Source: Pseudarthrobacter sp. PS3-L1 (lineage in GTDB: Bacteria; Actinomycetota; Actinomycetes; Actinomycetales; Micrococcaceae). From it: a stretch of 64,000 nucleotides of DNA. Positions 1-64,000 of the stretch are shown here, piece after piece. The notes below the pieces were generated by a model. The model made no database searches, had not been told where the DNA came from, and worked only from the letters and a program-made list of their open reading frames with translations. Each line of letters opens with the position of its first letter. The stretch's first letter is position 1. Made by a program: the position numbers and the translations under genes. The stretch lies in the NCBI RefSeq assembly GCF_030063285.1, contig NZ_JASISU010000002.1:620001-684000 (forward strand). The letters run 5' to 3'.

Positions 1-660
1 GATGAGGTTCTGGCTGTTGGCACCTCGCAGGGCATCGTCAAACGTGTCCAACCGGAGTATCCACTCAACCGGGAAGACTGGGACATTATTGCCCTCAAGG
101 ACAAGGACGCCATCCTAGGCGTCGCTCCTGCTGGCAACGACGACGACCTTGCTTTCGTCACGAAACAGGGCCAGCTCCTGCGATTTGGCGCCTCCGTTGT
201 TCGGCCGCAGGGCCGGACCGCAGGTGGCATGGCAGGTATCAAACTCGCCACCGACGACGTTGTGATCTTCTTCGGTGTTGTCGCGGCACTCGATGATGCC
301 GCCGTCGTCGTGACCATTGCGGGAACGCAGGGCGCCCTCCCCGGCACGGCCCCGGGGACCGCCAAGGTCACAGCATTCTCGGAGTACCCGGCCAAGGGAC
401 GCGCGACAGCCGGCGTCAGGGCGCATCGCTTCCTGAAGGGGGAGGATCTCCTTCTGCTGGGGTGGGTGGGCCATGGCCCGGCAAAGGCTGCTTCCGCTGC
501 TGGAATTGCACGTTCCCTCCCCCAGGAACACGGCAGGAGGGACGGCTCGGGCATCCCGCTGTCCCAGGCGGTGGATGCAGTTGGACCTGCCATGGCGTGG
601 CCGGACCCTGCGCCGACGGAAGACGCTGATGCAGCAGAAACGCGCCCCGGCCTCTTCTGA
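1..660 (+). CDS. parC: DNA topoisomerase IV (gyrase-like) subunit A, C-terminal part
   Basis: The reading frame is open from base 1 and ends at TGA 660, so only the last 219 residues are present; the N-terminal breakage-reunion domain lies outside the window. The visible part is the beta-pinwheel DNA-wrapping domain, with repeated blade motifs such as GTSQGIVKRV and FVTKQGQLLRF. A sequence QGRTAGGMAGI sits where a GyrA-type box would be. The tail (about 50 residues, Ala/Pro/Gly rich) is not conserved-looking. The partner ParE-like subunit is encoded about 10 kb downstream on the other strand. Subunit A of gyrase cannot be formally excluded from the C-terminus alone, but the nearby parE-type gene favours topoisomerase IV. 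Confidence 0.85.
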   Translation, partial: DEVLAVGTSQGIVKRVQPEYPLNREDWDIIALKDKDAILGVAPAGNDDDLAFVTKQGQLLRFGASVVRPQGRTAGGMAGIKLATDDVVIFFGVVAALDDAAVVVTIAGTQGALPGTAPGTAKVTAFSEYPAKGRATAGVRAHRFLKGEDLLLLGWVGHGPAKAASAAGIARSLPQEHGRRDGSGIPLSQAVDAVGPAMAWPDPAPTEDADAAETRPGLF

Positions 661-678
661 GTACTGACCCCACTGGCT

Positions 679-760
679 TTCCCCACCTTTCAGGGGCGCG
701 CACGGCGTTTCCCCAGCGACACGCCGTCGTCCTGCTGTCTCGGCCGCCAAAGGTGGGGAA
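679..760. terminator. Nested inverted repeat between convergent parC and GNAT genes
   Basis: A perfect 12-bp inverted repeat (TTCCCCACCTTT at 679-690 and its complement at 749-760) encloses a second perfect 7-bp repeat (ACGGCGT at 702-708 with ACGCCGT at 721-727). It fills the 102-bp gap between two genes that end facing each other, which fits a bidirectional terminator. There is no T-run, so this is a structural call only. Confidence 0.5.
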
Positions 761-762
761 TC

Positions 763-1566
763 TCAGCGGCGCCATTCATACGGTGTGGTGGTGGAGACCT
801 TGATGAGGCCATACGCCTCGAGGATGGGCCGTGAAAACTCGGTGGAATCGCTGTGCATCAGGGTTTTGCCTAGGCGAAGTGCCGCACGCGCCCGTTCGGC
901 AGTCAGCGCCCGGTAAATGCCCCTGCCGCGCCACGCCTCAAGGGTTGCTCCTCCCCACAGGCCAGCAAAGTCGGTGCCTGCCACAGGTTCGAGCCGGCCC
1001 GCGCTCACCACGCTCCCGTGGTGCTCAGCCACCCACAGTTCCATGCCGTCATCACGCTCCAGCCGGTGAAGCACGTCGTTGGCACGGGACTCCGATACTT
1101 CGTCGCCGAAGGCGGTGTCCTGCATTGCGCTCATGGCCCGCACATCACTTTCACCGGTGATGCGACGGAGGGTGACACCTGCGGGCAAAGGAATGTCTGC
1201 TACCAGGCCAGCCGAATGACCGATCATGATGGACTCTGGATCATCCGGGACAAAGCCGTTGCCCAGCAGCGCATCGTGAAGTCCTGGTGCTGCGTCGTGA
1301 CCCCGGGACTTCCACTCGACCCTCGTCATGGCGGGGTCTTCCCCAAAGTGGTTCAGCACCTCACGTACCCATCCCTGAAGAGTGGACTTCCCGGCGCCCC
1401 CGAGATCCGCATAGGTAACAAAGCCTCGTCCACCAGCGAAAGTCACCAACCGTAACGGGCCTAGTTGCTTGATCTTGAGGGCACTTGGGGTTTCGGCATC
1501 GGTACGGAGTTGGCTGTCATATGCGTGGAGGAACTCGGCCCTGCGCGCGTCCTGAGGGGTATGCAT
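763..1566 (-). CDS. GNAT family N-acetyltransferase
   Basis: This 267-residue protein has a C-terminal GNAT fold at about residues 130-260. The acetyl-CoA pyrophosphate loop region reads EAWRGRGIYRAL, close to the family Q/R-x-x-G-x-G/A pattern, followed by a helix and the segment YGLIKVSTTTPYEW typical of the last strand. The substrate is not apparent. I prefer the ATG at 1566 because the protein then begins MHTPQDARRAEFLHAYDSQLR-like, the usual start of these actinobacterial acetyltransferases, and because it leaves room for divergent promoters before the DinB-like gene at 1663. The frame is open to another possible start at 1614. The gene is convergent with parC. Confidence 0.8.
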   Translation of the reverse strand: MHTPQDARRAEFLHAYDSQLRTDAETPSALKIKQLGPLRLVTFAGGRGFVTYADLGGAGKSTLQGWVREVLNHFGEDPAMTRVEWKSRGHDAAPGLHDALLGNGFVPDDPESIMIGHSAGLVADIPLPAGVTLRRITGESDVRAMSAMQDTAFGDEVSESRANDVLHRLERDDGMELWVAEHHGSVVSAGRLEPVAGTDFAGLWGGATLEAWRGRGIYRALTAERARAALRLGKTLMHSDSTEFSRPILEAYGLIKVSTTTPYEWRR

Positions 1567-1662
1567 CGTGTGCCACGCTAACAGCAGAACGGGAAAGTCC
1601 GGCTCCCGTAACAAGGTCTTCGCCCTGGTTTATGAGAACGCCACACCCCTTAGACTTCTGGC

Positions 1663-2181
1663 ATGCCAATCACTCCTGATCAGAAGGACTGGACCTGGGT
1701 CCTGTCCCGCCCTTGCCCGGACTGCGCCTTTGACGTTGCGACGGCCACCCCTGCCACTGTTCCAGGCATTATCAAGAGCTTGCTTCCGCGGTGGCGGGCG
1801 GCACTCCGACGTCCGGACGCAGCTCAGCGCTCCACCCCAGATTCTTGGTCAGTGCTTGAGTACGCAGCGCACGTCCGCGATGTGTTTGCGCTTTTTGACC
1901 AGCGGCTACACCTCATGCTTGACGTCGACAACGCCGAGTTCGCCGACTGGGATCAGGATGCGGCGGCACTGGATAGCGGATACGCATCCGCAGATCCTGC
2001 GGTGGTCAGTGCGGAGCTGACCGCGGAAGGGGAACAGATCGCCGCGTCATTTGCCGCAGCACCGGAATCAGAGTGGTCCAGGACAGGAAGACGCAGCAAC
2101 GGCTCTGCCTTCACAGTCCTGACGTTCTCGCAGTACCTCCTGCACGACGTGGTGCACCACACACACGACATCGACGCCTAA
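1663..2181 (+). CDS. DinB/maleylpyruvate isomerase-like four-helix bundle protein
   Basis: This 172-residue soluble protein resembles the DinB_2 / mycothiol-dependent isomerase superfamily, whose members use a four-helix bundle with a three-histidine metal site. Candidate ligands are His in EYAAHVRDVF (about residue 69) and the pair in LLHDVVHHTHDID near the C-terminus. The conserved opening SWSVLEYAAHVRD is typical of thiol-dependent or metal-dependent transferases of this class. An N-terminal CPDC at about residues 18-21 is unusual and could be a thiol or metal site. The gene is transcribed divergently from the GNAT gene and ends 10 bp from the stop of cydDC. The reaction is unknown. Confidence 0.75.
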   Translation: MPITPDQKDWTWVLSRPCPDCAFDVATATPATVPGIIKSLLPRWRAALRRPDAAQRSTPDSWSVLEYAAHVRDVFALFDQRLHLMLDVDNAEFADWDQDAAALDSGYASADPAVVSAELTAEGEQIAASFAAAPESEWSRTGRRSNGSAFTVLTFSQYLLHDVVHHTHDIDA

Positions 2182-2191
2182 GTACCGGCGC

Positions 2192-5100
2192 TCACGCCAC
2201 GTGAGCCAACCGGAGCAACTGGTCGTCGCTGCTGATGTCCGCGGCGTTGTGCGTCACGAGGATTACCGTGCGGTTGTTGAGTCCGCGCCGGAGATCATGC
2301 AGCATGGTCTCCCCAATCTCGGCGTCCAGGTGTGCTGTGGGCTCGTCGAGAAGCACGACGTCGGCGCCCGACATCAGCGTTCGGGCCACCGCAAGCCGTT
2401 GCCGTTCGCCGCCGCTGAGGAACGCACCGCCCGGACCGATTCGGGTGTCGAGTCCTTGCGGCAGCCGGCGCAGCAGGCTCGACAGGCCAACGCATGCGAG
2501 CGCATCGCGCATGGCCGGTTCCAATGCCGCGGATCCACCACCTGCACCTGGTTCACAGGCAACAAGGAGGTTGCCGCGGATCGTGGAATCGAACAGATGG
2601 GCTTCCTGTGGACACCATGCTGCCCGCCCCGTGACCTGCACCGATCCAGCAGCTGGCGCGAGGAAGCCAAGCAGTACTGAAAGAAGCGTCGACTTCCCTG
2701 AACCGGAAGGCCCCGTGACTGCGAGCCAGCGCCCAGGTTCCACTGTGGCATTGAGTCCCCTAAAGACGGGTTCCCCTCCCGACCACGCTGCGGAGAGGTG
2801 CGACAGCTTCACGCCCTCGGATCCACCGTTGAGCGGCGCAACGGGAACCAACCCGTCGCCGTCGGCCGCGTGCTCACGCTCAAAAACTCCGGCAGCGGCC
2901 ATGCGTCGCGTGACAGCCCGCAGTGCAGGGAACTGCCGCACTGCTGTTGTCATCCCAGCGTAGGATTCCACAAGTGCCAACTGCATGAGGACAACAACTG
3001 CGGCTATTTCCGGGGCAATGCTGCCGTCGGCAATCCCTGGCCCGGCGAGGAACAGGCTCAGCAGTGCCGCGCCACCGCATGCTGCAACGGTGATGCCCTG
3101 GCCCAGGCCTTCGGCCCACGCAGTACGCTGCGTGGCGGCAGTTGCTTCCCGGTCCGCTTTTCGGAGCCGGGCAAGGATTGTGGGCGCAACAGCGTTGACC
3201 TGCAGTGCCGCGCGGCCATCGAGAGCCGAAGAAATACGCCGCAGGACGCCTTGCCGCAGGAGCTGCTCCTGGACGGCAGCCCGACGGTCAGCAACGAGGG
3301 ACACTACGGGAGCCACCAGCAGGCTCAGGATCAGCGCTCCCACCGTCGCAGGCAGTGCCGCTGGAACGAGAAGCGCAGTGGTGATGACGGCGGCGGCACC
3401 CACGCCCAGCGCTGTCACGGGGGGCAACGCCACGCGGGGAATCAGGTCACGGACAGTGTCTACGTCGTCAATGACGGTACCCAGCACGCTCCCACCCTGC
3501 AAAAGACGACGCAGTGACAGGGCCCGCCGGCTCAGGGATTCCCAGAGCCTGCCACGGAGAGTTGTTAGGGCCGAAAAGACAGCGTCGTGGAGGACAAGTC
3601 GCTCCGTGTATCTCAGGACAGCCCGGCCAATACCAAAGAACCTCACACCAACTATTGCCGTAAGCAGGTAGAGGATGGGCGGTTGCTCTGACGCCCTGAT
3701 GATCAACCACCCCGAGAGGCCAGAAAGCGCGACGGCGAACAGCGCTGCCAGGGTGCCCAGGAGCCCTGCCAGCAGGAACTTTGCCCGCACCGGAGCCAAC
3801 AGGCGGCGCAGAATGGTCACGGTACCCAGGCCTGCGCTGGCAGGCAGGTTCCCCGGCGCCACGTCGTCGGAGCCTGCCGAGGCGGCTAGGACCGTCTGTG
3901 GGACATCGTGCGCATCGCCTGTTGTCACACCGGCCAGGCTACTGGTGGCCACGTCAGCGTGTGGACGTACAGCGGTGGTGCCGCGGGCACTGGCGCCCAC
4001 CCACTCGCTGCGCCCGACGCGGGCGCTTGCATGGGCAGCAACTCCGAGGGGCAACCCCGCGCCGACGCTCACTGTCCGGTCCGCGATCTCGCGCGTCGCG
4101 GAATCGTGTGCAATGAGGATGGTTGTCACACGTCCGCGGAGGGTTTCGATGGTAGTCCGGAGCAGCGTAGCTGACGCATCGTCAAGGTGCGCAGTCGGCT
4201 CGTCAAGGAGTAGGAGCGTGGCACCGGCATGGATCCGGGCCAGCCCACAGGCGAACGCCACCCGACGTAGTTCCCCGGGGCTCAGTTCAGCAGGGTGCTT
4301 GTGTGCCAGATGACCAGCAGCAGCAGCTTCGAGGCACTGCTGCGCGGTCGCGGCAGAGATTGCCGATTCATGGGCCGCAGCCCCTACTCCCACGTGAGTG
4401 TCGGCACTGGCAAGGTAGAGCTGTACTTCCTCCAGTGCGCTGTCTTCGACCAGGACGGGATGCTGCGGAACATAGGCGATCCGTTGACGGTCCACTCCGG
4501 TCAGGGCACCCACCACGGTGGTCCCCGTTCCCCCGCGCACAGCCCCGGCCAGCACCGCTAAGACAGTACTCTTGCCAACGCCGCTGGGCCCGTCGAGGGC
4601 TGTGACAAGTCCAGCAGGGGCGCTGAAATCCAAGGGCCCCACCGCGGCGGCCTGCCGTCCGGGGTACGTCACGCTCAGGCCGACGGCGGTGATCGCCCTT
4701 GGCGCCGAGTCGCCGGCAGTCCTGCGGGAGGGATGGGCGATGGGCAATGCCAGGGGCTCCGGAGCTTCAGTTGTGGCGCGGGCGGCAGACAGAGCTGCCC
4801 TGCCATCATCGCTGGCATGGTGAGCGGTACCGAGCTCCCGCAGTGGCAGGTAGCAGTCAGGAGCAAGGATCAATGCCAGCAGCCCTGCCTCAAGGGGCAT
4901 ATCCCCATGGACCAACCGCACTCCGATGAAGACGGCTACGACTGCGACCGACAGGGTCGAGATCAGTTCCAGCGCCAACGCCGACAGGAATGCGGTCCGG
5001 AGGGTACCCATGGTCTTGTCCCGATAGTCCCCCGAGATGTCTTCCAACGCCTGTCGCTGCGCGCTCGCACGGCCAAGCCCAACCAGGACCGGGAGGCCCT

Positions 5101-5719
5101 TCGCCAATTCGAGCATGTGGCTGGAAAGCCGGGACAGCGCTGCCTGCGCGTCGCTGACCTTGTCCTCTGTGTAGCGTCCGATCAACACCATGAACAGTGG
5201 AACCAGCGGCACTGTTAGTACCACCACCAGGGCGCTGACCCAGTCAGCGAAAAGGATCCGGACACCGATCAGGAGGGGGATCGTCGCACAGTTGACCAAC
5301 GCCGGGAGGAACTGTGTGTAGTAATTGTCCAGCGCATCCAGGCCCCGTGTGGCCAGGACTGCCAGGCCGCCGTCGCGCCCTCCACCGTCCCCCGGCGCGT
5401 CCCGCAGTGCCCGCGAAAGAAGGCTGGCCCGCAGTTCTTCCTTGACCCCGAGGGCTGCCCGGCGAGCTGCCACGCCCTGTGCCCATACGGTCACGGCCCG
5501 CAGGAGTACTCCAGCGGCGCCAAGATACATCTGGGCCTGCCAGTCCAGGACCGGGCCAACAGAGCCCGCTTCAGCGACTGCACTGCTGGCCAGGCTGGAC
5601 AACAGTGAAGCGACTGCCTGGGCCATGAGGACCAGAGACAGCGCCTTCAACGCGGCAATCAGGCCCAGGATGTAAAGGGCTGCCCGCGCTGCGGGACCCT
5701 TGGGAAGTTCAGGACGCAC
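2192..5719 (-). CDS. cydDC: Fused thiol reductant ABC exporter CydDC
   Basis: This 1175-residue protein fuses the two halves of the CydDC heterodimer, the inner-membrane ABC exporter of glutathione or cysteine-type thiols needed to assemble cytochrome bd. The CydD half carries a transmembrane domain (residues about 12-300), Walker A GPSGVGKST near 380, a degenerate signature LSPGE and Walker B LLLLDEPTAHLDD. After an Ala/Ser-rich linker (about 590-650) the CydC half follows, with a second membrane domain, Walker [10 protein letters not shown] near 1000, canonical LSGGERQR and VVLLDEPTAHLD. The asymmetric ATPase sites are thus visible. It is the last gene of cydA-cydB-cydDC, starting 8 bp after cydB. 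Separate cydD and cydC genes are usual in proteobacteria; fusion is known in actinobacteria. Confidence 0.95.
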   Translation of the reverse strand: MRPELPKGPAARAALYILGLIAALKALSLVLMAQAVASLLSSLASSAVAEAGSVGPVLDWQAQMYLGAAGVLLRAVTVWAQGVAARRAALGVKEELRASLLSRALRDAPGDGGGRDGGLAVLATRGLDALDNYYTQFLPALVNCATIPLLIGVRILFADWVSALVVVLTVPLVPLFMVLIGRYTEDKVSDAQAALSRLSSHMLELAKGLPVLVGLGRASAQRQALEDISGDYRDKTMGTLRTAFLSALALELISTLSVAVVAVFIGVRLVHGDMPLEAGLLALILAPDCYLPLRELGTAHHASDDGRAALSAARATTEAPEPLALPIAHPSRRTAGDSAPRAITAVGLSVTYPGRQAAAVGPLDFSAPAGLVTALDGPSGVGKSTVLAVLAGAVRGGTGTTVVGALTGVDRQRIAYVPQHPVLVEDSALEEVQLYLASADTHVGVGAAAHESAISAATAQQCLEAAAAGHLAHKHPAELSPGELRRVAFACGLARIHAGATLLLLDEPTAHLDDASATLLRTTIETLRGRVTTILIAHDSATREIADRTVSVGAGLPLGVAAHASARVGRSEWVGASARGTTAVRPHADVATSSLAGVTTGDAHDVPQTVLAASAGSDDVAPGNLPASAGLGTVTILRRLLAPVRAKFLLAGLLGTLAALFAVALSGLSGWLIIRASEQPPILYLLTAIVGVRFFGIGRAVLRYTERLVLHDAVFSALTTLRGRLWESLSRRALSLRRLLQGGSVLGTVIDDVDTVRDLIPRVALPPVTALGVGAAAVITTALLVPAALPATVGALILSLLVAPVVSLVADRRAAVQEQLLRQGVLRRISSALDGRAALQVNAVAPTILARLRKADREATAATQRTAWAEGLGQGITVAACGGAALLSLFLAGPGIADGSIAPEIAAVVVLMQLALVESYAGMTTAVRQFPALRAVTRRMAAAGVFEREHAADGDGLVPVAPLNGGSEGVKLSHLSAAWSGGEPVFRGLNATVEPGRWLAVTGPSGSGKSTLLSVLLGFLAPAAGSVQVTGRAAWCPQEAHLFDSTIRGNLLVACEPGAGGGSAALEPAMRDALACVGLSSLLRRLPQGLDTRIGPGGAFLSGGERQRLAVARTLMSGADVVLLDEPTAHLDAEIGETMLHDLRRGLNNRTVILVTHNAADISSDDQLLRLAHVA

Positions 5720-5726
5720 GGAAAAA

Positions 5727-6776
5727 TCAGTCTTTCTTTAGGAGTGCTTTGGCAGCAATGGCCGGTAAGAAACTATGGGCTTCCGGGATATGGGCCGCGC
5801 TGACACGACGGCGGAACACCCAGTAGGTCCAGGACTGGTAGGCGATCACCAGGGGTAGTCCTACGGCCGCCACAATGCTCATCAGTCCCAGGGTGTAGTC
5901 AGACGAGGAGGCATTGCTGATGGTGAGGTTGAAAGCGGGATCGAGCGTCGAGGGCAGGACCACAGGGAAAGCCGCACCGAAGATTGCCCCGGTTGAACCC
6001 ACCAGCGCGATACCGAGAAGGACAAAAGCTTTGCCTTCGGCGCCCTTTCGCTCGGCAGACCATGCAGCCGCAGCGGCTATAACCGCACCCATCAGAACCA
6101 ACCAGGTCCAGAGTGTGCCAGTCAGGAGCTGGACGCTCACAGCCCACCCCACCAGGGGAACCAGAAGAGCCGGCAGGAGCCTGACAAACCACCGACGTGC
6201 CCGGACACGGATCTCGCCGTCTGTCTTGAGCGCCAGGAAAGCAAGCGCATGGATCAGGGAAAAACCAACGACGCCGAGACCACCGAGCAGCGCATAGCCA
6301 CTGAACCAGGCAAGCGGACCACCCTCGCGGTCGCCGTTGGCATTCAGCGGCAGGCCCGTGGTGGTCAAGGCCAACGCCGCGCCAACACCGAACGCTGCAA
6401 AGAATGAGCCAAGGGCAATGGCCCAGTCCCAGCGGTTCCGCCACTGCCGCGTATTGATTTTGCCGCGATATTCGAACGCCACTGCTCGGAAGATAAGGGC
6501 TGCAAGAACCACCAGGAGTGGGAGGTAGAGTGCAGAAAAGAGGGAGGCGTACCACATTGGAAAGGCCGCGAAGGTTGCGCCCGCCGCTGTCAGAAGCCAG
6601 ACTTCGTTTCCATCCCAGACCGGACCGACAGTGTTGAGCAGGACTCGACGCTCGGTGTTGTTGCGGGCAAAGAGCTTCATGAGCATGCCGACGCCAAGAT
6701 CGAATCCCTCAAGGAAGAGGTAGCCGGTCCAGAGCACCGCAATGGCGATAAACCAGATGGTGGGGAGTAGTTCCAT
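5727..6776 (-). CDS. cydB: Cytochrome bd ubiquinol/menaquinol oxidase subunit II
   Basis: CydB (349 residues) is the second integral-membrane subunit of cytochrome bd oxidase, the high-affinity terminal oxidase of the quinol branch. The family motifs GFDLGVGM (about residues 24-31) and the WDGNEVWLL stretch (about 54-62) are intact, and about nine hydrophobic helices can be traced. The length matches the family. A TAGGAC element lies about 8 bases before the ATG. It is preceded by cydA after 79 bp and followed at 8 bp by cydDC, consistent with one operon read on the minus strand. Confidence 0.96.
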   Translation of the reverse strand: MELLPTIWFIAIAVLWTGYLFLEGFDLGVGMLMKLFARNNTERRVLLNTVGPVWDGNEVWLLTAAGATFAAFPMWYASLFSALYLPLLVVLAALIFRAVAFEYRGKINTRQWRNRWDWAIALGSFFAAFGVGAALALTTTGLPLNANGDREGGPLAWFSGYALLGGLGVVGFSLIHALAFLALKTDGEIRVRARRWFVRLLPALLVPLVGWAVSVQLLTGTLWTWLVLMGAVIAAAAAWSAERKGAEGKAFVLLGIALVGSTGAIFGAAFPVVLPSTLDPAFNLTISNASSSDYTLGLMSIVAAVGLPLVIAYQSWTYWVFRRRVSAAHIPEAHSFLPAIAAKALLKKD

Positions 6777-6855
6777 ACTGTAGTCCTATGCCGTTCTGTT
6801 GAGCTGTGCAGTGACCGGACGGATCTTCTGGGTACGTGGGCCATCACGCACTGGG

Positions 6856-8472
6856 TCAGTAGGCGAAGGCAAGGACATCGTCACCCTCCTTGGCGTTGCG
6901 GCCACTTGCTCCGGGGTCATCCTCATCCTCAGTACCGTCATGGCCACCGGATGCGTCCCCGCCGTGAGCGAGTTCGGGCATTGCCGAAACGACACCGCCC
7001 CTCACGTAGGTGACAAGGAGCTTGACCTCCACCACCAGGAGCACACCGTAGATCGTCGCGAGCACCACCAGCGAGGTGAGTAACTCCCCTGCTGTAACGC
7101 CAGGGGACACCGCAGCCGCAGTAAACATGAAGACCTGGTCTATTCCGTTCATGTCAGGATTGGGAGCCACCACAAAGGGCTGGCGCCCCATCTCGGTAAA
7201 GATCCAGCCTGCCGCGTTGGCCCCGAAGGGGGCCATGATGCCAAGAACAGCGAGACGCATCAGCCAGGGCGATGCTGGCACGGTGCCCTTACGTGTGATC
7301 CAGAGCGCCACAAGCGCTGCTAGGGCAGCCAGCCCGCCGAAGCCGATCATGGCTCGGAAACCCCAGTAGGTGACTTCCATGACCGGAACGTAGTCGATTT
7401 CCTGGCCCGCACGCTCGCCGTAGATCGGGTTGTCCGGCAGATTGGTTCCATAATCGGCCTTGTACTGGTCCAGCAGACTGTTGACACCCTGGACCTCGGT
7501 GGTGAAGTCGCCCTTGGCCAGGAAGGAGAGGATTCCGGGAACCTCGATAAGGGCCTTGATGTCATCACAGTTCTTGGAACCGAGGTTGCCAACGCTGAGA
7601 ATGGAGAAGCCGGTACCGTCATGGCAGGCCGCCTCGGCCGCAGCCATCTTCATGGGCTGCTGTTCGAACATCAGTTTGCCCTGCACATCTCCGGTAATAG
7701 CGGTGCCTGCAAAGGAGATCATGGCAACCACTGCACCGATCCGAAGGGACCGGATCCAGACGGTATGGTCGCCCTTATCCCGCCCAGGAGTGGTACTGGA
7801 TCCGGGAACGACCTTCCCATCGGGACCAACAGTGTCGATCCCGTCCTTGCGACGGCGCCACAGGTGATACCACGAGATGCCGAGGAGGAAACCGCCAGCA
7901 ACGGCCAAGGCGCCAAGGATAGTGTGCGGGACGGCCACTAGGGCCGTGTTGTTGGTGAAGACTGCCCAGGCGTCCGTCATGACGGGTCGGCCATCGATCA
8001 TCTCAACACCAACCGGGTGCTGCATCCAACTGTTGGCCACGATGATGAAGTAGGCGGAGAATACGGAGCCAATCACCGCAATCCACAGGCACGCCAGGTG
8101 AACCTTGGGTTTCAGCTGCTTCCAGCCGAAGATCCACAGGCCCAGGAAGGTCGATTCAACGAAGAAGGCCAGAAGCGCTTCGAGAGCCAGGGGGGCACCG
8201 AAAACATCTCCTACGAACCGGCTGTATTCGCTCCAGGCCATCCCGAACTGGAACTCCTGGACGATGCCCGTGGCAACACCCATGATGAAGTTGATCAGGA
8301 ACAGCTTGCCCCAAAACTTGGTCATCCGCAGGTACTCCTGCTTGCCGGTACGCACCCATGCGGTCTGGATGACAGCGACCACGAGGCCTAGGCCGATGGT
8401 CAGCGGCACCATCATGAAGTGGTAGACGGTAGTAATTCCGAATTGCCACCGGGCAATTTCCAAGGCGTCCAA
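6856..8472 (-). CDS. cydA: Cytochrome bd ubiquinol/menaquinol oxidase subunit I
   Basis: CydA carries the hemes of cytochrome bd. From a TTG start at 8472 the protein has 538 residues and begins MDALEIARWQFGITTVYHF, placing the heme-ligand histidine at residue 18 (E. coli His19). Also visible are VPHTILGA (the second heme-ligand His), YWGFRAMIGFG (the Met ligand region) and GRQPF, a variant of the usual GRQPW. The Q-loop is of the short type. The C-terminus ends in an acidic, Gly/Asp-rich tail with a few histidines. The frame extends upstream to 8577, but that stretch contains two inverted-repeat operators and reads unlike CydA, so the TTG start is preferred even though no strong ribosome-binding site precedes it. 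Confidence 0.93.
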   Translation of the reverse strand: MDALEIARWQFGITTVYHFMMVPLTIGLGLVVAVIQTAWVRTGKQEYLRMTKFWGKLFLINFIMGVATGIVQEFQFGMAWSEYSRFVGDVFGAPLALEALLAFFVESTFLGLWIFGWKQLKPKVHLACLWIAVIGSVFSAYFIIVANSWMQHPVGVEMIDGRPVMTDAWAVFTNNTALVAVPHTILGALAVAGGFLLGISWYHLWRRRKDGIDTVGPDGKVVPGSSTTPGRDKGDHTVWIRSLRIGAVVAMISFAGTAITGDVQGKLMFEQQPMKMAAAEAACHDGTGFSILSVGNLGSKNCDDIKALIEVPGILSFLAKGDFTTEVQGVNSLLDQYKADYGTNLPDNPIYGERAGQEIDYVPVMEVTYWGFRAMIGFGGLAALAALVALWITRKGTVPASPWLMRLAVLGIMAPFGANAAGWIFTEMGRQPFVVAPNPDMNGIDQVFMFTAAAVSPGVTAGELLTSLVVLATIYGVLLVVEVKLLVTYVRGGVVSAMPELAHGGDASGGHDGTEDEDDPGASGRNAKEGDDVLAFAY

Positions 8473-8510
8473 GGCGGTCCCAACTGTTGGCGGGGTTTCT
8501 TCAGTTTGAA

Positions 8511-8527
8511 TTCTACAGAACGTAGAA
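8511..8527. promoter_or_regulatory. Inverted-repeat operator 1 upstream of cydA
   Basis: A 17-bp perfect inverted repeat, TTCTAC-AGAAC-GTAGAA, lies 38 bp upstream of the proposed cydA start codon. It has the size and symmetry of sites bound by BlaI/MecI-type winged-helix dimers, and such a regulator is encoded divergently at 8731. Assignment to that regulator is inferred from position and repetition. Confidence 0.7.
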
Positions 8528-8533
8528 ATCAAC

Positions 8534-8550
8534 TTCTGCCGAGTGTAGAA
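8534..8550. promoter_or_regulatory. Inverted-repeat operator 2 upstream of cydA
   Basis: The element TTCTGC-CGAGT-GTAGAA is the same 17-bp repeat with one mismatch in the left arm. Its centre is 23 bp from that of operator 1, roughly two helical turns, so two dimers could bind on similar faces of the DNA near the cydA promoter. Confidence 0.6.
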
Positions 8551-8618
8551 CACATGAAGTATCCCAGCGAAATCCAACCGCCACTAGGGTCCAACGACTC
8601 ATAAGGCACCGGCGTTAG

Positions 8619-8635
8619 TTCTACTGAACGTAGAA
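8619..8635. promoter_or_regulatory. Inverted-repeat operator 3 upstream of the BlaI-like gene
   Basis: A perfect 17-bp repeat, TTCTAC-TGAAC-GTAGAA, differs from operator 1 only at one spacer base and lies 96 bp upstream of the BlaI-like start codon. Its arms extend by one more pair (G...C). The location suggests autoregulation of the repressor-protease operon. Confidence 0.7.
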
Positions 8636-8730
8636 ACACGCGCGAAAACCCTGTAAAGTTTGGTGAAGTATTTAAGAACGATGACGGCCGGACATCAGCA
8701 GGCGGCCGCTGGAACCGAAAGAAGAATCGA

Positions 8731-9117
8731 ATGGCAAGCCTTGGGGATCTGGAAAGAGCGGTCATGGACCTCCTGTGGGCTGGTCGTGAAGCGGCCACAG
8801 CAAACACCCTGCGCGATCAACTTGCGCAAACCTCGGTTGCCGTCGGAGGAACTGCCGGACACGAGGGCAAGGAACTTGCCGTCACCACGGTGTTGACGGT
8901 TCTTTCCCGGCTGGAGAAAAAAGGCTTGGTCGAACGGGAGCGCGGAATGCGCCCGCACCGCTACCAGGCCGTCTCAAGCAGGGCTGACCACACTGCCGAA
9001 CTCATGCACGAAGTCTTGGGCTCCGCTCCAGACCGGGAGGCGGTCCTCGCCCGTTTCATTGGCTCCGTCACCTCGACCGAAGCGGAGACCCTGCGTAAGC
9101 TCCTGGGTCGCGACTGA
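8731..9117 (+). CDS. BlaI/MecI/CopY family transcriptional repressor
   Basis: This 128-residue protein has an N-terminal winged-helix domain (about residues 3-75) with the family patterns LGDLERAVMDLLW and VTTVLTVLSRLEKKGLVERE, the latter being the recognition helix and start of the wing. A C-terminal helical dimerisation part (about 85-128) follows. BlaI-type repressors bind inverted repeats as dimers and are inactivated by cleavage by a partner M56 protease. Here the protease gene begins 6 bp downstream. No beta-lactamase or penicillin-binding gene is nearby; the divergent target is cytochrome bd. A GAAAGAAG stretch lies before the ATG. Confidence 0.92.
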   Translation: MASLGDLERAVMDLLWAGREAATANTLRDQLAQTSVAVGGTAGHEGKELAVTTVLTVLSRLEKKGLVERERGMRPHRYQAVSSRADHTAELMHEVLGSAPDREAVLARFIGSVTSTEAETLRKLLGRD

Positions 9118-9123
9118 CCGACC

Positions 9124-10149
9124 ATGTTCTGGACCTCATATCTTCTGGCGGTCCTCGCGATAGCGCTGGCATGGCCAGTGCCTATCATGCTCTCCCGTGC
9201 GCAGTGGCCCGCACGGGCGCCCTTCACCGCCATGATTCTTTGGCAAACCATCGCCTTGGCGGGTGGTTTGTCAATGATTGGCGCAATGCTTGTTTACGGT
9301 CTCGAACCTGCGGGCGAAAACCTCATTGCCGGAGTGCGTGCCGTCGCCGGCATGGTCTTGTTCAACGCTCCCACCACAGTTCTGGGCTTCTGGCACATCT
9401 TTGCCCTCTCGGCAGCAGCGTTGTTGACTGTCCATCTTCTTTTCACACTGCTGCTGACGTACCTGCGCATCCAAAGGCAACGCGGTAGGCATCGGGAACT
9501 CCTCGACCTCCTGGCCAAGCCGACCGCAGACGGTTCAGCGACCATGGTCATCAACCACGACTCTCCGGTGGCTTACTGCCTACCCGGAGGTGCGAGGTCC
9601 GTGACTGTCCTTTCCGATGGGCTCATGTCCGCACTGGAGCCTGACGAACTGCGGGCCGTCCTGCGCCATGAAAATGCCCACCTGAGCCAGCGACATCACC
9701 TGCTGCTTTGGGCATTTGCCGCCTGGCGTCAGGCCCTGCCATGGCTGCCAACGACCCGGCTTGCACAGGACGCAGTCAACTCCCTGATCGAGATGCTGGC
9801 TGATGACGTGGCCCTTAAGACGGAGAGCAAGGCGTCCCTAATCAAAGCTATTGCGATAGTGGCCAGTGCGCCAGAACGCGCGAAGGCGGCTGCACGCTTC
9901 GCACAATCCGGACCTGACGCCCAAGAGCGCACTGACACCCTCTCGCCTGCGGTCGGTTACCCGGCGTCCCCGTCGCTAGAGCTCATGCAAGCGTCGGATT
10001 CCGCGCGGACCACAGCGTCCCGGGTGAGTCGTCTTTTGTCCCCGCAGGAGCCTCTGGCGCCAGTCACCACAGGTGCTGTGCTGCTCCTGTGCGGGATGCT
10101 GCTGGCCGTCCCGACGGCACTCCTGATTGTGCCGGGCCTGCTCGGCTGA
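9124..10149 (+). CDS. M56 family (BlaR1-like) membrane metallopeptidase without sensor domain
   Basis: This 341-residue membrane protein has hydrophobic segments at about residues 3-22, 35-60, 72-90 and 97-117, and a C-terminal one at about 313-338. Between them is a cytoplasmic zinc-protease domain with HENAH at residues 182-186 (HExxH) and a downstream Glu near 223 in EMLADD as the likely third ligand. BlaR1/MecR1 proteins carry an extracellular penicillin-binding sensor after this domain. Here the protein ends with a membrane segment, so it must sense something else or need another partner. It is co-transcribed with the BlaI-like repressor, which is the presumed substrate. Confidence 0.88.
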   Translation: MFWTSYLLAVLAIALAWPVPIMLSRAQWPARAPFTAMILWQTIALAGGLSMIGAMLVYGLEPAGENLIAGVRAVAGMVLFNAPTTVLGFWHIFALSAAALLTVHLLFTLLLTYLRIQRQRGRHRELLDLLAKPTADGSATMVINHDSPVAYCLPGGARSVTVLSDGLMSALEPDELRAVLRHENAHLSQRHHLLLWAFAAWRQALPWLPTTRLAQDAVNSLIEMLADDVALKTESKASLIKAIAIVASAPERAKAAARFAQSGPDAQERTDTLSPAVGYPASPSLELMQASDSARTTASRVSRLLSPQEPLAPVTTGAVLLLCGMLLAVPTALLIVPGLLG

Positions 10150-10229
10150 CACTGCTTGCGCCGTGAGTGGTGGGCCAGCAGCTGGACCCCCTCCCCCAAT
10201 CTTGGAATAGTGTCGAGCCGTCCCTCATC

Positions 10230-12338
10230 TCAGGCGTCGATGCGCTCTCGGTCCAGGCCAGCGGCACCAGCGATGATGAAGTCCTTGCGAGGGGCAACAT
10301 CTGATCCCATCAAAAGATCAAACATTGATTCAGCCTGCTGGGCGTTTTCTATGTTCACCTTGCGCAGCATGCGATGGCGGGGGTCCATGGTGGTCTCGGC
10401 CAGTTGCTCTGCGTCCATTTCGCCGAGGCCCTTGTACCGCTGGATGGGCTCCTTATAGCGCTTTTTTTCTTTGACAAGCCGCTTGAGTAGCGTGTGAAGT
10501 TCCGACTCAGAGTAGGTATAGATCATCTCGTTTGCCTTCTGACCGGAGTTAATGACCTCTACCCGGTGCAGCGGCGGGACAGCGGCGTACACGCGACCAT
10601 CATCGATCATCGGACGCATGTAACGGAAGAACAGCGTCAGGAGAAGTGTCCTGATGTGCGCGCCATCGACGTCGGCGTCTGTCATGAGAATCACTTTCCC
10701 ATAGCGGGCAGCCGCAATGTCGAAGCTGCGGCCTGAACCAGCACCCACCACCTGAATCAGCGCGGCACATTCGGCATTGGAAAGCATGTCCCCCACCGAT
10801 GCCTTCTGTACGTTCAGGATCTTGCCTCGAATCGGAAGCAGGGCTTGAAAATCCGAGGACCGAGCGCGCCGGGCAGTGCCCAGCGCCGAGTCACCCTCGA
10901 CTATAAACAGTTCAGATCTAAGAACATCGTCCGTGCGGCAGTCGGCAAGCTTGGTAGGCATGGACGAGGTCTCCAACGCATTCTTTCGACGTTGGGTTTC
11001 CTTATGCACTCGCGCCGAAATACGCGATTTCATCTCGGCGACGATTTTCTCGAGCAGCTGTGCGCTTTGCGCCTTGTCGGCACGCTGCGCGGAGCCGAGC
11101 TTGGCAGTGATTTCCTGCTCAACAACGCGGGATACGATGGCCCGAACGGCTGAGGTGCCAAGGATTTCCTTCGTCTGGCCCTCAAACTGCGGCTCGGCAA
11201 GGCGGACTGTCAGTACCGCCGTCAGGCCGGCAAAAATGTCATCCTTGTCAATCTTGTCGTTCCCCGCTTTGAGTTTGCGGGCGTTGGCTTCAACTGCCTT
11301 GCGGAACGTCTTGACAAGGGCCTGCTCAAAACCGGACTGGTGCGTGCCGCCCTTCGGGGTAGAAATAATGTTCACGAAGCTGCGCACAGTTGTGTCGTAA
11401 CCTATTCCCCAGCGCAGCGCTATATCAACTTCGCAGTCCCGTTCAATTTCGGCCAGTTCGCTGTGACCTTTGTCGTCGAGGACAGGGACCGTCTCCTTGA
11501 ACTTGCCGGAACCATGCAGGCGCCAGACATCAGTAACTCCTGCATCGATGGCCAGGAAGTCGACAAATTCCGAGAGCCCCCCGTCGTGGTGGAAAACTTC
11601 CTCATGCGGACCAGCCTCCCCGGGCGTCCCCGGGACTCGGCGTTCATCGCGCACTGTAATTTTGAGTCCGGGGACGAGGAAGGAAGTCTGACGGGCCCGG
11701 GAGGCGAGTTCGTCATAGGAGAATTTGGCATCCTTCGTGAAGATCTGCCGGTCAGCCCAGTAACGAATCCTGGTTCCGGTCACCCCTCGCTTGGGCTTCC
11801 CCGCGATGTCCAGCACTGAATCATCCACAAAGGGAACGAACTCCGCCGCAGGATCTGCGCGCCGGCCAGCGTCCTGGAACCGGCCTGGCTCACCGCGGCG
11901 GAAGGACATCCGGTAAGTCTTACTGCCCCTGTCGACCTCAACGTCCAAACGTGCCGACAGTGCATTCACCACTGACGCACCAACACCGTGAAGGCCACCG
12001 GAGGCAGTGTAGGAACCCCCGCCGAACTTTCCGCCGGCGTGGAGCTTCGTGAAAACCACCTCAACACCCGTCAGGCCGGTCTTCGGCTCCTTGTCAATCG
12101 GAATGCCACGACCGTCGTCGTGGATTTCCACGGAATTGTCGGCATGCAGGATCACCTTGATGTCATGACCAAATCCTGCCAGCGCCTCGTCAACAGAGTT
12201 GTCGATGATCTCCCACAGGCAGTGCATGAGACCTCGGGAGTCAGTGGAACCGATGTACATGCCCGGTCGCTTCCGAACAGCCTCAAGACCCTCCAGGACA
12301 GAGAGGTGCCGTGCAGTGTAATCAGAACTTGGTGCCAC
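10230..12338 (-). CDS. parE: DNA topoisomerase IV (gyrase-like) subunit B
   Basis: ParE (702 residues) is the ATPase and TOPRIM subunit of the type IIA topoisomerase that decatenates chromosomes. Visible motifs are the GHKL ATP site (IIDNSVDEAL, DDGRGIP, GGLHGVGASVVN), the transducer region with the catalytic-type QTK-like sequence EGQTKEILG, the TOPRIM EGDSALGTA and DADVDGAHIRTLLL, and a C-terminal PIQRYKGLGEMD. The start is GTG at 12338 with AAAGGAG 11-12 bases upstream. The length and lack of a large insert suit ParE or actinobacterial GyrB alike; the parC fragment at the window start supports ParE. It is divergent from the DUF7455 gene. Confidence 0.9.
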   Translation of the reverse strand: MAPSSDYTARHLSVLEGLEAVRKRPGMYIGSTDSRGLMHCLWEIIDNSVDEALAGFGHDIKVILHADNSVEIHDDGRGIPIDKEPKTGLTGVEVVFTKLHAGGKFGGGSYTASGGLHGVGASVVNALSARLDVEVDRGSKTYRMSFRRGEPGRFQDAGRRADPAAEFVPFVDDSVLDIAGKPKRGVTGTRIRYWADRQIFTKDAKFSYDELASRARQTSFLVPGLKITVRDERRVPGTPGEAGPHEEVFHHDGGLSEFVDFLAIDAGVTDVWRLHGSGKFKETVPVLDDKGHSELAEIERDCEVDIALRWGIGYDTTVRSFVNIISTPKGGTHQSGFEQALVKTFRKAVEANARKLKAGNDKIDKDDIFAGLTAVLTVRLAEPQFEGQTKEILGTSAVRAIVSRVVEQEITAKLGSAQRADKAQSAQLLEKIVAEMKSRISARVHKETQRRKNALETSSMPTKLADCRTDDVLRSELFIVEGDSALGTARRARSSDFQALLPIRGKILNVQKASVGDMLSNAECAALIQVVGAGSGRSFDIAAARYGKVILMTDADVDGAHIRTLLLTLFFRYMRPMIDDGRVYAAVPPLHRVEVINSGQKANEMIYTYSESELHTLLKRLVKEKKRYKEPIQRYKGLGEMDAEQLAETTMDPRHRMLRKVNIENAQQAESMFDLLMGSDVAPRKDFIIAGAAGLDRERIDA

Positions 12339-12559
12339 GTCGGGGTGCGCTCCTTTGGTACGTCAATCTTGGCCCGTAGGGGCTGTACCAAGCCTAGTCG
12401 GCAGCGGGCCTGGACTCTTGTCGCAACACCGGCAACCCCCGGCTCGGACACCGTCGTTACGGACACGTGATACGCGGACAGCGAAAGTCGGCCATCCGTA
12501 GCCTAGTCTGACTCCGAATGCTGGTTATATAGAGGAACAGATCTACTGAGGAGGCCGAA

Positions 12560-12781
12560 ATGACAGCAGCAATTGCGGACCGCATGCTCAATGCACTGGA
12601 CCGGTGCGATCGTTGTGGAGCACAGGCATATGTCCGTGTTGTACTTGAGTCCTCCGGCGGTGAGCTGCTCTTCTGCGGCCACCACGCCCGTTCAGTCGAA
12701 GCGAAGCTCAAGCCGCTGAGCTCCGACTGGCACGACGAGACCGGCAGGCTCCACGAAAAGGAACCGGTCTCAGCCGACTGA
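12560..12781 (+). CDS. DUF7455 small zinc-ribbon-like protein
   Basis: A 73-residue protein with CDRCG (about residues 14-18) and CGHHARSVE (about 40-48), giving a Cys-x2-Cys ... Cys-x-His-His set likely to bind zinc. It matches the actinobacterial DUF7455 family, usually encoded close to the principal sigma factor as here. GAGGAGG lies 5-11 bases before the ATG, a strong ribosome-binding site. The function is unknown. Divergent from parE; followed by a clear terminator. Confidence 0.88.
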   Translation: MTAAIADRMLNALDRCDRCGAQAYVRVVLESSGGELLFCGHHARSVEAKLKPLSSDWHDETGRLHEKEPVSAD

Positions 12782-12820
12782 TTTCACGACACAGGCCACA
12801 ATGCAGCATTGAGCTGCAGA

Positions 12821-12855
12821 GCAGGGTATCCCCAGAGGGGATGCCCTGCTTTTTT
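12821..12855 (+). terminator. Rho-independent terminator after the DUF7455 gene
   Basis: A 13-bp stem (12821-12833 with 12837-12849, one G-U pair) with a 3-base loop is followed by six T residues. It ends transcription of the small gene upstream. Confidence 0.9.
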
Positions 12856-12924
12856 GTGTGTTCAAGAGTGTCTAGTGCCACACGTCGGGCAAGGACACGA
12901 CACTGGCCGTGTAATAAACGAACC

Positions 12925-12962
12925 AAAAAAAGAGGCACCCTTCACAATGTGAAGAGTGCCTC
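12925..12962 (-). terminator. Rho-independent terminator after sigA
   Basis: Read on the minus strand, a 15-bp stem (12948-12962 with 12932-12946, one G-U pair) is followed by seven T residues. It lies just beyond the sigA stop codon. Confidence 0.9.
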
Positions 12963-12984
12963 CCGACGAAACATTGTTCAGCTC

Positions 12985-14292
12985 TCAGTCCAGGTAGTCG
13001 CGCAGTACCTGAGAGCGTGAAGGATGGCGGAGCTTAGACATAGTCTTTGATTCGATCTGGCGGATGCGTTCCCGCGTTACACCATAGACCTTGCCGATTT
13101 CGTCTAAAGTCTTCGGCTGTCCGTCAGTGAGCCCGAACCGCATGGCCACCACACCGGCCTCACGCTCGGATAGCGTGTCCAGGACCGAGTGGAGCTGCTC
13201 CTGCAGGAGGGTGAAGCTCACTGCGTCTGCCGGGACCACTGCCTCAGAGTCCTCGATGAGGTCACCGAACTCGGAGTCGCCGTCTTCACCAAGGGGTGTA
13301 TGGAGCGAAATGGGTTCCCGACCGTACTTCTGGACCTCGACGACCTTCTCGGGGGTCATGTCCAGCTCAAGAGCGAGCTCTTCCGGTGTTGGTTCGCGTC
13401 CCAGGTCCTGAAGCATCTGGCGCTGCACACGGGCAAGCTTGTTGATGACCTCGACCATGTGGACGGGAATACGGATAGTACGCGCCTGGTCTGCCATGGC
13501 GCGGGTGATTGCCTGGCGGATCCACCACGTGGCATACGTGGAAAACTTGAATCCCTTGGTGTAGTCAAACTTCTCAACAGCGCGGATCAGCCCGAGGTTA
13601 CCCTCCTGGATGAGGTCAAGGAACAACATTCCACGGCCTGTGTAGCGCTTGGCGAGGGAAACAACAAGGCGAAGGTTCGCTTCCAGGAGGTGATTTTTTG
13701 CACGCTTGCCGTCGTGGATGATGAATTCGAGCTCACGCTTGAACTTCGGATCCATCGCGCCGTCGTCTGCAGCAATCTTCTCCTCGGCAAACAGCCCGGC
13801 CTCGATGCGGAGGGCAAGGTCGACTTCCTGCTCAGCGTTCAGCAGGGCGACCTTGCCGATCTGCTTCAGGTAGTCCTTTACAGGATCCGCCGTGGCGCCT
13901 GCGGACATGACCTGCTGCACGGGGGCATCGTCGTCATCCGCATCGGAGTAGACGAAGCCCTTCCCCGTAGCCGCGGCAGCAGCCTTGGCACCGGCAAGAT
14001 CGGAGTCCTCGGCAGGCTCGGAACCATCCGGCCCCAGGTCGTCCTGGTCTTCGTCGGAGTCATCATCAGCGGCTTTACCTGCTGCCTCAGCAGCTGCCTT
14101 TGCGCCAGGCTTTGGGCCGCGCTTCTTGGGCGCAGGCTTCGCATCGCCGCCGGCGCCATCGCCAGCAGCTTCGCGGATAGCTTTGTTTGCCGCCCTTGTG
14201 GCAGCACGCTTGGCGTTCGTCGCGGCTTGCTTCTCCTCAGGGGACAGCTCAGTCTGGTCGGTAGATTCCGTCTTCGCGGAAGAGGGGGTCAC
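12985..14292 (-). CDS. sigA: Principal RNA polymerase sigma factor (SigA/RpoD)
   Basis: SigA (435 residues) directs RNA polymerase to housekeeping promoters. The N-terminal 125 residues are Ala/Lys then Asp/Glu rich, as in actinobacterial SigA/HrdB. Region 1.2 starts at [16 protein letters not shown], region 2 holds [20 protein letters not shown] and [17 protein letters not shown], region 3 [11 protein letters not shown], and region 4 [21 protein letters not shown]. The start is GTG at 14292 with AGAAAGG six bases upstream. It is monocistronic, ending in a terminator. Confidence 0.96.
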
Positions 14293-14554
14293 AGAAAACC
14301 TTTCTAGCAGCGGTCTGTGGATCGCCGTACGGGCAACACCACTATGACCCTGTCAAGTCCGTGGAAAGCAATAGATGATCGCACGGAAAGCAGAGTCACA
14401 CTCAACAACTGCCAAACGAGGCGAAATGTTCCCGTTTCCGGTCACATTCCGATTCATCTGATTCACGGACCCAACCGGGTCTCAGCGTCTATTGTCTCAC
14501 GACTTTGTCAATTAGCGGCCTAGGCTCAGTAATTTTCCAGCCCGGGACACCACG

Positions 14555-15892
14555 CTATGCCGGGTCCGGCCGAAATTTCTGCCACGCAGATTCTGGCTTT
14601 CCTGCCCAGCCGCACAGAGTCCCCCGCCCCACCAGATCCTGCAAAAGCTCTGCGAGTCGATAGCCTGGTTCGGTCACCAACGCCCGGTTGAGATAGACAC
14701 TTGCATAGGAACCCCGGCCCCGGCACCACTCAATCCAACCCTTTCCCGTCAGGGCTGCGGCTTTAGCCTCGGGAGTGCCGCGCAGGATGCACTGTTCCAG
14801 GGCAGCCTCAAGGCCTTCCACATGGTCCCACAGAGGCACCGAGGGAGCCATGCCCAGGAGGACTTCCCCATAGCCTGGAGCGCTATTTCGCATCCGCAGC
14901 GGGGTACAGTGCCCGCACTCGGCAATCAACGCGTTGGAAAATCCGGCAGAAACCTTTCCGCCGCCATTCCCGGTCCTTGGACTTTTGCCGGCTTGTTCCT
15001 GCACCGTCGGCTCCTCAGTCGCCTTTTCTGACCACGGCCACAGCGTCTGTCCTACGTCAGTTTCATCATCAAAAAGTCCAAAATCCTGAACCCCCACCAA
15101 GGCGACCCCTGCACCGGCCGCAGCCATCACAAGGATTGCATCCCGCCAGGCGGGGATCCGGAGGGTGGCGCATAGGTACGCCCCAATGTTCGCCTCCTTG
15201 TGGAGCGCTCCAGCACGGGAATGGCGGAGGACCGCACCATCGCCCATAGCCCTATGCCAGCATTCGAGCACGGCCAGGAACTGTGGCCTGCTGTGCTCAC
15301 GCAGCCGAAGATCACCCAACCACCGCTCCTCGGCCAGAATTTCCGCTGGGAGCGCCGTCGCAGCAGGTGACACGAGTGCGTCCGGACCACTGTCCACACG
15401 ACTTCCGCGCAGGATCAGTTCTGCACTGAGGAAGCTGTCCGAAATCTCAGAAAGAGGTCTCCCCCACGAAGGACAACACACCCGATCGAAACAAAAGGCG
15501 TCCCGCCACCTCTCCTCTCCAACAAACCAGGCATCGCGGACCGGCAGGCCGGCGGCACCCAGCGTTGCACTGAGGGAACCTAGGAGACCGGTTAGACGCT
15601 CACTCAGGGAAGACCAGGCATCAGAACTGTAGATTGCCAGGAGTGAAGCGTCCGCCGCCGTGTCCTGTAGGAGGTAATCGCGCACAGTTTCCGAGAATCG
15701 AGACAGGGTGGCGTCCGGACCCTCCGTGCATTCATCCCCGCGCGGCAGGTCAACGCGAAGTGTTGCACCCAGTCTCTTGCCCTGGACCGTGATCGCTACC
15801 AGGCTTTGCCGCGGCCAGTACCCGAGGGAATGCGGAATGAAACCAAGAATGTCCTGCGGCCCGCCTGCGCGGAGCGTCTCCGATATAGTCAT
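14555..15892 (-). CDS. DUF4192 domain-containing protein
   Basis: A 445-residue soluble protein of the actinobacterial DUF4192 family, recognised from its opening ISETLRAGGPQDILGFIPHS and the following LGYWPRQSLVAITVQG. The C-terminal third contains the segment LYDHVEGLEA-like and a tetratricopeptide-type helix pair ending in LLQDLVGRGTLC. No enzymatic motif is evident and the function is unknown. It lies alone between the sigA upstream region and an MFS gene on the same strand, 221 bp after that gene's stop. Confidence 0.8.
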   Translation of the reverse strand: MTISETLRAGGPQDILGFIPHSLGYWPRQSLVAITVQGKRLGATLRVDLPRGDECTEGPDATLSRFSETVRDYLLQDTAADASLLAIYSSDAWSSLSERLTGLLGSLSATLGAAGLPVRDAWFVGEERWRDAFCFDRVCCPSWGRPLSEISDSFLSAELILRGSRVDSGPDALVSPAATALPAEILAEERWLGDLRLREHSRPQFLAVLECWHRAMGDGAVLRHSRAGALHKEANIGAYLCATLRIPAWRDAILVMAAAGAGVALVGVQDFGLFDDETDVGQTLWPWSEKATEEPTVQEQAGKSPRTGNGGGKVSAGFSNALIAECGHCTPLRMRNSAPGYGEVLLGMAPSVPLWDHVEGLEAALEQCILRGTPEAKAAALTGKGWIEWCRGRGSYASVYLNRALVTEPGYRLAELLQDLVGRGTLCGWAGKPESAWQKFRPDPA

Positions 15893-16113
15893 GGCACCAC
15901 AGTCCTGCGTCCCGCGCGGTGCTTCCAGGGGGCAATCACACTATGTGGATAACGATCCCGCTCGGAGTTCGCGACATGCCCGACACGCAGCCTGGCTCCG
16001 CGAGACAGGCTCGGGCACGATAGCTACGAAAGCGAAGAAGAGCTGCCCGCGAGCGATTGAAAGAGAATGGCAACCGCCGGGCAGGGACGCTCGGCTTTAT
16101 GGTCCCCGAAGAG

Positions 16114-17448
16114 CTACTGATTCTCCCTGCGTAGATCGCGGCGCTGTCGACGTTGCTCGGCCATGGTTCGCAACAGAGGCTGCACAACCACACCCTGGGC
16201 TGCCATCTGGTGCCGGACTTTCTTCTTGGCTGCCAGGATGGCCGTTGATCCAACAGCAAGCAGGAGGAAATGCACGCTGAGGGCAATGCGAAATGCATCA
16301 AGGCCGTAGAGTTCCCCCTGCGAATAGCCTGTGGCGTAGAGAATGTCCAGAATGGTACCAACAAGAAAAATCGCAATAAGCGCTGCGAAGAAGCCACCTA
16401 CGTTGACAATTCCGGTGGCCGTCCCCATCCGGTGCGCAGGGTTGAAAGTTCTGGCGAAGTCGAATCCAATCATTGATCCTGGACCGCCGACAGCGAGCAC
16501 CACCACAAGGACGGCCAGGAGCCACAGTGGCGACCGCCCGGGATACAGCAGCACCGCAGCCCAGGCAAGCGCAGTCATCCCCGCAATGAGCAGCACCATG
16601 GTGGAACGCCGAAGGGGGTGACGCGAGACAAAGCGGCCAAAAAAAGGCCCGACTGCCATGGCAGTTGCGACGTAGAGGGACATGAGCCCCGCGACGGTTG
16701 CCGAATCGAGCCCCTGCCCAGAGATCAGGAACGGATATCCCCAGGTCATGGCGAAAACCGTGCCTGCAAACTGGATGGTGAAGTGGCTCCACATGCCAAG
16801 GCGCGTACCTGGCTGCTGCCAGGCGTGGCGGAGGGAACGACCGATGTCCCTGATGCCCTGGTTGGAGGCCCTGGCTTGCACCCCCGGTGGCGCATCCTGA
16901 AGCAGAATCAAAACCAGGACCGCGGCAAGACCACCCATGCCAGCGAGCATCAGAAAGGCGGGCGTCCACCCTGCCGCACCGAGGACCAAAGCAAATGGCA
17001 CAACGCTGAAAAGCTGGCCAAGTTGGCCGGACATGCCTGTCAGTTGAGTGACCAGCGGCACCTTTGCTGGTGCGAACCACAGAGGGATCAGCCGAATGAC
17101 GGAAATAAACGTCATTGCATCACCCGCACCCACGAGAACCCTGCCCAAAACCCCTGCCGGAACCGTGTCGGCAAAAGCCATCTGCAGCTGTCCCAGCCCC
17201 ATGAGGACCGCACCAGCGGCGATCATTGCCCGTGATCCAAACCTGTCAACCAGGATCCCCACGGGAATTTGCAGGCCCGCATAGACCAGCAGCTGCAGGA
17301 CGGTGAAGGACGAGATTGCCGCCGCACTTGCCTGAAATCGCTCCGTGGCTTCGATTCCAGCCACACCGAAAGAGGTTCGCTGGGAGACGGCCACCAGATA
17401 CGAGAAAATACCGACGGTCCAGATGAGCCATGCGCGGGGTGCAGTCAC
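16114..17448 (-). CDS. MFS transporter
   Basis: This 444-residue protein has about twelve hydrophobic segments and belongs to the major facilitator superfamily. The loop 2-3 motif is seen as GILVDRFGSRAMI (the G-x-x-x-D-R-x-G-R/S-R pattern) and the helix 4 region as LVGAGDAMTFISVIRL. It resembles the NarK/nitrate or anion-type cation symporters in overall length, but the substrate cannot be read from sequence. I prefer GTG 17448, giving the start VTAPRAWLIWTVGIF just before the first helix; the frame is open to an ATG at 17583 that would overlap the PAC2 gene and add 45 non-hydrophobic residues. Confidence 0.85.
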   Translation of the reverse strand: MTAPRAWLIWTVGIFSYLVAVSQRTSFGVAGIEATERFQASAAAISSFTVLQLLVYAGLQIPVGILVDRFGSRAMIAAGAVLMGLGQLQMAFADTVPAGVLGRVLVGAGDAMTFISVIRLIPLWFAPAKVPLVTQLTGMSGQLGQLFSVVPFALVLGAAGWTPAFLMLAGMGGLAAVLVLILLQDAPPGVQARASNQGIRDIGRSLRHAWQQPGTRLGMWSHFTIQFAGTVFAMTWGYPFLISGQGLDSATVAGLMSLYVATAMAVGPFFGRFVSRHPLRRSTMVLLIAGMTALAWAAVLLYPGRSPLWLLAVLVVVLAVGGPGSMIGFDFARTFNPAHRMGTATGIVNVGGFFAALIAIFLVGTILDILYATGYSQGELYGLDAFRIALSVHFLLLAVGSTAILAAKKKVRHQMAAQGVVVQPLLRTMAEQRRQRRDLRRENQ

Positions 17449-17563
17449 AGTCCCATTATGCCGTCCGGCCAGCGATGACTTCCCTGAGACTGAGGATCCA
17501 GCAGAGAAGGAGACTACAGGGTCAACACCTCCGCGCCTGCCAGCGGTGGACTCGTAAAGGGAC

Positions 17564-18502
17564 TCAGGCCGTGGGATTCTCACGTGCCAGATAAGCCTCT
17601 ACGGCCGCACCGAGGGCGTCTGCGTCGGGGAGCTCATCGTTCTCGTCAGCCAGCAACGACCGACGCACTGTTCCCTCAGCCTTTTCGTCGTATTTGGTTT
17701 CCAGGCGCGAGACAACCTGCTGGACGTCCTCGGAGGCGCTCACCTGGTCTGCGATCTGGCGACCCACCTCACGGCCAGCCTCCCGCAGCCTGTCACTGGG
17801 AAGCATCAGCGACGTTGCCGCGCCAAGGTACTCCAGCCCGGCGACGGCTGCGGTGGGATATTCGGCATCAGCAAGATAGTGCGGAACATGGATAACGTAC
17901 CCGGCGACCCCCCGGCCCGCCTCAATCAGGCGAAGCTCCAGGATGTGGCCAATGGCCGCCGGGACCTCAACAGTGGGTTTCCAGACAGAGATACCTTCGA
18001 TGAGTTCGGGCCGATTGCCATGCACTGTCACCCCGACGGGCCTGGTGTGCGGCACAGGCATGGGGATGGAGTGGATCCATGTCACCAAGTTGACGTCGAG
18101 CTTCTCCACAATTCCTACCACCGCACGTGCGAATCGCTCCCACTGCAGGTCGGGTTCGAATCCCGCAAGCAGGAGATAGGGCTTCCCCAACCCATCCATG
18201 AGGCGGTAAAGAGCCAACCGGGGCGCCTGGTAGTCCTGGATATGATCTTCCACGAAGGACAGGTGGGGGCGTCGGGAACGGTAGTCGATGAGCTGGTCGG
18301 CGTCGAAAACTGCCACTGGTTCGGCATCCGGTGAGTCCAGCAACTCAGCGTTGATCTGCCGCACCACCTGACCAGCGTCTGCAAAGCCGGTAAAACCCAT
18401 CACCATGTTCAGTCCACGGAGTTCTGGGCTATGAAACAGGCCGATGTTACTGGCATAGAGGGCATCCGGGTCGAGCAGCGACCCTGAAATCCGTTCAAGC
18501 AC
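17564..18502 (-). CDS. PAC2 family protein
   Basis: A 312-residue member of the PAC2 (proteasome assembly chaperone 2-like) family, common in actinobacteria next to sigma-factor regions. The core is visible as MVMGFTGFADAGQV (about residues 34-47) and LLAGFEPDLQWERFA. The start is GTG 18502, preceded at seven bases by AAAGGA; the frame is open further upstream but that part is basic and unlike the family. The stop lies 115 bp before the MFS start on the same strand. The biological role in bacteria is not established. Confidence 0.85.
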   Translation of the reverse strand: MLERISGSLLDPDALYASNIGLFHSPELRGLNMVMGFTGFADAGQVVRQINAELLDSPDAEPVAVFDADQLIDYRSRRPHLSFVEDHIQDYQAPRLALYRLMDGLGKPYLLLAGFEPDLQWERFARAVVGIVEKLDVNLVTWIHSIPMPVPHTRPVGVTVHGNRPELIEGISVWKPTVEVPAAIGHILELRLIEAGRGVAGYVIHVPHYLADAEYPTAAVAGLEYLGAATSLMLPSDRLREAGREVGRQIADQVSASEDVQQVVSRLETKYDEKAEGTVRRSLLADENDELPDADALGAAVEAYLARENPTA

Positions 18503-18771
18503 GGCGTCGTCCTTTCGTGGTGACGGGTGATTTACTCCTTTCAACGCGCCAGCACCCAGGTCCATTCCTTGGCGCTTGCACTGCCTGCAACTGTGGCGCA
18601 CATCTCAGGGAATTGCCCACTCAGTGTGCCAAGAGACTACGATCAAAAGTGCCGGCACATGAGCTGAGCGCAGGTGGAAGCCACCAGTGCCCGCTGTGCC
18701 GGAAAGATCATGGCTGGGCGCCAAACATGCTGTCCTAGCCGGAAAAATCAGAGAATTGAGGACTGTACCTC

Positions 18772-20292
18772 GTGGTGAAAAATGTTGAAATCGGCCTAAG
18801 CGCGATCTCGCGTGACCTGAAAAAAGCGGCTGCTGACGCCATCGTGATTGGTGTCGGCCAGGGCAGCGATGGGCCATTCCTGCTCGAAAATCCGCTGGCT
18901 GCAAAATCAGCTGAGGCGTTGACTGAGTCCCTGAAGGCCCTTGGGGCAACTGGCGCAGCCGACCAGCTTCTTCGACTGCCAGGACTCCCGGAGACGGGAA
19001 CCAGCATCATCGCCCTGGTTGGGGCCGGAAAGGTCGACGCCGGGGGCACGCTCACGGGCGAGGTCCTGCGCCGAGCCGCAGGTTCTGCAGTCCGCCAGCT
19101 CGCGGGGACGGGTACCGTCATCCTGGCACTGCCTACCGCCACGCTCGGCGACGTTGCCGCAGTCGCCGAGGGGGCCGCCATGGGCGCCTACTCTTTCACC
19201 GAATACCGCAGCAGCACCGAAGGCCTCAAGGAGCCCGTCCGCAAAGCCGTGATCTTCACGGAATTGGCATCCGATGCGGCCCTGCCCACAGTCCTCAAGC
19301 GCGCAGGTGTGATCGGCAAGGCAGTGAACGCGACCCGCTCACTGGTCAACCAGCCCCCCAGCCACCTCTTCCCGGAATCATTTGCGGATGCCGCCAAGGA
19401 ACTCTCCAAGGGCCTGCCCGTCAAGGTCACCGTCTGGGACGAGAAGCGACTCGAAAAGGAAGGCTTCGGCGGCATCATGGGTGTCGGCAAGGGCTCCAGC
19501 CGCCAGCCGCGCCTTGTGAAGGTGGAATACTCGCCCGCCAAGGCCACCGCCAAAGTTGCCCTCGTGGGCAAGGGAATCACGTTCGACACGGGTGGAATCT
19601 CCCTCAAGCCGGCTGCCAACATGGGTGACATGAAATCGGATATGGCGGGCGCCGCCGTCGTACTGAACACGGTCCTGGCGGCAGCGGGACTTGGCCTGCC
19701 CGTCAAGGCAACGGCATGGCTCTGCATCGCTGAAAACATGCCGGGCGGGGCAGCATCCCGCCCTGCAGACGTCCTCACCATGTTTGGCGGCAAGACGGTC
19801 GAGGTCCTCAACACCGACGCCGAAGGCCGTCTGGTCATGGCTGACGGGATCGTAGCCGCCAGCGAAGAGTTCCCCGACGCTATTATCGACGTCGCGACAC
19901 TTACCGGCGCCCAGCTGATCGCGCTCGGCAACCGAACCGCCGGCATCATGGGTGCTGATTCCGTGACCGGCCCCCTCAAGGTCGCTGCTGATCGAGCCGG
20001 AGAACTCGTCTGGCCCATGCCGCTCCCCGAGGAGCTGCGTCCCAGCCTTGACTCCCAGGTTGCAGACCTTGCAAACATTGGCGAGCGTCACGGTGGAATG
20101 ATGACCGCTGCCGTCTTCCTGCAGGAGTTTGTCGGCAAGGACAAGGCCGGCGACACCATTCCATGGGCACACGTCGATATTGCAGGTCCGTCGTTCAACA
20201 ACGCGAGCCCCTACGGCTACACACCAAAGCAGGGCACCGGTTGCACCGTTCGGACGCTGGTGTCCTATCTGGAGGACCGCGCGGACTCGTAG
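18772..20292 (+). CDS. pepA: Leucyl aminopeptidase (M17 family)
   Basis: A 506-residue cytosolic aminopeptidase that releases N-terminal residues from peptides with a two-metal centre. The C-terminal catalytic domain shows VGKGITFDTGGISLKP (metal ligands Lys and Asp), MGDMKSDMAGAA, and the M17 signature NTDAEGRL. The N-terminal macro-like domain (about residues 1-170) is less conserved. The start is one of two adjacent GTG codons at 18772 and 18775, with TGAGGA about 10 bases upstream. It is divergent from the PAC2 gene and is followed by a hairpin. Confidence 0.96.
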   Translation: MVKNVEIGLSAISRDLKKAAADAIVIGVGQGSDGPFLLENPLAAKSAEALTESLKALGATGAADQLLRLPGLPETGTSIIALVGAGKVDAGGTLTGEVLRRAAGSAVRQLAGTGTVILALPTATLGDVAAVAEGAAMGAYSFTEYRSSTEGLKEPVRKAVIFTELASDAALPTVLKRAGVIGKAVNATRSLVNQPPSHLFPESFADAAKELSKGLPVKVTVWDEKRLEKEGFGGIMGVGKGSSRQPRLVKVEYSPAKATAKVALVGKGITFDTGGISLKPAANMGDMKSDMAGAAVVLNTVLAAAGLGLPVKATAWLCIAENMPGGAASRPADVLTMFGGKTVEVLNTDAEGRLVMADGIVAASEEFPDAIIDVATLTGAQLIALGNRTAGIMGADSVTGPLKVAADRAGELVWPMPLPEELRPSLDSQVADLANIGERHGGMMTAAVFLQEFVGKDKAGDTIPWAHVDIAGPSFNNASPYGYTPKQGTGCTVRTLVSYLEDRADS

Positions 20293-20606
20293 CGAATCCA
20301 CCACCACACCTATTCCCTGCGGGTGCGCACTCACCGCTCCAGCGCAAAGGCAGCACCCGCAGGGAATCCCGCCACTCCGAAGCCCGCTCAGCGGCCGTTC
20401 CGGGTAACACCGGGCCCCGTGACTCTCACCACAGGACTTCCAGAATCATGGCAGCAGGGTGGAGCATGGATAGGTGGTTCGCTAAGGTGAAGTTTGGTAG
20501 TCACAAATGCAAGGGAATCCACCTGCTGGCATAATCTCGGCAGGACAGGGTTCAAGACCAGATGATGCGTATACCCGCCTCATCATTCACGCGAGGGAGC
20601 GTCTAA
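20293..20606. other. Intergenic region between pepA and lpdA
   Basis: This 314-bp gap holds the pepA hairpin at 20312-20367 and, nearer lpdA, a CATAAT at 20530-20535 that could be a -10 element although no good -35 is seen. A GAGGGAG ribosome-binding site is at 20593-20599. I see no convincing short gene or RNA in it. Confidence 0.5.
20312..20367 (+). terminator. Hairpin after pepA
   Basis: A perfect 15-bp inverted repeat (20312-20326 with 20353-20367) with a 26-base loop lies 20 bp after the pepA stop. No T-run follows, as is common in high-GC actinobacteria. Confidence 0.65.
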
Positions 20607-21989
20607 GTGGCCGATCAGGCAACTGCGCAAGAATTCGACCTGCTGGTACTCGGCGGAGGAAGTGGCGGATACGCTGCTGCCCTGCGGGCCCGTCAACTGG
20701 GCCTAACAGTCGGCCTCATTGAAAAGGGAAAACTGGGTGGCACCTGCCTCCACAACGGCTGCATTCCCACCAAGGCACTGCTGCACTCGGCGGAACTTGC
20801 GGACCACGCCCGCGACTCTGCCAAGTACGGTGTGAACGTCAGCCTTGATGGCATCGACATGAGCGCTGTCAACTCGTACAAAGACGGCATCATCGCTGGC
20901 AAGTACAAGGGGCTGCAGGGACTCATCAAGGCCAAGGGCATCACGGTCATCGAGGGAGAAGGAAAACTCCAGGGAGCCGACACTGTTGTGGTCAACGGCA
21001 CCGCGTACAAGGGAAAGAACGTCGTGCTGGCCACGGGTTCCTACTCTCGCTCCCTTCCGGGACTGGAAATTGGCGGCAAGGTCATCACCTCTGACGAGGC
21101 CCTCAAGATGGACTACATCCCCAAGAGCGCGATCATCCTGGGCGGCGGTGTGATCGGCGTCGAGTTTGCCTCTGTCTGGAAATCCTTCGGTGTGGACGTC
21201 ACAATCATCGAGGGCCTGCCCTCGCTGGTACCCAATGAGGACGCCACGATCGTCAAGAACTTCGAGCGGGCCTTCAAGAAGCGCGGTATCAACTTCTCCA
21301 CCGGAATTTTCTTCCAGGGCGTCGAACAGAACGACGACGGCGTCAAAGTCACCCTGGTGGATGGCAAAACCTTCGAGGCTGACCTGATGCTCGTGGCCGT
21401 AGGCCGTGGGCCCGTCACAGCGAACCTCGGCTATGAAGAGGCAGGCGTCACCATCGACCGCGGCTTCGTCATCACCAACGAGCGCCTGCACACGGGAGTG
21501 GGCAACGTCTACGCCGTCGGCGACATCGTTCCGGGTGTCCAGCTCGCGCACCGTGGCTACCAGCAGGGCATCTTCGTGGCGGAGGAAATCGCAGGCCTGA
21601 AGCCGGTTGTCATTGCGGACATCAATATCCCCAAGGTCACCTACTCCGAGCCTGAGATCGCCACTGTCGGATATACCGAAAAGGCAGCCAAGGAAAAGTT
21701 CGGCGAAGACCAGATCCAGACCCAGGAATACAACCTTGCCGGCAATGGCAAGAGCTCCATCCTCGGCACTGCTGGCTTGGTCAAGCTGGTCCGCCAGAAG
21801 GACGGTCCCGTGGTGGGGGTCCACATGATCGGTTCGCGTATGGGCGAACAGGTCGGCGAAGCACAGCTGATCGTGAACTGGGAAGCCTACCCAGAAGACG
21901 TAGCCCAGCTCCTGCACGCCCACCCCACCCAGAACGAGGCTCTCGGCGAAGCCCACCTCGCACTGGCTGGCAAAGCCCTGCACGGCTGA
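20607..21989 (+). CDS. lpdA: Dihydrolipoyl dehydrogenase (E3)
   Basis: Lpd (460 residues) is the FAD/NAD flavoenzyme that reoxidises dihydrolipoyl groups of 2-oxoacid dehydrogenase complexes. The FAD-binding GGGSGGYAAALRA, the redox disulfide GGTCLHNGCIPTKALL (about residues 41-56), the NAD-binding GGGVIGVEFASVW and the C-terminal catalytic base region HAHPTQNEALGEAH (His-x4-Glu) are all intact. The start is GTG 20607 with GAGGGAG seven bases upstream. It precedes the E2 gene, from which it is separated by a hairpin; no E1 gene is in the window. Confidence 0.97.
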   Translation: MADQATAQEFDLLVLGGGSGGYAAALRARQLGLTVGLIEKGKLGGTCLHNGCIPTKALLHSAELADHARDSAKYGVNVSLDGIDMSAVNSYKDGIIAGKYKGLQGLIKAKGITVIEGEGKLQGADTVVVNGTAYKGKNVVLATGSYSRSLPGLEIGGKVITSDEALKMDYIPKSAIILGGGVIGVEFASVWKSFGVDVTIIEGLPSLVPNEDATIVKNFERAFKKRGINFSTGIFFQGVEQNDDGVKVTLVDGKTFEADLMLVAVGRGPVTANLGYEEAGVTIDRGFVITNERLHTGVGNVYAVGDIVPGVQLAHRGYQQGIFVAEEIAGLKPVVIADINIPKVTYSEPEIATVGYTEKAAKEKFGEDQIQTQEYNLAGNGKSSILGTAGLVKLVRQKDGPVVGVHMIGSRMGEQVGEAQLIVNWEAYPEDVAQLLHAHPTQNEALGEAHLALAGKALHG

Positions 21990-22012
21990 TTTTCCGCAGC
22001 ACCCTGAGCCTG

Positions 22013-22041
22013 GTGCACCCTGCATGATCCGCAGGGTGCAC
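22013..22041 (+). terminator. Hairpin between lpdA and the E2 gene
   Basis: A perfect 11-bp inverted repeat (22013-22023 with 22031-22041) with a 7-base loop lies 23 bp after the lpdA stop. There is no T-run. It may terminate or attenuate, so the two genes need not be one simple operon. Confidence 0.55.
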
Positions 22042-22102
22042 TAAGCTCAAACCCAGTCAGCAATCATCCGCACTAAAGATCAATAAGGAGAACGGGGACG
22101 AC

Positions 22103-23854
22103 ATGTCTGAATCCGTTAACTTGCCCGCCCTCGGTGAGAGCGTCACCGAAGGAACCGTCACCCGCTGGCTCAAGCAGGTAGGTGACCGGGTAGAGGTGGA
22201 CGAGCCGCTGCTCGAGGTTTCCACCGACAAAGTAGACACCGAAATCCCCTCTCCGATCGCTGGCGTGATCGAGGAAATCCTGGTGGCCGAGGACGAGACT
22301 GCAGAAGTTGGTGCACCACTGGTCCGCATCGGCGACGGAAGCGGCGCCTCGGGTGATGCCCCGGCTGAGGAAGCGCCTGCAGCAGAAGCACCCTCCACCG
22401 AGGCCGAGCCGTCAGCGGCACAAGAGGCACCCGCGCAGGAAGAAGCCCCGGCAACCGAGGCATCGCCGGAACCTTCGGGCGACAGCCACGAGGTAACACT
22501 CCCGGCCCTGGGTGAGAGCGTCACCGAGGGAACAGTCACCCGCTGGCTGAAATCCGTTGGTGACAGTGTTGAGGTCGATGAGCCGCTGCTGGAGGTCTCT
22601 ACCGACAAGGTTGATACAGAGATCCCCTCCCCGGTGGCCGGCACGCTCCAGGAAATCCGCGTGAACGAGGACGAAACGGCAGAGGTCGGCTCCGTCCTGG
22701 CAGTCATCGGTTCCGGTGCAGCACCCAAGGCTGAGGCGCCGAAGGCTGAAGCTCCCGTAGCCGCTGAGCCCAAGGAAGCACCCAAAGCCGAGGCACCTGC
22801 ACAGAAGACTCCTACGCCGGCAGCTCCCAAGGAAGCACCGAAGTCGGCGCCCACGGAGGCTCCGAAAAAAGAGGCACCCAAAGCCGAAGCTCCGAAAGCC
22901 GAGACGGCCTCGACCGGGAGTGAATCAGGCTACGTCACTCCCCTCGTCCGCAAACTCGCCAACCAGCACGGCATTGATATTTCCTCGCTCAAGGGCACTG
23001 GTGTTGGCGGCCGCATCCGCAAGCAGGACGTTGAGGCAGCCGCTGAGGCCAAGTCCGCACCTGCAGCGACAAAGCCAAACCCAGCAGCCTCACCGGCCGC
23101 GTCTGCCGCGCCAAGCGCAGCAGCATCGTCATTGCGTGGCACCTCCCAGAAGGCTCCGCGGATCCGTCAGGTGATCGCCCGTAGAATGCGCGAGTCCCTG
23201 GAAGTCTCCACCCAGCTGACGCAGGTGCACGAGGTCGATATGACCAAGGTTGCCAAGCTCCGGTTGCGTGCCAAGAACTCCTTCCAGGCCCAAAACGGGG
23301 TCAAGCTCACGTTCCTGCCGTTTATTGCCAAGGCTGTTGCTGAAGCCCTCAAGCAGCACCCGAAGCTGAACGCTGAATACGACGAGGCCAAGCAGGAGAT
23401 CACGTACCACAATGCCGAGCACCTTGCCATTGCGGTGGACACGGACAAGGGTCTGCTTGTTCCGGTCATCTCCGACGCCGGTAACCTGAACCTTGCTGGC
23501 CTTGCTGGCAAGATCGCCGACATTGCCGGCCGCACCCGCGACGGCAAGATCGGCCCCGACGAACTGTCTGGCGGTACCTTCTCGATCACCAACATTGGCT
23601 CAGTAGGCGCGCTGTTTGACACCCCGATCATCAACCAGCCCCAGGTTGGAATCCTGGGGACGGGTGCGATCGTCAAGCGCGCAGTTGTTGTCGCTGACGA
23701 GAACGGCGACGATTCACTGGCAATTCGCTCCATGATGTACCTCTCACTGACGTACGATCACCGTCTCGTGGACGGCGCTGACGCGGGTCGGTTCCTGCAA
23801 ACGCTGAAGGCCCGGCTTGAAGAAGGCGCCTTCGAAGCGGACCTGGGACTCTAA
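22103..23854 (+). CDS. sucB: Dihydrolipoamide acyltransferase (E2), two lipoyl domains
   Basis: This 583-residue E2 subunit of a 2-oxoacid dehydrogenase complex (2-oxoglutarate and, in related actinobacteria, pyruvate) carries two nearly identical lipoyl domains at about residues 2-77 and 131-206. Each has the lipoylation lysine in [14 protein letters not shown]. Ala/Pro/Glu/Lys-rich linkers follow (about 80-130 and 210-270), then a peripheral E1/E3-binding domain ([20 protein letters not shown]) and the catalytic domain with [17 protein letters not shown] (His-x3-Asp-Gly). AAGGAG lies upstream of the ATG. The lipoyl-attachment and synthesis genes lipB-lipA lie 8 kb downstream. Confidence 0.95.
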
Positions 23855-23869
23855 GGAAGCAACCTGAAA

Positions 23870-23911
23870 AACGCCCCCTGCCACAGTGGAAACACTGTGG
23901 CAGGGGGCGTT
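23870..23911. terminator. Strong hairpin after the E2 gene
   Basis: A perfect 19-bp inverted repeat with a GAAA loop (23870-23888 with 23893-23911) lies 15 bp after the stop. On the + strand there is no T-run, but on the - strand the stem would be followed by a short T-tract, so it could work in both directions. Confidence 0.8.
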
Positions 23912-23991
23912 GGCGTTGGATCAGCCTGTTCGCCTGCGCATCAGGTGCTCGAATTCCACCGTCCCACAGCACCACTGGCTAAGCTGGTGCC

Positions 23992-24342
23992 ATGCAAATC
24001 GTTTATAGCCTCCTCGTCTTCCTTCATATCGTCGGCGCAACAATGATCGTCGGTATCTGGATCGGCAACATGAAGTCCCCGACAGTCCACCCACGCCAGT
24101 TCGATGGAGCAGTCCTCCAGCTCTTAACCGGTATCGCAATGATGGGACTCATCCCAGTACTGGACATTGATGCCAACTACTTCAAACTCGGCATCAAATT
24201 TGCTATTGCACTGGCGGTTGGAGTGCTGGCATTCATCGGCCGGAGGCAGTACAAGCGTGGTGATGGCGTGGACAAGGCCCTTGCGCACTCCGTGGGCGGA
24301 CTGGCCCTGTTGAACGTGGCTATCGCGACCATCTGGAACTGA
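23992..24342 (+). CDS. Small four-helix integral membrane protein
   Basis: A 116-residue protein with four hydrophobic segments (about residues 3-25, 40-58, 66-82 and 94-114) and little outside the membrane. Histidines occur at FLHIVGA near the N-terminus, KSPTVHPRQF and LAHSVGG, which could be cofactor or metal ligands, but I recognise no defined family. It may be distantly related to heme-binding or CopD-like membrane domains. It stands between two hairpin terminators and is probably transcribed alone. Confidence 0.75.
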   Translation: MQIVYSLLVFLHIVGATMIVGIWIGNMKSPTVHPRQFDGAVLQLLTGIAMMGLIPVLDIDANYFKLGIKFAIALAVGVLAFIGRRQYKRGDGVDKALAHSVGGLALLNVAIATIWN

Positions 24343-24511
24343 CCGGCATCATCGACAGCAGTTCCTTGGCGGTGCGGTCCACCTGTCCAAGGCCTACTGA
24401 AAATCATCTGAGAGCGGACAGACGGTGCGTCAGCTCGTAAGTATCCTTAGGATCATTGCTGGAGGGTCTGGCAGATGCCGGACCCGAGTTGAACATCTCA
24501 GAGGAGTGGAC

Positions 24512-24940
24512 ATGGCAGTAACACGCAGCGCACACACTGTATGGAACGGAAACCTCATGGAAGGGTCCGGAAACACGACCCTTGACACCTCCGGCCTCGG
24601 GACCTTTGATGTCACATGGAAGGCCCGCTCGGAGGCTGCCGAAGGAAAGACCAGCCCTGAGGAGCTCATTGCCGCAGCCCATTCAGCCTGCTTCTCGATG
24701 GCGTTCAGCAACGCGCTGGCCGAGGCTGGCCACACCGCCGAGGAAATCAACACAAAGTCTGACGTTGGCTTCAAGCCCGGAGTTGGCATTACCGGCAGCC
24801 ACCTGACTCTGGAAGCGCGCGTTCCGGGCATTTCCGAGGAAGATTTCCAGCGCATCGCCGGAGAGGCCAAGACAGGCTGCCCCGTTTCCGCCGCGCTGAC
24901 AGGCATTGACATCACCCTGGATGCAACACTGAAGTCCTAA
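24512..24940 (+). CDS. OsmC family peroxiredoxin-like protein
   Basis: A 142-residue OsmC/Ohr-type thiol peroxidase that reduces organic hydroperoxides. The two reactive cysteines are visible in AAHSACFSMAFS (about residue 57) and EAKTGCPVSAAL (about residue 123), with the usual spacing, and the opening HTVWNGNLMEGSGN is typical of OsmC rather than Ohr. The start is the ATG at 24512, which has GAGGAG five bases upstream; the frame is open further upstream without a better start. A terminator follows at 24955. Confidence 0.92.
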   Translation: MAVTRSAHTVWNGNLMEGSGNTTLDTSGLGTFDVTWKARSEAAEGKTSPEELIAAAHSACFSMAFSNALAEAGHTAEEINTKSDVGFKPGVGITGSHLTLEARVPGISEEDFQRIAGEAKTGCPVSAALTGIDITLDATLKS

Positions 24941-24954
24941 TCATTCCGGGCATA

Positions 24955-24998
24955 CGAAGAGGCCCCGCTACCGGTTTCCCGGTGGCGGGGCCTCTTCG
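24955..24998 (+). terminator. Terminator hairpin after osmC-like gene
   Basis: A 20-bp stem (24955-24974 with 24979-24998, one G-U pair) with a 4-base loop follows the osmC-like stop by 14 bp. It may also serve the convergent tricorn-like gene, whose stop is 45 bp away. Confidence 0.8.
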
Positions 24999-25043
24999 CT
25001 GTCTGACCACACCGTGGCCCACGTTTTTCTTTCCTAGGGTCGC

Positions 25044-28000
25044 CTACTTCTTCCGGGGCGGAAGCGGAGCCGGCTTCAGCGTCCGGTAGCCTTCCCGTGC
25101 AGGAGGCAAGTCGGTAGGCAGCTCCTGGATCATTTCCTTCAGCGCACCGATACCGTATTCAAGTTGGGGGTCTCCTCCAGCAGCGTACGCGTGCGGAGGG
25201 AAGAGCACCTCAATGTCAGGATCCACGCCGTAGTTTTCCACGCTCCAGCCAACACCCCCGGTAAACCAGGTTGCATACCGCGGCTGGGTGACACCTGTCC
25301 CATCCGCAAGTGCGTACCGGTTGTCGATCCCCACGACGCCGCCCCACGTCCGGGTGCCAATGACAGGCCCTATCCCCCGCAATTTGGAGACTTGCGTGAT
25401 GATGTCCCCATCCGATCCAGCAAATTCGTCGGTGATGATAATGACGGGCCCGCGTGGCGCGTGATGTGGATACGTTTCAGGCCGTTCCCCACGTGGCATG
25501 GACCAGCCTGTAACCTTCCGACCGATCAGCTCGGCCACCAGCTGCGACGTGTGCCCGCCGCGGTTGCGTCGGACGTCGACAATCAGGCCATCCAGCGCCG
25601 CTTCAGAATCCAGGTCGCGGTGCAACTGGGCCCAGCCATGGGCCATCATGTCCGGGACATGCAGGTAACCATAGCGCCCATCCGACGCCTCCCGGACAGT
25701 CCGCCTGTTGCCCGCCACCCATTCCTGGTACCGCAGACGTTCTTCGTCCTTCATGGGAACAACTGCAACGCGCCGTTCAACCCCGGCAGCCGCGCCATGG
25801 GAATCACCGTTCCGGACGGTCAACTCAACAGCCCTCCCGGCGGCCCCCACCAAAAGCATCGCCGGCGTAGTTCGCTCTGCCAACGTGACGCCGTCGACCG
25901 CCAAGAGGACATCCCCCTTGCGTACATTCACACCGGGCCGCGTCAGCGGCGAGGTAGCGAGCGGATCAGACGACTCGCCAGCGAGTACCCGGGTGACTTC
26001 CCACCCAGATTCCGTCTGTTCCAAATCTGCGCCCAGGCGACCCTGTGCCCGGCTGTCCTTCTCTGCCACAGCGAAGGGCCTGACATAGGCGTGGGACGTT
26101 CCGAGTTCTCCGTTGACTTCCCAGAGCACGTCCACAAGGTCATCATGGGAACCCAGCCGGTCCACTAGTGGCAGGTAACGGGCGCGCACTTCCTCCCAGT
26201 CCTGTCCTGCCATGTCAGCTGCCCAGAAGAAATCACGTTGCAGGCGCCAGGCTTCGTTGAATGCCTGGTGCCACGACTGCACCGGATCAAGCAACACACG
26301 GATACGGGTCAAGTCCACGGTCAGCAAGGTGCCCTTCTCCTCGTCCGCCTTGGCGTCTGCGGGGACCACAGTCACTTTCTTCTCGTGGACCACCACCAGT
26401 TTTTTACCATCCGCCGAAACCCGATACGTGGACGCGGCCTCTACAAGTTTGGTTGCCTTTCGCCGGTCCAGGTCGAAGCGGGTGAGCGACGCTGGAGTGT
26501 CTTTGTCGTCCTGTGCAGCCCGGCCGTCACCCAAAACCCCGCTCAGGGGCGTGTCCAGCCACAGGAGTGCTCCTTCCACGGCACTGAGCTTCGAGTAGTT
26601 TCCCTGTGTCACAGGCACCGTGATGATCCGAAGCGCCAGGCCTTCCCGGTCCACAGACACCGGCTGCTGAAATTTCGTCTCTCCATCGGCTCGACCTACG
26701 GGACTGTCGTTGCGCTCCGAAACTGAGTCGCCATCCGGGACGAAGGCGGTAGGGCCGAAGGGCGACGGGGTGTCGGCCGCCAGAGCCACAAGGTAGGGCT
26801 TGATGGGCGTAGGAAACGACAGGTCAAAGGCGTGCCCGTCGTACACCGGATCGAAGCTTCGGTTGGAGAGGAAGGCAAGAAAACGTCCGTCGGGGGTGAA
26901 CGCCGGTGAGTCATCGTTGAAGCGGCCGTCTGTAACGTCAATAATGGCTGCTTGCTGGTCTGCGACCCGCGCCATACGAAGCCTGCTCCGCGAACCGAAT
27001 GCTGTCACGGGCTCACTCCAGGCGAGCCAGGCGGAATCAGCGGACCAGCAAAGATCCGTAATGGTGCCGTCTCCGATGCTGCTGACAAGGCGCAGGGACC
27101 TCGTGAGCGTATCGAGCACATAGACCTCACCGAATGCCGTTGCGAGCGCCACCGAAGCACCATCAGGGCTTGCTTCCAGGGCACTGGCCCGTCCACCCGA
27201 AGGAATGGGAAAAGACTCATTCCCGGAGGGGCTCAAAACCTGTTCAGCTGTATCGGGGGCTGCTGCGGTATCCGCCGCAGTGATGTTACGTTCAGCCGCT
27301 TTGCCTTCCAGAGCCTTGCCCGCGGACGCGCCATTTGCAGAAGCCATGCTTTCCAGTGGACTGCTGGCGACTCCGCCACCGGTTTTATCAGGTCTGCCTG
27401 GAACTGTTCCAGTTGCTGCTGGAATTGGCCGCGGGAGGACGGCGTCGTCCTCGCTGGGTTCACGAAACCCCGTTGACGGTGTCGCTAAGCTCTCCCCCTG
27501 CTGTGGCGCAGCGTTGCTGGCTGCTGCCACAGCAGTCCTGTCGGGGCCCGATCCTGAAGTGGAGGCAATGTCCCGCAGGAAAAGTGCTTCTTCGCCACCG
27601 TGGTCCGCCACATAGGCAATTCGGCCGCCCGCAACGGGACGCGGTAGCCGGCCACGCACACCGGTCGTGCCCTCGACCACGCGGGAGGGGCCATCCTTGT
27701 GGCTGAGCCAGTGAATGGTCCCGTGGGCCTCGACGGCGCTGGATTTACCCGTTGCGTCGGGCACTACTTCGCCAAGATGCTTGCTGACGTTCAGCGGTAC
27801 CGGCCGCCGGTTGGCGGAGGCTGAACCGAGGCGGATCTCCACTTCCCGAGGCTCCGACTCCAGATTCTCAAGAATCCACAGCTCTCCGGCAGACTCGAAA
27901 GCAACCCTCGTGCCGTCAGTGGTCGCGTGGCGGACGTAGTAGTCCTGGTGGTCAGTATGCCGGCGCACATCTTTCCCATTGGGCAGAGCCGAATAAAGGT

Positions 28001-28646
28001 TCCCATACCCCTCGTGGTCCGAGAGGAAAGCGATACGTCCCTTGACCCACAGCGGATCCGTAAGGTTACCGTCAAGTTCCGGCAATAGCCTGTCGAATTC
28101 ACCGTTGCCGTCCGCATCGATCCACAGTTTCCCGGCAGTGCCCCCACGGTAACGCTTCCACCAGGCAGGCTCACGGGAAAGAACGCTGGAAAGTACCACT
28201 GGCCGTTCATCGCCCACCTCTGGGCCAAAGGCCACACACTCCACGGGCCCGAACGGCAATTCCTCTGACCAGCCACCCTGCAGGGGAACCCGGTACGCGT
28301 GTGTGTGCCTGGATTCGGCTTGTCGGAAGCCGCTGGTGACGACAGCGTCACCGGCGGCTGTAAAACCCTTGAGCTTCGTGCTGGCATGCCCAAAGTACGT
28401 CAGTTGACGGTAGTCACCACCGTCAACATCCGCTGTAACCACTTCAGGGGACGTTCCCTGGATCACCGTCCACACCAAGCGCTTGCCATCCGGTGAAAAT
28501 CGCGGATTCTTCGCCGGCAACTGAAGTGCTGAGACACGCCAGGCACGGCCTCCGGACACCGGAGCCATCCAGACATCATCTTCTGCAACGAACGTCAGAA
28601 GGTCGCCATGCACGTGTGGATAACGGAGGTAGCTTGAAGAAGTCAT
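25044..28646 (-). CDS. Tricorn-type S41 serine protease
   Basis: A 1200-residue cytosolic protease resembling the tricorn core protease, which trims oligopeptides. The N-terminal half forms beta-propellers with TolB-like repeats (SPDGKRLVW, TPDGRFLAFLSN). A C-terminal part holds the helical domain, a PDZ domain (GDVLLAVDGVTLAE) and the S41 peptidase core. The tricorn catalytic set is visible as GTSHAYVRPF (Ser-His of the tetrad) and DEFAGSDGDIIT (nucleophile Ser followed by Asp). Between the two propellers there is a low-complexity stretch of about 130 residues rich in Ala/Ser/Pro/Gly that looks like an insertion. The ATG at 28646 is preferred over a TTG one codon earlier. Confidence 0.92.
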   Translation of the reverse strand: MTSSSYLRYPHVHGDLLTFVAEDDVWMAPVSGGRAWRVSALQLPAKNPRFSPDGKRLVWTVIQGTSPEVVTADVDGGDYRQLTYFGHASTKLKGFTAAGDAVVTSGFRQAESRHTHAYRVPLQGGWSEELPFGPVECVAFGPEVGDERPVVLSSVLSREPAWWKRYRGGTAGKLWIDADGNGEFDRLLPELDGNLTDPLWVKGRIAFLSDHEGYGNLYSALPNGKDVRRHTDHQDYYVRHATTDGTRVAFESAGELWILENLESEPREVEIRLGSASANRRPVPLNVSKHLGEVVPDATGKSSAVEAHGTIHWLSHKDGPSRVVEGTTGVRGRLPRPVAGGRIAYVADHGGEEALFLRDIASTSGSGPDRTAVAAASNAAPQQGESLATPSTGFREPSEDDAVLPRPIPAATGTVPGRPDKTGGGVASSPLESMASANGASAGKALEGKAAERNITAADTAAAPDTAEQVLSPSGNESFPIPSGGRASALEASPDGASVALATAFGEVYVLDTLTRSLRLVSSIGDGTITDLCWSADSAWLAWSEPVTAFGSRSRLRMARVADQQAAIIDVTDGRFNDDSPAFTPDGRFLAFLSNRSFDPVYDGHAFDLSFPTPIKPYLVALAADTPSPFGPTAFVPDGDSVSERNDSPVGRADGETKFQQPVSVDREGLALRIITVPVTQGNYSKLSAVEGALLWLDTPLSGVLGDGRAAQDDKDTPASLTRFDLDRRKATKLVEAASTYRVSADGKKLVVVHEKKVTVVPADAKADEEKGTLLTVDLTRIRVLLDPVQSWHQAFNEAWRLQRDFFWAADMAGQDWEEVRARYLPLVDRLGSHDDLVDVLWEVNGELGTSHAYVRPFAVAEKDSRAQGRLGADLEQTESGWEVTRVLAGESSDPLATSPLTRPGVNVRKGDVLLAVDGVTLAERTTPAMLLVGAAGRAVELTVRNGDSHGAAAGVERRVAVVPMKDEERLRYQEWVAGNRRTVREASDGRYGYLHVPDMMAHGWAQLHRDLDSEAALDGLIVDVRRNRGGHTSQLVAELIGRKVTGWSMPRGERPETYPHHAPRGPVIIITDEFAGSDGDIITQVSKLRGIGPVIGTRTWGGVVGIDNRYALADGTGVTQPRYATWFTGGVGWSVENYGVDPDIEVLFPPHAYAAGGDPQLEYGIGALKEMIQELPTDLPPAREGYRTLKPAPLPPRKK

Positions 28647-28720
28647 CAAATGATCATAGTCACGACGCGTGGGGCTGGTGGGGAGGTGCCAACCGCGCGC
28701 CAGCCGTGATCTTATGGAAC

Positions 28721-29614
28721 ATGCGCATAGTAATAGCCGGGGCCTCCGGGCTCATCGGAACAGACCTGACAGCAACCCTACGATCCCAGGGCCACTCCGT
28801 CATGGCCCTCGTCCGCCGTGAACCTTCAGGGCCCCACGAGGCACGCTGGGATCCGGCGTCCCTGAGCCTGGATCCCAGCATCCTGGAAGGCGCCGATGCC
28901 GTGATCAACCTTTCCGGCGCCGGAATCGGAGACCGGTTGTGGACCAAAAAACGAGTTGATGTCCTCGTCGGATCGCGCCTGAAAGCCACAAGAACCCTGA
29001 CGCAGGCAATGGCAAGCCTTTCCACGCCCCCAAGCGTCTTCCTGAGTCAGTCCGCGTCTGGCTATTACGGAGATACCGGCTCCACCATCATCACGGAGGA
29101 CCACGCGGCGGGCACTGGTTTCCTTGCGGATCTCTGCGTCGAGTGGGAGGAAACCGCACACCTGGCCCCTGCCGGAGTACGCGTCGTAACGCCGCGGACA
29201 GGGATTGTCCTCAGCCCCAAGGGGGGCGCCCTAGGCAAACTGCTGCCACTGCTCAGGCTTGGCGTGGGCGGCCCGCTGGGCAGCGGACGGCAGTTCTGGC
29301 CATGGATCAGTCTCCCGGACGTTTCCGGAGCCTTGAGTTTTCTGCTCACGGCCGACGTTGAGGGGCCAGTCAACCTGGCCGGCCCACAGAGCGCCGACGT
29401 GAACACCCTGACCTCGGCTCTGGCAACAGCACTGCACCGGCCAGCATTTCTCAAGGTACCCGGGCCCATCCTCAAGCTTGTGATGGGAAAGATGGCGCAG
29501 GAAATGCTCCTTTCCGGCCAGCGGATGGAGCCTGCAGTCCTGACGCGTAGCGGCTACACGTTCGAGCACCCCACAGTGGATTCTGCGGCTGCATGGGTCG
29601 CAGACTCGCTCTAG
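28721..29614 (+). CDS. TIGR01777 family NAD(P)-binding epimerase
   Basis: A 297-residue atypical short-chain dehydrogenase (SDR39U1 / YfcH-like). The Rossmann motif IAGASGLIGTDL is at residues 5-16, followed by VINLSGAGIGDRLW and the active-site-type region SQSASGYYGD (Tyr about 107-108). C-terminal TIGR01777 features such as GPLGSGRQFWPWISL and PAVLTRSGYTFEHP are present. The start is the ATG at 28721. The substrate is unknown for the family. It is divergent from the tricorn-type gene and sits close to lipB as in mycobacteria. Confidence 0.9.
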   Translation: MRIVIAGASGLIGTDLTATLRSQGHSVMALVRREPSGPHEARWDPASLSLDPSILEGADAVINLSGAGIGDRLWTKKRVDVLVGSRLKATRTLTQAMASLSTPPSVFLSQSASGYYGDTGSTIITEDHAAGTGFLADLCVEWEETAHLAPAGVRVVTPRTGIVLSPKGGALGKLLPLLRLGVGGPLGSGRQFWPWISLPDVSGALSFLLTADVEGPVNLAGPQSADVNTLTSALATALHRPAFLKVPGPILKLVMGKMAQEMLLSGQRMEPAVLTRSGYTFEHPTVDSAAAWVADSL

Positions 29615-29619
29615 GGCCC

Positions 29620-31458
29620 TCAAGGGAAACCTAGGATCTCGCTGATCCGCCATTCATTTTCCGGCCTCACCAAAACGATCCGTAGATTACTTGTCGCGCT
29701 GGCCGCGTGTTCGCTGACGACTGCGCTTCCCGAGAGTTCCCGGTATGCGGAGTTCCCGGCGTGCAGGTCAATGCAGAAGCCACAGGGTGACTCAACCTGT
29801 GTCATGGCTTCCAACACCATGCTGAAACCGTCCAGGATTATTCCCTTTGCCCGGAGTTCAGCAGCAAGTCTCAAATCTGCTGCCTCCGCGGGAGAGCCCT
29901 GTGCGTTGACGCGATTCAAAAGAGCCATCTGGCCAGTCCGCAGGGCCTCCGAACGCACCCAAGCCAGTCCCTGAATTGCCTGAAGAGGGTCATCAGAACG
30001 CATGAGGTCCTGGACGCGGGCCGGGATGCCAGGCACCACCGCACCCTGGTCCAGACCAGCTGGGACCGTTGTGGCTGCCGGGCCGGGGACACCGGGTGGG
30101 CGAGCAAGATGAGTCGAACCACTTGCCTGCCCAACGTCGTGGGCAGGAATGCCTGGGTGATCTGGACCCGAAGTTGCTGCCACCGACGCAACGGCAGCAG
30201 AGGGTGGTTCCCGGTCGGGAGAATAAACACCCATCTGTTCCGGGAATGCTGCGAGACAGGCAACTGATGCGACAACGAGGCAGGCTGCGGCTGAAACGAT
30301 GACCCAGGCTCGACGAAGCATTGGCGGTGCCTCACGGCGCCGCCGCCGTCGACTTTGGTCGTGGACGTGCCTCGGCGTACGCCGTGCCCGGACAGTCCGA
30401 CGTGAAGTCCTTCGTGGGGCTTGCACATGGGAGGCGCCGGCGGTATGGCCCACCATCCAGGTTGAACTTCTGAAGAACCGTCGCCAGGATCGCAGGACCA
30501 CCGTCAGGGGGCCAGGTTCACCAGGGGTGACGCTACGCCGGGTGAGAAGCTCCGGCGCCACAGTCGCGTGGACGACTCCGGCAAGGGAAAGACTCGTCGG
30601 CTCGGCGCTGCGATAAATGGCAGTGGCGAATTCCGCTGCAGTGGGCCGCGCCCGCCTGTCTGGTGCAAGTCCAGCTTCCAGTGCCGCTGCCAGGGCGGAG
30701 GGCACCCTTGGATCGGACACCGGGAGCGGCATACGGCCCGAGATCGGGGGTGGCACCCTGCCAGTGAGACAAAACCAGCCCACTGCGGCAAGCGCGTAGA
30801 CGTCCCGTTCGGGCTGCAGCCCAGCCCTGATGACATCCTGGGGTGCCGGGTCGGCGAACTCCAGCGTGCCCTGGGCGTTCTCCGCCACGGGCTCCCCCAC
30901 CCTGTGGGCAATGCCCACGTCCGCCAGCAAAGGACGCCCATCAGCCATAAATAGGATGTTCCCGGGCGAGACGTCTGAATGGGTGATCCCATGGGAATGC
31001 AGGTATGCCAGGGCCTGTGCCACAGGAGTCAGGACAGTCACGGTTTCCCCGACGCTGAGCGGCCCCCTTCCTAGGACCAGGTCTGAGAGCGATCCGCCCG
31101 GGGCATAGTCAAGAAGCAGCGCTGGAGAACCTCCCACGCCGTTATGGCCAACACCAGCTGTGATGACGTTATGGGAGCGCACCAGGTGCGGATGCTGCAG
31201 GACCGAATGGATGCGCACTTCACGCAAAAGTTCCTGCTGCGTCGCAGTGCTGACAAAGTCGCAGGTGTCAGCCGTGGACGTTCGGTTCGTGCCATCGATC
31301 TGGAAACCGTCCTCGAATGGAGGCTGCGCAAACAATTTCAGGGCATATCGGCGTCGCGTGGAATCATCGGTGACAAGCCATACGGAGGCGCTGCTTCCCT
31401 GTCCCAAGAATCTTTCAACAGTGAAACCTGCCACCTCCGGAACCGGATTTTCTCCCAT
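29620..31458 (-). CDS. Atypical membrane-bound serine/threonine protein kinase
   Basis: This 612-residue protein has an N-terminal kinase domain (about residues 8-270), a basic Arg/His-rich juxtamembrane stretch (RRTSRRTVRARRTPRH...), one membrane helix (VIVSAAACLVVASVACLAAF) and an extracytoplasmic C-terminal domain. The ATP loop LGQGSSASVWLV and the Lys in YALKLF are normal. The catalytic loop reads HSDVSPGN rather than HRDxKxxN and the metal-binding motif is DVG rather than DFG. The outside domain has a CGFC motif followed by a region ending in NEWRISEILGF. I chose ATG 31458 for its GGAAAGAG ribosome-binding site; ATG 31473 is an alternative. Divergent from lipB. Confidence 0.85.
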   Translation of the reverse strand: MGENPVPEVAGFTVERFLGQGSSASVWLVTDDSTRRRYALKLFAQPPFEDGFQIDGTNRTSTADTCDFVSTATQQELLREVRIHSVLQHPHLVRSHNVITAGVGHNGVGGSPALLLDYAPGGSLSDLVLGRGPLSVGETVTVLTPVAQALAYLHSHGITHSDVSPGNILFMADGRPLLADVGIAHRVGEPVAENAQGTLEFADPAPQDVIRAGLQPERDVYALAAVGWFCLTGRVPPPISGRMPLPVSDPRVPSALAAALEAGLAPDRRARPTAAEFATAIYRSAEPTSLSLAGVVHATVAPELLTRRSVTPGEPGPLTVVLRSWRRFFRSSTWMVGHTAGASHVQAPRRTSRRTVRARRTPRHVHDQSRRRRRREAPPMLRRAWVIVSAAACLVVASVACLAAFPEQMGVYSPDREPPSAAVASVAATSGPDHPGIPAHDVGQASGSTHLARPPGVPGPAATTVPAGLDQGAVVPGIPARVQDLMRSDDPLQAIQGLAWVRSEALRTGQMALLNRVNAQGSPAEAADLRLAAELRAKGIILDGFSMVLEAMTQVESPCGFCIDLHAGNSAYRELSGSAVVSEHAASATSNLRIVLVRPENEWRISEILGFP

Positions 31459-31597
31459 CTGCGCTCTTTCCATACCCCAGAGATACTCCCTTTTGGCAAA
31501 CGACGCAGAAGTTATCCACACTGCTCCGGTGGCGCTGACAGTGAGAGCTTGAGCACGAAACCGGGCTGCTGATGCCCAGAGGTCTAAACTCCTTAAC

Positions 31598-32266
31598 ATG
31601 ACTCTTGAGTTTCACCAGCTGGGTCTTGCCCCCGATTACGTGGATTACGTGCGGGGCCTGGATACACAGCAGAAAGTCCATGACAAAGTTGTCGCTGGAA
31701 CGGCGCCGAGCACCGTGTTGCTCCTTGAACATGCAGCGGTCTACACCGCTGGGAAGCGAACCGAGGACCACGAACGGCCTTTCGATGGCACCCCCGTGAT
31801 ACCTGTTGACCGGGGCGGAAAGCTCACCTGGCATGGACCCGGGCAACTGGTGGGATATCCCATCATCAAGCTGAAAAATCCGGCCGGTATCCGAGACTAC
31901 GTCGAGCGGCTGGAAGCGGTGATGATTGCCGTTCTTGCGGACTACTCCATCACGGCACAGCGGATCAAGGGACGAGCGGGCGTCTGGATCCCCGCGGACA
32001 CATCAGGTCCGGCACGGAAGATTGCCGCCATTGGAATTCGCGTCCACGACGGAGTCACAACCCACGGCTTCGCCATCAACTGCAACAACGACCTTGCCCC
32101 CTATGGACAGATCATCGCCTGTGGAATAGCTGACGCTGGCGTGACCAGTATCGCCCAGGAAACCGGGCGCAATGTAGCTCCGCGAGATCTCGTGTCGCGC
32201 ATCACCGAAGAACTACGCAACAATGAAGATGCCCTAGTAGCCACCCACGAAGGAGCAATGCTGTGA
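31598..32266 (+). CDS. lipB: Lipoyl(octanoyl) transferase
   Basis: LipB (222 residues) transfers octanoyl groups from acyl carrier protein to lipoyl domains. Visible motifs are [19 protein letters not shown] (about residues 69-87), [14 protein letters not shown] and the catalytic cysteine in [13 protein letters not shown] (about residue 172). The stop overlaps the lipA start as GTGA, implying translational coupling. Substrate domains are encoded by the E2 gene upstream. Confidence 0.97.
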
Positions 32267-33270
32267 CCCTGGCACCCGAAGGCCGAAAGATGCTGCGGAT
32301 CGAGCAGCGCAACGCGGCCACCCCGGTGGAACGCAAGCCCGATTGGATCAAAGCCAAGGTTCAGATGGGTCCCGAGTTCGTCAATCTCAAGAACCTGGTA
32401 AAAAAAGAAGGCCTTCACACGGTCTGTGAAGAAGCTGGCTGCCCCAACATTTTTGAGTGCTGGGAAGACAAGGAAGCAACGTTCCTGATCGGCGGTTCTG
32501 AATGCACAAGGCGGTGTGACTTCTGCCAGATCGATACGGGCAAGCCCTCTCCGGTGGATATGTTTGAGCCAACTAAGGTTGCTCGGTCCGTACTGGCCAT
32601 GCAGCTGAGGTACGCGACTGTCACTGGCGTGGCCCGCGACGACCTGGCCGATGAGGGCGTCTGGCTTTATGCCGAGACTGTCCGCAAGATCCATGAACTG
32701 AACCCGGGGACAGGCGTTGAACTCCTGATTCCGGACTTCTCAGGCAAACCGGAGCACATTCAGGCCATCTGCGATTCCAAGCCAGAGGTGTTCGCGCATA
32801 ACGTTGAGACCGTACCGCGGATCTTCAAGCGCATACGGCCAGCCTTCCGGTATGAGCGCTCCCTCGATGTCATCACCCAGGGCCGCGACCTCGGCATGGT
32901 GACCAAGTCCAACCTGATCCTCGGCATGGGTGAGACACGGGAGGAAATCTCGGAAGCCTTGCAGGACCTGCACGATGCAGGCTGCGACCTGATCACCATC
33001 ACACAGTACTTGCGTCCCAGCGAACGCCACCTTCCGGTGGACCGCTGGGTCAAGCCGCAGGAATTTGTCGATCTTCAGGATGAAGCTGCGGAAATCGGGT
33101 TCCTTGGCGTCATGTCAGGTCCGCTGGTGCGCTCCTCCTACCGTGCTGGCAGGCTCTGGGCTACGGCCATGCGAAAGAAGGGCCTCGAGATACCTGCTGC
33201 GCTGGCTCATATTGAAAGCTCCGGCAGCACCAGGCAGGAAGCCAGCTCGCTGATCGCTGCGCACGCCTAG
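32263..33270 (+). CDS. lipA: Lipoyl synthase
   Basis: LipA (335 residues) is a radical-SAM enzyme that inserts two sulfurs into protein-bound octanoyl groups. The auxiliary cluster cysteines are in [12 protein letters not shown], the radical-SAM cluster in CTRRCDFC (Cys-x3-Cys-x2-Cys), and the C-terminal RSSYRAG carries the conserved serine ligand. It starts at GTG overlapping lipB by four bases and is followed by a 20-bp hairpin. Confidence 0.97.
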
Positions 33271-33288
33271 GCCCACACCAGACTCCAC

Positions 33289-33332
33289 CGGCTCAGCAGC
33301 GCACTGCCCCCTGGCAGTGCGCTGCTGAGCCG
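33289..33332 (+). terminator. Hairpin after lipA
   Basis: A perfect 20-bp inverted repeat with a CCCT loop (33289-33308 with 33313-33332) lies between lipA and the DUF4191 gene. No T-run follows. Confidence 0.75.
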
Positions 33333-33356
33333 TGAATCACGTAGAATTGACGCACT

Positions 33357-34100
33357 ATGGCTAAAACCCCTGATTCCAGTACCTCTTCCGCCGACGCACC
33401 GAAGCGTGGTCTCTTCTCCCGGAAGCCCAAGGCCAACAAGGTCAAGAAGCCGAGCCGACTGAAGCAGATCGGCGAGGTCTTCACCATGACCCGCAAGCAC
33501 GATCCCATGGTCCCGTGGCTGATGCTCCTGGTGTTCCTCGGTGTTGTTGCGCTGAGCTTCCTAGTTGGCTTCCTGCTGGATAACTGGATCACCGGACTTA
33601 TTATCGGCCTCCCGCTCGGGCTCCTGGGAGCCACGCTGATTCTTTCACGCCGGGCGGAACGGGCTGCGTTCGCCCGGATTGAGGACCAGCCCGGCGCATC
33701 TGGAGCCGCCCTGGGAACACTGCGACGCGGGTGGATCACTGAGGATCAGCCTGTTGCAGTCAACCCGCGGACCCAGGATGCCGTCTTCCGTGCCATCGGC
33801 CGTCCAGGAGTCATCCTGGTAACGGAGGGTCCGTCACACCGGGTCAAGCCCCTAGTTGATGCGGAACGCAAACGGCTCAGTCGCATCCTTCCCAACGTGA
33901 CTGTCCACGTGATCCAGAGCGGAAAAGGAGAGGGACAGGTTCCCCTGAGCCAGGTGGCAAAGAAGATGGGGAAGATGAAAAAGGAGCTCACCAAGCTGGA
34001 GGTGAATGCTGTGTCAAAGCGCATCTCATCCCTTGGTAACAGGCTCCCTATCCCCAAGGGCGTCGATCCCTACAAGGTCCGCCCACAACGCGGCCGCTAG
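33357..34100 (+). CDS. DUF4191 membrane protein
   Basis: A 247-residue protein with a basic N-terminal cytoplasmic tail, two membrane helices (WLMLLVFLGVVALSFLVGF and WITGLIIGLPLGLLGATLIL, about residues 57-105) and a soluble C-terminal domain with VILVTEGPSHRVKPL. It belongs to the actinobacterial DUF4191 family, found next to lipA as the homologue of mycobacterial Rv2219. The function is unknown. A terminator follows. Confidence 0.88.
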   Translation: MAKTPDSSTSSADAPKRGLFSRKPKANKVKKPSRLKQIGEVFTMTRKHDPMVPWLMLLVFLGVVALSFLVGFLLDNWITGLIIGLPLGLLGATLILSRRAERAAFARIEDQPGASGAALGTLRRGWITEDQPVAVNPRTQDAVFRAIGRPGVILVTEGPSHRVKPLVDAERKRLSRILPNVTVHVIQSGKGEGQVPLSQVAKKMGKMKKELTKLEVNAVSKRISSLGNRLPIPKGVDPYKVRPQRGR

Positions 34101-34110
34101 AATTCCGGTC

Positions 34111-34149
34111 AGCCCCGGCGCCGGTCACCTCCGGTTGCCGGGGCTTTTT
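34111..34149 (+). terminator. Rho-independent terminator after the DUF4191 gene
   Basis: A GC-rich 9-bp outer stem (34111-34119 with 34137-34145) ends in five T residues. Confidence 0.85.
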
Positions 34150-34199
34150 GTTGTTCTCCGGCACCAATCACAGTTTCCGCAACGAGCGTCAAGGACAAA

Positions 34200-34559
34200 A
34201 TGGTGAAACGACCTTCCACAGCAGCTGTGCTGCGCCTTTTCCGTATCCTCGCAATTGGTGAAGCATGCAGCTGGGCCGCGTTGCTGATCGGCATGTTCTT
34301 CAAATGGGTTCTGCAGACCACCGAACTCGGGGTGGAGATTGCAGGACCCATCCACGGGGCTCTCTTCATTGGCTACGGAGTGACCGCTTTGGTTCTGTGG
34401 CGGCTCCAGCGCTGGCCTTTTCGAGTTGCACTCTTCGCTGGCTTTTCCGCTGTTATCCCATTTGCCACGATCGGCTTTGAACGCTGGGCGGATCGCCATG
34501 GTTACCTGACCGACAACTCCGGCGCGGCTGAAGATGTCCTGGAGTCCGCTGCCGGGTAA
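34200..34559 (+). CDS. DUF3817 integral membrane protein
   Basis: A 119-residue protein with three hydrophobic helices, matching the DUF3817 family. The conserved core LRLFRILAIGEACSWAALL and PIHGALFIGYGVTALVLW includes the buried His-Gly in the second helix. The family is widespread in actinobacteria and has no assigned role. It lies between the DUF4191 gene and the convergent RDD gene. Confidence 0.85.
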   Translation: MVKRPSTAAVLRLFRILAIGEACSWAALLIGMFFKWVLQTTELGVEIAGPIHGALFIGYGVTALVLWRLQRWPFRVALFAGFSAVIPFATIGFERWADRHGYLTDNSGAAEDVLESAAG

Positions 34560-34565
34560 GTCCCG

Positions 34566-35003
34566 CTAGATCCTTATCAGGATGGTATCCATGGCCTTGT
34601 CGTGAAGACCGCGGTGGTCGGGGTCAAAAACAACTGCCGGAATCACTAGGCAGAGGAGAACTGCCCGGACGACGCCGGCAAGCGGCCCGGCAGGTCCGCC
34701 ACCGAGGCGGACCACATGGATGCCCATGACCCGGTGGCCAATACTGTAGCCCAGCGTTCCCACCAGGAGAATCTGCTGGATTCCGAAGATTGCCAGCGTG
34801 GCCCACTCGTCACCACCGAACGCGAAATTGCTGATCAGCAGGCTCAGCCCCCAGTCAATACAGATCGCCAGGATCCGCCTGCCCGCACGCGCTATGGACC
34901 CAGAGCCGGATTCGGGCAAGCCGAGCCGCTCTCCCGGATACCGTGAAATCCCGGACGTATCCGGACCTGACAACCATGAACCAATATCTCTTCGATCTAC
35001 CAC
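34566..35003 (-). CDS. RDD family membrane protein
   Basis: A 145-residue RDD-domain protein with three hydrophobic segments. The family's Arg-Asp-Asp positions appear as AGRRILAICIDW in the first helix and DHRGLHDKAMDT at the C-terminus. It corresponds by position to mycobacterial Rv2219A beside glnA. Some RDD proteins act in ion transport, but no substrate can be read here. It is convergent with the DUF3817 gene, ending 6 bp away, and divergent from glnA. Confidence 0.88.
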   Translation of the reverse strand: MVDRRDIGSWLSGPDTSGISRYPGERLGLPESGSGSIARAGRRILAICIDWGLSLLISNFAFGGDEWATLAIFGIQQILLVGTLGYSIGHRVMGIHVVRLGGGPAGPLAGVVRAVLLCLVIPAVVFDPDHRGLHDKAMDTILIRI

Positions 35004-35098
35004 ATCCCAAGTTTAGCCATTCGTGGGGTGTTCACGTTGTGGCATGCGTTAGACCACAGTGTGGACACCAGATACCTTTAAGAACAGAACGCCGCTGT

Positions 35099-35136
35099 GT
35101 AACCTCCCTGAAACAATGTGGACACGGAAGGGAAAC
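35099..35136 (+). promoter_or_regulatory. GlnR-like box upstream of glnA
   Basis: The stretch reads GTAAC-N6-GAAAC-N6-GACAC-N6-GAAAC with exact six-base spacers, matching the GlnR operator known from Streptomyces and mycobacteria (alternating GTnAC and GAAAC half sites). It lies 128 bp upstream of the glnA start codon. A GlnR regulator is not encoded in the window, so regulator identity is inferred. Confidence 0.8.
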
Positions 35137-35263
35137 CCCGTGTCCCTAGGGTGGTAGAAGTTACATGCAGCTGCGGGCCCGATGTCATTAGGACGGCCTT
35201 CCCATTGATTGGGCTGGACCATATGGCTCTCAGCCAGAGATAAAATATGCGTTAGGAGCATAG

Positions 35264-36688
35264 ATGTTCAAGACTGCGGACGAAGTCCTCAAGTTCATCA
35301 AAGACGAAGACATCAAGTTCGTCGATATCCGCTTCACCGATCTCCCCGGCGTACAGCAGCACTTCAACGTGCCAGCCAAGAGCGTAGACGCTGATTTCTT
35401 CATCAACGGACAGCTCTTCGACGGATCATCGATTCGTGGCTTCCAGGGCATTGCCGAGTCGGACATGCAGCTCATCCCCGACGTCACCACCGCCTTTATC
35501 GACGCTTTCCGCATGGAAAAGACCTTGGCGCTGAATTTCTCGATCGTCAACCCGCGCACCGGCGACCCCTACCACCGCGACCCGCGTGGAGTTGCAGAGA
35601 AGGCTGAGGCGTACCTCGCTTCCACCGGCATCGCCGATACAGCGTTCTTTGCACCGGAAGCTGAATTCTTCGTTTTCGACAACGTACAGTACGAATCTTC
35701 CCCGCAGGGCAGCTTCTACAAGATCGACTCAGAAGAGGCTCACTGGAACACGGGACGTTCCGAAGAGGGCGGAAACCTTGGTTACAAGACTCCTGTCAAG
35801 GGCGGCTACTTCCCTGTTTCCCCCACTGACAAGCAGGCTGACCTCCGCGATGCCATGTGTGTTGCACTGGACGAAGTCGGCCTCGAGGTCGAGCGTAGCC
35901 ACCACGAAGTCGGCTCTGCCGGCCAGGCGGAAATCAACTACAAGTTCACCACGCTGACCCACGCTGCCGATGACCTGCAGAAGTTCAAATACGTCATCAA
36001 GAACACCGCTGACGCCTGGGGCAAGTCTGTGACTTTCATGCCCAAGCCTGTCTTCGGCGACAATGGCTCGGGCATGCACTGCCACCAATCACTGTGGAGC
36101 AACGGCGATCCGCTGTTCTACGACGAGAAGGGTTACGCCGGCCTCTCCGACATGGCCCGCTGGTACATCGGTGGACTGCTGAAGCATTCTTCAGCAGTGC
36201 TGGCCTTCACGAACCCGACTGTGAACTCATACCGCCGCCTCGTCAAGGGCTTCGAAGCACCCGTGAACATGGTCTACTCCCAGGGAAACCGGTCGGCCGG
36301 TATCAGGATCCCGATTACGGGCACCAATCCAAAGGCCAAGCGCATTGAGTTCCGCGCACCGGATCCCTCGTCCAACCCCTACCTGGCATTCGCTGCCCAG
36401 CTCATGGCTGGCATCGACGGAATCCGTAATCGGATTGAACCGCCGGCTCCGATCGACAAGGATCTCTATGAGCTCCCTGCCGAGGAAGCCAAGGACATCC
36501 CCAAGGCTCCGGGCAGCCTGGAAGAAGCACTCGATGCCCTGAGCGAGGACAACGAGTTCCTTCAGGCTGGTGGCGTCTTCACCCAGGACCTGATCGATAC
36601 CTGGATCGAATACAAGTACGAGAACGAGATCCGCCCGCTTTCACTGCGGCCCAACCCGTACGAGTTCGAGCTCTACTACGGCGTCTAG
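35264..36688 (+). CDS. glnA: Glutamine synthetase type I (GSI-beta)
   Basis: This 474-residue enzyme makes glutamine from glutamate, ammonia and ATP as a dodecamer. Family regions [11 protein letters not shown], the metal/ammonia site NxxGxGMHCHQS (here [10 protein letters not shown]), and NRSAGIRIP are intact. The adenylylation loop [14 protein letters not shown] carries the regulatory tyrosine at about residue 402, showing this is the GlnE-controlled beta type; glnE is encoded 4 kb downstream. Upstream is a GlnR-like box, so both transcriptional and covalent control are expected. Confidence 0.97.
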
Positions 36689-36702
36689 TCTTGTGATGGA
36701 AA

Positions 36703-36738
36703 ACTGCGGTCCCACCCTTTGGTGGGGCCGCAGTGCTT
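36703..36738 (+). terminator. Terminator hairpin after glnA
   Basis: A 14-bp stem (36703-36716 with 36721-36734, one G-U pair) with a CTTT loop lies 14 bp after the glnA stop and is followed by a weak T-rich stretch. Confidence 0.8.
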
Positions 36739-36773
36739 TAACGCGGTGCGGAGGCAGGTGGAAGGGAAAAGTA

Positions 36774-37289
36774 TCAAAACGTCCTGTACATGATGCGCTG
36801 CGGACCAGCGTTGCCTCCCAGATAGGTGCCACTGTCCACAAAACCGGCGCGGCCGTAGACGGCACGGGCGGCGAGGTTGTGGTTGTTCACCGAGAGAACT
36901 ACCCCTTGTTCCTGACCGCCCAGTGCAGCGGAGCGTTTACGCGCCTGCTCCCAGGCAGCCACGGCGGCCAGCTTCCCAATGCCGCGGCCCTGGAAATTCC
37001 TGTCTACGAGGAAGCCACGCAGGAGCCAGGCCGTGTCGTCCAAGTCCCAGCCAGCTGCACAAGCGGCACTCCTCTGCAGCGTGAGGACACCAGCCGGGAC
37101 GCCGTCGGCCTCCATGACAAACGGGTGGCGGGTCGGATCCTCAAGGGCCAGCAGCAGCATCTTCAGTGGTTCGCCAACGAACCTCTCCTGCCCGGGAGCG
37201 AGGTTCATCCCCGCGACGTCGCCCAGTTTGATGGCAATCGCATCGCCATCCAGTTCACGCAGGTCAATGAGCCAGAGGGAAGGTGCCAT
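36774..37289 (-). CDS. GNAT family N-acetyltransferase
   Basis: A 171-residue acetyltransferase. The acetyl-CoA loop region is DRNFQGRGIGKLAAVAAW (Q-G-R-G-I-G, about residues 102-119), followed by VLSVNNHNLAARAVYGRAGF, the usual Asn-x4-Ala...Tyr-x-x-x-Gly-Phe pattern of motif B, and the C-terminal GPQRIMYRTF. The likely target is a small molecule or amino group that is not identifiable. ATG 37289 is chosen over a GTG two codons upstream. It is convergent with glnA and follows the VOC gene on the same strand after 24 bp. Confidence 0.88.
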   Translation of the reverse strand: MAPSLWLIDLRELDGDAIAIKLGDVAGMNLAPGQERFVGEPLKMLLLALEDPTRHPFVMEADGVPAGVLTLQRSAACAAGWDLDDTAWLLRGFLVDRNFQGRGIGKLAAVAAWEQARKRSAALGGQEQGVVLSVNNHNLAARAVYGRAGFVDSGTYLGGNAGPQRIMYRTF

Positions 37290-37313
37290 AAACACCAGCC
37301 TAGTCGCGGTGAG

Positions 37314-37769
37314 TCAGGCTTCCGCTCTCTCGGCAGAGCCCTGTCCTGGGGCCTCCCCTAGAGGTTCAGCAGACGGTCCTGCCGGATCCATCCAGAATAC
37401 TTCCCACAGGTGCCCATCCGGATCCTGAAAGCTCCGCGTGTACATGAAACCGTGGTCCAGGGCTTCGCCAGATGGCGCACCGCCAGAGGTCAGTGCCGTG
37501 CTGGCAGCCCTGTCGACCTCCTCGCGACTGTCGACGGAGTAGGAGACGATTGTTTCGGCGCCGGTGACGGTGCTGGCGACGTCCTTGGTGATGAAGGACC
37601 GGAAGTAGTTCTCCACGAGGAGCATCACGCAGGCGTGATCGTTGACGATCATGCACGTTGCATTTTCATCGGTGAAGCTGGGATTAAAAGTGAACCCTAG
37701 GTCACTGAAGAACGCCACGCTCCGGGGCAGGTCCTTCACCGGCAGGTTCACGAAGAGTTGTTTGGCCAT
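37314..37769 (-). CDS. VOC (glyoxalase/bleomycin-resistance fold) family protein
   Basis: A 151-residue protein of the vicinal oxygen chelate superfamily with paired beta-alpha-beta modules: KQLFVNLPVKDLPRSVAFFSDLGF in the first half and DHGFMYTRSFQDPDGHLWEVFW in the second. The latter carries the His and Glu that serve as metal ligands in many members. It resembles the YaeR/PhnB-like single-domain forms that act as dimers. The C-terminal tail is acidic and variable. The substrate is unknown. It probably shares a transcript with the following GNAT gene. Confidence 0.88.
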   Translation of the reverse strand: MAKQLFVNLPVKDLPRSVAFFSDLGFTFNPSFTDENATCMIVNDHACVMLLVENYFRSFITKDVASTVTGAETIVSYSVDSREEVDRAASTALTSGGAPSGEALDHGFMYTRSFQDPDGHLWEVFWMDPAGPSAEPLGEAPGQGSAERAEA

Positions 37770-37786
37770 GCGCCAAAAATAGCACT

Positions 37787-37818
37787 GGCCCGGTGAACTG
37801 TCATTAGTTCACCGGGCC
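37787..37818 (-). terminator. Hairpin after the amino acid ABC transporter genes
   Basis: A perfect 13-bp inverted repeat (37787-37799 with 37806-37818) with a 6-base loop lies just beyond the ATPase gene on the minus strand. A T-tract on that strand begins about 8 bases further on. Confidence 0.7.
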
Positions 37819-37875
37819 GGTGCCGAAGCTGGCTCCCCAGGACGTCAGGCCGACGCCTAGCTTCTCAGGGGCGTG

Positions 37876-38625
37876 TCAGAGAACCTTGGACAGGAAATCC
37901 TGGGTTCGCTGCTGCTGTGGGTTGTCAAAGAGCACTTCCGGCACGCCCTCTTCACAGATGACGCCGTCAGCCATGAACAAGACCCGGTCGGCAACTTCCC
38001 GGGCGAAGCCCATCTCGTGGGTTACCAGCACCATTGTCATACCTGACTTGGCCAGGTCCTTGATGACTTGCAGCACCTCCCCCACCATTTCAGGATCAAG
38101 TGCCGACGTGGCCTCGTCGAACAGCATAATGTCAGGATTCATGGCGAGTGCACGGGCGATCGCCACACGCTGCTTCTGGCCCCCAGAAAGCGAGGCCGGA
38201 CGGGCGTCCGCCTTTTCCGTCAGGCCTACCCGCTCAAGAAGCTTGAGTGCGGAAACCCTGGCTTCCTTCGTCGTTTCCTTCTTGAGCTCCACGGGGGCCA
38301 ACATGATGTTCTCGATGACGCTCATATGTGGGAAGAGGTTAAAGTGCTGGAACACCATGCCTACGTGGCGCCGGACTTCGTTGATGTCTACTTTGGGGTC
38401 GGCAACGTTGAACCCGTCAACTCGCACTTCGCCGGCAGTGATCTCATCGAGCTTGTTCAGGCAGCGCAGAAAGGTTGATTTACCCGACCCTGATGGGCCA
38501 ATCACGCAGACGACTTCGCCCTCCGCTACGTGGGCATTGATGCCTTTGAGGACCTCGTTGGACCCAAATGATTTTTTGAGTCCCTTGACGGAGATCTTGG
38601 TCGGTGCAATCGTTTCGGTGCTCAC
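37876..38625 (-). CDS. Polar amino acid ABC transporter ATP-binding protein (GlnQ-like)
   Basis: A 249-residue ABC ATPase of the polar amino acid uptake family. Walker [10 protein letters not shown] (about residues 40-48), the Q-loop [10 protein letters not shown], signature [15 protein letters not shown] and Walker [15 protein letters not shown] are all intact, with the H-loop [12 protein letters not shown]. The GTG start overlaps the upstream permease stop by four bases (GTGA), so the two are translationally coupled. Its position between glnA and glnE suggests import of glutamine, glutamate or another nitrogen source, but specificity is not proven. Confidence 0.94.
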
Positions 38626-40157
38626 TTGTTGAACCTCTTATCCACAGCGTTGGCCAGTTTGGTCAGCAGCATGATGACGACGAAATACATCACGGCCACA
38701 ATAAACAGTGTTTCGGTGATGCGGAAGTTTCCCGCGTAGATCTGCTGGCCCTGGTACAGGAGTTCGGCGAAACCAATCGCTAGCAGAAGCGAGCTGTCCT
38801 TGAGCATGATGATCAGTTGGTTGATCAGGGACGGTGTCATGATCTTGAATGCTTGCGGAACAACAACCTTTTGCATCGACTTGTTGTAACCCAAACCTAG
38901 GCTTCGGCTTGCTTCAAGCTGGCCCGGATCCACTGACTGGATGGCACCACGGACGATCTCGGTAATGTACGCCGCTGAGTTCAGGCTCAAGGTCAGCACA
39001 GCAGCGACCCAGATATCAATGGGCTGGCCGGTCAACTGCGGTATGCCGAAGTAGAAGAAGAATGCCCACACCAGGAGCGGGGTCCCCCGGAAGATATTAA
39101 CAAAGGTGGTGGCTACGCCGCGCAGGACGATGTTGGTGGAGATTTTGAGGAATCCCATCAGCAGTCCGATCACCATAGCCACAGCGAAGGAGATTGCCGT
39201 GACGAGGACTGTGTTCCCCAGGCCCTTCATAAGGGCGGGAAAGCTGTTGCCCAACAAATCCCAGAAGGAAGACTCAGCGACCTGCTCCGGGTTCTTCAGG
39301 TAGGTGTCGAGGATTGCCTGGTACTGCCCGTTATCCTTCAGTTCTGCCAAGCCCGTGTTAAACGCCGCAAGGAGTTCTGGATTCTGGCCCTTGTTCACGG
39401 CAAATCCGTAGGATCCGCCAGCTTCTTTGTCGGTAACGGCCTTCAGCCCGTTGTTCTGGCTAATGCCATACGCGAGCACCGGATAGTCATCAAAAACAGC
39501 TACGGCGTTGCCGGACTTCACCAGTTCGTACATCGTGGCAGATTGGTCCAGTGGCTGCACGGTAAACCCATACTGGTCCGCAATAGAATTTGCGAAGGTC
39601 TCGCCTTCGCTGCCCGTCTTGGCAGTCACTGTCTTGCCACGAAGATCCTCGTACGTTTTGATGTCTTCGTTGTTCTTGGCCACGGCCATCTGGACACCGG
39701 ACTCGAAGTACGGGTCCGAAAAGTCGTAGATTGCTTTGCGGGCATCAGTGATGGACATTCCGGCTATCACGCCGTCCACCTGGTTGGAGGACAGCGCCTG
39801 GAGCGCAGCGTTGAAACCCAACGATTTGATCTGGACCTGGAAGCCCTGGGTTTTGGCCACTTCACGGATGATGTCCATGTCAATGCCGGTAAGCTCACCA
39901 CTACCGTCACGGAATTCGAACGGCGCGAACGTGGTGTCCGTACCAATCACATAGTCCTTGCCGTCAACTGCCAACGGAGGCTGCACAGCCGCCTCCTGCC
40001 CCAGGATGGTCTGCGAGGGGGCAGATCCCTGGGGTGTCGTGACCGGTGCGGCGACGGCGCCTGTCACGCCAAGGAGCATGGCTGCGGCTGCAAGCCACGC
40101 TCCCAGAGCAGTTCGTGACCGCAACGCGCGGCTCCTGGAGTGATGGACTGTGCGCAA
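38622..40157 (-). CDS. Fused substrate-binding/permease protein of a polar amino acid ABC transporter
   Basis: A 511-residue fusion of a periplasmic-type solute-binding domain and a membrane permease. After a signal peptide-like start (basic residues then [19 protein letters not shown]), the SBP_bac_3 domain runs to about residue 275 ([34 protein letters not shown]). The permease half follows with five or so helices and the EAA loop [21 protein letters not shown]. The TTG start at 40157 is preceded at seven bases by AGAGGT; the frame is open to 40202 but without a signal. Such fusions occur in firmicutes and actinobacteria and remove the need for a separate lipoprotein. Confidence 0.92.
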
Positions 40158-40265
40158 GGTTGCACCTCTTGAATCGGCGGGATACCGGCGCCAGGCCGGC
40201 AAAGTACTCAGTAGAGGTTACCCTCTTGCCACTCTGCTGTGGCGAAGCTCTCCGGCGCGGGGAGG

Positions 40266-43200
40266 CTAGTGGCCGTAAAAAACTCGTTCAAAGACTCCCC
40301 TGGCCATCCTGCTGTGCCGAAGGTAGTCCTCCTCAAGTGCCGTTGCATTGCCGGGATCGTAGCCGCACCACCGTGCAATTGCCTCAAGGTCACGCCGGGA
40401 AGAGGGCAGCAGATCCGAGGCTTTTCCAGTCCAGATCACGTTTGCGGAACGGATCCGGCTGGCCAACCGCCACGCCTGCGAAAGCACCGCTGCGTCATCG
40501 GCAGTGAGGAGTTCCAGTGTCACTGCAGCCGCAAGGGCTTGAATCGTTGATGTGGTCCGCAGCTCCGGGTGCTGCCCAGCATGCTGGAGTTGAAGGAGCT
40601 GAACGAGCCACTCCACATCGCTGAGTCCGCCGCGGCCCAGCTTGAGCTGCCGTGCTGGATCCGCCCCACGGGGAAGCCGTTCAGACTCCACTCGGGCTTT
40701 GACCCGGCGGACTTCGCGGGCGTCATTGTCTGACAGTTCAGCCGGATACCTGACAGGGTCAATCAGCGCCTTGAAGTCGGCCGCCAGGGCGTCGTCCCCT
40801 GCCATGGGACGGGCCCGCAGCAGCGCCTGCGCTTCCCAGATCAAAGACCAGCGGCGGTAGTACTCAGCGAACGAATCCAGGGAACGCACCATGGCACCAT
40901 TTTTCCCTTCGGGCCTGAGATCGGCATCAATCTGGAGCACGCGCTCGGCCATGATGGCTGGCTTCAGTGGCTGCGTCAGTAAGCTGGACAGCTTGCCCAC
41001 CAGGCGGCTTGCCTGCTGCTGTGCTTCAGCATCTGAGAACCCTGGCAGCGCACGGTACACGTACATCACGTCGGCGTCTGAACCGTAACCAATCTCCCGT
41101 CCCCCCTGGCGACCCATCGCGACCACCAGGACCGCAGCCTTCAGCGGCCCCGTCGCCGAGACAACGTTTTCGGCTACCCGCAGGGCACCCAAAACAGCTG
41201 CCCTGTCTGTGTCAGCAAGTGCCGCACCAACGGCATCCTGGCTGAGGAGCCCCGCAGAGTCCGCAATCGAAATGCGAAGAATCTCCCGACGCCGGATAAG
41301 GCGAATGAGTCGCATGGCGTTTTCGGGATCCGCATGCCTGGACATTTTCGAGGTAATTTCCTGCCACTGCGCCTCAAAGGTGAGCGGCACAAGCTCTTTG
41401 TCAGAACCCAGCCACGCCACCGACTCAGGGGAAACTTCGAGAAGATCGGCAATCAACCGTGAATTGGACAGCACATGGCACAGCCGCTCCGCAGCGGCCG
41501 TCGAGTCCCGGAGTAGGCCCAGATACCAGTGCGTGGTGCCGAGAGTTTCGCTGACCCGCCGAAACGCAAGAAGGCCAGCATCCGGATCGACACCCTGCGC
41601 CAACCAGTCCAGCAGCACGGGCAGCAGCTGGCGCTGGAGTGCAGCACGCCGGCTCAGGCCCGCCGTCAGGGCAGCAATATGGCGCATGGCTCCCTGCGGA
41701 TCGCGGTAGCCGAGGGCAGCCAGCCGACTCTGGGCGGCCTCCGGGGTCAGGCTTGCTTCTTCGCTGCTGAGCCGGGCCGTGGAGTTGAGGAGCGGACGGT
41801 AGAAGATGCGTTCGTGTAGCTCCCGAACGGATTTTTTGGTTTTCAGCCACGTAGCCATGAGTGCGTCGGGGTGGGGCCGGCCGGTGGCGAACGGACCGAG
41901 CATCGCTTTCGCGAGGGAACGCAGCGCTTCGTCGCGCACCGGCAGCAAATGCGTCCGGCGGAGTTGGAACAGCTGGATACGGTGCTCCATGACCCGAAGG
42001 TACCTGTAGGCGTGGTCAAACGCGGCAGCATCCGAACGTCCAATGTAGCCACCGGCGGAGAGCGCCGTGATCGCCGAGGTCGTGTCCCGGCAGCGGAGGG
42101 ATTCATCTGACTTTCCGTGAACAAGCTGCAGTAACTGAACAGTGAATTCGACATCACGCAGGCCGCCCCGTCCGAGCTTGATCTGCCGCTGCTGTTCGGC
42201 AGCCGGGATGTGTTCTGTCACGCGGCGCCGCATAGCCTGCACCGACTCAACAAAGCCGTCACGTCCTGCGGAGGCCCAGATCAGCGGCTCAACAGCGCTC
42301 TCATACCGCTTTCCGAGCTCTGCATCGCCGGCGATGGTGCGTGCCTTGAGGAGCGCCTGGAACTCCCAGCTTTGGGCCCACCGTGCGTAGTACGTTTCGT
42401 GGGAGGCCAGGGTGCGCACCAGGGGGCCGGATTTACCTTCAGGGCGAAGATTCGCGTCCACCTCCCAAAGACCTGGCTCCCGTCCCGGTGCACCGATGGC
42501 TCTGGAGATACCGCTGGCTAACGCTGTGCCGATGGTAGTTGCCTCGGCATCCCCGAGCCCGCCTGCGTCAATGACGTAGATGACGTCGACGTCGGAGATG
42601 TAGTTCAGCTCGCGGGCGCCACATTTGCCCATCCCAATCACAGCAAGTCCTACCGCTGCGATCTCGGAGGCGCTGAACTGCCCTGCCGCCTCGGCACGAG
42701 AGACTGCGAGTGCAGCCTCAATGGCCGCCCCGGCCAAATCAGCCAGTTCGGCTCCGGCAGCAGGCATGAAGTCCAGAGGGTCTGCGGCACATAGATCCTT
42801 GATGGCCAGGTCCACGACGCCGCGCCGGTAAGCGGCGCGCAGGGCAACGTACGCCTCTGGTCCCGTCACTCCTGCAACCGGCCGTGCAGCTTTCGGATCC
42901 GCTGCCACTGATGTGAGCAGCTGCTCACGTATCTTCCGAGGATCTGCCTGGATGGGCTCGGGGCTGACGCGGACGTCAAAGGCTGACAGATGGTTGGGAT
43001 GGCGAATCAGGAACTCTGCAAGAGCCTCCGATGCACCCAGAACCCGGTAGAGGGGTTCGCTCGTCGCAAGGTCAGCTGCCGCCAGGTTTTTCAGGCCGGG
43101 ATGTTTCTCAATAAGGCGCACCAGTGACTGCAGTGCTGTATCCGGATTTGCGGCAAGGTGCAGCCCCGCAAAGAGCTGCTCCCTGTCCAGGCCTTCCAAC

Positions 43201-43277
43201 TCGGGAGCGGCCAGGAAACGCTCACCCTTCTCCAGGTCACTGAAGCCCGCCGATATCAGTTGTCGTGCAAGGCTCAT
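40266..43277 (-). CDS. glnE: Bifunctional glutamine synthetase adenylyltransferase/deadenylase
   Basis: GlnE (1003 residues) adds and removes AMP on the regulatory tyrosine of GlnA. It has two nucleotidyltransferase domains joined by a helical linker. The N-terminal one shows GMGKCGARELNYISDVDVIYV (about residues 215-235) and the C-terminal one VAMGRQGGREIGYGSDADVMY (about 700-720), each with the catalytic Asp-x-Asp. Each is followed by a LGRGGLxDVE motif. The gene starts 6 bp after glnA2, implying co-transcription. The substrate GlnA is encoded upstream with its target tyrosine intact. Confidence 0.96.
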   Translation of the reverse strand: MSLARQLISAGFSDLEKGERFLAAPELEGLDREQLFAGLHLAANPDTALQSLVRLIEKHPGLKNLAAADLATSEPLYRVLGASEALAEFLIRHPNHLSAFDVRVSPEPIQADPRKIREQLLTSVAADPKAARPVAGVTGPEAYVALRAAYRRGVVDLAIKDLCAADPLDFMPAAGAELADLAGAAIEAALAVSRAEAAGQFSASEIAAVGLAVIGMGKCGARELNYISDVDVIYVIDAGGLGDAEATTIGTALASGISRAIGAPGREPGLWEVDANLRPEGKSGPLVRTLASHETYYARWAQSWEFQALLKARTIAGDAELGKRYESAVEPLIWASAGRDGFVESVQAMRRRVTEHIPAAEQQRQIKLGRGGLRDVEFTVQLLQLVHGKSDESLRCRDTTSAITALSAGGYIGRSDAAAFDHAYRYLRVMEHRIQLFQLRRTHLLPVRDEALRSLAKAMLGPFATGRPHPDALMATWLKTKKSVRELHERIFYRPLLNSTARLSSEEASLTPEAAQSRLAALGYRDPQGAMRHIAALTAGLSRRAALQRQLLPVLLDWLAQGVDPDAGLLAFRRVSETLGTTHWYLGLLRDSTAAAERLCHVLSNSRLIADLLEVSPESVAWLGSDKELVPLTFEAQWQEITSKMSRHADPENAMRLIRLIRRREILRISIADSAGLLSQDAVGAALADTDRAAVLGALRVAENVVSATGPLKAAVLVVAMGRQGGREIGYGSDADVMYVYRALPGFSDAEAQQQASRLVGKLSSLLTQPLKPAIMAERVLQIDADLRPEGKNGAMVRSLDSFAEYYRRWSLIWEAQALLRARPMAGDDALAADFKALIDPVRYPAELSDNDAREVRRVKARVESERLPRGADPARQLKLGRGGLSDVEWLVQLLQLQHAGQHPELRTTSTIQALAAAVTLELLTADDAAVLSQAWRLASRIRSANVIWTGKASDLLPSSRRDLEAIARWCGYDPGNATALEEDYLRHSRMARGVFERVFYGH

Positions 43278-43283
43278 GGGTGG

Positions 43284-44624
43284 CTACAGGATGCCCAGGT
43301 TGCGCTGCAGTTCATAGGGTGTCACCTGGAGGCGATAGTCCTGCCACTCGGCACGCTTGTTGCGCAGGAAGTGTTCGAAGACCTGTTCTCCCAGGATTTC
43401 TGGCATGAGCTCCGAATCTTCCATGGCGCGGATTGCGTCGTGCAGGCTGGCAGGCAACGGGTCATGGCCCATGGCCCTGCGTTCGGCCGAACTCAGCGAC
43501 CAGACGTCATCTTCGGCTGCGGCGGGCAGTTCATAGCCCTCCTCGATACCTTTGAGGCCGGCTCCGAGCAGGCTCGCATAGGCCAGGTACGGGTTTGCCG
43601 CCGAATCGATCCCGCGGTATTCGATGCGCGCGGACTGTCCCTTGCCCGGCTTGTACAGCGGGACGCGGACCAGTGCAGAACGGTTGTTATGGCCCCAGCT
43701 GAGGTAGCTCGGCGCTTCCCCGCCGCCCCAGAGCCGCTTGTAGGAATTCACGAACTGATTCGTCACGGCCGTGAACTCGGGTGCGTGGCGAAGAATACCG
43801 GCAATAAACTGTCGCGCAGTTTCTGACAGCTGAAACTCTGCTCCGGCCTCATAAAACGCGTTGGTATCGCCCTCAAAAAGCGAAAAGTGGGTGTGCATGC
43901 CGGAACCGGGGTGGGCAGTGAATGGCTTAGGCATGAACGTGGCGTAGGTATTCTGCTGCAGGGCCACCTCCTTGATGACGGTCCGGAATGTCATCAGGTT
44001 GTCGGCCGTCTGGAGCGCATCCGCGTAGCGCAGGTCGATCTCGTTCTGCCCCGGCCCCGCCTCATGGTGGCTGAACTCGACGGAGATTCCCACGGATTCC
44101 AGCATGGCAACTGCAGTCCGTCGGAAGTCCTGCGCCACGCCACCCGGAACGTGATCGAAATAGCCGCCTTCATCAACGGGCACCGGTGCGCCGTCGGGTC
44201 CGGGTTCCTGGGATTTCAAGAGGTAGAACTCCACCTCGGGATGCGTATAGCAGGTGAAGCCCATATCCGCAGCCTTGGCGAGGGTCCGTTTGAGGACGTT
44301 ACGGGGATCTGCTGCGGAAGGTTCGCCGTCGGGAGTCAGAATGTCGCAGAACATCCTCGACGTCTGCTCTGTTTCACCGCGCCAGGGCAGGATCTGGAAC
44401 GTCGATGGATCCGGCTGCAGGAGCATATCGGATTCAAAAACCCGTGCGAGCCCTTCAATGGCCGAACCGTCGAATCCGAGGCCTTCCTCGAAGGCACCCT
44501 CAACTTCTGCCGGTGCCAGCGCCACCGATTTCAGCGACCCCACCACATCGGTGAACCACAGACGGACAAAACGGACGTCGCGCTCTTCAATTGTGCGCAG
44601 GACAAATTCTTGCTGGCGGTCCAT
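43284..44624 (-). CDS. glnA2: Type I glutamine synthetase (GlnA2-like, short form)
   Basis: This 446-residue glutamine synthetase has the usual sites: GFDGSAIEGLARVFESDM, HHEAGPGQNEIDLRY, and HPGSGMHTHFSLFE, with NRSALVRVP near the C-terminal domain. It is about 28 residues shorter than the GlnA encoded at 35264 and its loop YELPAAAEDDVWSL differs from the adenylylation loop of the beta type, so GlnE control is doubtful. By position (next to glnE, same strand) it matches mycobacterial glnA2. A role in gamma-glutamyl compounds rather than bulk ammonia assimilation is possible. Confidence 0.93.
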   Translation of the reverse strand: MDRQQEFVLRTIEERDVRFVRLWFTDVVGSLKSVALAPAEVEGAFEEGLGFDGSAIEGLARVFESDMLLQPDPSTFQILPWRGETEQTSRMFCDILTPDGEPSAADPRNVLKRTLAKAADMGFTCYTHPEVEFYLLKSQEPGPDGAPVPVDEGGYFDHVPGGVAQDFRRTAVAMLESVGISVEFSHHEAGPGQNEIDLRYADALQTADNLMTFRTVIKEVALQQNTYATFMPKPFTAHPGSGMHTHFSLFEGDTNAFYEAGAEFQLSETARQFIAGILRHAPEFTAVTNQFVNSYKRLWGGGEAPSYLSWGHNNRSALVRVPLYKPGKGQSARIEYRGIDSAANPYLAYASLLGAGLKGIEEGYELPAAAEDDVWSLSSAERRAMGHDPLPASLHDAIRAMEDSELMPEILGEQVFEHFLRNKRAEWQDYRLQVTPYELQRNLGIL

Positions 44625-44903
44625 GGTTGCCTTTCTCCGGTCTGCAATCTCGCAGCGGATCCCGTGAAGCAGGGACCTGCGGCAGTTCTTCCATCACCTT
44701 ACTCAGCATTGGCTGCCGATGCTGGCGTGACCCGACCCCGTAACACAGGGTTTACCAGCCACCGCACGCACCCCACCGGACGCGTCGGTCCACCTGAAGG
44801 GTTCACGCACGCCGTTGTCCCCTGGTGGGCCGGCCCCTAGTCATGGACGGACAGGGGCCAGCACAGGTGGCATCGAACGCATGCGCACCGCTACGCTCAA
44901 GCC

Positions 44904-45797
44904 ATGGCCCCCACCAGCATTCCTGATGACAGCACGCCCGCCGAGACCCCAGCGCCCTATGGCACAGGGCCAACCGCCGCCGCGCCGACGCCCGGTAAGC
45001 CAGGAGGCAGGGTCCGCACCCATCATCTGCAGCAGTTCAAAAACCAGGGCCAAAAATTTGCCATGTTGACTGCCTACGAGCAGTACTCGGCGGAAATCTT
45101 TGATGCGGCAGGCATCGAAGTTCTCCTCGTGGGCGACTCCGCCTCGAACAATGTCTTTGGGAACGAAACAAGCCTGCCCGTGACGGTGGATGAACTCCTT
45201 CCCCTCTGCCGCGCGGTCTCGCGCAGCGCCAACCGGGCGTTGGTGGTGGCGGATCTGCCCTTCGGAAGCTACGAAGTTTCGCCCCAACAGGGTATTGCCA
45301 CAGGCGTTCGGTTCCTTAAGGAGGGACGGGCGCATGCCGTCAAAATCGAAGGCGGCGCATTTTACGCCGAGACAGTCCGCGCCATGGTCCAGGCTGGCGT
45401 CCCCGTCATGGCCCACATTGGTTTTACCCCGCAGAGCGAACACGTGCTGGGTGGCTACCGCGTCCAGGGACGCGGCGAGGATGCCGACCGCCTGATAGCT
45501 GATGCAGTGGCACTGGCTGACGCTGGCGCTTTCGCTGTGCTGATGGAAATGGTCCCCCAGGCAACGGCCGCAGCAGTAGATGCCGCCGTCGGTGTTCCTA
45601 CCGTTGGAATTGGTGCCGGAAACGCCACGACTGGTCAGGTTTTGGTCTGGCAGGACATGGTCGGGCTGCGTGGTGGAAAAATGGCAAAGTTCGTGAAGCA
45701 GTATGCTGACATCCGTTCAACGCTGCACAGTGCCGCCCAGGAGTTTTCCGCAGAGGTCAAATCGGGGACATTCCCGGGACCGGAGCACTCTTTCTGA
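44904..45797 (+). CDS. panB: 3-methyl-2-oxobutanoate hydroxymethyltransferase
   Basis: PanB (297 residues) makes ketopantoate, the first step of pantothenate and coenzyme A synthesis, using methylene-tetrahydrofolate. Visible family blocks are KFAMLTAYEQYSAEIFDAAG, LLVGDSASNNVFGNETSLPV (Mg ligand Asp), AVKIEGG, HIGFTPQSEHVLGGY and VPTVGIGAG. The N-terminal 40 residues are Pro/Ala rich and variable. It is monocistronic, overlapping tail-to-tail with the ATPase remnant. Confidence 0.95.
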   Translation: MAPTSIPDDSTPAETPAPYGTGPTAAAPTPGKPGGRVRTHHLQQFKNQGQKFAMLTAYEQYSAEIFDAAGIEVLLVGDSASNNVFGNETSLPVTVDELLPLCRAVSRSANRALVVADLPFGSYEVSPQQGIATGVRFLKEGRAHAVKIEGGAFYAETVRAMVQAGVPVMAHIGFTPQSEHVLGGYRVQGRGEDADRLIADAVALADAGAFAVLMEMVPQATAAAVDAAVGVPTVGIGAGNATTGQVLVWQDMVGLRGGKMAKFVKQYADIRSTLHSAAQEFSAEVKSGTFPGPEHSF

Positions 45798-46189
45798 CAG
45801 CTGAGGCGAGCTGTTCCACGAGGGTATCGAGGCCGGCATCCGCTAGCTGACTGCGTGTATCTACGATGATGACGGGTGCTACCCCCAGCGGTTCGGCCCG
45901 CAGTTGCCAGTCATCCCACCGAGCCTGGTCCTGTTCCTGCGGGTGGTGCACGGGGTGCCTCTCCCGGGTCCGCCAGCGCTGTCGGGCTAGATCGGGCCCG
46001 GCATCGCACCACAGTTCGGGCACGACCGTGCGGGATGCCGCCCCTGCGTCGGCCAGCAGGAAATCCCTGTCCCTGGGAGCGAACCAGAAAGATTCCGCAA
46101 GCATGGGACCGGGCGAGGGTGGTTTTACCGGCTCCTGGCATTCCATTAACAAGAACCAGCGGACGCGTCAGTGGTACACCGGATTCCAC
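45757..46189 (-). pseudogene. P-loop AAA-type ATPase, internally deleted and frameshifted
   Basis: On the minus strand one frame gives RPLVLVNGMPGAGKTTLARS (Walker A) from a GTG near 46189. The rest of a typical small P-loop kinase/ATPase, LAESFWFAPRDRDFLLAD through DLARQRWRTRERHPVH, continues in another frame and runs to 45757. The join is around 46105-46110. In related P-loop proteins from memory, some 40-60 residues separate Walker A from the ESFWF block, whereas here they abut, so both a deletion and a frame change are inferred. The C-terminus overlaps panB by about 40 bp. Confidence 0.75.
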
Positions 46190-46196
46190 TGAAAGT

Positions 46197-46358
46197 TCAG
46201 TTCTCGTCCTTATCCCAGGCTTCGTTGCGGGCCTTGACCTTTTCAAGTGCACTGGCAGCCTCGTCCCGCGTTTCATAGGGTCCAATCAGTTGGCTCCAGT
46301 CTGACTGCCTGCCAACTTCAATCTCATGCGTGTTGACGTTGTACCAGTAATCGCCCAT
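46197..46358 (-). CDS. Small SPOR-like protein (53 residues)
   Basis: A 53-residue frame starts at ATG 46358, with GAAGGAG seven bases upstream, and stops at TGA 46197. The product [18 protein letters not shown]... continues with [21 protein letters not shown], which resembles the beta-alpha half of a SPOR domain (peptidoglycan-binding or small actinobacterial SPOR-type proteins) and ends acidic. No signal peptide is seen, so a cytoplasmic role is likely. It is divergent from map and ends just before the ATPase remnant. Confidence 0.85.
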
Positions 46359-46442
46359 GACGGGGCTCCTTCATCCTTGGTTCGGCGACATTCACCCGTG
46401 TGGGGGTTCGTTGCGCTGTGTGCTGCCTTATATGATCAATCT

Positions 46443-47321
46443 ATGCCTTCCCACGCTTCCCCTGCACCCTCTGGCACCCTGACCCCAGGGACGCTGAGCC
46501 CCCGTCGGGACGTTCCGCAGGGCATTGCCCGCCCCGAATATGTTGGCCGGCCGGCGCCCGCCAAGTTCACCGGCTCAGAGGTGAAGTCCGCCGAGACTAT
46601 CGAAAAAATCCGGCATGCCAGCACCATCGCAGCCCGAGCGATCGTTGAGGTGGGCAAACACATAGTTCCAGGCGTCACCACGGATACCCTGGACCGGGTG
46701 GGGCACGAATTCCTTCTGGACCATGACGCATACCCTTCCACCCTGGGCTACAGGGGTTTTCCCAAGTCACTGTGTTCCTCGCTCAATGAAGTCATCTGCC
46801 ACGGAATCCCCGATTCCACGGTGGTCAACGACGGCGATATCCTCAATATCGATATCACCGCCTACATCAATGGCGTCCATGGCGACACCAACGTCACGTT
46901 CCTGGTAGGGGACGTCGATGAGGAATCCACCCTTCTCGTGGAACGCACAAGGGAGTCCCTGAACCGCGCCATCAAGGCTGTGGCGCCAGGCCGCGAGATC
47001 AACGTCATTGGGCGGGCCATCGAGTCCTATGCCAAGCGGTTCGGGTACGGAGTGGTCCGGGACTTCACGGGGCACGGGGTGGGTGAGGCTTTCCATACCG
47101 GCCTCATCATTCCGCACTACGACGCAGCGCCGGCCTACAGCACTGTGATCGAACCCGGGATGGTTTTCACCATCGAGCCAATGCTCACCCTCGGCACGGT
47201 TGAATGGGACATGTGGCCAGATGACTGGACGGTTGTCACCCGGGACCACAAGCGGACCGCGCAGTTTGAACACACGCTCCTGGTCACCGAGGCTGGAGCC
47301 GAGGTCCTGACCCTCCCCTGA
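46443..47321 (+). CDS. map: Methionine aminopeptidase, type I
   Basis: Map (292 residues) removes the N-terminal methionine of new proteins using a two-metal centre. The ligands are visible in [19 protein letters not shown] (two Asp), [11 protein letters not shown] (His), [10 protein letters not shown] (Glu) and [11 protein letters not shown] (Glu). An N-terminal extension of about 45 residues with [10 protein letters not shown] resembles the SH3-binding-like extension of mycobacterial MapB-type enzymes. The ATG at 46443 is chosen; the frame is open upstream without a start consistent with the family. It is divergent from the SPOR-like gene. Confidence 0.95.
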
Positions 47322-47385
47322 GTTTCCCGGTGGACCGTGCCGCGGCCGCCTTTGATCCTGCCAAAACCACGAACGGACAAACAAA

Positions 47386-48189
47386 GTGAGCAAGAAGGAC
47401 GAAAAGTCGCCCAAGCACGAACCGATGATCGGCATCGACATCGGCGGAACGGGCATCAAGGGTGGCATTGTCGACCTGAAAAAGGGGAAACTGATCGGCG
47501 ACCGATTCCGGGTTCCGACCCCGCAGCCAGCAACCCCCGACGCCGTTGCAGACGTGGTGGCCAAGGTTGTGGAGGAACTCAGCTCACGCGACGACGCGCC
47601 GTCACCATCCAGCCCGGTAGGCGTGACCTTCCCAGGCATCATCCAGCACGGCATTGTCCTGTCGGCGGCCAACGTAGACAAATCGTGGCTCAACACAGAT
47701 ATCGACGCACTGTTGACAAAGCGCCTCGGCCGGCCCGTTGAAGTTATCAACGACGCCGACGCAGCTGGCCTGGCTGAGGCCCGCTACGGCGCCGGCAAGG
47801 GCGTTGACGGCACGGTCATGGTGATCACTCTCGGCACCGGAATCGGTTCAGCATTTATCTTCAACGGGCAGTTGGTGCCCAACGCCGAGCTTGGCCACCT
47901 GGAGATCGACGGCTTTGATGCAGAAAGCAAAGCCTCAGCAGTCGCTCGGGAACGTGATGGCCTGAGCTGGGAAGAGTACAGCGTCCTGCTGCAGCGCTAC
48001 TTCTCCCATGTGGAGTTCCTCTTCTCCCCCGAGCTCTTCATCGTGGGCGGCGGAATTTCGAAGCGCGCCGACGAGTACCTGCCACGACTCGATCTCCGGA
48101 CCAAAATTGTTCCGGCGGAACTGAAGAATGAAGCAGGAATCGTGGGCGCGGCACTCGAAATCGCCGTCCACCACAACATCGCAAAATAA
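47386..48189 (+). CDS. ppgK: Polyphosphate glucokinase
   Basis: PpgK (267 residues) phosphorylates glucose using inorganic polyphosphate or ATP. The ROK-type phosphate loop IGIDIGGTGIKGGIVDL is near residue 16, followed by NDADAAGLAEARYG (catalytic Asp) and VITLGTGIGSAFIFNGQ. The glucose region ELGHLEIDGFDAESKAS matches PpgK rather than generic ROK kinases. The start is GTG 47386. It lies 64 bp after map, with the frameshifted SDR gene 2 bp after it. Confidence 0.94.
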   Translation: MSKKDEKSPKHEPMIGIDIGGTGIKGGIVDLKKGKLIGDRFRVPTPQPATPDAVADVVAKVVEELSSRDDAPSPSSPVGVTFPGIIQHGIVLSAANVDKSWLNTDIDALLTKRLGRPVEVINDADAAGLAEARYGAGKGVDGTVMVITLGTGIGSAFIFNGQLVPNAELGHLEIDGFDAESKASAVARERDGLSWEEYSVLLQRYFSHVEFLFSPELFIVGGGISKRADEYLPRLDLRTKIVPAELKNEAGIVGAALEIAVHHNIAK

Positions 48190-48191
48190 CT

Positions 48192-48955
48192 GTGGAGGCC
48201 GGTCCTGGGTCTGCTTCGGTGGCGATCGTCACGGGGGCGAGCCGTGGGATCGGCGCAGCCACTGCCCGCCGGATCGCTGCATCCGGCTACGCCGTCGTCG
48301 TCAACTATTCGCAGGACGACGACGGCGCGGCGGGCGTCGTGGCATCCATCGCAGCGAGCGGAGGTACTGCGCTCGCAGTCCGCACCGATGTCAGTTCTGC
48401 CTCAGGGCCAGCAGAACTGTTTGATGCTGCCCAGGGCCTGGGGACGGTCACTGCGCTGGTCAACAACGCTGGGATCACCGGGAACCGCGTAGGCCCCCTG
48501 GAGTCCGTCCCGGCCGCAACTCTGCAGCACGTAGTTGCGGTCAACGTCACGGCCGTGCTGCGGCTCTGCCAGGAAGCCGTCCTGCGGATGGGGACACACC
48601 ATGGCGGTTCGGGTGGGTCGATTGTGAACATCTCATCCACTGCCACCAAAGCCGGGTCACCCGGCACGTGGGTGCACTATGCGGCAACCAAGGGGCGGTT
48701 GACGTGCTGACAGTGGGCTTGGCTGCTGAGGTTGCAGCCCATGGAATTCGGGTCAATGCCGTATCTCCCGGGAGCACCAACACTGGACTCCACGCGGCCG
48801 CCGGGGTGCCTGACCGGGTAGCGCTCCTGAACCCAACCATTCCAATGGGCCGCGGTGCAGAGCCGGAAGAAATTGCCGCCGCCGTAGCCTGGCTGCTGTC
48901 GGCCGATGCCGGATATGTTACGGGAGCGATCCTGCCTGTGGCTGGCGGACGGTAG
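48192..48955 (+). pseudogene. SDR family oxidoreductase with a one-base frameshift
   Basis: The first frame (48192-48710) gives a typical SDR start: VAIVTGASRGIGAATARRIA, LVNNAGITGN, and the active site up to HYAATKG. It then stops early. The +1 shifted frame (48668-48955) resumes with AVDVLTVGLAAEVAAHGIRVNAVSPG and ends in YVTGAILPVAGGR, as expected for the family. The shift lies at the GGGG at 48692-48695; one extra G would restore a full-length protein of about 254 residues with the Ser-Tyr-Lys active site. It is either a young pseudogene or a sequencing error. It begins 2 bp after ppgK. Confidence 0.85.
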
Positions 48956-48977
48956 TGTTCGCCCCAGGAACCGACAG

Positions 48978-49475
48978 TCAGGTTTGGGTGTTGCCCAGTT
49001 TCATATCGGCTCCGGTGGCTCCCTCGACCTCAGCCTCATGGCGCAGAATCGAAATAGCAGTCTCGAAATCCTCGAGTGAGTCAAACGCCTGATAGACGCT
49101 GGCGAACCGAAGATACGCCACCCTGTCCAATTTCTGCAGAGGCCCGAGGATTACCAGGCCTACCTCGTGGGCATCAATCTCAGCAGTCCCGGAGGCCCGA
49201 ATGTTCTCCTCGACCTCCTGGGCCAGTAGGGCCAGGTCGTCTTCGCTGACGGGACGGCCCTGGCACGCTTTCCGCACTCCGTTGATCACCTTGCTGCGGC
49301 TGAAGGGCTCGCCCACGCCCGAACGTTTCATCACCGACAGGCTGGTCGTTTCCACGGTGGTGAACCGTCGTCCACACTCAGGACACTGACGACGGCGGCG
49401 GATGGCAGAACCGTCATCAGCCATCCGACTGTCAACCACCCGTGAGTCAGGGTTGCGGCAGAAAGGGCAATACAT
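48978..49475 (-). CDS. nrdR: Transcriptional repressor NrdR
   Basis: NrdR (165 residues) represses ribonucleotide reductase genes in response to ATP/dATP. The N-terminal zinc ribbon is MYCPFC (residues 1-6) and CPECGRRF, followed by an ATP-cone domain (about 46-136). The ATG at 49475 is preceded at six bases by AAGGAA and starts the canonical MYCPFC; an ATG eight codons upstream is less likely. No ribonucleotide reductase genes are in the window. Confidence 0.96.
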
Positions 49476-49597
49476 GGGTTGTTCCTTTCCTGCTGTCATG
49501 ACGTGGTCTGGAGGGGCACACCGGAGCGACCCAAAAGGCTAGGCTAGGCGTGCCACCCCATTTTAGGGCTTCATGTTTGCTCATAACAACTGTGTCA

Positions 49598-51034
49598 TTA
49601 CTCGACGTGGGTTCTGGGACCAGGTTCGAACCGGATCGTGGCGGCGGCCCCGTGTGCCGGGAGATTCTCTGCGTTGGCAAGGCTCACAATATGCTCACTC
49701 ACTTCCCGAAGGGCATCACTGGTGTAGTTGACCACCTGCACAGCACGGAGGAAAGCGGTCACATTGAGGCCCGAGGAAAAGGCGGCGGTGCCACTGGTGG
49801 GCAAGACGTGGTTTGACCCTGCGCAATAGTCCCCGAGACTGACCGGACTGTACTCGCCAACAAAGATGGCGCCAGCATTGCGGATCCGTGCTGCGACGCC
49901 GGGGGCGTCTGCCGTCAGGATCTCCAGGTGCTCAGCTGCGTAGGCGTCGCACACTGCGATCCCCTGCTCAATGTCATCGACCAGCACAACACCTGACTGT
50001 GGTCCAGACAGCGCTTCGAATACCCTGGCGGCATGCTGTGTGGCCAGTCCCTGCCGGACGAGTTCCAGCTTCACAGCGGCAGCCAGCTCCGCCGAGGCGG
50101 TGATGAGGACCGATGCTGCTCCAGGGTCGTGCTCGGCCTGGCTGATGAGGTCTGCGGCAACGACCTCCGGGCGGGCGGTGGCGTCCGCAAGGACCGCAAT
50201 CTCCGTCGTCCCGGCCTCAGAATCAATCCCCACGACTCCCTTGACCAACCGCTTTGCGGTAGCAACAAAAATGTTGCCCGGGCCCGTGATGACATCCACT
50301 GGTTCAAGTGGCCCTACGCCGTCGGCTGTGGGAACCCCATAGGCAAAAGAGGCGATGGCCTGTGCACCGCCAATGGCGTAGACCTCCGTGATGCCCAGGA
50401 GCTGGGCTGCAGCCAGGATGGTGGGATGCGGCCATCCGCCAAAATTTTTCTGCGGCGGGGACGCTAGAGCAATGGACGGCACTCCTGCCGCGAGAGCGGG
50501 GACGACGTTCATGATCACTGACGAGGCCAGGGGCGCAAGCCCACCTGGTACATAGAGGCCCACCCGGGACACCGGAATCCACTTCTGGGCGACCGTTGCC
50601 CCGGCACCAAACGACACTTCGACATTCTGGGGTCGCTGGCTTTCGGCAAAGACTGTTGCCCTTCGGATCGATTCCTCAAGGGCGCTGCGGATTCCCGGCT
50701 CCAAAGCGGACAATGCAGCTTCCATGACAGCTGCAGGAACGCGTGGGTCCGGCAGCTCGACGCCGTCAAAGGTCGCGGAAAGGTCCTGTAGTGCCGCAAA
50801 ACCGCGATCTTGGACATCGCTAATGATGCCCCGTACAGTGCGTTCGGCTTCCTCGGTGGTCTGATGCTGCACCCTCGGCATGGCTTCACGCAACTCCGCA
50901 AGCGACAGTACCCGCCCCCTCAGGTCTACAGTGCGGAATTCGAGGTCTCGGACGGCCGGGACGGGAGGCATCGTTGAAGCTGCGGGAGAACTGGAGGCAT
51001 TGGGTGTAGGGCTCACGCTGACTATTTTACGCAC
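49598..51034 (-). CDS. hisD: Histidinol dehydrogenase
   Basis: HisD (up to 478 residues) performs the last two oxidations of histidine synthesis. Family motifs include VSRVGLYVPGGLAPLASSVIM, AIGGAQAIASFAYG, the NAD/zinc region LISQAEHDPGAASVL (with Gln and His ligands), and EHLEILTADA and GSNHVLPTSGTAAFSSGL. The first 30 residues are Ala/Ser/Pro rich and the exact start (GTG 51034 or a GTG at 51016) is uncertain. Other his genes are absent, so it may be the head of a cluster outside this part of the chromosome. It follows a membrane-protein gene by 30 bp. Confidence 0.95.
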   Translation of the reverse strand: MRKIVSVSPTPNASSSPAASTMPPVPAVRDLEFRTVDLRGRVLSLAELREAMPRVQHQTTEEAERTVRGIISDVQDRGFAALQDLSATFDGVELPDPRVPAAVMEAALSALEPGIRSALEESIRRATVFAESQRPQNVEVSFGAGATVAQKWIPVSRVGLYVPGGLAPLASSVIMNVVPALAAGVPSIALASPPQKNFGGWPHPTILAAAQLLGITEVYAIGGAQAIASFAYGVPTADGVGPLEPVDVITGPGNIFVATAKRLVKGVVGIDSEAGTTEIAVLADATARPEVVAADLISQAEHDPGAASVLITASAELAAAVKLELVRQGLATQHAARVFEALSGPQSGVVLVDDIEQGIAVCDAYAAEHLEILTADAPGVAARIRNAGAIFVGEYSPVSLGDYCAGSNHVLPTSGTAAFSSGLNVTAFLRAVQVVNYTSDALREVSEHIVSLANAENLPAHGAAATIRFEPGPRTHVE

Positions 51035-51064
51035 TCCTGGCCCGGTCTTCGGAGCACGCCCGCG

Positions 51065-51640
51065 CTACTGGCGGTCTGTGGCATTCCTCTGGGCCTGGCC
51101 GCCCTGCGTGGCAGGACGCCCGGCAAAGAGTGCGCCGAGCGATGCAACAAAGGTCAGGATGGCCACGGTGGCCGGCCAGAAAACCAGAACAGAGAAAGAG
51201 CGCAGTGAAAAGGCAATACTGGCGTTTGCTGCGGTATCCAGGCCCGGCCCCCACCACTGTCCTGCCACAACACCTGCCCCCCAGGCGACAGCGGCCCCGA
51301 GCAGGCCTCCAGCTACCGCAAACCCCACCTGCTGGTCCCTGTCCTTGGTACCGCGCGCGAGGACAATTATGGACGCCACCACGCCAGCGAAAACCAGCAG
51401 CGCGGCAAGCGTCAGGTCACGGGGAAACCAGGCTTCGGCATTGGTGCCGAGCGCAAGATCGGGATTCCCGCTGAGGAAGTTCGCGCCCGACGGAGCCAAC
51501 AGCCACCACCCCACCCCAAGGGGAAGTCCTGCGGCAGCGCTCCATGGAAGCCAGGCCCAAGGTCTACGCTCTGGCGGCGAAGCCGAACCCGGGACTGGCG
51601 TTTCGGAAACCACGGAAGCGCTTGGCACTGGCTGCATCAT
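51065..51640 (-). CDS. Hypothetical membrane protein, four predicted helices
   Basis: A 191-residue protein I do not recognise. It has a Pro/Ser-rich N-terminus and four hydrophobic segments (about residues 28-50, 77-95, 106-127 and 147-170). Regions LPLGVGWWLLAPSG, ASIIVLARGT and GLDTAANASIAFSLRS have the look of actinobacterial DUF2567-type or small energy-related membrane proteins, but the match is not secure. It ends 30 bp before hisD on the same strand, so co-transcription is possible. Confidence 0.65.
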   Translation of the reverse strand: MMQPVPSASVVSETPVPGSASPPERRPWAWLPWSAAAGLPLGVGWWLLAPSGANFLSGNPDLALGTNAEAWFPRDLTLAALLVFAGVVASIIVLARGTKDRDQQVGFAVAGGLLGAAVAWGAGVVAGQWWGPGLDTAANASIAFSLRSFSVLVFWPATVAILTFVASLGALFAGRPATQGGQAQRNATDRQ

Positions 51641-51773
51641 GGAACATACCGTAACAAACGATATGACAAGGGCACCCGCGGCGCATGTTAAGTCACGAAT
51701 TCTTTCCCACAGTGGGCGGGCTTAAGGTTGATTCCGTCCACTCTTTGCCTAGCGCCATCAGGGAGCTCCACCA

Positions 51774-52274
51774 GTGTCCGAACAACAGCAGGCGTTCGCC
51801 GTGACGTTCAAGGAAATGTTCCGCCGCCATGCAGCAGGCGTTGCCATCATTACTGTGAACTACAAGGGCGAACCTTTCGGCTTCACCGCAACGTCCGTTG
51901 CCTCCCTCTCAGCCGAACCGCCACGCTTCACCTTCAATATGGCTCGCAGCTCCAGTTCATGGCCTGCCATCGCCAATTCAACGTTTATCGGCGTCCACAT
52001 GCTGGGTCTGGAAAACCAGCAGTTGGCCGACCGCTTTGCCCGCACCCGCAACAGGTTTGACGGCGACCACTGGGAGGAAGGACCCGAAGGAGTCCCAGTG
52101 CTCAAGGACGTTGCCGGCTGGCTGATCGGCAAGGTCCAGATGCGATTGTCTTTCGAGAACAACGCGGTCGTGGTGGTCGAAGTTGTCGGCGGCCAGGTGG
52201 GTGAACCCGCAGCTCCCCTGCTGTACCACGCAGGGGGCTACGGCCAACCAGTTCCTGTCGACTACGTCATCTAG
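51774..52274 (+). CDS. Flavin reductase family protein
   Basis: A 166-residue FMN-binding split-barrel protein. The conserved pattern ASGVAIITV-like appears as AAGVAIITVNYKGEPFGFTATSVASLSAEPP (about residues 21-51), which binds the flavin phosphate, followed by FGIHVL-like FIGVHMLGLEN and the C-terminal PLLYHAGGYG. Such reductases supply reduced flavin to monooxygenases, or act as the reductase of a two-component system; no partner is adjacent. The start is GTG 51774. Confidence 0.88.
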   Translation: MSEQQQAFAVTFKEMFRRHAAGVAIITVNYKGEPFGFTATSVASLSAEPPRFTFNMARSSSSWPAIANSTFIGVHMLGLENQQLADRFARTRNRFDGDHWEEGPEGVPVLKDVAGWLIGKVQMRLSFENNAVVVVEVVGGQVGEPAAPLLYHAGGYGQPVPVDYVI

Positions 52275-52289
52275 GCAGCAGGGAAGCTC

Positions 52290-55847
<3,558 letters not shown>

Positions 55848-55871
55848 CGGAACAGTCTACCGCCGGAAGGC

Positions 55872-56798
55872 TCAGGCATCTCCGCTAGCGAGTACCTCCA
55901 GGGCATAGACCAGGTCTGCTGGATAGTCGCTGGTGACTGTGACGGGTTCTCCGGAGCGGGGGTGCGCAAACGTCAGGGCTCGAGCGTGCAGCCATTGCCG
56001 GGTAAGACCCAGCGTGGCAGCCAGTCGTGGATTCGCGCCGTAGGTCAGGTCACCAGCGCATGGGTGCCGGAGCGCGGAGAAATGGACGCGAATCTGGTGC
56101 GTGCGTCCGGTTTCCAGATGCACCTCAACCAGCGTTGCCTTGCCAAACGCTTCAAGGACCTCGTAGTGGGTGATCGAGGGACGTCCGTCTTCGATAACAG
56201 CGAAACGCCAGTCGTGCCCCGGGTGTCTGCCAATGGGTGCATCGATGGTGCCCTGGAGCGGATCGGGAAGTCCCTGGACTACAGCATGGTAGACCTTCTC
56301 GACGGTGCGCTCCTTGAAGGCACGCTTGAGGACCGTATATGCGTGCTCGGTCTTCGCCACCACCATGACCCCCGATGTGCCGACGTCAAGCCGGTGCACA
56401 ATTCCCGCGCGCTCAGCTGACCCGGAGGTAGAAATTCGGTACCCAGCCCCAGCCAGGCCGCCCACAACCGTAGGGCCAACCCAGCCCGGTGACGGGTGAG
56501 CGGCCAGGCCAACCGGTTTGTCGATGACCACAAAATCCTCATCGTCAAGCAGGATTTTCAGTCCCTCCACAACTTCCTCCACTACCTCAAGGGGATCCCG
56601 CCGGTCAGGGAGGGAAACCTCCAGCTCTGTTCCCGCCGTAATTTTGGATGACTTGCCGACGGACTTGCCGTTGGTGGTGATGTGGCCATCCATCAAAAGC
56701 GTTGCGGCAGCCGATCGAGAAATTCCGAGCAGTCGAGCCACTGCTGCATCCGCGCGCAGCCCAGCGACGTCCTCACCCACGACATGGCGCTCACTCAT
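55872..56798 (-). CDS. RluA family pseudouridine synthase
   Basis: A 308-residue enzyme converting uridines to pseudouridine in rRNA or tRNA. The N-terminal S4 domain ([23 protein letters not shown]) binds RNA. The catalytic Asp is in [19 protein letters not shown], followed by [19 protein letters not shown]. RluD-like large-subunit modification is likely from the S4 domain. The ATG at 56798 overlaps the lspA stop by 8 bp; in-frame starts further upstream would extend deep into lspA. The gene is part of the lspA-rluA-dnaE run. Confidence 0.92.
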
Positions 56799-57423
56799 CT
56801 CTCGCACTATCCCTGTCATTGGTTTTTCCATTACTGCCCGATGTATCCGTTGCGGCTGTTGATTCTTTTGGCTTCTTCCCGCCAACAGTTCGTGAGCCAT
56901 CCATGTTGATGCCCAACAGCGTCAGAACGATGATGGTCGCGACTGCTGAGACCACTGCAGAGTCAGCAATATTGAAGATCGCAAAGTTAGGGAAGGAAAT
57001 GAAGTCAACAACGTGTCCCATACCAAAGGATGGCTCGCGAAAAAGCCTGTCCGTCAGGTTTCCCAAGGCGCCTCCGAGGAGCAGACCTAACGCAAGCGCC
57101 CACCAGCGCGAACCGATCTTAGGTACCTGGAGGAGGATGACGATGGCGACAACGGCCATGATGATGGTGAAAATCCAGGTGACGTTCTCACCAATGGAGA
57201 AGGCAGCACCAGAATTGCGGATGAAGTACCAGTGCAGCAGTGGCGGAAGCACAGCTATCCGCTCGCCTTCAACCATGGTGCTGGTGACCCAGAATTTGGT
57301 GAGCTGATCAAAAACATACGCGAAGAGTGCAAAGCCGAAAAAAAAGCCGAAATACACCGCACGTCGTGACGGTCGGGGTGCGGGAGCGGACTCAGGTGCC
57401 TCAGCGGCGGGTTGATCTGTCAT
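56791..57423 (-). CDS. lspA: Lipoprotein signal peptidase (signal peptidase II)
   Basis: LspA (210 residues) cleaves signal peptides of lipoproteins at the membrane. Four helices are visible. The active-site Asp pair is in [12 protein letters not shown] and [11 protein letters not shown], and the conserved [14 protein letters not shown] region is intact. The C-terminal 30 residues are polar and variable ([18 protein letters not shown]). The stop overlaps the next gene. It follows divIVA with a hairpin in between. Confidence 0.95.
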
Positions 57424-57446
57424 GGTGCTTTCAGTGTTAATAAAGC

Positions 57447-57484
57447 AAAAAGCCGGTGGCAGAGTTTTCCTCGGCCACCGGCTT
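57447..57484 (-). terminator. Terminator after divIVA
   Basis: On the minus strand an 11-bp stem (57474-57484 with 57450-57460) is followed by a T-run (complement of A at 57447-57451). It lies just after the divIVA stop and before lspA, so it may only partly stop read-through. Confidence 0.8.
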
Positions 57485-57495
57485 AGACTTTTGAA

Positions 57496-58227
57496 CTAGT
57501 TGGCGTCGCTGCTTTCGGGAGCTGCTACCGAGCCGCGGGCATCAAGGTCACGGAGCTGGCCCTCGATGTAGGACTTGAGGCGTGAACGGTAATCACGTTC
57601 GAAGCCGCGAAGCTGCTCGACCTTGCGCTCAAGCACTGAACGCTGCTGTTCGAGGGCGCCAAGGATCTTGCGGGACTTCTCCTGGGCATCGTTGACCAGG
57701 CTGCTGGCTTCAACCTGTGCCTCGGCAATGATTTTGTCCTTGTGCTCCTGGCCGTCAGCAACGTGACGATCGTGCATCTGCTGGGCCATGGCGAGCAGAC
57801 CGGCTGCAGACTCAGCGGAGACGGAGTTGGTGGGGGCAGGCGCAGCTGCGGCAGGAGTAGCGACAGCCGCAGCTGGCGCGGCGGCGGAGGCTTCCTTCTT
57901 CTTGTTGGCCTCTGCAGCATCAGCAGCTGCCTTGGCAGCCTTGGCCTCCTCTTCGGCCTTGGCTTTGGCCGCGGAGTCATCCTTGGCATCGGCCTTGACA
58001 GGGGCTGGGACTTTCTCCACAACAGGAGCCGACTTTGCTGCGGCTGCGGGGGTGCCTGAGCCAGACTCGGCGACCTTCTTGCGAAGGTCCTCGTTCTCCT
58101 GGGTCAGGCGACGGAGTTCAACGACGATTTCGTCCAGGAAGTCATCGACTTCATCCTGGTCGTAGCCTTCGCGGAACTTGGTCGGCTGAAAGCGCTTGTT
58201 GACAACGTCTTCTGGCGTCAAAGCCAT
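57496..58227 (-). CDS. divIVA: DivIVA (Wag31-like) polar growth and division protein
   Basis: A 243-residue coiled-coil protein that marks cell poles and directs polar wall growth. The N-terminal DivIVA motif NKRFQPTKFREGYDQDEVDDF with the following coiled coil is intact. An Ala/Lys/Pro-rich linker (about residues 60-120) separates it from a second coiled coil ending in SRLKSYIEGQL. This organisation is the actinobacterial Wag31 type. It lies downstream of sepF and yggT in the division cluster. Confidence 0.95.
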   Translation of the reverse strand: MALTPEDVVNKRFQPTKFREGYDQDEVDDFLDEIVVELRRLTQENEDLRKKVAESGSGTPAAAAKSAPVVEKVPAPVKADAKDDSAAKAKAEEEAKAAKAAADAAEANKKKEASAAAPAAAVATPAAAAPAPTNSVSAESAAGLLAMAQQMHDRHVADGQEHKDKIIAEAQVEASSLVNDAQEKSRKILGALEQQRSVLERKVEQLRGFERDYRSRLKSYIEGQLRDLDARGSVAAPESSDAN

Positions 58228-58399
58228 CTGGTCACCTCATTGGTCTAGTTAGTCAGTAGGCCTTCCGGCCGTCCTTGACTACGGTACCTAAATATCTTCT
58301 GCTTACTCTAATTCAACACCGTGGTGTCAAACCTCTTCGACGCGTCCGCACTCGACTTTTCCATGGCGGTAAAGGTCGGCGTGGCAGCCAAAGAGAAAT

Positions 58400-58687
58400 C
58401 TATGCCAGACCCCGGGTCACTGCCATGCCAATGCTTACCGCAATGAACAGCACGAGGAATCCCAGGTCAAGCGAAATGCCACCCAGCCTGAGCGGTGGAA
58501 TCAGCCTACGCAAGACCTTCAGGGGAGGATCTGTGAGGGAGTACACCGTGTGGGCAGCGACAAGCGCAACGCCCCGGGGGCTCCATTCCCTTGCAAACAT
58601 CTGAACCCAATCAAAAACCAGCCGAATGACCAGTGCGACGAAAAAGAGCAGAAGGACAAGATAGACAAGTCCGAAAACTATTCCCAT
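58400..58687 (-). CDS. YggT family membrane protein
   Basis: A 95-residue protein with two hydrophobic helices, at residues about 5-27 and 73-90, matching the YggT/Ycf19 family. The conserved TVYSLTDPPLKVLRRLIPPLR is visible. YggT proteins are encoded with sepF and divIVA in actinobacteria and firmicutes and are thought to aid division or membrane organisation. The neighbours here fit that pattern. Confidence 0.9.
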   Translation of the reverse strand: MGIVFGLVYLVLLLFFVALVIRLVFDWVQMFAREWSPRGVALVAAHTVYSLTDPPLKVLRRLIPPLRLGGISLDLGFLVLFIAVSIGMAVTRGLA

Positions 58688-58766
58688 GACTTATCGTATA
58701 TCTCCGTGTTCATTCCGGCAGCCGAGGCGTCCAAGTAGCAAAAGTATCGGTCCTGTTTCAGCAAGG

Positions 58767-58796
58767 ATGCCAGGCAGGATGACCTGCCTGGCATCA
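58767..58796 (-). terminator. Hairpin after sepF
   Basis: A perfect 13-bp inverted repeat (58767-58779 with 58784-58796) with a 4-base loop lies 17 bp after the sepF stop on the minus strand, without a T-run. Confidence 0.65.
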
Positions 58797-58812
58797 ACAA
58801 GGGATAGTGGGA

Positions 58813-59328
58813 TCAGCTTTGGTTGAAGAAGCTGGCCGTTGTTTCACTGGCCTTTTTGTCATCGCCAATCACTTCAATGTACGACGGTGAGAGTAGAAAC
58901 ACCTTGTTGGTGACACGCTCAATACTACCGCGAAGACCAAACACCAGCCCTGCCGAGAAGTCCACCAGTCGCTTGGCATCCGATTCGCCCATGTCGGTGA
59001 CGTTCATGATCACGGGAATTCCCTCGCGAAAACTCTCCCCAATCAACTTCGCGTCATTGTAGGACCGCGGATGGATTGTGGTGATTTGGCGAAGGCCTGG
59101 GAGGTCATCGCGGCTCGACGCCGCACGCTTGATGGGAGTCACGGGGGCGCGGTATTCCTCTTCGGCTGATTCTGGGGTTTCACGGACAGCAGCGGGACGA
59201 CGCTCTTCCCGATCTCGATCGTTGGTGTCGTCCTCGTCCCGGGCCAGGACATGCTGGTTAGAGTCGTAGTGCTCGTCGCCGTCGGCGAGCCCAAGAAGGA
59301 TCATTGTCTTGCGCAGACCGCCGGCCAT
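58813..59328 (-). CDS. sepF: Cell division protein SepF
   Basis: SepF (171 residues) anchors FtsZ to the membrane. The N-terminal [21 protein letters not shown] is the amphipathic membrane-targeting helix. After an acidic, Glu/Arg-rich linker, the C-terminal SepF domain (about residues 84-165) shows [30 protein letters not shown] and [20 protein letters not shown]. It follows pgeF-yggS in the cluster and sits near ftsZ as usual in actinobacteria. Confidence 0.95.
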
Positions 59329-59412
59329 GGTCGACTCCTCATCGTTTCCAGTGGCGGGAACCCTGCCGTATGGCAGAGTAGAAGCCCACCGATTGCTTCC
59401 AATACTGTGACG

Positions 59413-60159
59413 CTACCCCACCGCAGGACGTGAACCGAGAATATCCGAACCGATCCGCAGGTGTGTCGCCCCGTGGCGGATTGCTGCTTCTAGGTCCTGG
59501 CTCATTCCGGCCGAGATGGCTGCTGCCGACGGGTGGTCGCTACGCAGACGTGCCGAGATTCCCGCAAGCTTTTCAAAGGCCCTGTCCGGGTTGGCGCCCA
59601 GTGGGGCAACAGCCATGACACCAGCCAGCCTAAGGAGGCCCCTCTCCGCAATTGCGTCAGCAAGCGCTGGGACATCCGCGGGGTCTGCTCCTCCACGGCT
59701 GGTGGAAGCATCATCGTCCAGGGTGACCTGTATGAAGATCTCCAGGGGACCACGACCTGTCGCATCGTGCTCATGGTCAACCGCCCGGCCCAAGGCAGCT
59801 GCCAGTGCACTCCGGTCCACTGAATGCACCGAGGCAGCGTATCGGGCAACGGACTTGGCCTTATTTGTCTGGAGTTGGCCGACAAAGTGCCAACGGAGCC
59901 CTAGATCCCCCACCTCAGCAGCCTTGGCGGCAGCCTCCTGATCGCGGTTTTCACCAAAATTGGTGATGCCCAGCCTGGCAAGCGCCTGGACGTCGGCAGC
60001 GGGGTGGAACTTGCTGACCACAATCAGCATCGGCGGTGTCTCTGCTCGGCCCGCAGCATCGACAGCGGACGCGATCCGAGCCTGGACGGCAGCGAGGTTT
60101 TGTGCCAGGACTGCATTCCGATCCGCCGCTGGTGCGGGCGTGACGCCCGGCTCAGTCAT
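59413..60159 (-). CDS. YggS family PLP-binding protein
   Basis: A 248-residue pyridoxal phosphate-binding protein of the YggS/PROSC family, which maintains vitamin B6 balance. The PLP lysine is in PPMLIVVSKFHPAADVQ (about residue 51), with the typical FGENRDQEAAAKA and WHFVGQLQTNKAK. The ATG at 60159 overlaps the pgeF stop by eight bases; the frame is open further upstream without a match to the family. It belongs to the pgeF-yggS-sepF set. Confidence 0.93.
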   Translation of the reverse strand: MTEPGVTPAPAADRNAVLAQNLAAVQARIASAVDAAGRAETPPMLIVVSKFHPAADVQALARLGITNFGENRDQEAAAKAAEVGDLGLRWHFVGQLQTNKAKSVARYAASVHSVDRSALAAALGRAVDHEHDATGRGPLEIFIQVTLDDDASTSRGGADPADVPALADAIAERGLLRLAGVMAVAPLGANPDRAFEKLAGISARLRSDHPSAAAISAGMSQDLEAAIRHGATHLRIGSDILGSRPAVG

Positions 60160-60847
60160 TGTTCCAGACCAGGCCAGCAAACCGACCTGTGTCAGCGGCG
60201 CGGCGGTAGGAGAAGAGATTGGGTGTTTCCAACGTGCACGGCCCCTCATAGGCAACGGTGACACCGGCTTTCGCCAGTTGATATTTCCCTGCGGCAGGAA
60301 GGTCAAGGGCAGGAGTACCCCAGGACGTGGTGGACCACGATTCTGGGACAGTCTCGGCAACAGCTGCGCGCAGCTCATCAGGCACCTCGTAGCACCTTCC
60401 GCAGATTGATGGCCCAAGCCACGCCCGGATACTGACGGCACCACGTTCCCTAAGATGGTGAACTGCTGCCGGGATGACACCGTTGAGGATCCCGGGACGC
60501 CCTGCATGAGCTGTCCCCATGACGGCACCACCATTCTCCTTGACGCCCACAAGGAGTACTGGAATGCAGTCAGCGACCATGATGGCGAGGGGAGCCGATT
60601 CGCTGACGGAAGCATCGGCGGTGATCACCCCTTGGGTACCTATATCCACGGAGGCGACAGTGTTCCCATGCACCTGGTTCAGGTACTGGAAGGTCCGCGG
60701 GGCGATTCCAGCGGCCTCCTCGACCTCCAGGCGACGGCGTAGCACATCGCTTGCGTTGTCCTTGACGTGGAGAGCCAAGTTACCGGCCCTGATGTCCGTG
60801 AAGGCCACTGCGACACCGGGCATCGCCTCTCCACGCCAAAGAAACAC
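60152..60847 (-). CDS. pgeF: Peptidoglycan editing factor PgeF (YlmD/laccase-domain)
   Basis: A 231-residue multicopper-oxidoreductase-fold protein that removes wrongly placed residues from cell-wall precursors. Family features are NQVHGNTV, APLAIMVADCIPVLL and GTAHAGRPGILNGV, plus the Cys in GPSICGRCYEVPDEL. The usual AHAGWRG has Arg-Pro here, a small deviation. The GTG start is 6 bp after the ftsZ stop, so it is likely in the same transcript. Confidence 0.92.
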   Translation of the reverse strand: MFLWRGEAMPGVAVAFTDIRAGNLALHVKDNASDVLRRRLEVEEAAGIAPRTFQYLNQVHGNTVASVDIGTQGVITADASVSESAPLAIMVADCIPVLLVGVKENGGAVMGTAHAGRPGILNGVIPAAVHHLRERGAVSIRAWLGPSICGRCYEVPDELRAAVAETVPESWSTTSWGTPALDLPAAGKYQLAKAGVTVAYEGPCTLETPNLFSYRRAADTGRFAGLVWNND

Positions 60848-60853
60848 GGCTCT

Positions 60854-62086
60854 TTACTTCAGGAAGTCTGGGACGTCCAGATCATCGGACTTGCCGCTGG
60901 AGAGATCAGGCTCCACGACGGTGGGAAGGTCGACGTCAAATCCGGAGTCGGCCGGCACGGCGCTGGGGCGCTGCTGTCCCCAGTTGCTCAGGCCCGCGGC
61001 ACCGATACCGGCGTGCAGCGGCTGCACGTTGGAGGGAGCTGCACCGTTTCCCGCAGACTGGGTGGGTGCCGCCGCAGGTGCCGCTGGACGCTGTGGTGCG
61101 GCCGCGGGCTGCGACTGATCCATGGACGGCGACGTTGCCTTGACGTCGTCGAAGCCAGCAGCAATGACCGTGACGCGCGCTTCATCGCCGAGCGCATCAT
61201 CGATGACGGCACCGAAGATAATATTCGCCTCCGGGTGGGCCACTTCCTGGACCAGGCGCGCTGCCTCATTGATTTCAAACAGGCCAAGGTCAGAACCACC
61301 CTGGATGGAAAGCAGGACGCCGTGTGCGCCGTCAATCGATGCTTCCAGCAGCGGCGATGCGATGGCGAGTTCGGCGGCTTTGACGGCACGATCCTCGCCA
61401 CGAGCTGAACCGATGCCCATGAGCGCTGAACCCGCGCCCTGCATGACGGACTTAACATCGGCAAAGTCGAGGTTGATCAGGCCGGGGGTGGTGATGAGGT
61501 CGGTGATGCCCTGCACACCGGAAAGGAGGACCTGGTCTGCTGAACGGAAGGCATCCAAAACAGAAACGTTGCGGTCGCTGATTGAAAGAAGGCGGTCATT
61601 GGGGATGACAATGAGGGTATCCACCTCGTCGCGGAGGGCATCAATGCCAGCTTCTGCGGAGCCAGCACGACGGCGGCCCTCAAAGGTGAACGGACGGGTG
61701 ACCACACCAATGGTCAGGGCACCGAGGGACCGGGCAATCCGAGCCACGACGGGGGCGCCGCCGGTTCCGGTGCCGCCACCCTCACCCGCTGTAACAAAAA
61801 CCATGTCGGCGCCGCGGAGGACTTCCTCGATTTCGTCAGCGTGGTCCTCAGCGGCTTGCTTGCCCACCTCAGGGTTGGCTCCAGCGCCCAGGCCCCGGGT
61901 CAGTTCGCGGCCGACGTCGAGCTTGACGTCGGCGTCACTCATGAGGAGTGCCTGCGCATCAGTATTGATGGCGATGAACTCGACTCCCCTCAGTCCAACG
62001 TCGATCATGCGGTTGACTGCGTTTACGCCGCCGCCGCCGATGCCGACGACCTTGATGACGGCCAAGTAATTCTGCGGTGCTGCCAC
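60854..62086 (-). CDS. ftsZ: Cell division GTPase FtsZ
   Basis: FtsZ (410 residues) polymerises into the Z-ring. The GTP-binding sequences are [13 protein letters not shown], the signature [18 protein letters not shown], and the T7-loop region [15 protein letters not shown], all intact. The C-terminal part has a variable Gln/Ala/Pro-rich linker and ends in the partner-binding tail [10 protein letters not shown]. Upstream there is a conserved-looking inverted repeat. It lies between ftsQ and pgeF. Confidence 0.98.
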
Positions 62087-62153
62087 GGTACGTGTCCCTT
62101 GTTTGTGTCCTGTTGCGAAATCTGGCGTGAGTACTACTTGAGCCTTAGAACCC

Positions 62154-62174
62154 TAACCCTCGACTTGAGGGTTA
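62154..62174. promoter_or_regulatory. Inverted repeat upstream of ftsZ
   Basis: A perfect 8-bp inverted repeat (TAACCCTC / GAGGGTTA, 5-base spacer) lies 67 bp upstream of the ftsZ start in the 191-bp ftsQ-ftsZ gap. It may be a regulator site or the stem of a leader hairpin; no regulator is identified. Confidence 0.5.
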
Positions 62175-62277
62175 CAGTTATGTCAAGTAACTCTTGTTTT
62201 TGACGGTATTTGCTCTGCTGTGTACATGCAATAACCGCCGCCGCGTGTCGTGCGAATCCCTGGTGTTTAAGCCTGTC

Positions 62278-63210
62278 TCACCGTGTAACTGGGTTCCTGG
62301 GAACGCTGACGTCATAAACCTTGATGGGATTTTTCGGATCCATCGGCACTTTGAGAAGCGCCTCCAGCACCTTGGCTTTGAGTTCACGGTCCCCCGCATT
62401 GCCCCACACTACAGTTTGACCGTCCACGAGCTTAAGTTCCACGGCATCCACCGACTGGGCCGATGCATTGGAGAGCCTGGCCAGAATATCGGCCGGGAGA
62501 GCATCAAGGACAGCTGCAGTGGCCTGGAACAGATCCTGACCGATCGTGCCAGCGCCGCCGTCGATCAGCGGTAGCGCCACGCTGGCCGGATCAGCGGTGC
62601 TCCCAAGGGACACGCCTTCCACATCCACCAGCGTGAACTGCTCACCCTGCTTGATGATGGCAACGGGGATCCGTTCCTGGATGTTGACCACCAGTTCCCC
62701 CGGCGGTTCGGCATGGGACGTGACAGCCTTGACTTGGACCAGGGGTGAAAGTAGCTCCTGGACCTGATCATTGCCTATCTGGGGCAACGGCGTCCCGTTC
62801 AGTGGCCCAAGGGCGTCCTGCACCTGCTCTGGCGTGAGCAGCGAGGTGCCGGTGACACGCACAGTCTTCAGGGCCATCAAGGGTGAGTAAAACGCAGCAG
62901 CAACCGCACCACCGCTGAGGAGTACCACCAGAATGAGGCTGATGAGGATGTTCCGGCGGACGCGCTTCCGCTTTGGCTGCGGGAAGGCAACGACGTTTCC
63001 AGCAGGGATGCGGACGGAGTCCCGGGATCCACGTGGTCCTGCACTGGTACCACGCGCAGTCTCGGGAGATAGCGGAGCTGAACGGGAGGCAGAGATCACT
63101 GATTCTGGGGCTCCGCGGCCGGCCTGACCGCCGTTGCTCGGCACCGAAACCCCGGAGCCTACCTTGGAACGGTCAGCCGCCGGGTAACCAGGCTTACGAC
63201 TGCCGGGCAC
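62278..63210 (-). CDS. ftsQ: Cell division protein FtsQ
   Basis: FtsQ (310 residues) is a bitopic divisome protein. A basic cytoplasmic N-terminus (about 85 residues) precedes the single helix NILISLILVVLLSGGAVAAAF. Then comes the POTRA domain (VRVTGTSLLTPEQVQDALG) and the beta domain to the C-terminus. Its start overlaps the end of murC by 17 bp, indicating one transcript murC-ftsQ-ftsZ. Confidence 0.94.
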   Translation of the reverse strand: MPGSRKPGYPAADRSKVGSGVSVPSNGGQAGRGAPESVISASRSAPLSPETARGTSAGPRGSRDSVRIPAGNVVAFPQPKRKRVRRNILISLILVVLLSGGAVAAAFYSPLMALKTVRVTGTSLLTPEQVQDALGPLNGTPLPQIGNDQVQELLSPLVQVKAVTSHAEPPGELVVNIQERIPVAIIKQGEQFTLVDVEGVSLGSTADPASVALPLIDGGAGTIGQDLFQATAAVLDALPADILARLSNASAQSVDAVELKLVDGQTVVWGNAGDRELKAKVLEALLKVPMDPKNPIKVYDVSVPRNPVTR

Positions 63211-64000
63211 GGAGTTCTTCCACGATCAGCGGCCCGTAGGCCGTCACGTCACCGGCACCAATGGTGAGGATCACGTCACCTGACTGCGCTCCCGCGGCAA
63301 TATCGCGGGCAGCGGTTGCCGTCTCGGCAGGCTGACCACCCTGACCAAGCAAAGCGGTGATGAGCTCACTGGTCACCCCGGGAATGGGATCTTCCCGCGC
63401 CGGATAGATGGCCAGAACCAGCGCCGTGTCCGCAGCATCCAGGGCGGCAGCGAACTCCGCGGCAAATTCGCGAGTCCGGGAGAATAGGTGCGGCTGGAAC
63501 AGCACATGGACCCGGTGACCGTCTGCCACAGATCGGGCCGCAGCCAGCGCCGCGCGCACTTCGGTGGGATGGTGGGCATAATCGTCGTACACCCGGACTC
63601 CCGCAACGCTACCCTTGAGCTCAAAACGCCGGGAAGCGCCAGAAAATCCCGCAAGGGCCGCCACGGCATCCTGCGCGGCTACACCCAGTTCCACGGCGAC
63701 AGCCACGGCAGCGGCAGCGTTCAGTGCGTTGTGCCGGCCCGGTACCTGGAGAACAAGCGGGAATGTCTCATCCCCAACGCTCACTGCCATTCCGTCAGGG
63801 CCACGGTCATGGAGCACGACGTCGGCAGTGGCGGCTGTTCCGTAGAGTACCGTTCTGGTGCCGCCCCCCTCAGCGGTGCGCTGCGCCAGAGCCAGCGCAC
63901 CGGCGTCGTCCGCGCAGGCGATCAGCGCACCGTCGGCTGGAAGAAGTCGGGAGAAATCATCGAAGGATGCGAAGACGGCCTCGGCTGTCCCGTAGTGGTC
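63194..64000 (-). CDS. murC: UDP-N-acetylmuramate-L-alanine ligase, C-terminal part
   Basis: The frame runs in from the window end, so only the last 268 residues are present; the Walker-type ATP site lies beyond. MurC adds L-alanine to UDP-MurNAc. The C-terminal domain shows the Mur ligase motif DDYAHHPTEVRAALAAAR and the segments HNALNAAAAVAVAVELG and FQPHLFSRTREFAAEFA. The stop overlaps the ftsQ start. It begins the visible part of the division cluster. Confidence 0.95.
   Translation of the reverse strand, partial: DHYGTAEAVFASFDDFSRLLPADGALIACADDAGALALAQRTAEGGGTRTVLYGTAATADVVLHDRGPDGMAVSVGDETFPLVLQVPGRHNALNAAAAVAVAVELGVAAQDAVAALAGFSGASRRFELKGSVAGVRVYDDYAHHPTEVRAALAAARSVADGHRVHVLFQPHLFSRTREFAAEFAAALDAADTALVLAIYPAREDPIPGVTSELITALLGQGGQPAETATAARDIAAGAQSGDVILTIGAGDVTAYGPLIVEELRARQS

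Follow-up and report, generated by a model that had tools for sequence, protein, structure and literature searches.

A BlaI-type repressor and a sensorless BlaR-like protease beside the cytochrome bd operon of Pseudarthrobacter, with conserved operators and a putative respiratory regulon

The closest described system is BlaI–BlaR (Rv1846c–Rv1845c) of Mycobacterium tuberculosis, in which a BlaI repressor is likewise paired with a BlaR protein that lacks the sensor domain (PMC5473688). M. tuberculosis BlaI has been reported to bind the promoters of the cytochrome bd and ATP synthase genes (eLife 2017, PMC5473688, citing Sala et al. 2009), and its binding upstream of the atp operon has been reported by gel shift (PMC12565901). 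Amoxicillin–clavulanate is reported to induce blaI–blaR and cydAB; under beta-lactam, cyd rises while the ATP synthase genes fall (PMC5473688), and a single shared repressor does not explain these opposite responses. How beta-lactams are detected with a sensorless BlaR1 homologue is described as unclear (Nature 2023, PMC9834060). In M. abscessus, clofazimine is reported to induce both cyd and ATP synthase, and knock-down of the bd oxidase to render the cells more sensitive to the drug (PMC8765290).

The mycobacterial sites can be recognized in genome sequences. In each of three genomes inferred to be Mycobacterium, whose BlaI proteins are 88–94% identical to the query, TACTAC-N5-GTAGTA sites with at most one mismatch precede all four of blaI, cydA, the atp operon, and ctaA (genes named by Pfam; the G596 site at 3546090 left out). 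The earlier note on the DNA analyzed here knew of no described example of such an arrangement, and the M. tuberculosis reports supply a precedent. No description of a cydA–blaI–M56 arrangement outside mycobacteria was found in the titles and abstract openings of the open-access papers listed, and the literature yielded no binding, expression, or protease experiment on this clade.

The cydA–blaI intergenic region and its neighbors

The window, a 64,000-nucleotide stretch of Pseudarthrobacter sp. PS3-L1, contains the following features.

2192..5719, minus strand: cydD–cydC fusion in a single reading frame, 1175 aa (TIGR02857 and TIGR02868, each above cut-off)
5727..6776, minus strand: cydB (TIGR00203, above cut-off)
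6856..8472, minus strand: cydA, cytochrome bd subunit I (PF01654, 503 bits; start from alignment)
8511..8527: operator 1, cydA-proximal, TTCTACAGAACGTAGAA, an exact 17-bp TTCTAC-N5-GTAGAA
8534..8550: operator 2, cydA-distal member of the tandem pair, TTCTGCCGAGTGTAGAA, one mismatch (TTCTGC)
8542..8547, minus strand: candidate cydA -10 box TACACT within operator 2, placed by register count
8619..8635: operator 3, blaI-proximal, TTCTACTGAACGTAGAA, exact TTCTAC-N5-GTAGAA
8654..8659, plus strand: candidate blaI -10 box TAAAGT, a conserved block in the genus alignment
8731..9117, plus strand: blaI, BlaI/MecI-type repressor, 128 aa (PF03965)
9124..10149, plus strand: BlaR-like membrane zinc protease (M56/M48 gluzincin), 341 aa (Pfam, alignment, AlphaFold, VIA-align)

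The TTG at 8472 is the most probable cydA start, because relatives show ATG at the same place. BlaI scores 72.3 bits against the Pfam profile PF03965 (gathering cut-off 22.6). Genome-wide, the profile matched one other protein, in part and at 22.7 bits, which leaves BlaI as the single full-length member found; its top solved-structure relative is 2g9w. Copper or redox sensing through BlaI cysteines is ruled out, as the protein has none.

The protease exceeds the Pfam cut-off for PF01435 (M48) and scores 24 bits against PF05569 (M56/BlaR1), under the gathering cut-off of 31. Its membrane helices surround an HExxH zinc protease (HENAH at 182–186) with a glutamate downstream, and by analogy with BlaR1 the protease domain would lie on the cytosolic side. 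The AlphaFold model (mean pLDDT 89.3) gives no match at E ≤ 0.001 with Foldseek alone, and BlaR1 comes first only in a second look with VIA-align, whose top matches are S. aureus BlaR1 (8exs; Z 10.4, rmsd 6.1, 224 residues aligned, 13% identity over the aligned part). The alignment spans BlaR1 residues 3–291, which comprise the membrane and protease parts, and the sensor is missing. The chain ends with the last predicted helix (313–340), and neither Pfam nor the model reveals a penicillin-binding sensor domain. The 53 full-length cyd-linked homologues (L071–L150, fragments and three Aurantimicrobium proteins set aside) measure 307–362 aa. The earlier note's description of a BlaI-type repressor and a sensorless M56 protease divergent from cydA is borne out.

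That note had also placed three palindromes between the divergent genes, at 8511–8527, 8534–8550 (one mismatch), and 8619–8635, and all three are found there. They are the sole matches of the palindrome in the window at up to two mismatches. Shuffled 64-kb sequences contain a mean of 0.67 such matches, and three are reached in 5 of 100 shuffles. Judged from the window by itself, the repeats are suggestive, and because these chance statistics are weak, the case is built on comparison across genomes.

Comparison also bears on the promoters. Of 125 distal operators, 93 carry TANNNT at the cydA -10 register, compared with 15 of 125 proximal ones, and TACACT inside operator 2 is probably the cydA -10 box. 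Similarly, TAAAGT is the probable blaI -10 box, and the -35 region would then lie under the right arm of operator 3. Predicted dyad operators are thus present at both the promoter of blaI itself and that of its target cydA.

Conservation of the predicted operators and of their probable regulator

The genus sample comprised 30 loci (L011–L040), namely our own and the best 29 of 35 relatives with a protease match. Three exact palindrome copies occur in 28 of the 29 relatives. The refuting condition named in the earlier note, that the repeats be missing from relatives with the same gene order, is thus not borne out. The arms are invariant and the spacers vary; our own locus has two exact copies and one with a single mismatch, and L018 retains the blaI-proximal copy alone. 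Such conservation confirms that the repeats are real.

Across the family, the exact tandem pair is found in 166 of 295 genomes and in 21 of 32 genera, and the reversed-pattern control gives 0 in all rows. Among the genomes listed without an M56 match (20 from four genera, out of 47 such genomes), 19 have no pair, and the one that does is a draft assembly 85% complete. The exact pair is missing from at least 83 of the 248 genomes with an M56 match; in some of these (L319, L322, and L324) operators are present singly or in imperfect form, and part of the M56 matches may be other M56 proteins.

The co-occurrence of cydA, blaI, and M56, which the earlier note had proposed as a check, is borne out by 30 cydA loci, the best of 37 family genomes with a match: the exact operator is present in 29, and an adjacent blaI–M56 pair in 27. 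Two of the three remaining loci, from one genus, keep the tandem pair at cydA; in their genomes blaI–M56 is found on a different contig, where blaI is preceded by a single exact operator. Relocation of blaI–M56 has left the operator pair with cydA and one site with blaI. The third locus (L315) has no operator, and its genome has no M56 match.

A scan for the tandem palindrome over ~85,000 species yielded at least 80 loci. Among the 80 matches listed, 72 lie at cydA, seven at another blaI, and one at neither; a divergent blaI accompanies 65 of the 72 listed cydA loci and is absent from the fetched stretch in six. From these sequence comparisons, the BlaI–M56 pair very probably controls cydA.

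Tandem sites also occur in records titled Clostridia, Tyzzerella, Planctomycetota, Verrucomicrobiales, and Oscillospiraceae (L081, L083, L094, L099, and L125), and blaI adjoins them in four of these five.

A putative respiratory regulon and its proposed signal

Exact sites number 36 across five genus genomes, and every one of them belongs to one of six orthologous loci. These are cyd/blaI, the loci of cytochrome c maturation, hemQ, and hmp, and those of a flavoprotein gene and a small membrane-protein gene. Among the reading frames nearest the sites at these six loci, no beta-lactamase or wall gene was recognized. Weaker conserved sites lie upstream of ATP synthase, sucC, an ABC-transporter operon, qcrC, and others. 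One-mismatch sites were rejected as evidence by number, since they show no enrichment over the reversed control (13/16/15 versus 16/21/12), and were counted only where the flanks are orthologous; it is consequently conservation on which the atp, sucC, ABC-operon, and qcrC sites stand. The 17 of 17 one-mismatch sites of G002, G016, and G096 are a selected set, the other 3 of 20, for which the look-alike was not seen, being omitted, and five loci of our own genome (L006, L008, L192, L193, and L195), for which the comparison offered no counterpart, were set aside. The atp site, with one mismatch, is conserved in all four genus genomes compared. One of the one-mismatch groups (L194) lies before the atp operon, behind a glycosyltransferase gene (wecA-like by eye), and another (L009) behind a PIG-L-type deacetylase gene. 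The cyd and atp operators of the M. tuberculosis BlaI regulon are both represented here, the former exactly and the latter by conservation only.

The most likely arrangement is that BlaI represses at the cydA -10 box and at the blaI promoter, and that the M56 protein would relieve this repression on a respiratory signal. A BlaI dimer would bind TTCTAC-N5-GTAGAA and repress divergent transcription of cydABDC and of blaI–M56; operator 2 would overlie the probable cydA -10 box, operator 1 would follow shortly downstream of that box, and operator 3 would overlap the probable blaI promoter. Elsewhere, BlaI would repress the resA–ccdA–resB–ccsA genes for cytochrome c maturation, hemQ–hemH–hemC, hmp, the flavoprotein gene, and the small membrane-protein gene and, through the weaker sites, ATP synthase, sucC, qcrC, and the ABC-transporter operon. 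The M56 protein would act as a BlaR1-like membrane metalloprotease without a penicillin sensor that cuts or inactivates BlaI once electron transport or the energetic state of the membrane is impaired, and the loss of BlaI would raise the bd oxidase along with the machinery for rebuilding respiration. We give this reading, in which BlaI represses cyd, blaI–M56, and a respiratory set until respiratory failure, a probability of roughly three in four. The earlier note had proposed control of the low-oxygen oxidase; the control of cydA is supported, but the scope is too narrow, because the site also precedes aerobic genes (ATP synthase, sucC, and cytochrome c maturation). For the same reason, low oxygen as such does not suggest itself as the signal, and with low-oxygen and aerobic functions both among the targets, no single simple signal is evident. 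On this reading the protease would sense a respiratory or redox state.

Alternatively, BlaI may be the regulator with the adjacent M56 protein not its inactivator, release coming from another protease or from small-molecule binding. Direct proof of BlaI cleavage in any actinobacterium was not found in the portions of the literature covered, and the uncertainty over beta-lactam detection in M. tuberculosis (PMC9834060) would fit. This is unlikely, however, in view of how closely the two genes keep together: blaI and M56 share a strand in all 65 scan loci where both were located, lie 0–87 bp apart in 64 of them (the exception, L117, is cut by the locus end), and are unbroken in the five moved loci read. 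Moreover, none of the zinc-site residues H182, E183, H186, and E223 varies among the aligned homologues, of which 54 are cyd-linked and 20 come from the mycobacterial family.

A switch for copper or haem status, inducing the copper-free bd oxidase when aa3 cannot be built, as with CopY and copper export, would suit the presence of ctaA (in the Mycobacterium-like genomes), hemQ, and cytochrome c maturation among the targets. Aurantimicrobium carries the same tandem operators, flanked on one side by a distant BlaI–M56 pair and on the other by a gene for a PCuAC copper chaperone, after which comes a Dyp-type peroxidase gene. CopY/TcrY copper repressors possess a cysteine metal-binding motif, whereas 59 of 62 cyd-linked BlaI homologues are cysteine-free; BlaI reaches 24 bits against the NCBIfam CopY profile (TIGR02698, cut-off 121.95), and hmp, sucC, and atp fit copper poorly, all of which makes such a switch quite improbable. 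A classic beta-lactam or cell-wall switch, with wall damage sensed via a partner and cyd induction a side effect, is suggested by the family origin of both proteins and by the amoxicillin–clavulanate response of M. tuberculosis (PMC5473688), but is very unlikely given a protease without a sensor domain and targets that are respiratory, with no beta-lactamase or wall gene recognized among the reading frames nearest the 36 exact sites.

The soil-bacterium system would extend the link between BlaI and respiration already reported in the tuberculosis bacterium. What sensorless BlaR proteins sense is a question raised in print (PMC9834060 and PMC5473688), and it is testable by reporter assays here because the pair adjoins the gene it probably controls above all, the operators are clean, and the regulon is small. 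If true, the proposal would place a respiration-sensing switch over the bd oxidase, an enzyme reported to be tied to the clofazimine sensitivity of M. abscessus (PMC8765290). More tentatively, and at somewhat less than an even chance, sensorless BlaR-type proteases may sense respiratory or membrane-energy state in general, with respiration control as the main, possibly ancestral, task of BlaI–BlaR across Actinomycetota. On that reading, the conserved helix W-Q-x-IALAGGLS-x-IGA, whose W, Q, and S are kept in the mycobacterial proteins, would detect the signal within the membrane.

Comparison with known systems

Unlike in M. tuberculosis, cydA is here divergent from blaI, with two operators on the cydA side and one on the blaI side. 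The similar 17-bp TAC-N5-GTA palindromes at blaI, cydA, atp, and ctaA in Mycobacterium-like genomes have TACTAC arms in place of TTCTAC. Relative to the M. tuberculosis targets reported in citing papers, the exact sites here add cytochrome c maturation, hemQ, hmp, the flavoprotein gene, and the small membrane-protein gene, while a blaC-like target is not recognized.

S. aureus BlaR1–BlaI and MecR1–MecI share the repressor family and the layout of membrane helices and zinc protease, and the target of BlaR1–BlaI is reported to be divergent as well (PMC9834060); in contrast to both, the beta-lactam sensor is absent here and the targets are respiratory genes. CopY and TcrY are related winged-helix repressors, as reflected in the weak NCBIfam match, whereas the BlaI protein described here is cysteine-free, falls far under the CopY cut-off, and is partnered with a protease. 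Other regulators reported to control cydAB in actinobacteria are SenX3–RegX3 of M. tuberculosis (PMC5874750), HrrSA of C. glutamicum, and Rex of Streptomyces; these are two-component or NADH-sensing systems, in contrast to the repressor and protease found here.

The cyd–blaI locus and its operators

In the window, which belongs to a genome of 3.57 Mb, the genes for a BlaI repressor and a BlaR-like M56 membrane zinc protease are divergent from cydA, behind which lie cydB and a cydDC fusion:

2192-5719, minus strand, cydD and cydC fused in a single reading frame of 1175 aa
6856-8472, minus strand, cydA
8511-8527 and 8534-8550, operators 1 and 2, the tandem pair on the cydA side
8619-8635, operator 3, proximal to blaI
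8731-9117, plus strand, blaI
9124-10149, plus strand, M56-like protease gene

The three operators are TTCTAC-N5-GTAGAA palindromes, of which two are exact and the third has a single mismatch; this arrangement, described in the earlier note, is confirmed and is kept in relatives of the genus. Among the PF03965 matches found in the genome, BlaI alone is full-length (a second is partial, at 22.7 bits), and its closest relatives among named loci come from Pseudarthrobacter and Arthrobacter, of the Micrococcaceae.

Against shuffles of the window, the palindromes are weakly above chance; comparison with relatives shows that they clearly exceed it. A protease match is present in 36 of 37 own or same-genus genomes, and among the 30 of these 36 taken as loci, 28 relatives carry three exact palindromes, so that the repeats are retained along with the gene order; one locus (L018) has a single palindrome, and another (L021) has the tandem pair about 800 bp from the palindrome at blaI. 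The palindrome arms are identical across the genus loci and the spacers variable. Across the family, 166 of 295 genomes and 21 of 32 genera have the tandem pair in exact form, a tally in which the own genome scores as a miss because of its one mismatch, and a reversed-pattern tandem pair occurs in none of these genomes or genera.

Co-occurrence of operator and regulator

The best 30 cydA loci from 37 family genomes with a match, a set that takes in the own genome and two members of the genus, show an exact operator in 29 cases and an adjacent blaI–M56 pair in 27. At L305 and L311, the tandem pair is kept though blaI–M56 lies on another contig, where one exact operator precedes blaI (L361 and L362); G202 and G227 behave likewise, keeping the operators although blaI–M56 has moved (including L276, L363, and L364), and in G215 blaI–M56 with one operator (L365) and the tandem pair are on different contigs. 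The only such cydA without an operator (L315) belongs to a genome, G093, without an M56 match. The tandem pair is also absent from 19 of the 20 listed genomes without an M56 match (20 of 47), which come from four genera, are non-independent, and include two without a cydA match; the exception, G144, is 85% complete. Evidence against strict pairing comes from at least 83 of 248 family genomes that have an M56 match and no exact tandem pair, among them those of L319, L322, and L324, with single or imperfect operators. G202 has two separate cyd operons (L274 and L275), each with its own tandem pair, and blaI–M56 on a third contig.

A scan for tandem pairs in a one-genome-per-species collection of 257 billion bases, where about 0.01 chance matches are expected by our own arithmetic with equal base frequencies, returned at least 120 stretches, 80 of them given as loci. 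At 72 of the 80, the start of a cydA is no more than 450 bp away; a divergent blaI accompanies 65 of these, and M56 is visible at 62 of the 65, the remaining three running out at the locus end. The seven cydA loci lacking a divergent blaI comprise L135, which ends early, and six that show no blaI within the stretch; seven further listed loci lie at blaI without cydA, and one (L099) at neither. Judged by their record titles, the listed loci include Micrococcaceae, Microbacteriaceae, Geodermatophilaceae, and one Pseudonocardia, and the module accompanies two CydA groups (at least about 55% versus 41–47% identity to the window CydA). It is very likely that the blaI–M56 pair controls cydA.

In Aurantimicrobium, tandem operators (L076:1403-1447, L089:3972-4016, and L134:6126-6167) have a distant BlaI–protease pair (~29–35% identity) on one side and, on the other, genes for a PCuAC copper chaperone and then a Dyp-type peroxidase (Pfam, L134); the same switch is possibly employed there for copper or iron.

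Sites beyond cyd and the predicted signal

Exact sites number 5 in the own genome (G000), 8 in G002, 7 in G020, 8 in G096, and 8 in G016, with 0–2 reversed-pattern matches per genome in the latter four. All 36 fall in six loci with orthologous flanks. Control of the low-oxygen oxidase, as proposed earlier, very probably holds for cyd, and is too narrow a description given the five further loci.

Sites and the genomes in which they occur
Exact: cyd/blaI; 14 sites
Exact: 5' of a histidine-phosphatase-family gene, then resA-, ccdA-, resB-, and ccsA-type genes (cytochrome c maturation); 5/5
Exact: 5' of hemQ, ferrochelatase, and hemC genes; 5/5
Exact: before a small membrane-protein gene, no Pfam match; 5/5
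Exact: upstream of hmp, below an Rrf2 gene; 4/5, not G000
Exact: upstream of a PNPOx-like flavoprotein; 3/5
One mismatch: before a small unassigned gene, then atpB; 4/4
One mismatch: before sucC; 4/4
One mismatch: before an ABC-transporter gene divergent from an HTH gene (sufR by eye); 4/4
One mismatch: behind a PIG-L deacetylase gene; 4/4
One mismatch: between ctaE and a cytochrome c gene (read as qcrC); 3/4
One mismatch: before a small four-helix protein, behind a 2-oxoacid dehydrogenase acyltransferase gene; 3/4

Of 30 family loci examined for the cytochrome c maturation site, 5 have it in exact form (three from the own genus, plus the two g28 genus members) and the other 25 do not. The small membrane-protein gene lies beside a conserved exact operator in L257, L263, L267 (126 aa), L273, and L004. 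One-mismatch sites are no more numerous than the control, so conservation is what speaks for them: all 17 sites selected by look-alikes from 20 in G002, G016, and G096 have orthologous partners, and the own genome has partners for 5 of 10 outside cyd. The ctaE–qcrC site is less telling because its spacer is identical in all three genomes. A respiratory regulon is likely.

As the targets mix bd oxidase, cytochrome c maturation, haem, nitric oxide detoxification, ATP synthase, and sucC, a signal that respiration is failing suits them better than one that oxygen is low. The induction of cyd and ATP synthase by clofazimine in M. abscessus (excerpt of PMC8765290) agrees with such a signal; the response of M. 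tuberculosis to beta-lactam, with cyd up and ATP synthase genes down (excerpt of PMC5473688), is at odds with a single shared repressor. BlaI has no cysteine, so the signal most likely enters through the protease, which could plausibly signal respiratory state.

The 140 loci compared (a few genomes appear twice, and the cydA side was assigned by a simple motif) contain 125 cyd-linked pairs. In 99 of these the operator centres are 24 or 25 bp apart, and TANNNT spans an arm of the distal operator in 93 (TACACT in 68) and of the proximal operator in 15. The cydA -10 element would thus lie within operator 2, making bound BlaI and RNA polymerase mutually exclusive. Downstream of operator 3, at a distance of 18 bp, a TA-rich block is conserved, which suggests blaI autorepression.

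Mycobacterial BlaI and staphylococcal BlaR1

A class-wide search with a fragment of 2g9w, the best solved relative of the window BlaI, gave 20 loci at 80–94% identity, of which 17 (genus g60) appear to be Mycobacterium and the other three related. All 20 blaI promoters contain TACKAC-N5-GTAGTA (19 TACGAC, one TACTAC). Three g60 genomes have 7, 6, and 9 sites like TACTAC-N5-GTAGTA with at most one mismatch, fewer than the reversed control (25, 19, and 22); sites precede blaI, cydA, the atp operon, and ctaA in 3/3 genomes, and lie at a DUF4383 and a DUF427 protein in 2/3 each. TACACT falls inside two of three mycobacterium-like cydA sites. One g60 genome has a site at a four-helix protein without Pfam match (L368), which resembles, by eye, the small four-helix membrane protein of the own genus (L283/L288/L294); lying behind a BlaI-type site in both, it may have an accessory role in respiration.

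Published gel-shift work shows BlaI binding ahead of the atp operon (excerpt of PMC12565901), and its binding to the promoters of cyd and of ATP synthase is reported (excerpt of PMC5473688, citing Sala et al. 2009). The BlaI–cyd link thus has a precedent. The papers listed by the literature searches did not show the divergent arrangement, of which the earlier note knew no described example, nor the operator array or most of the targets with exact sites.

In the model of the protease (pLDDT 89.3), two N-terminal helices (2-25 and 33-63) precede a short one (67-79) and a long one (89-130), after which comes the zinc-protease domain. W28, P33, W40, Q41, and P62, common to cyd-linked and mycobacterial-family proteases, are candidate signal-reading residues. 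BlaR1 entries top the VIA structural alignment ranking (S. aureus 8exs, 224 aligned, 6.1 Å, with a Z of 10.4, a size that can also reflect a common helix arrangement). Mycobacterial BlaR is reported to lack a sensor (excerpt of PMC5473688); the window protease likewise stops after a final helix (313-340) at its extreme C-terminus, where BlaR1 runs on into its sensor.
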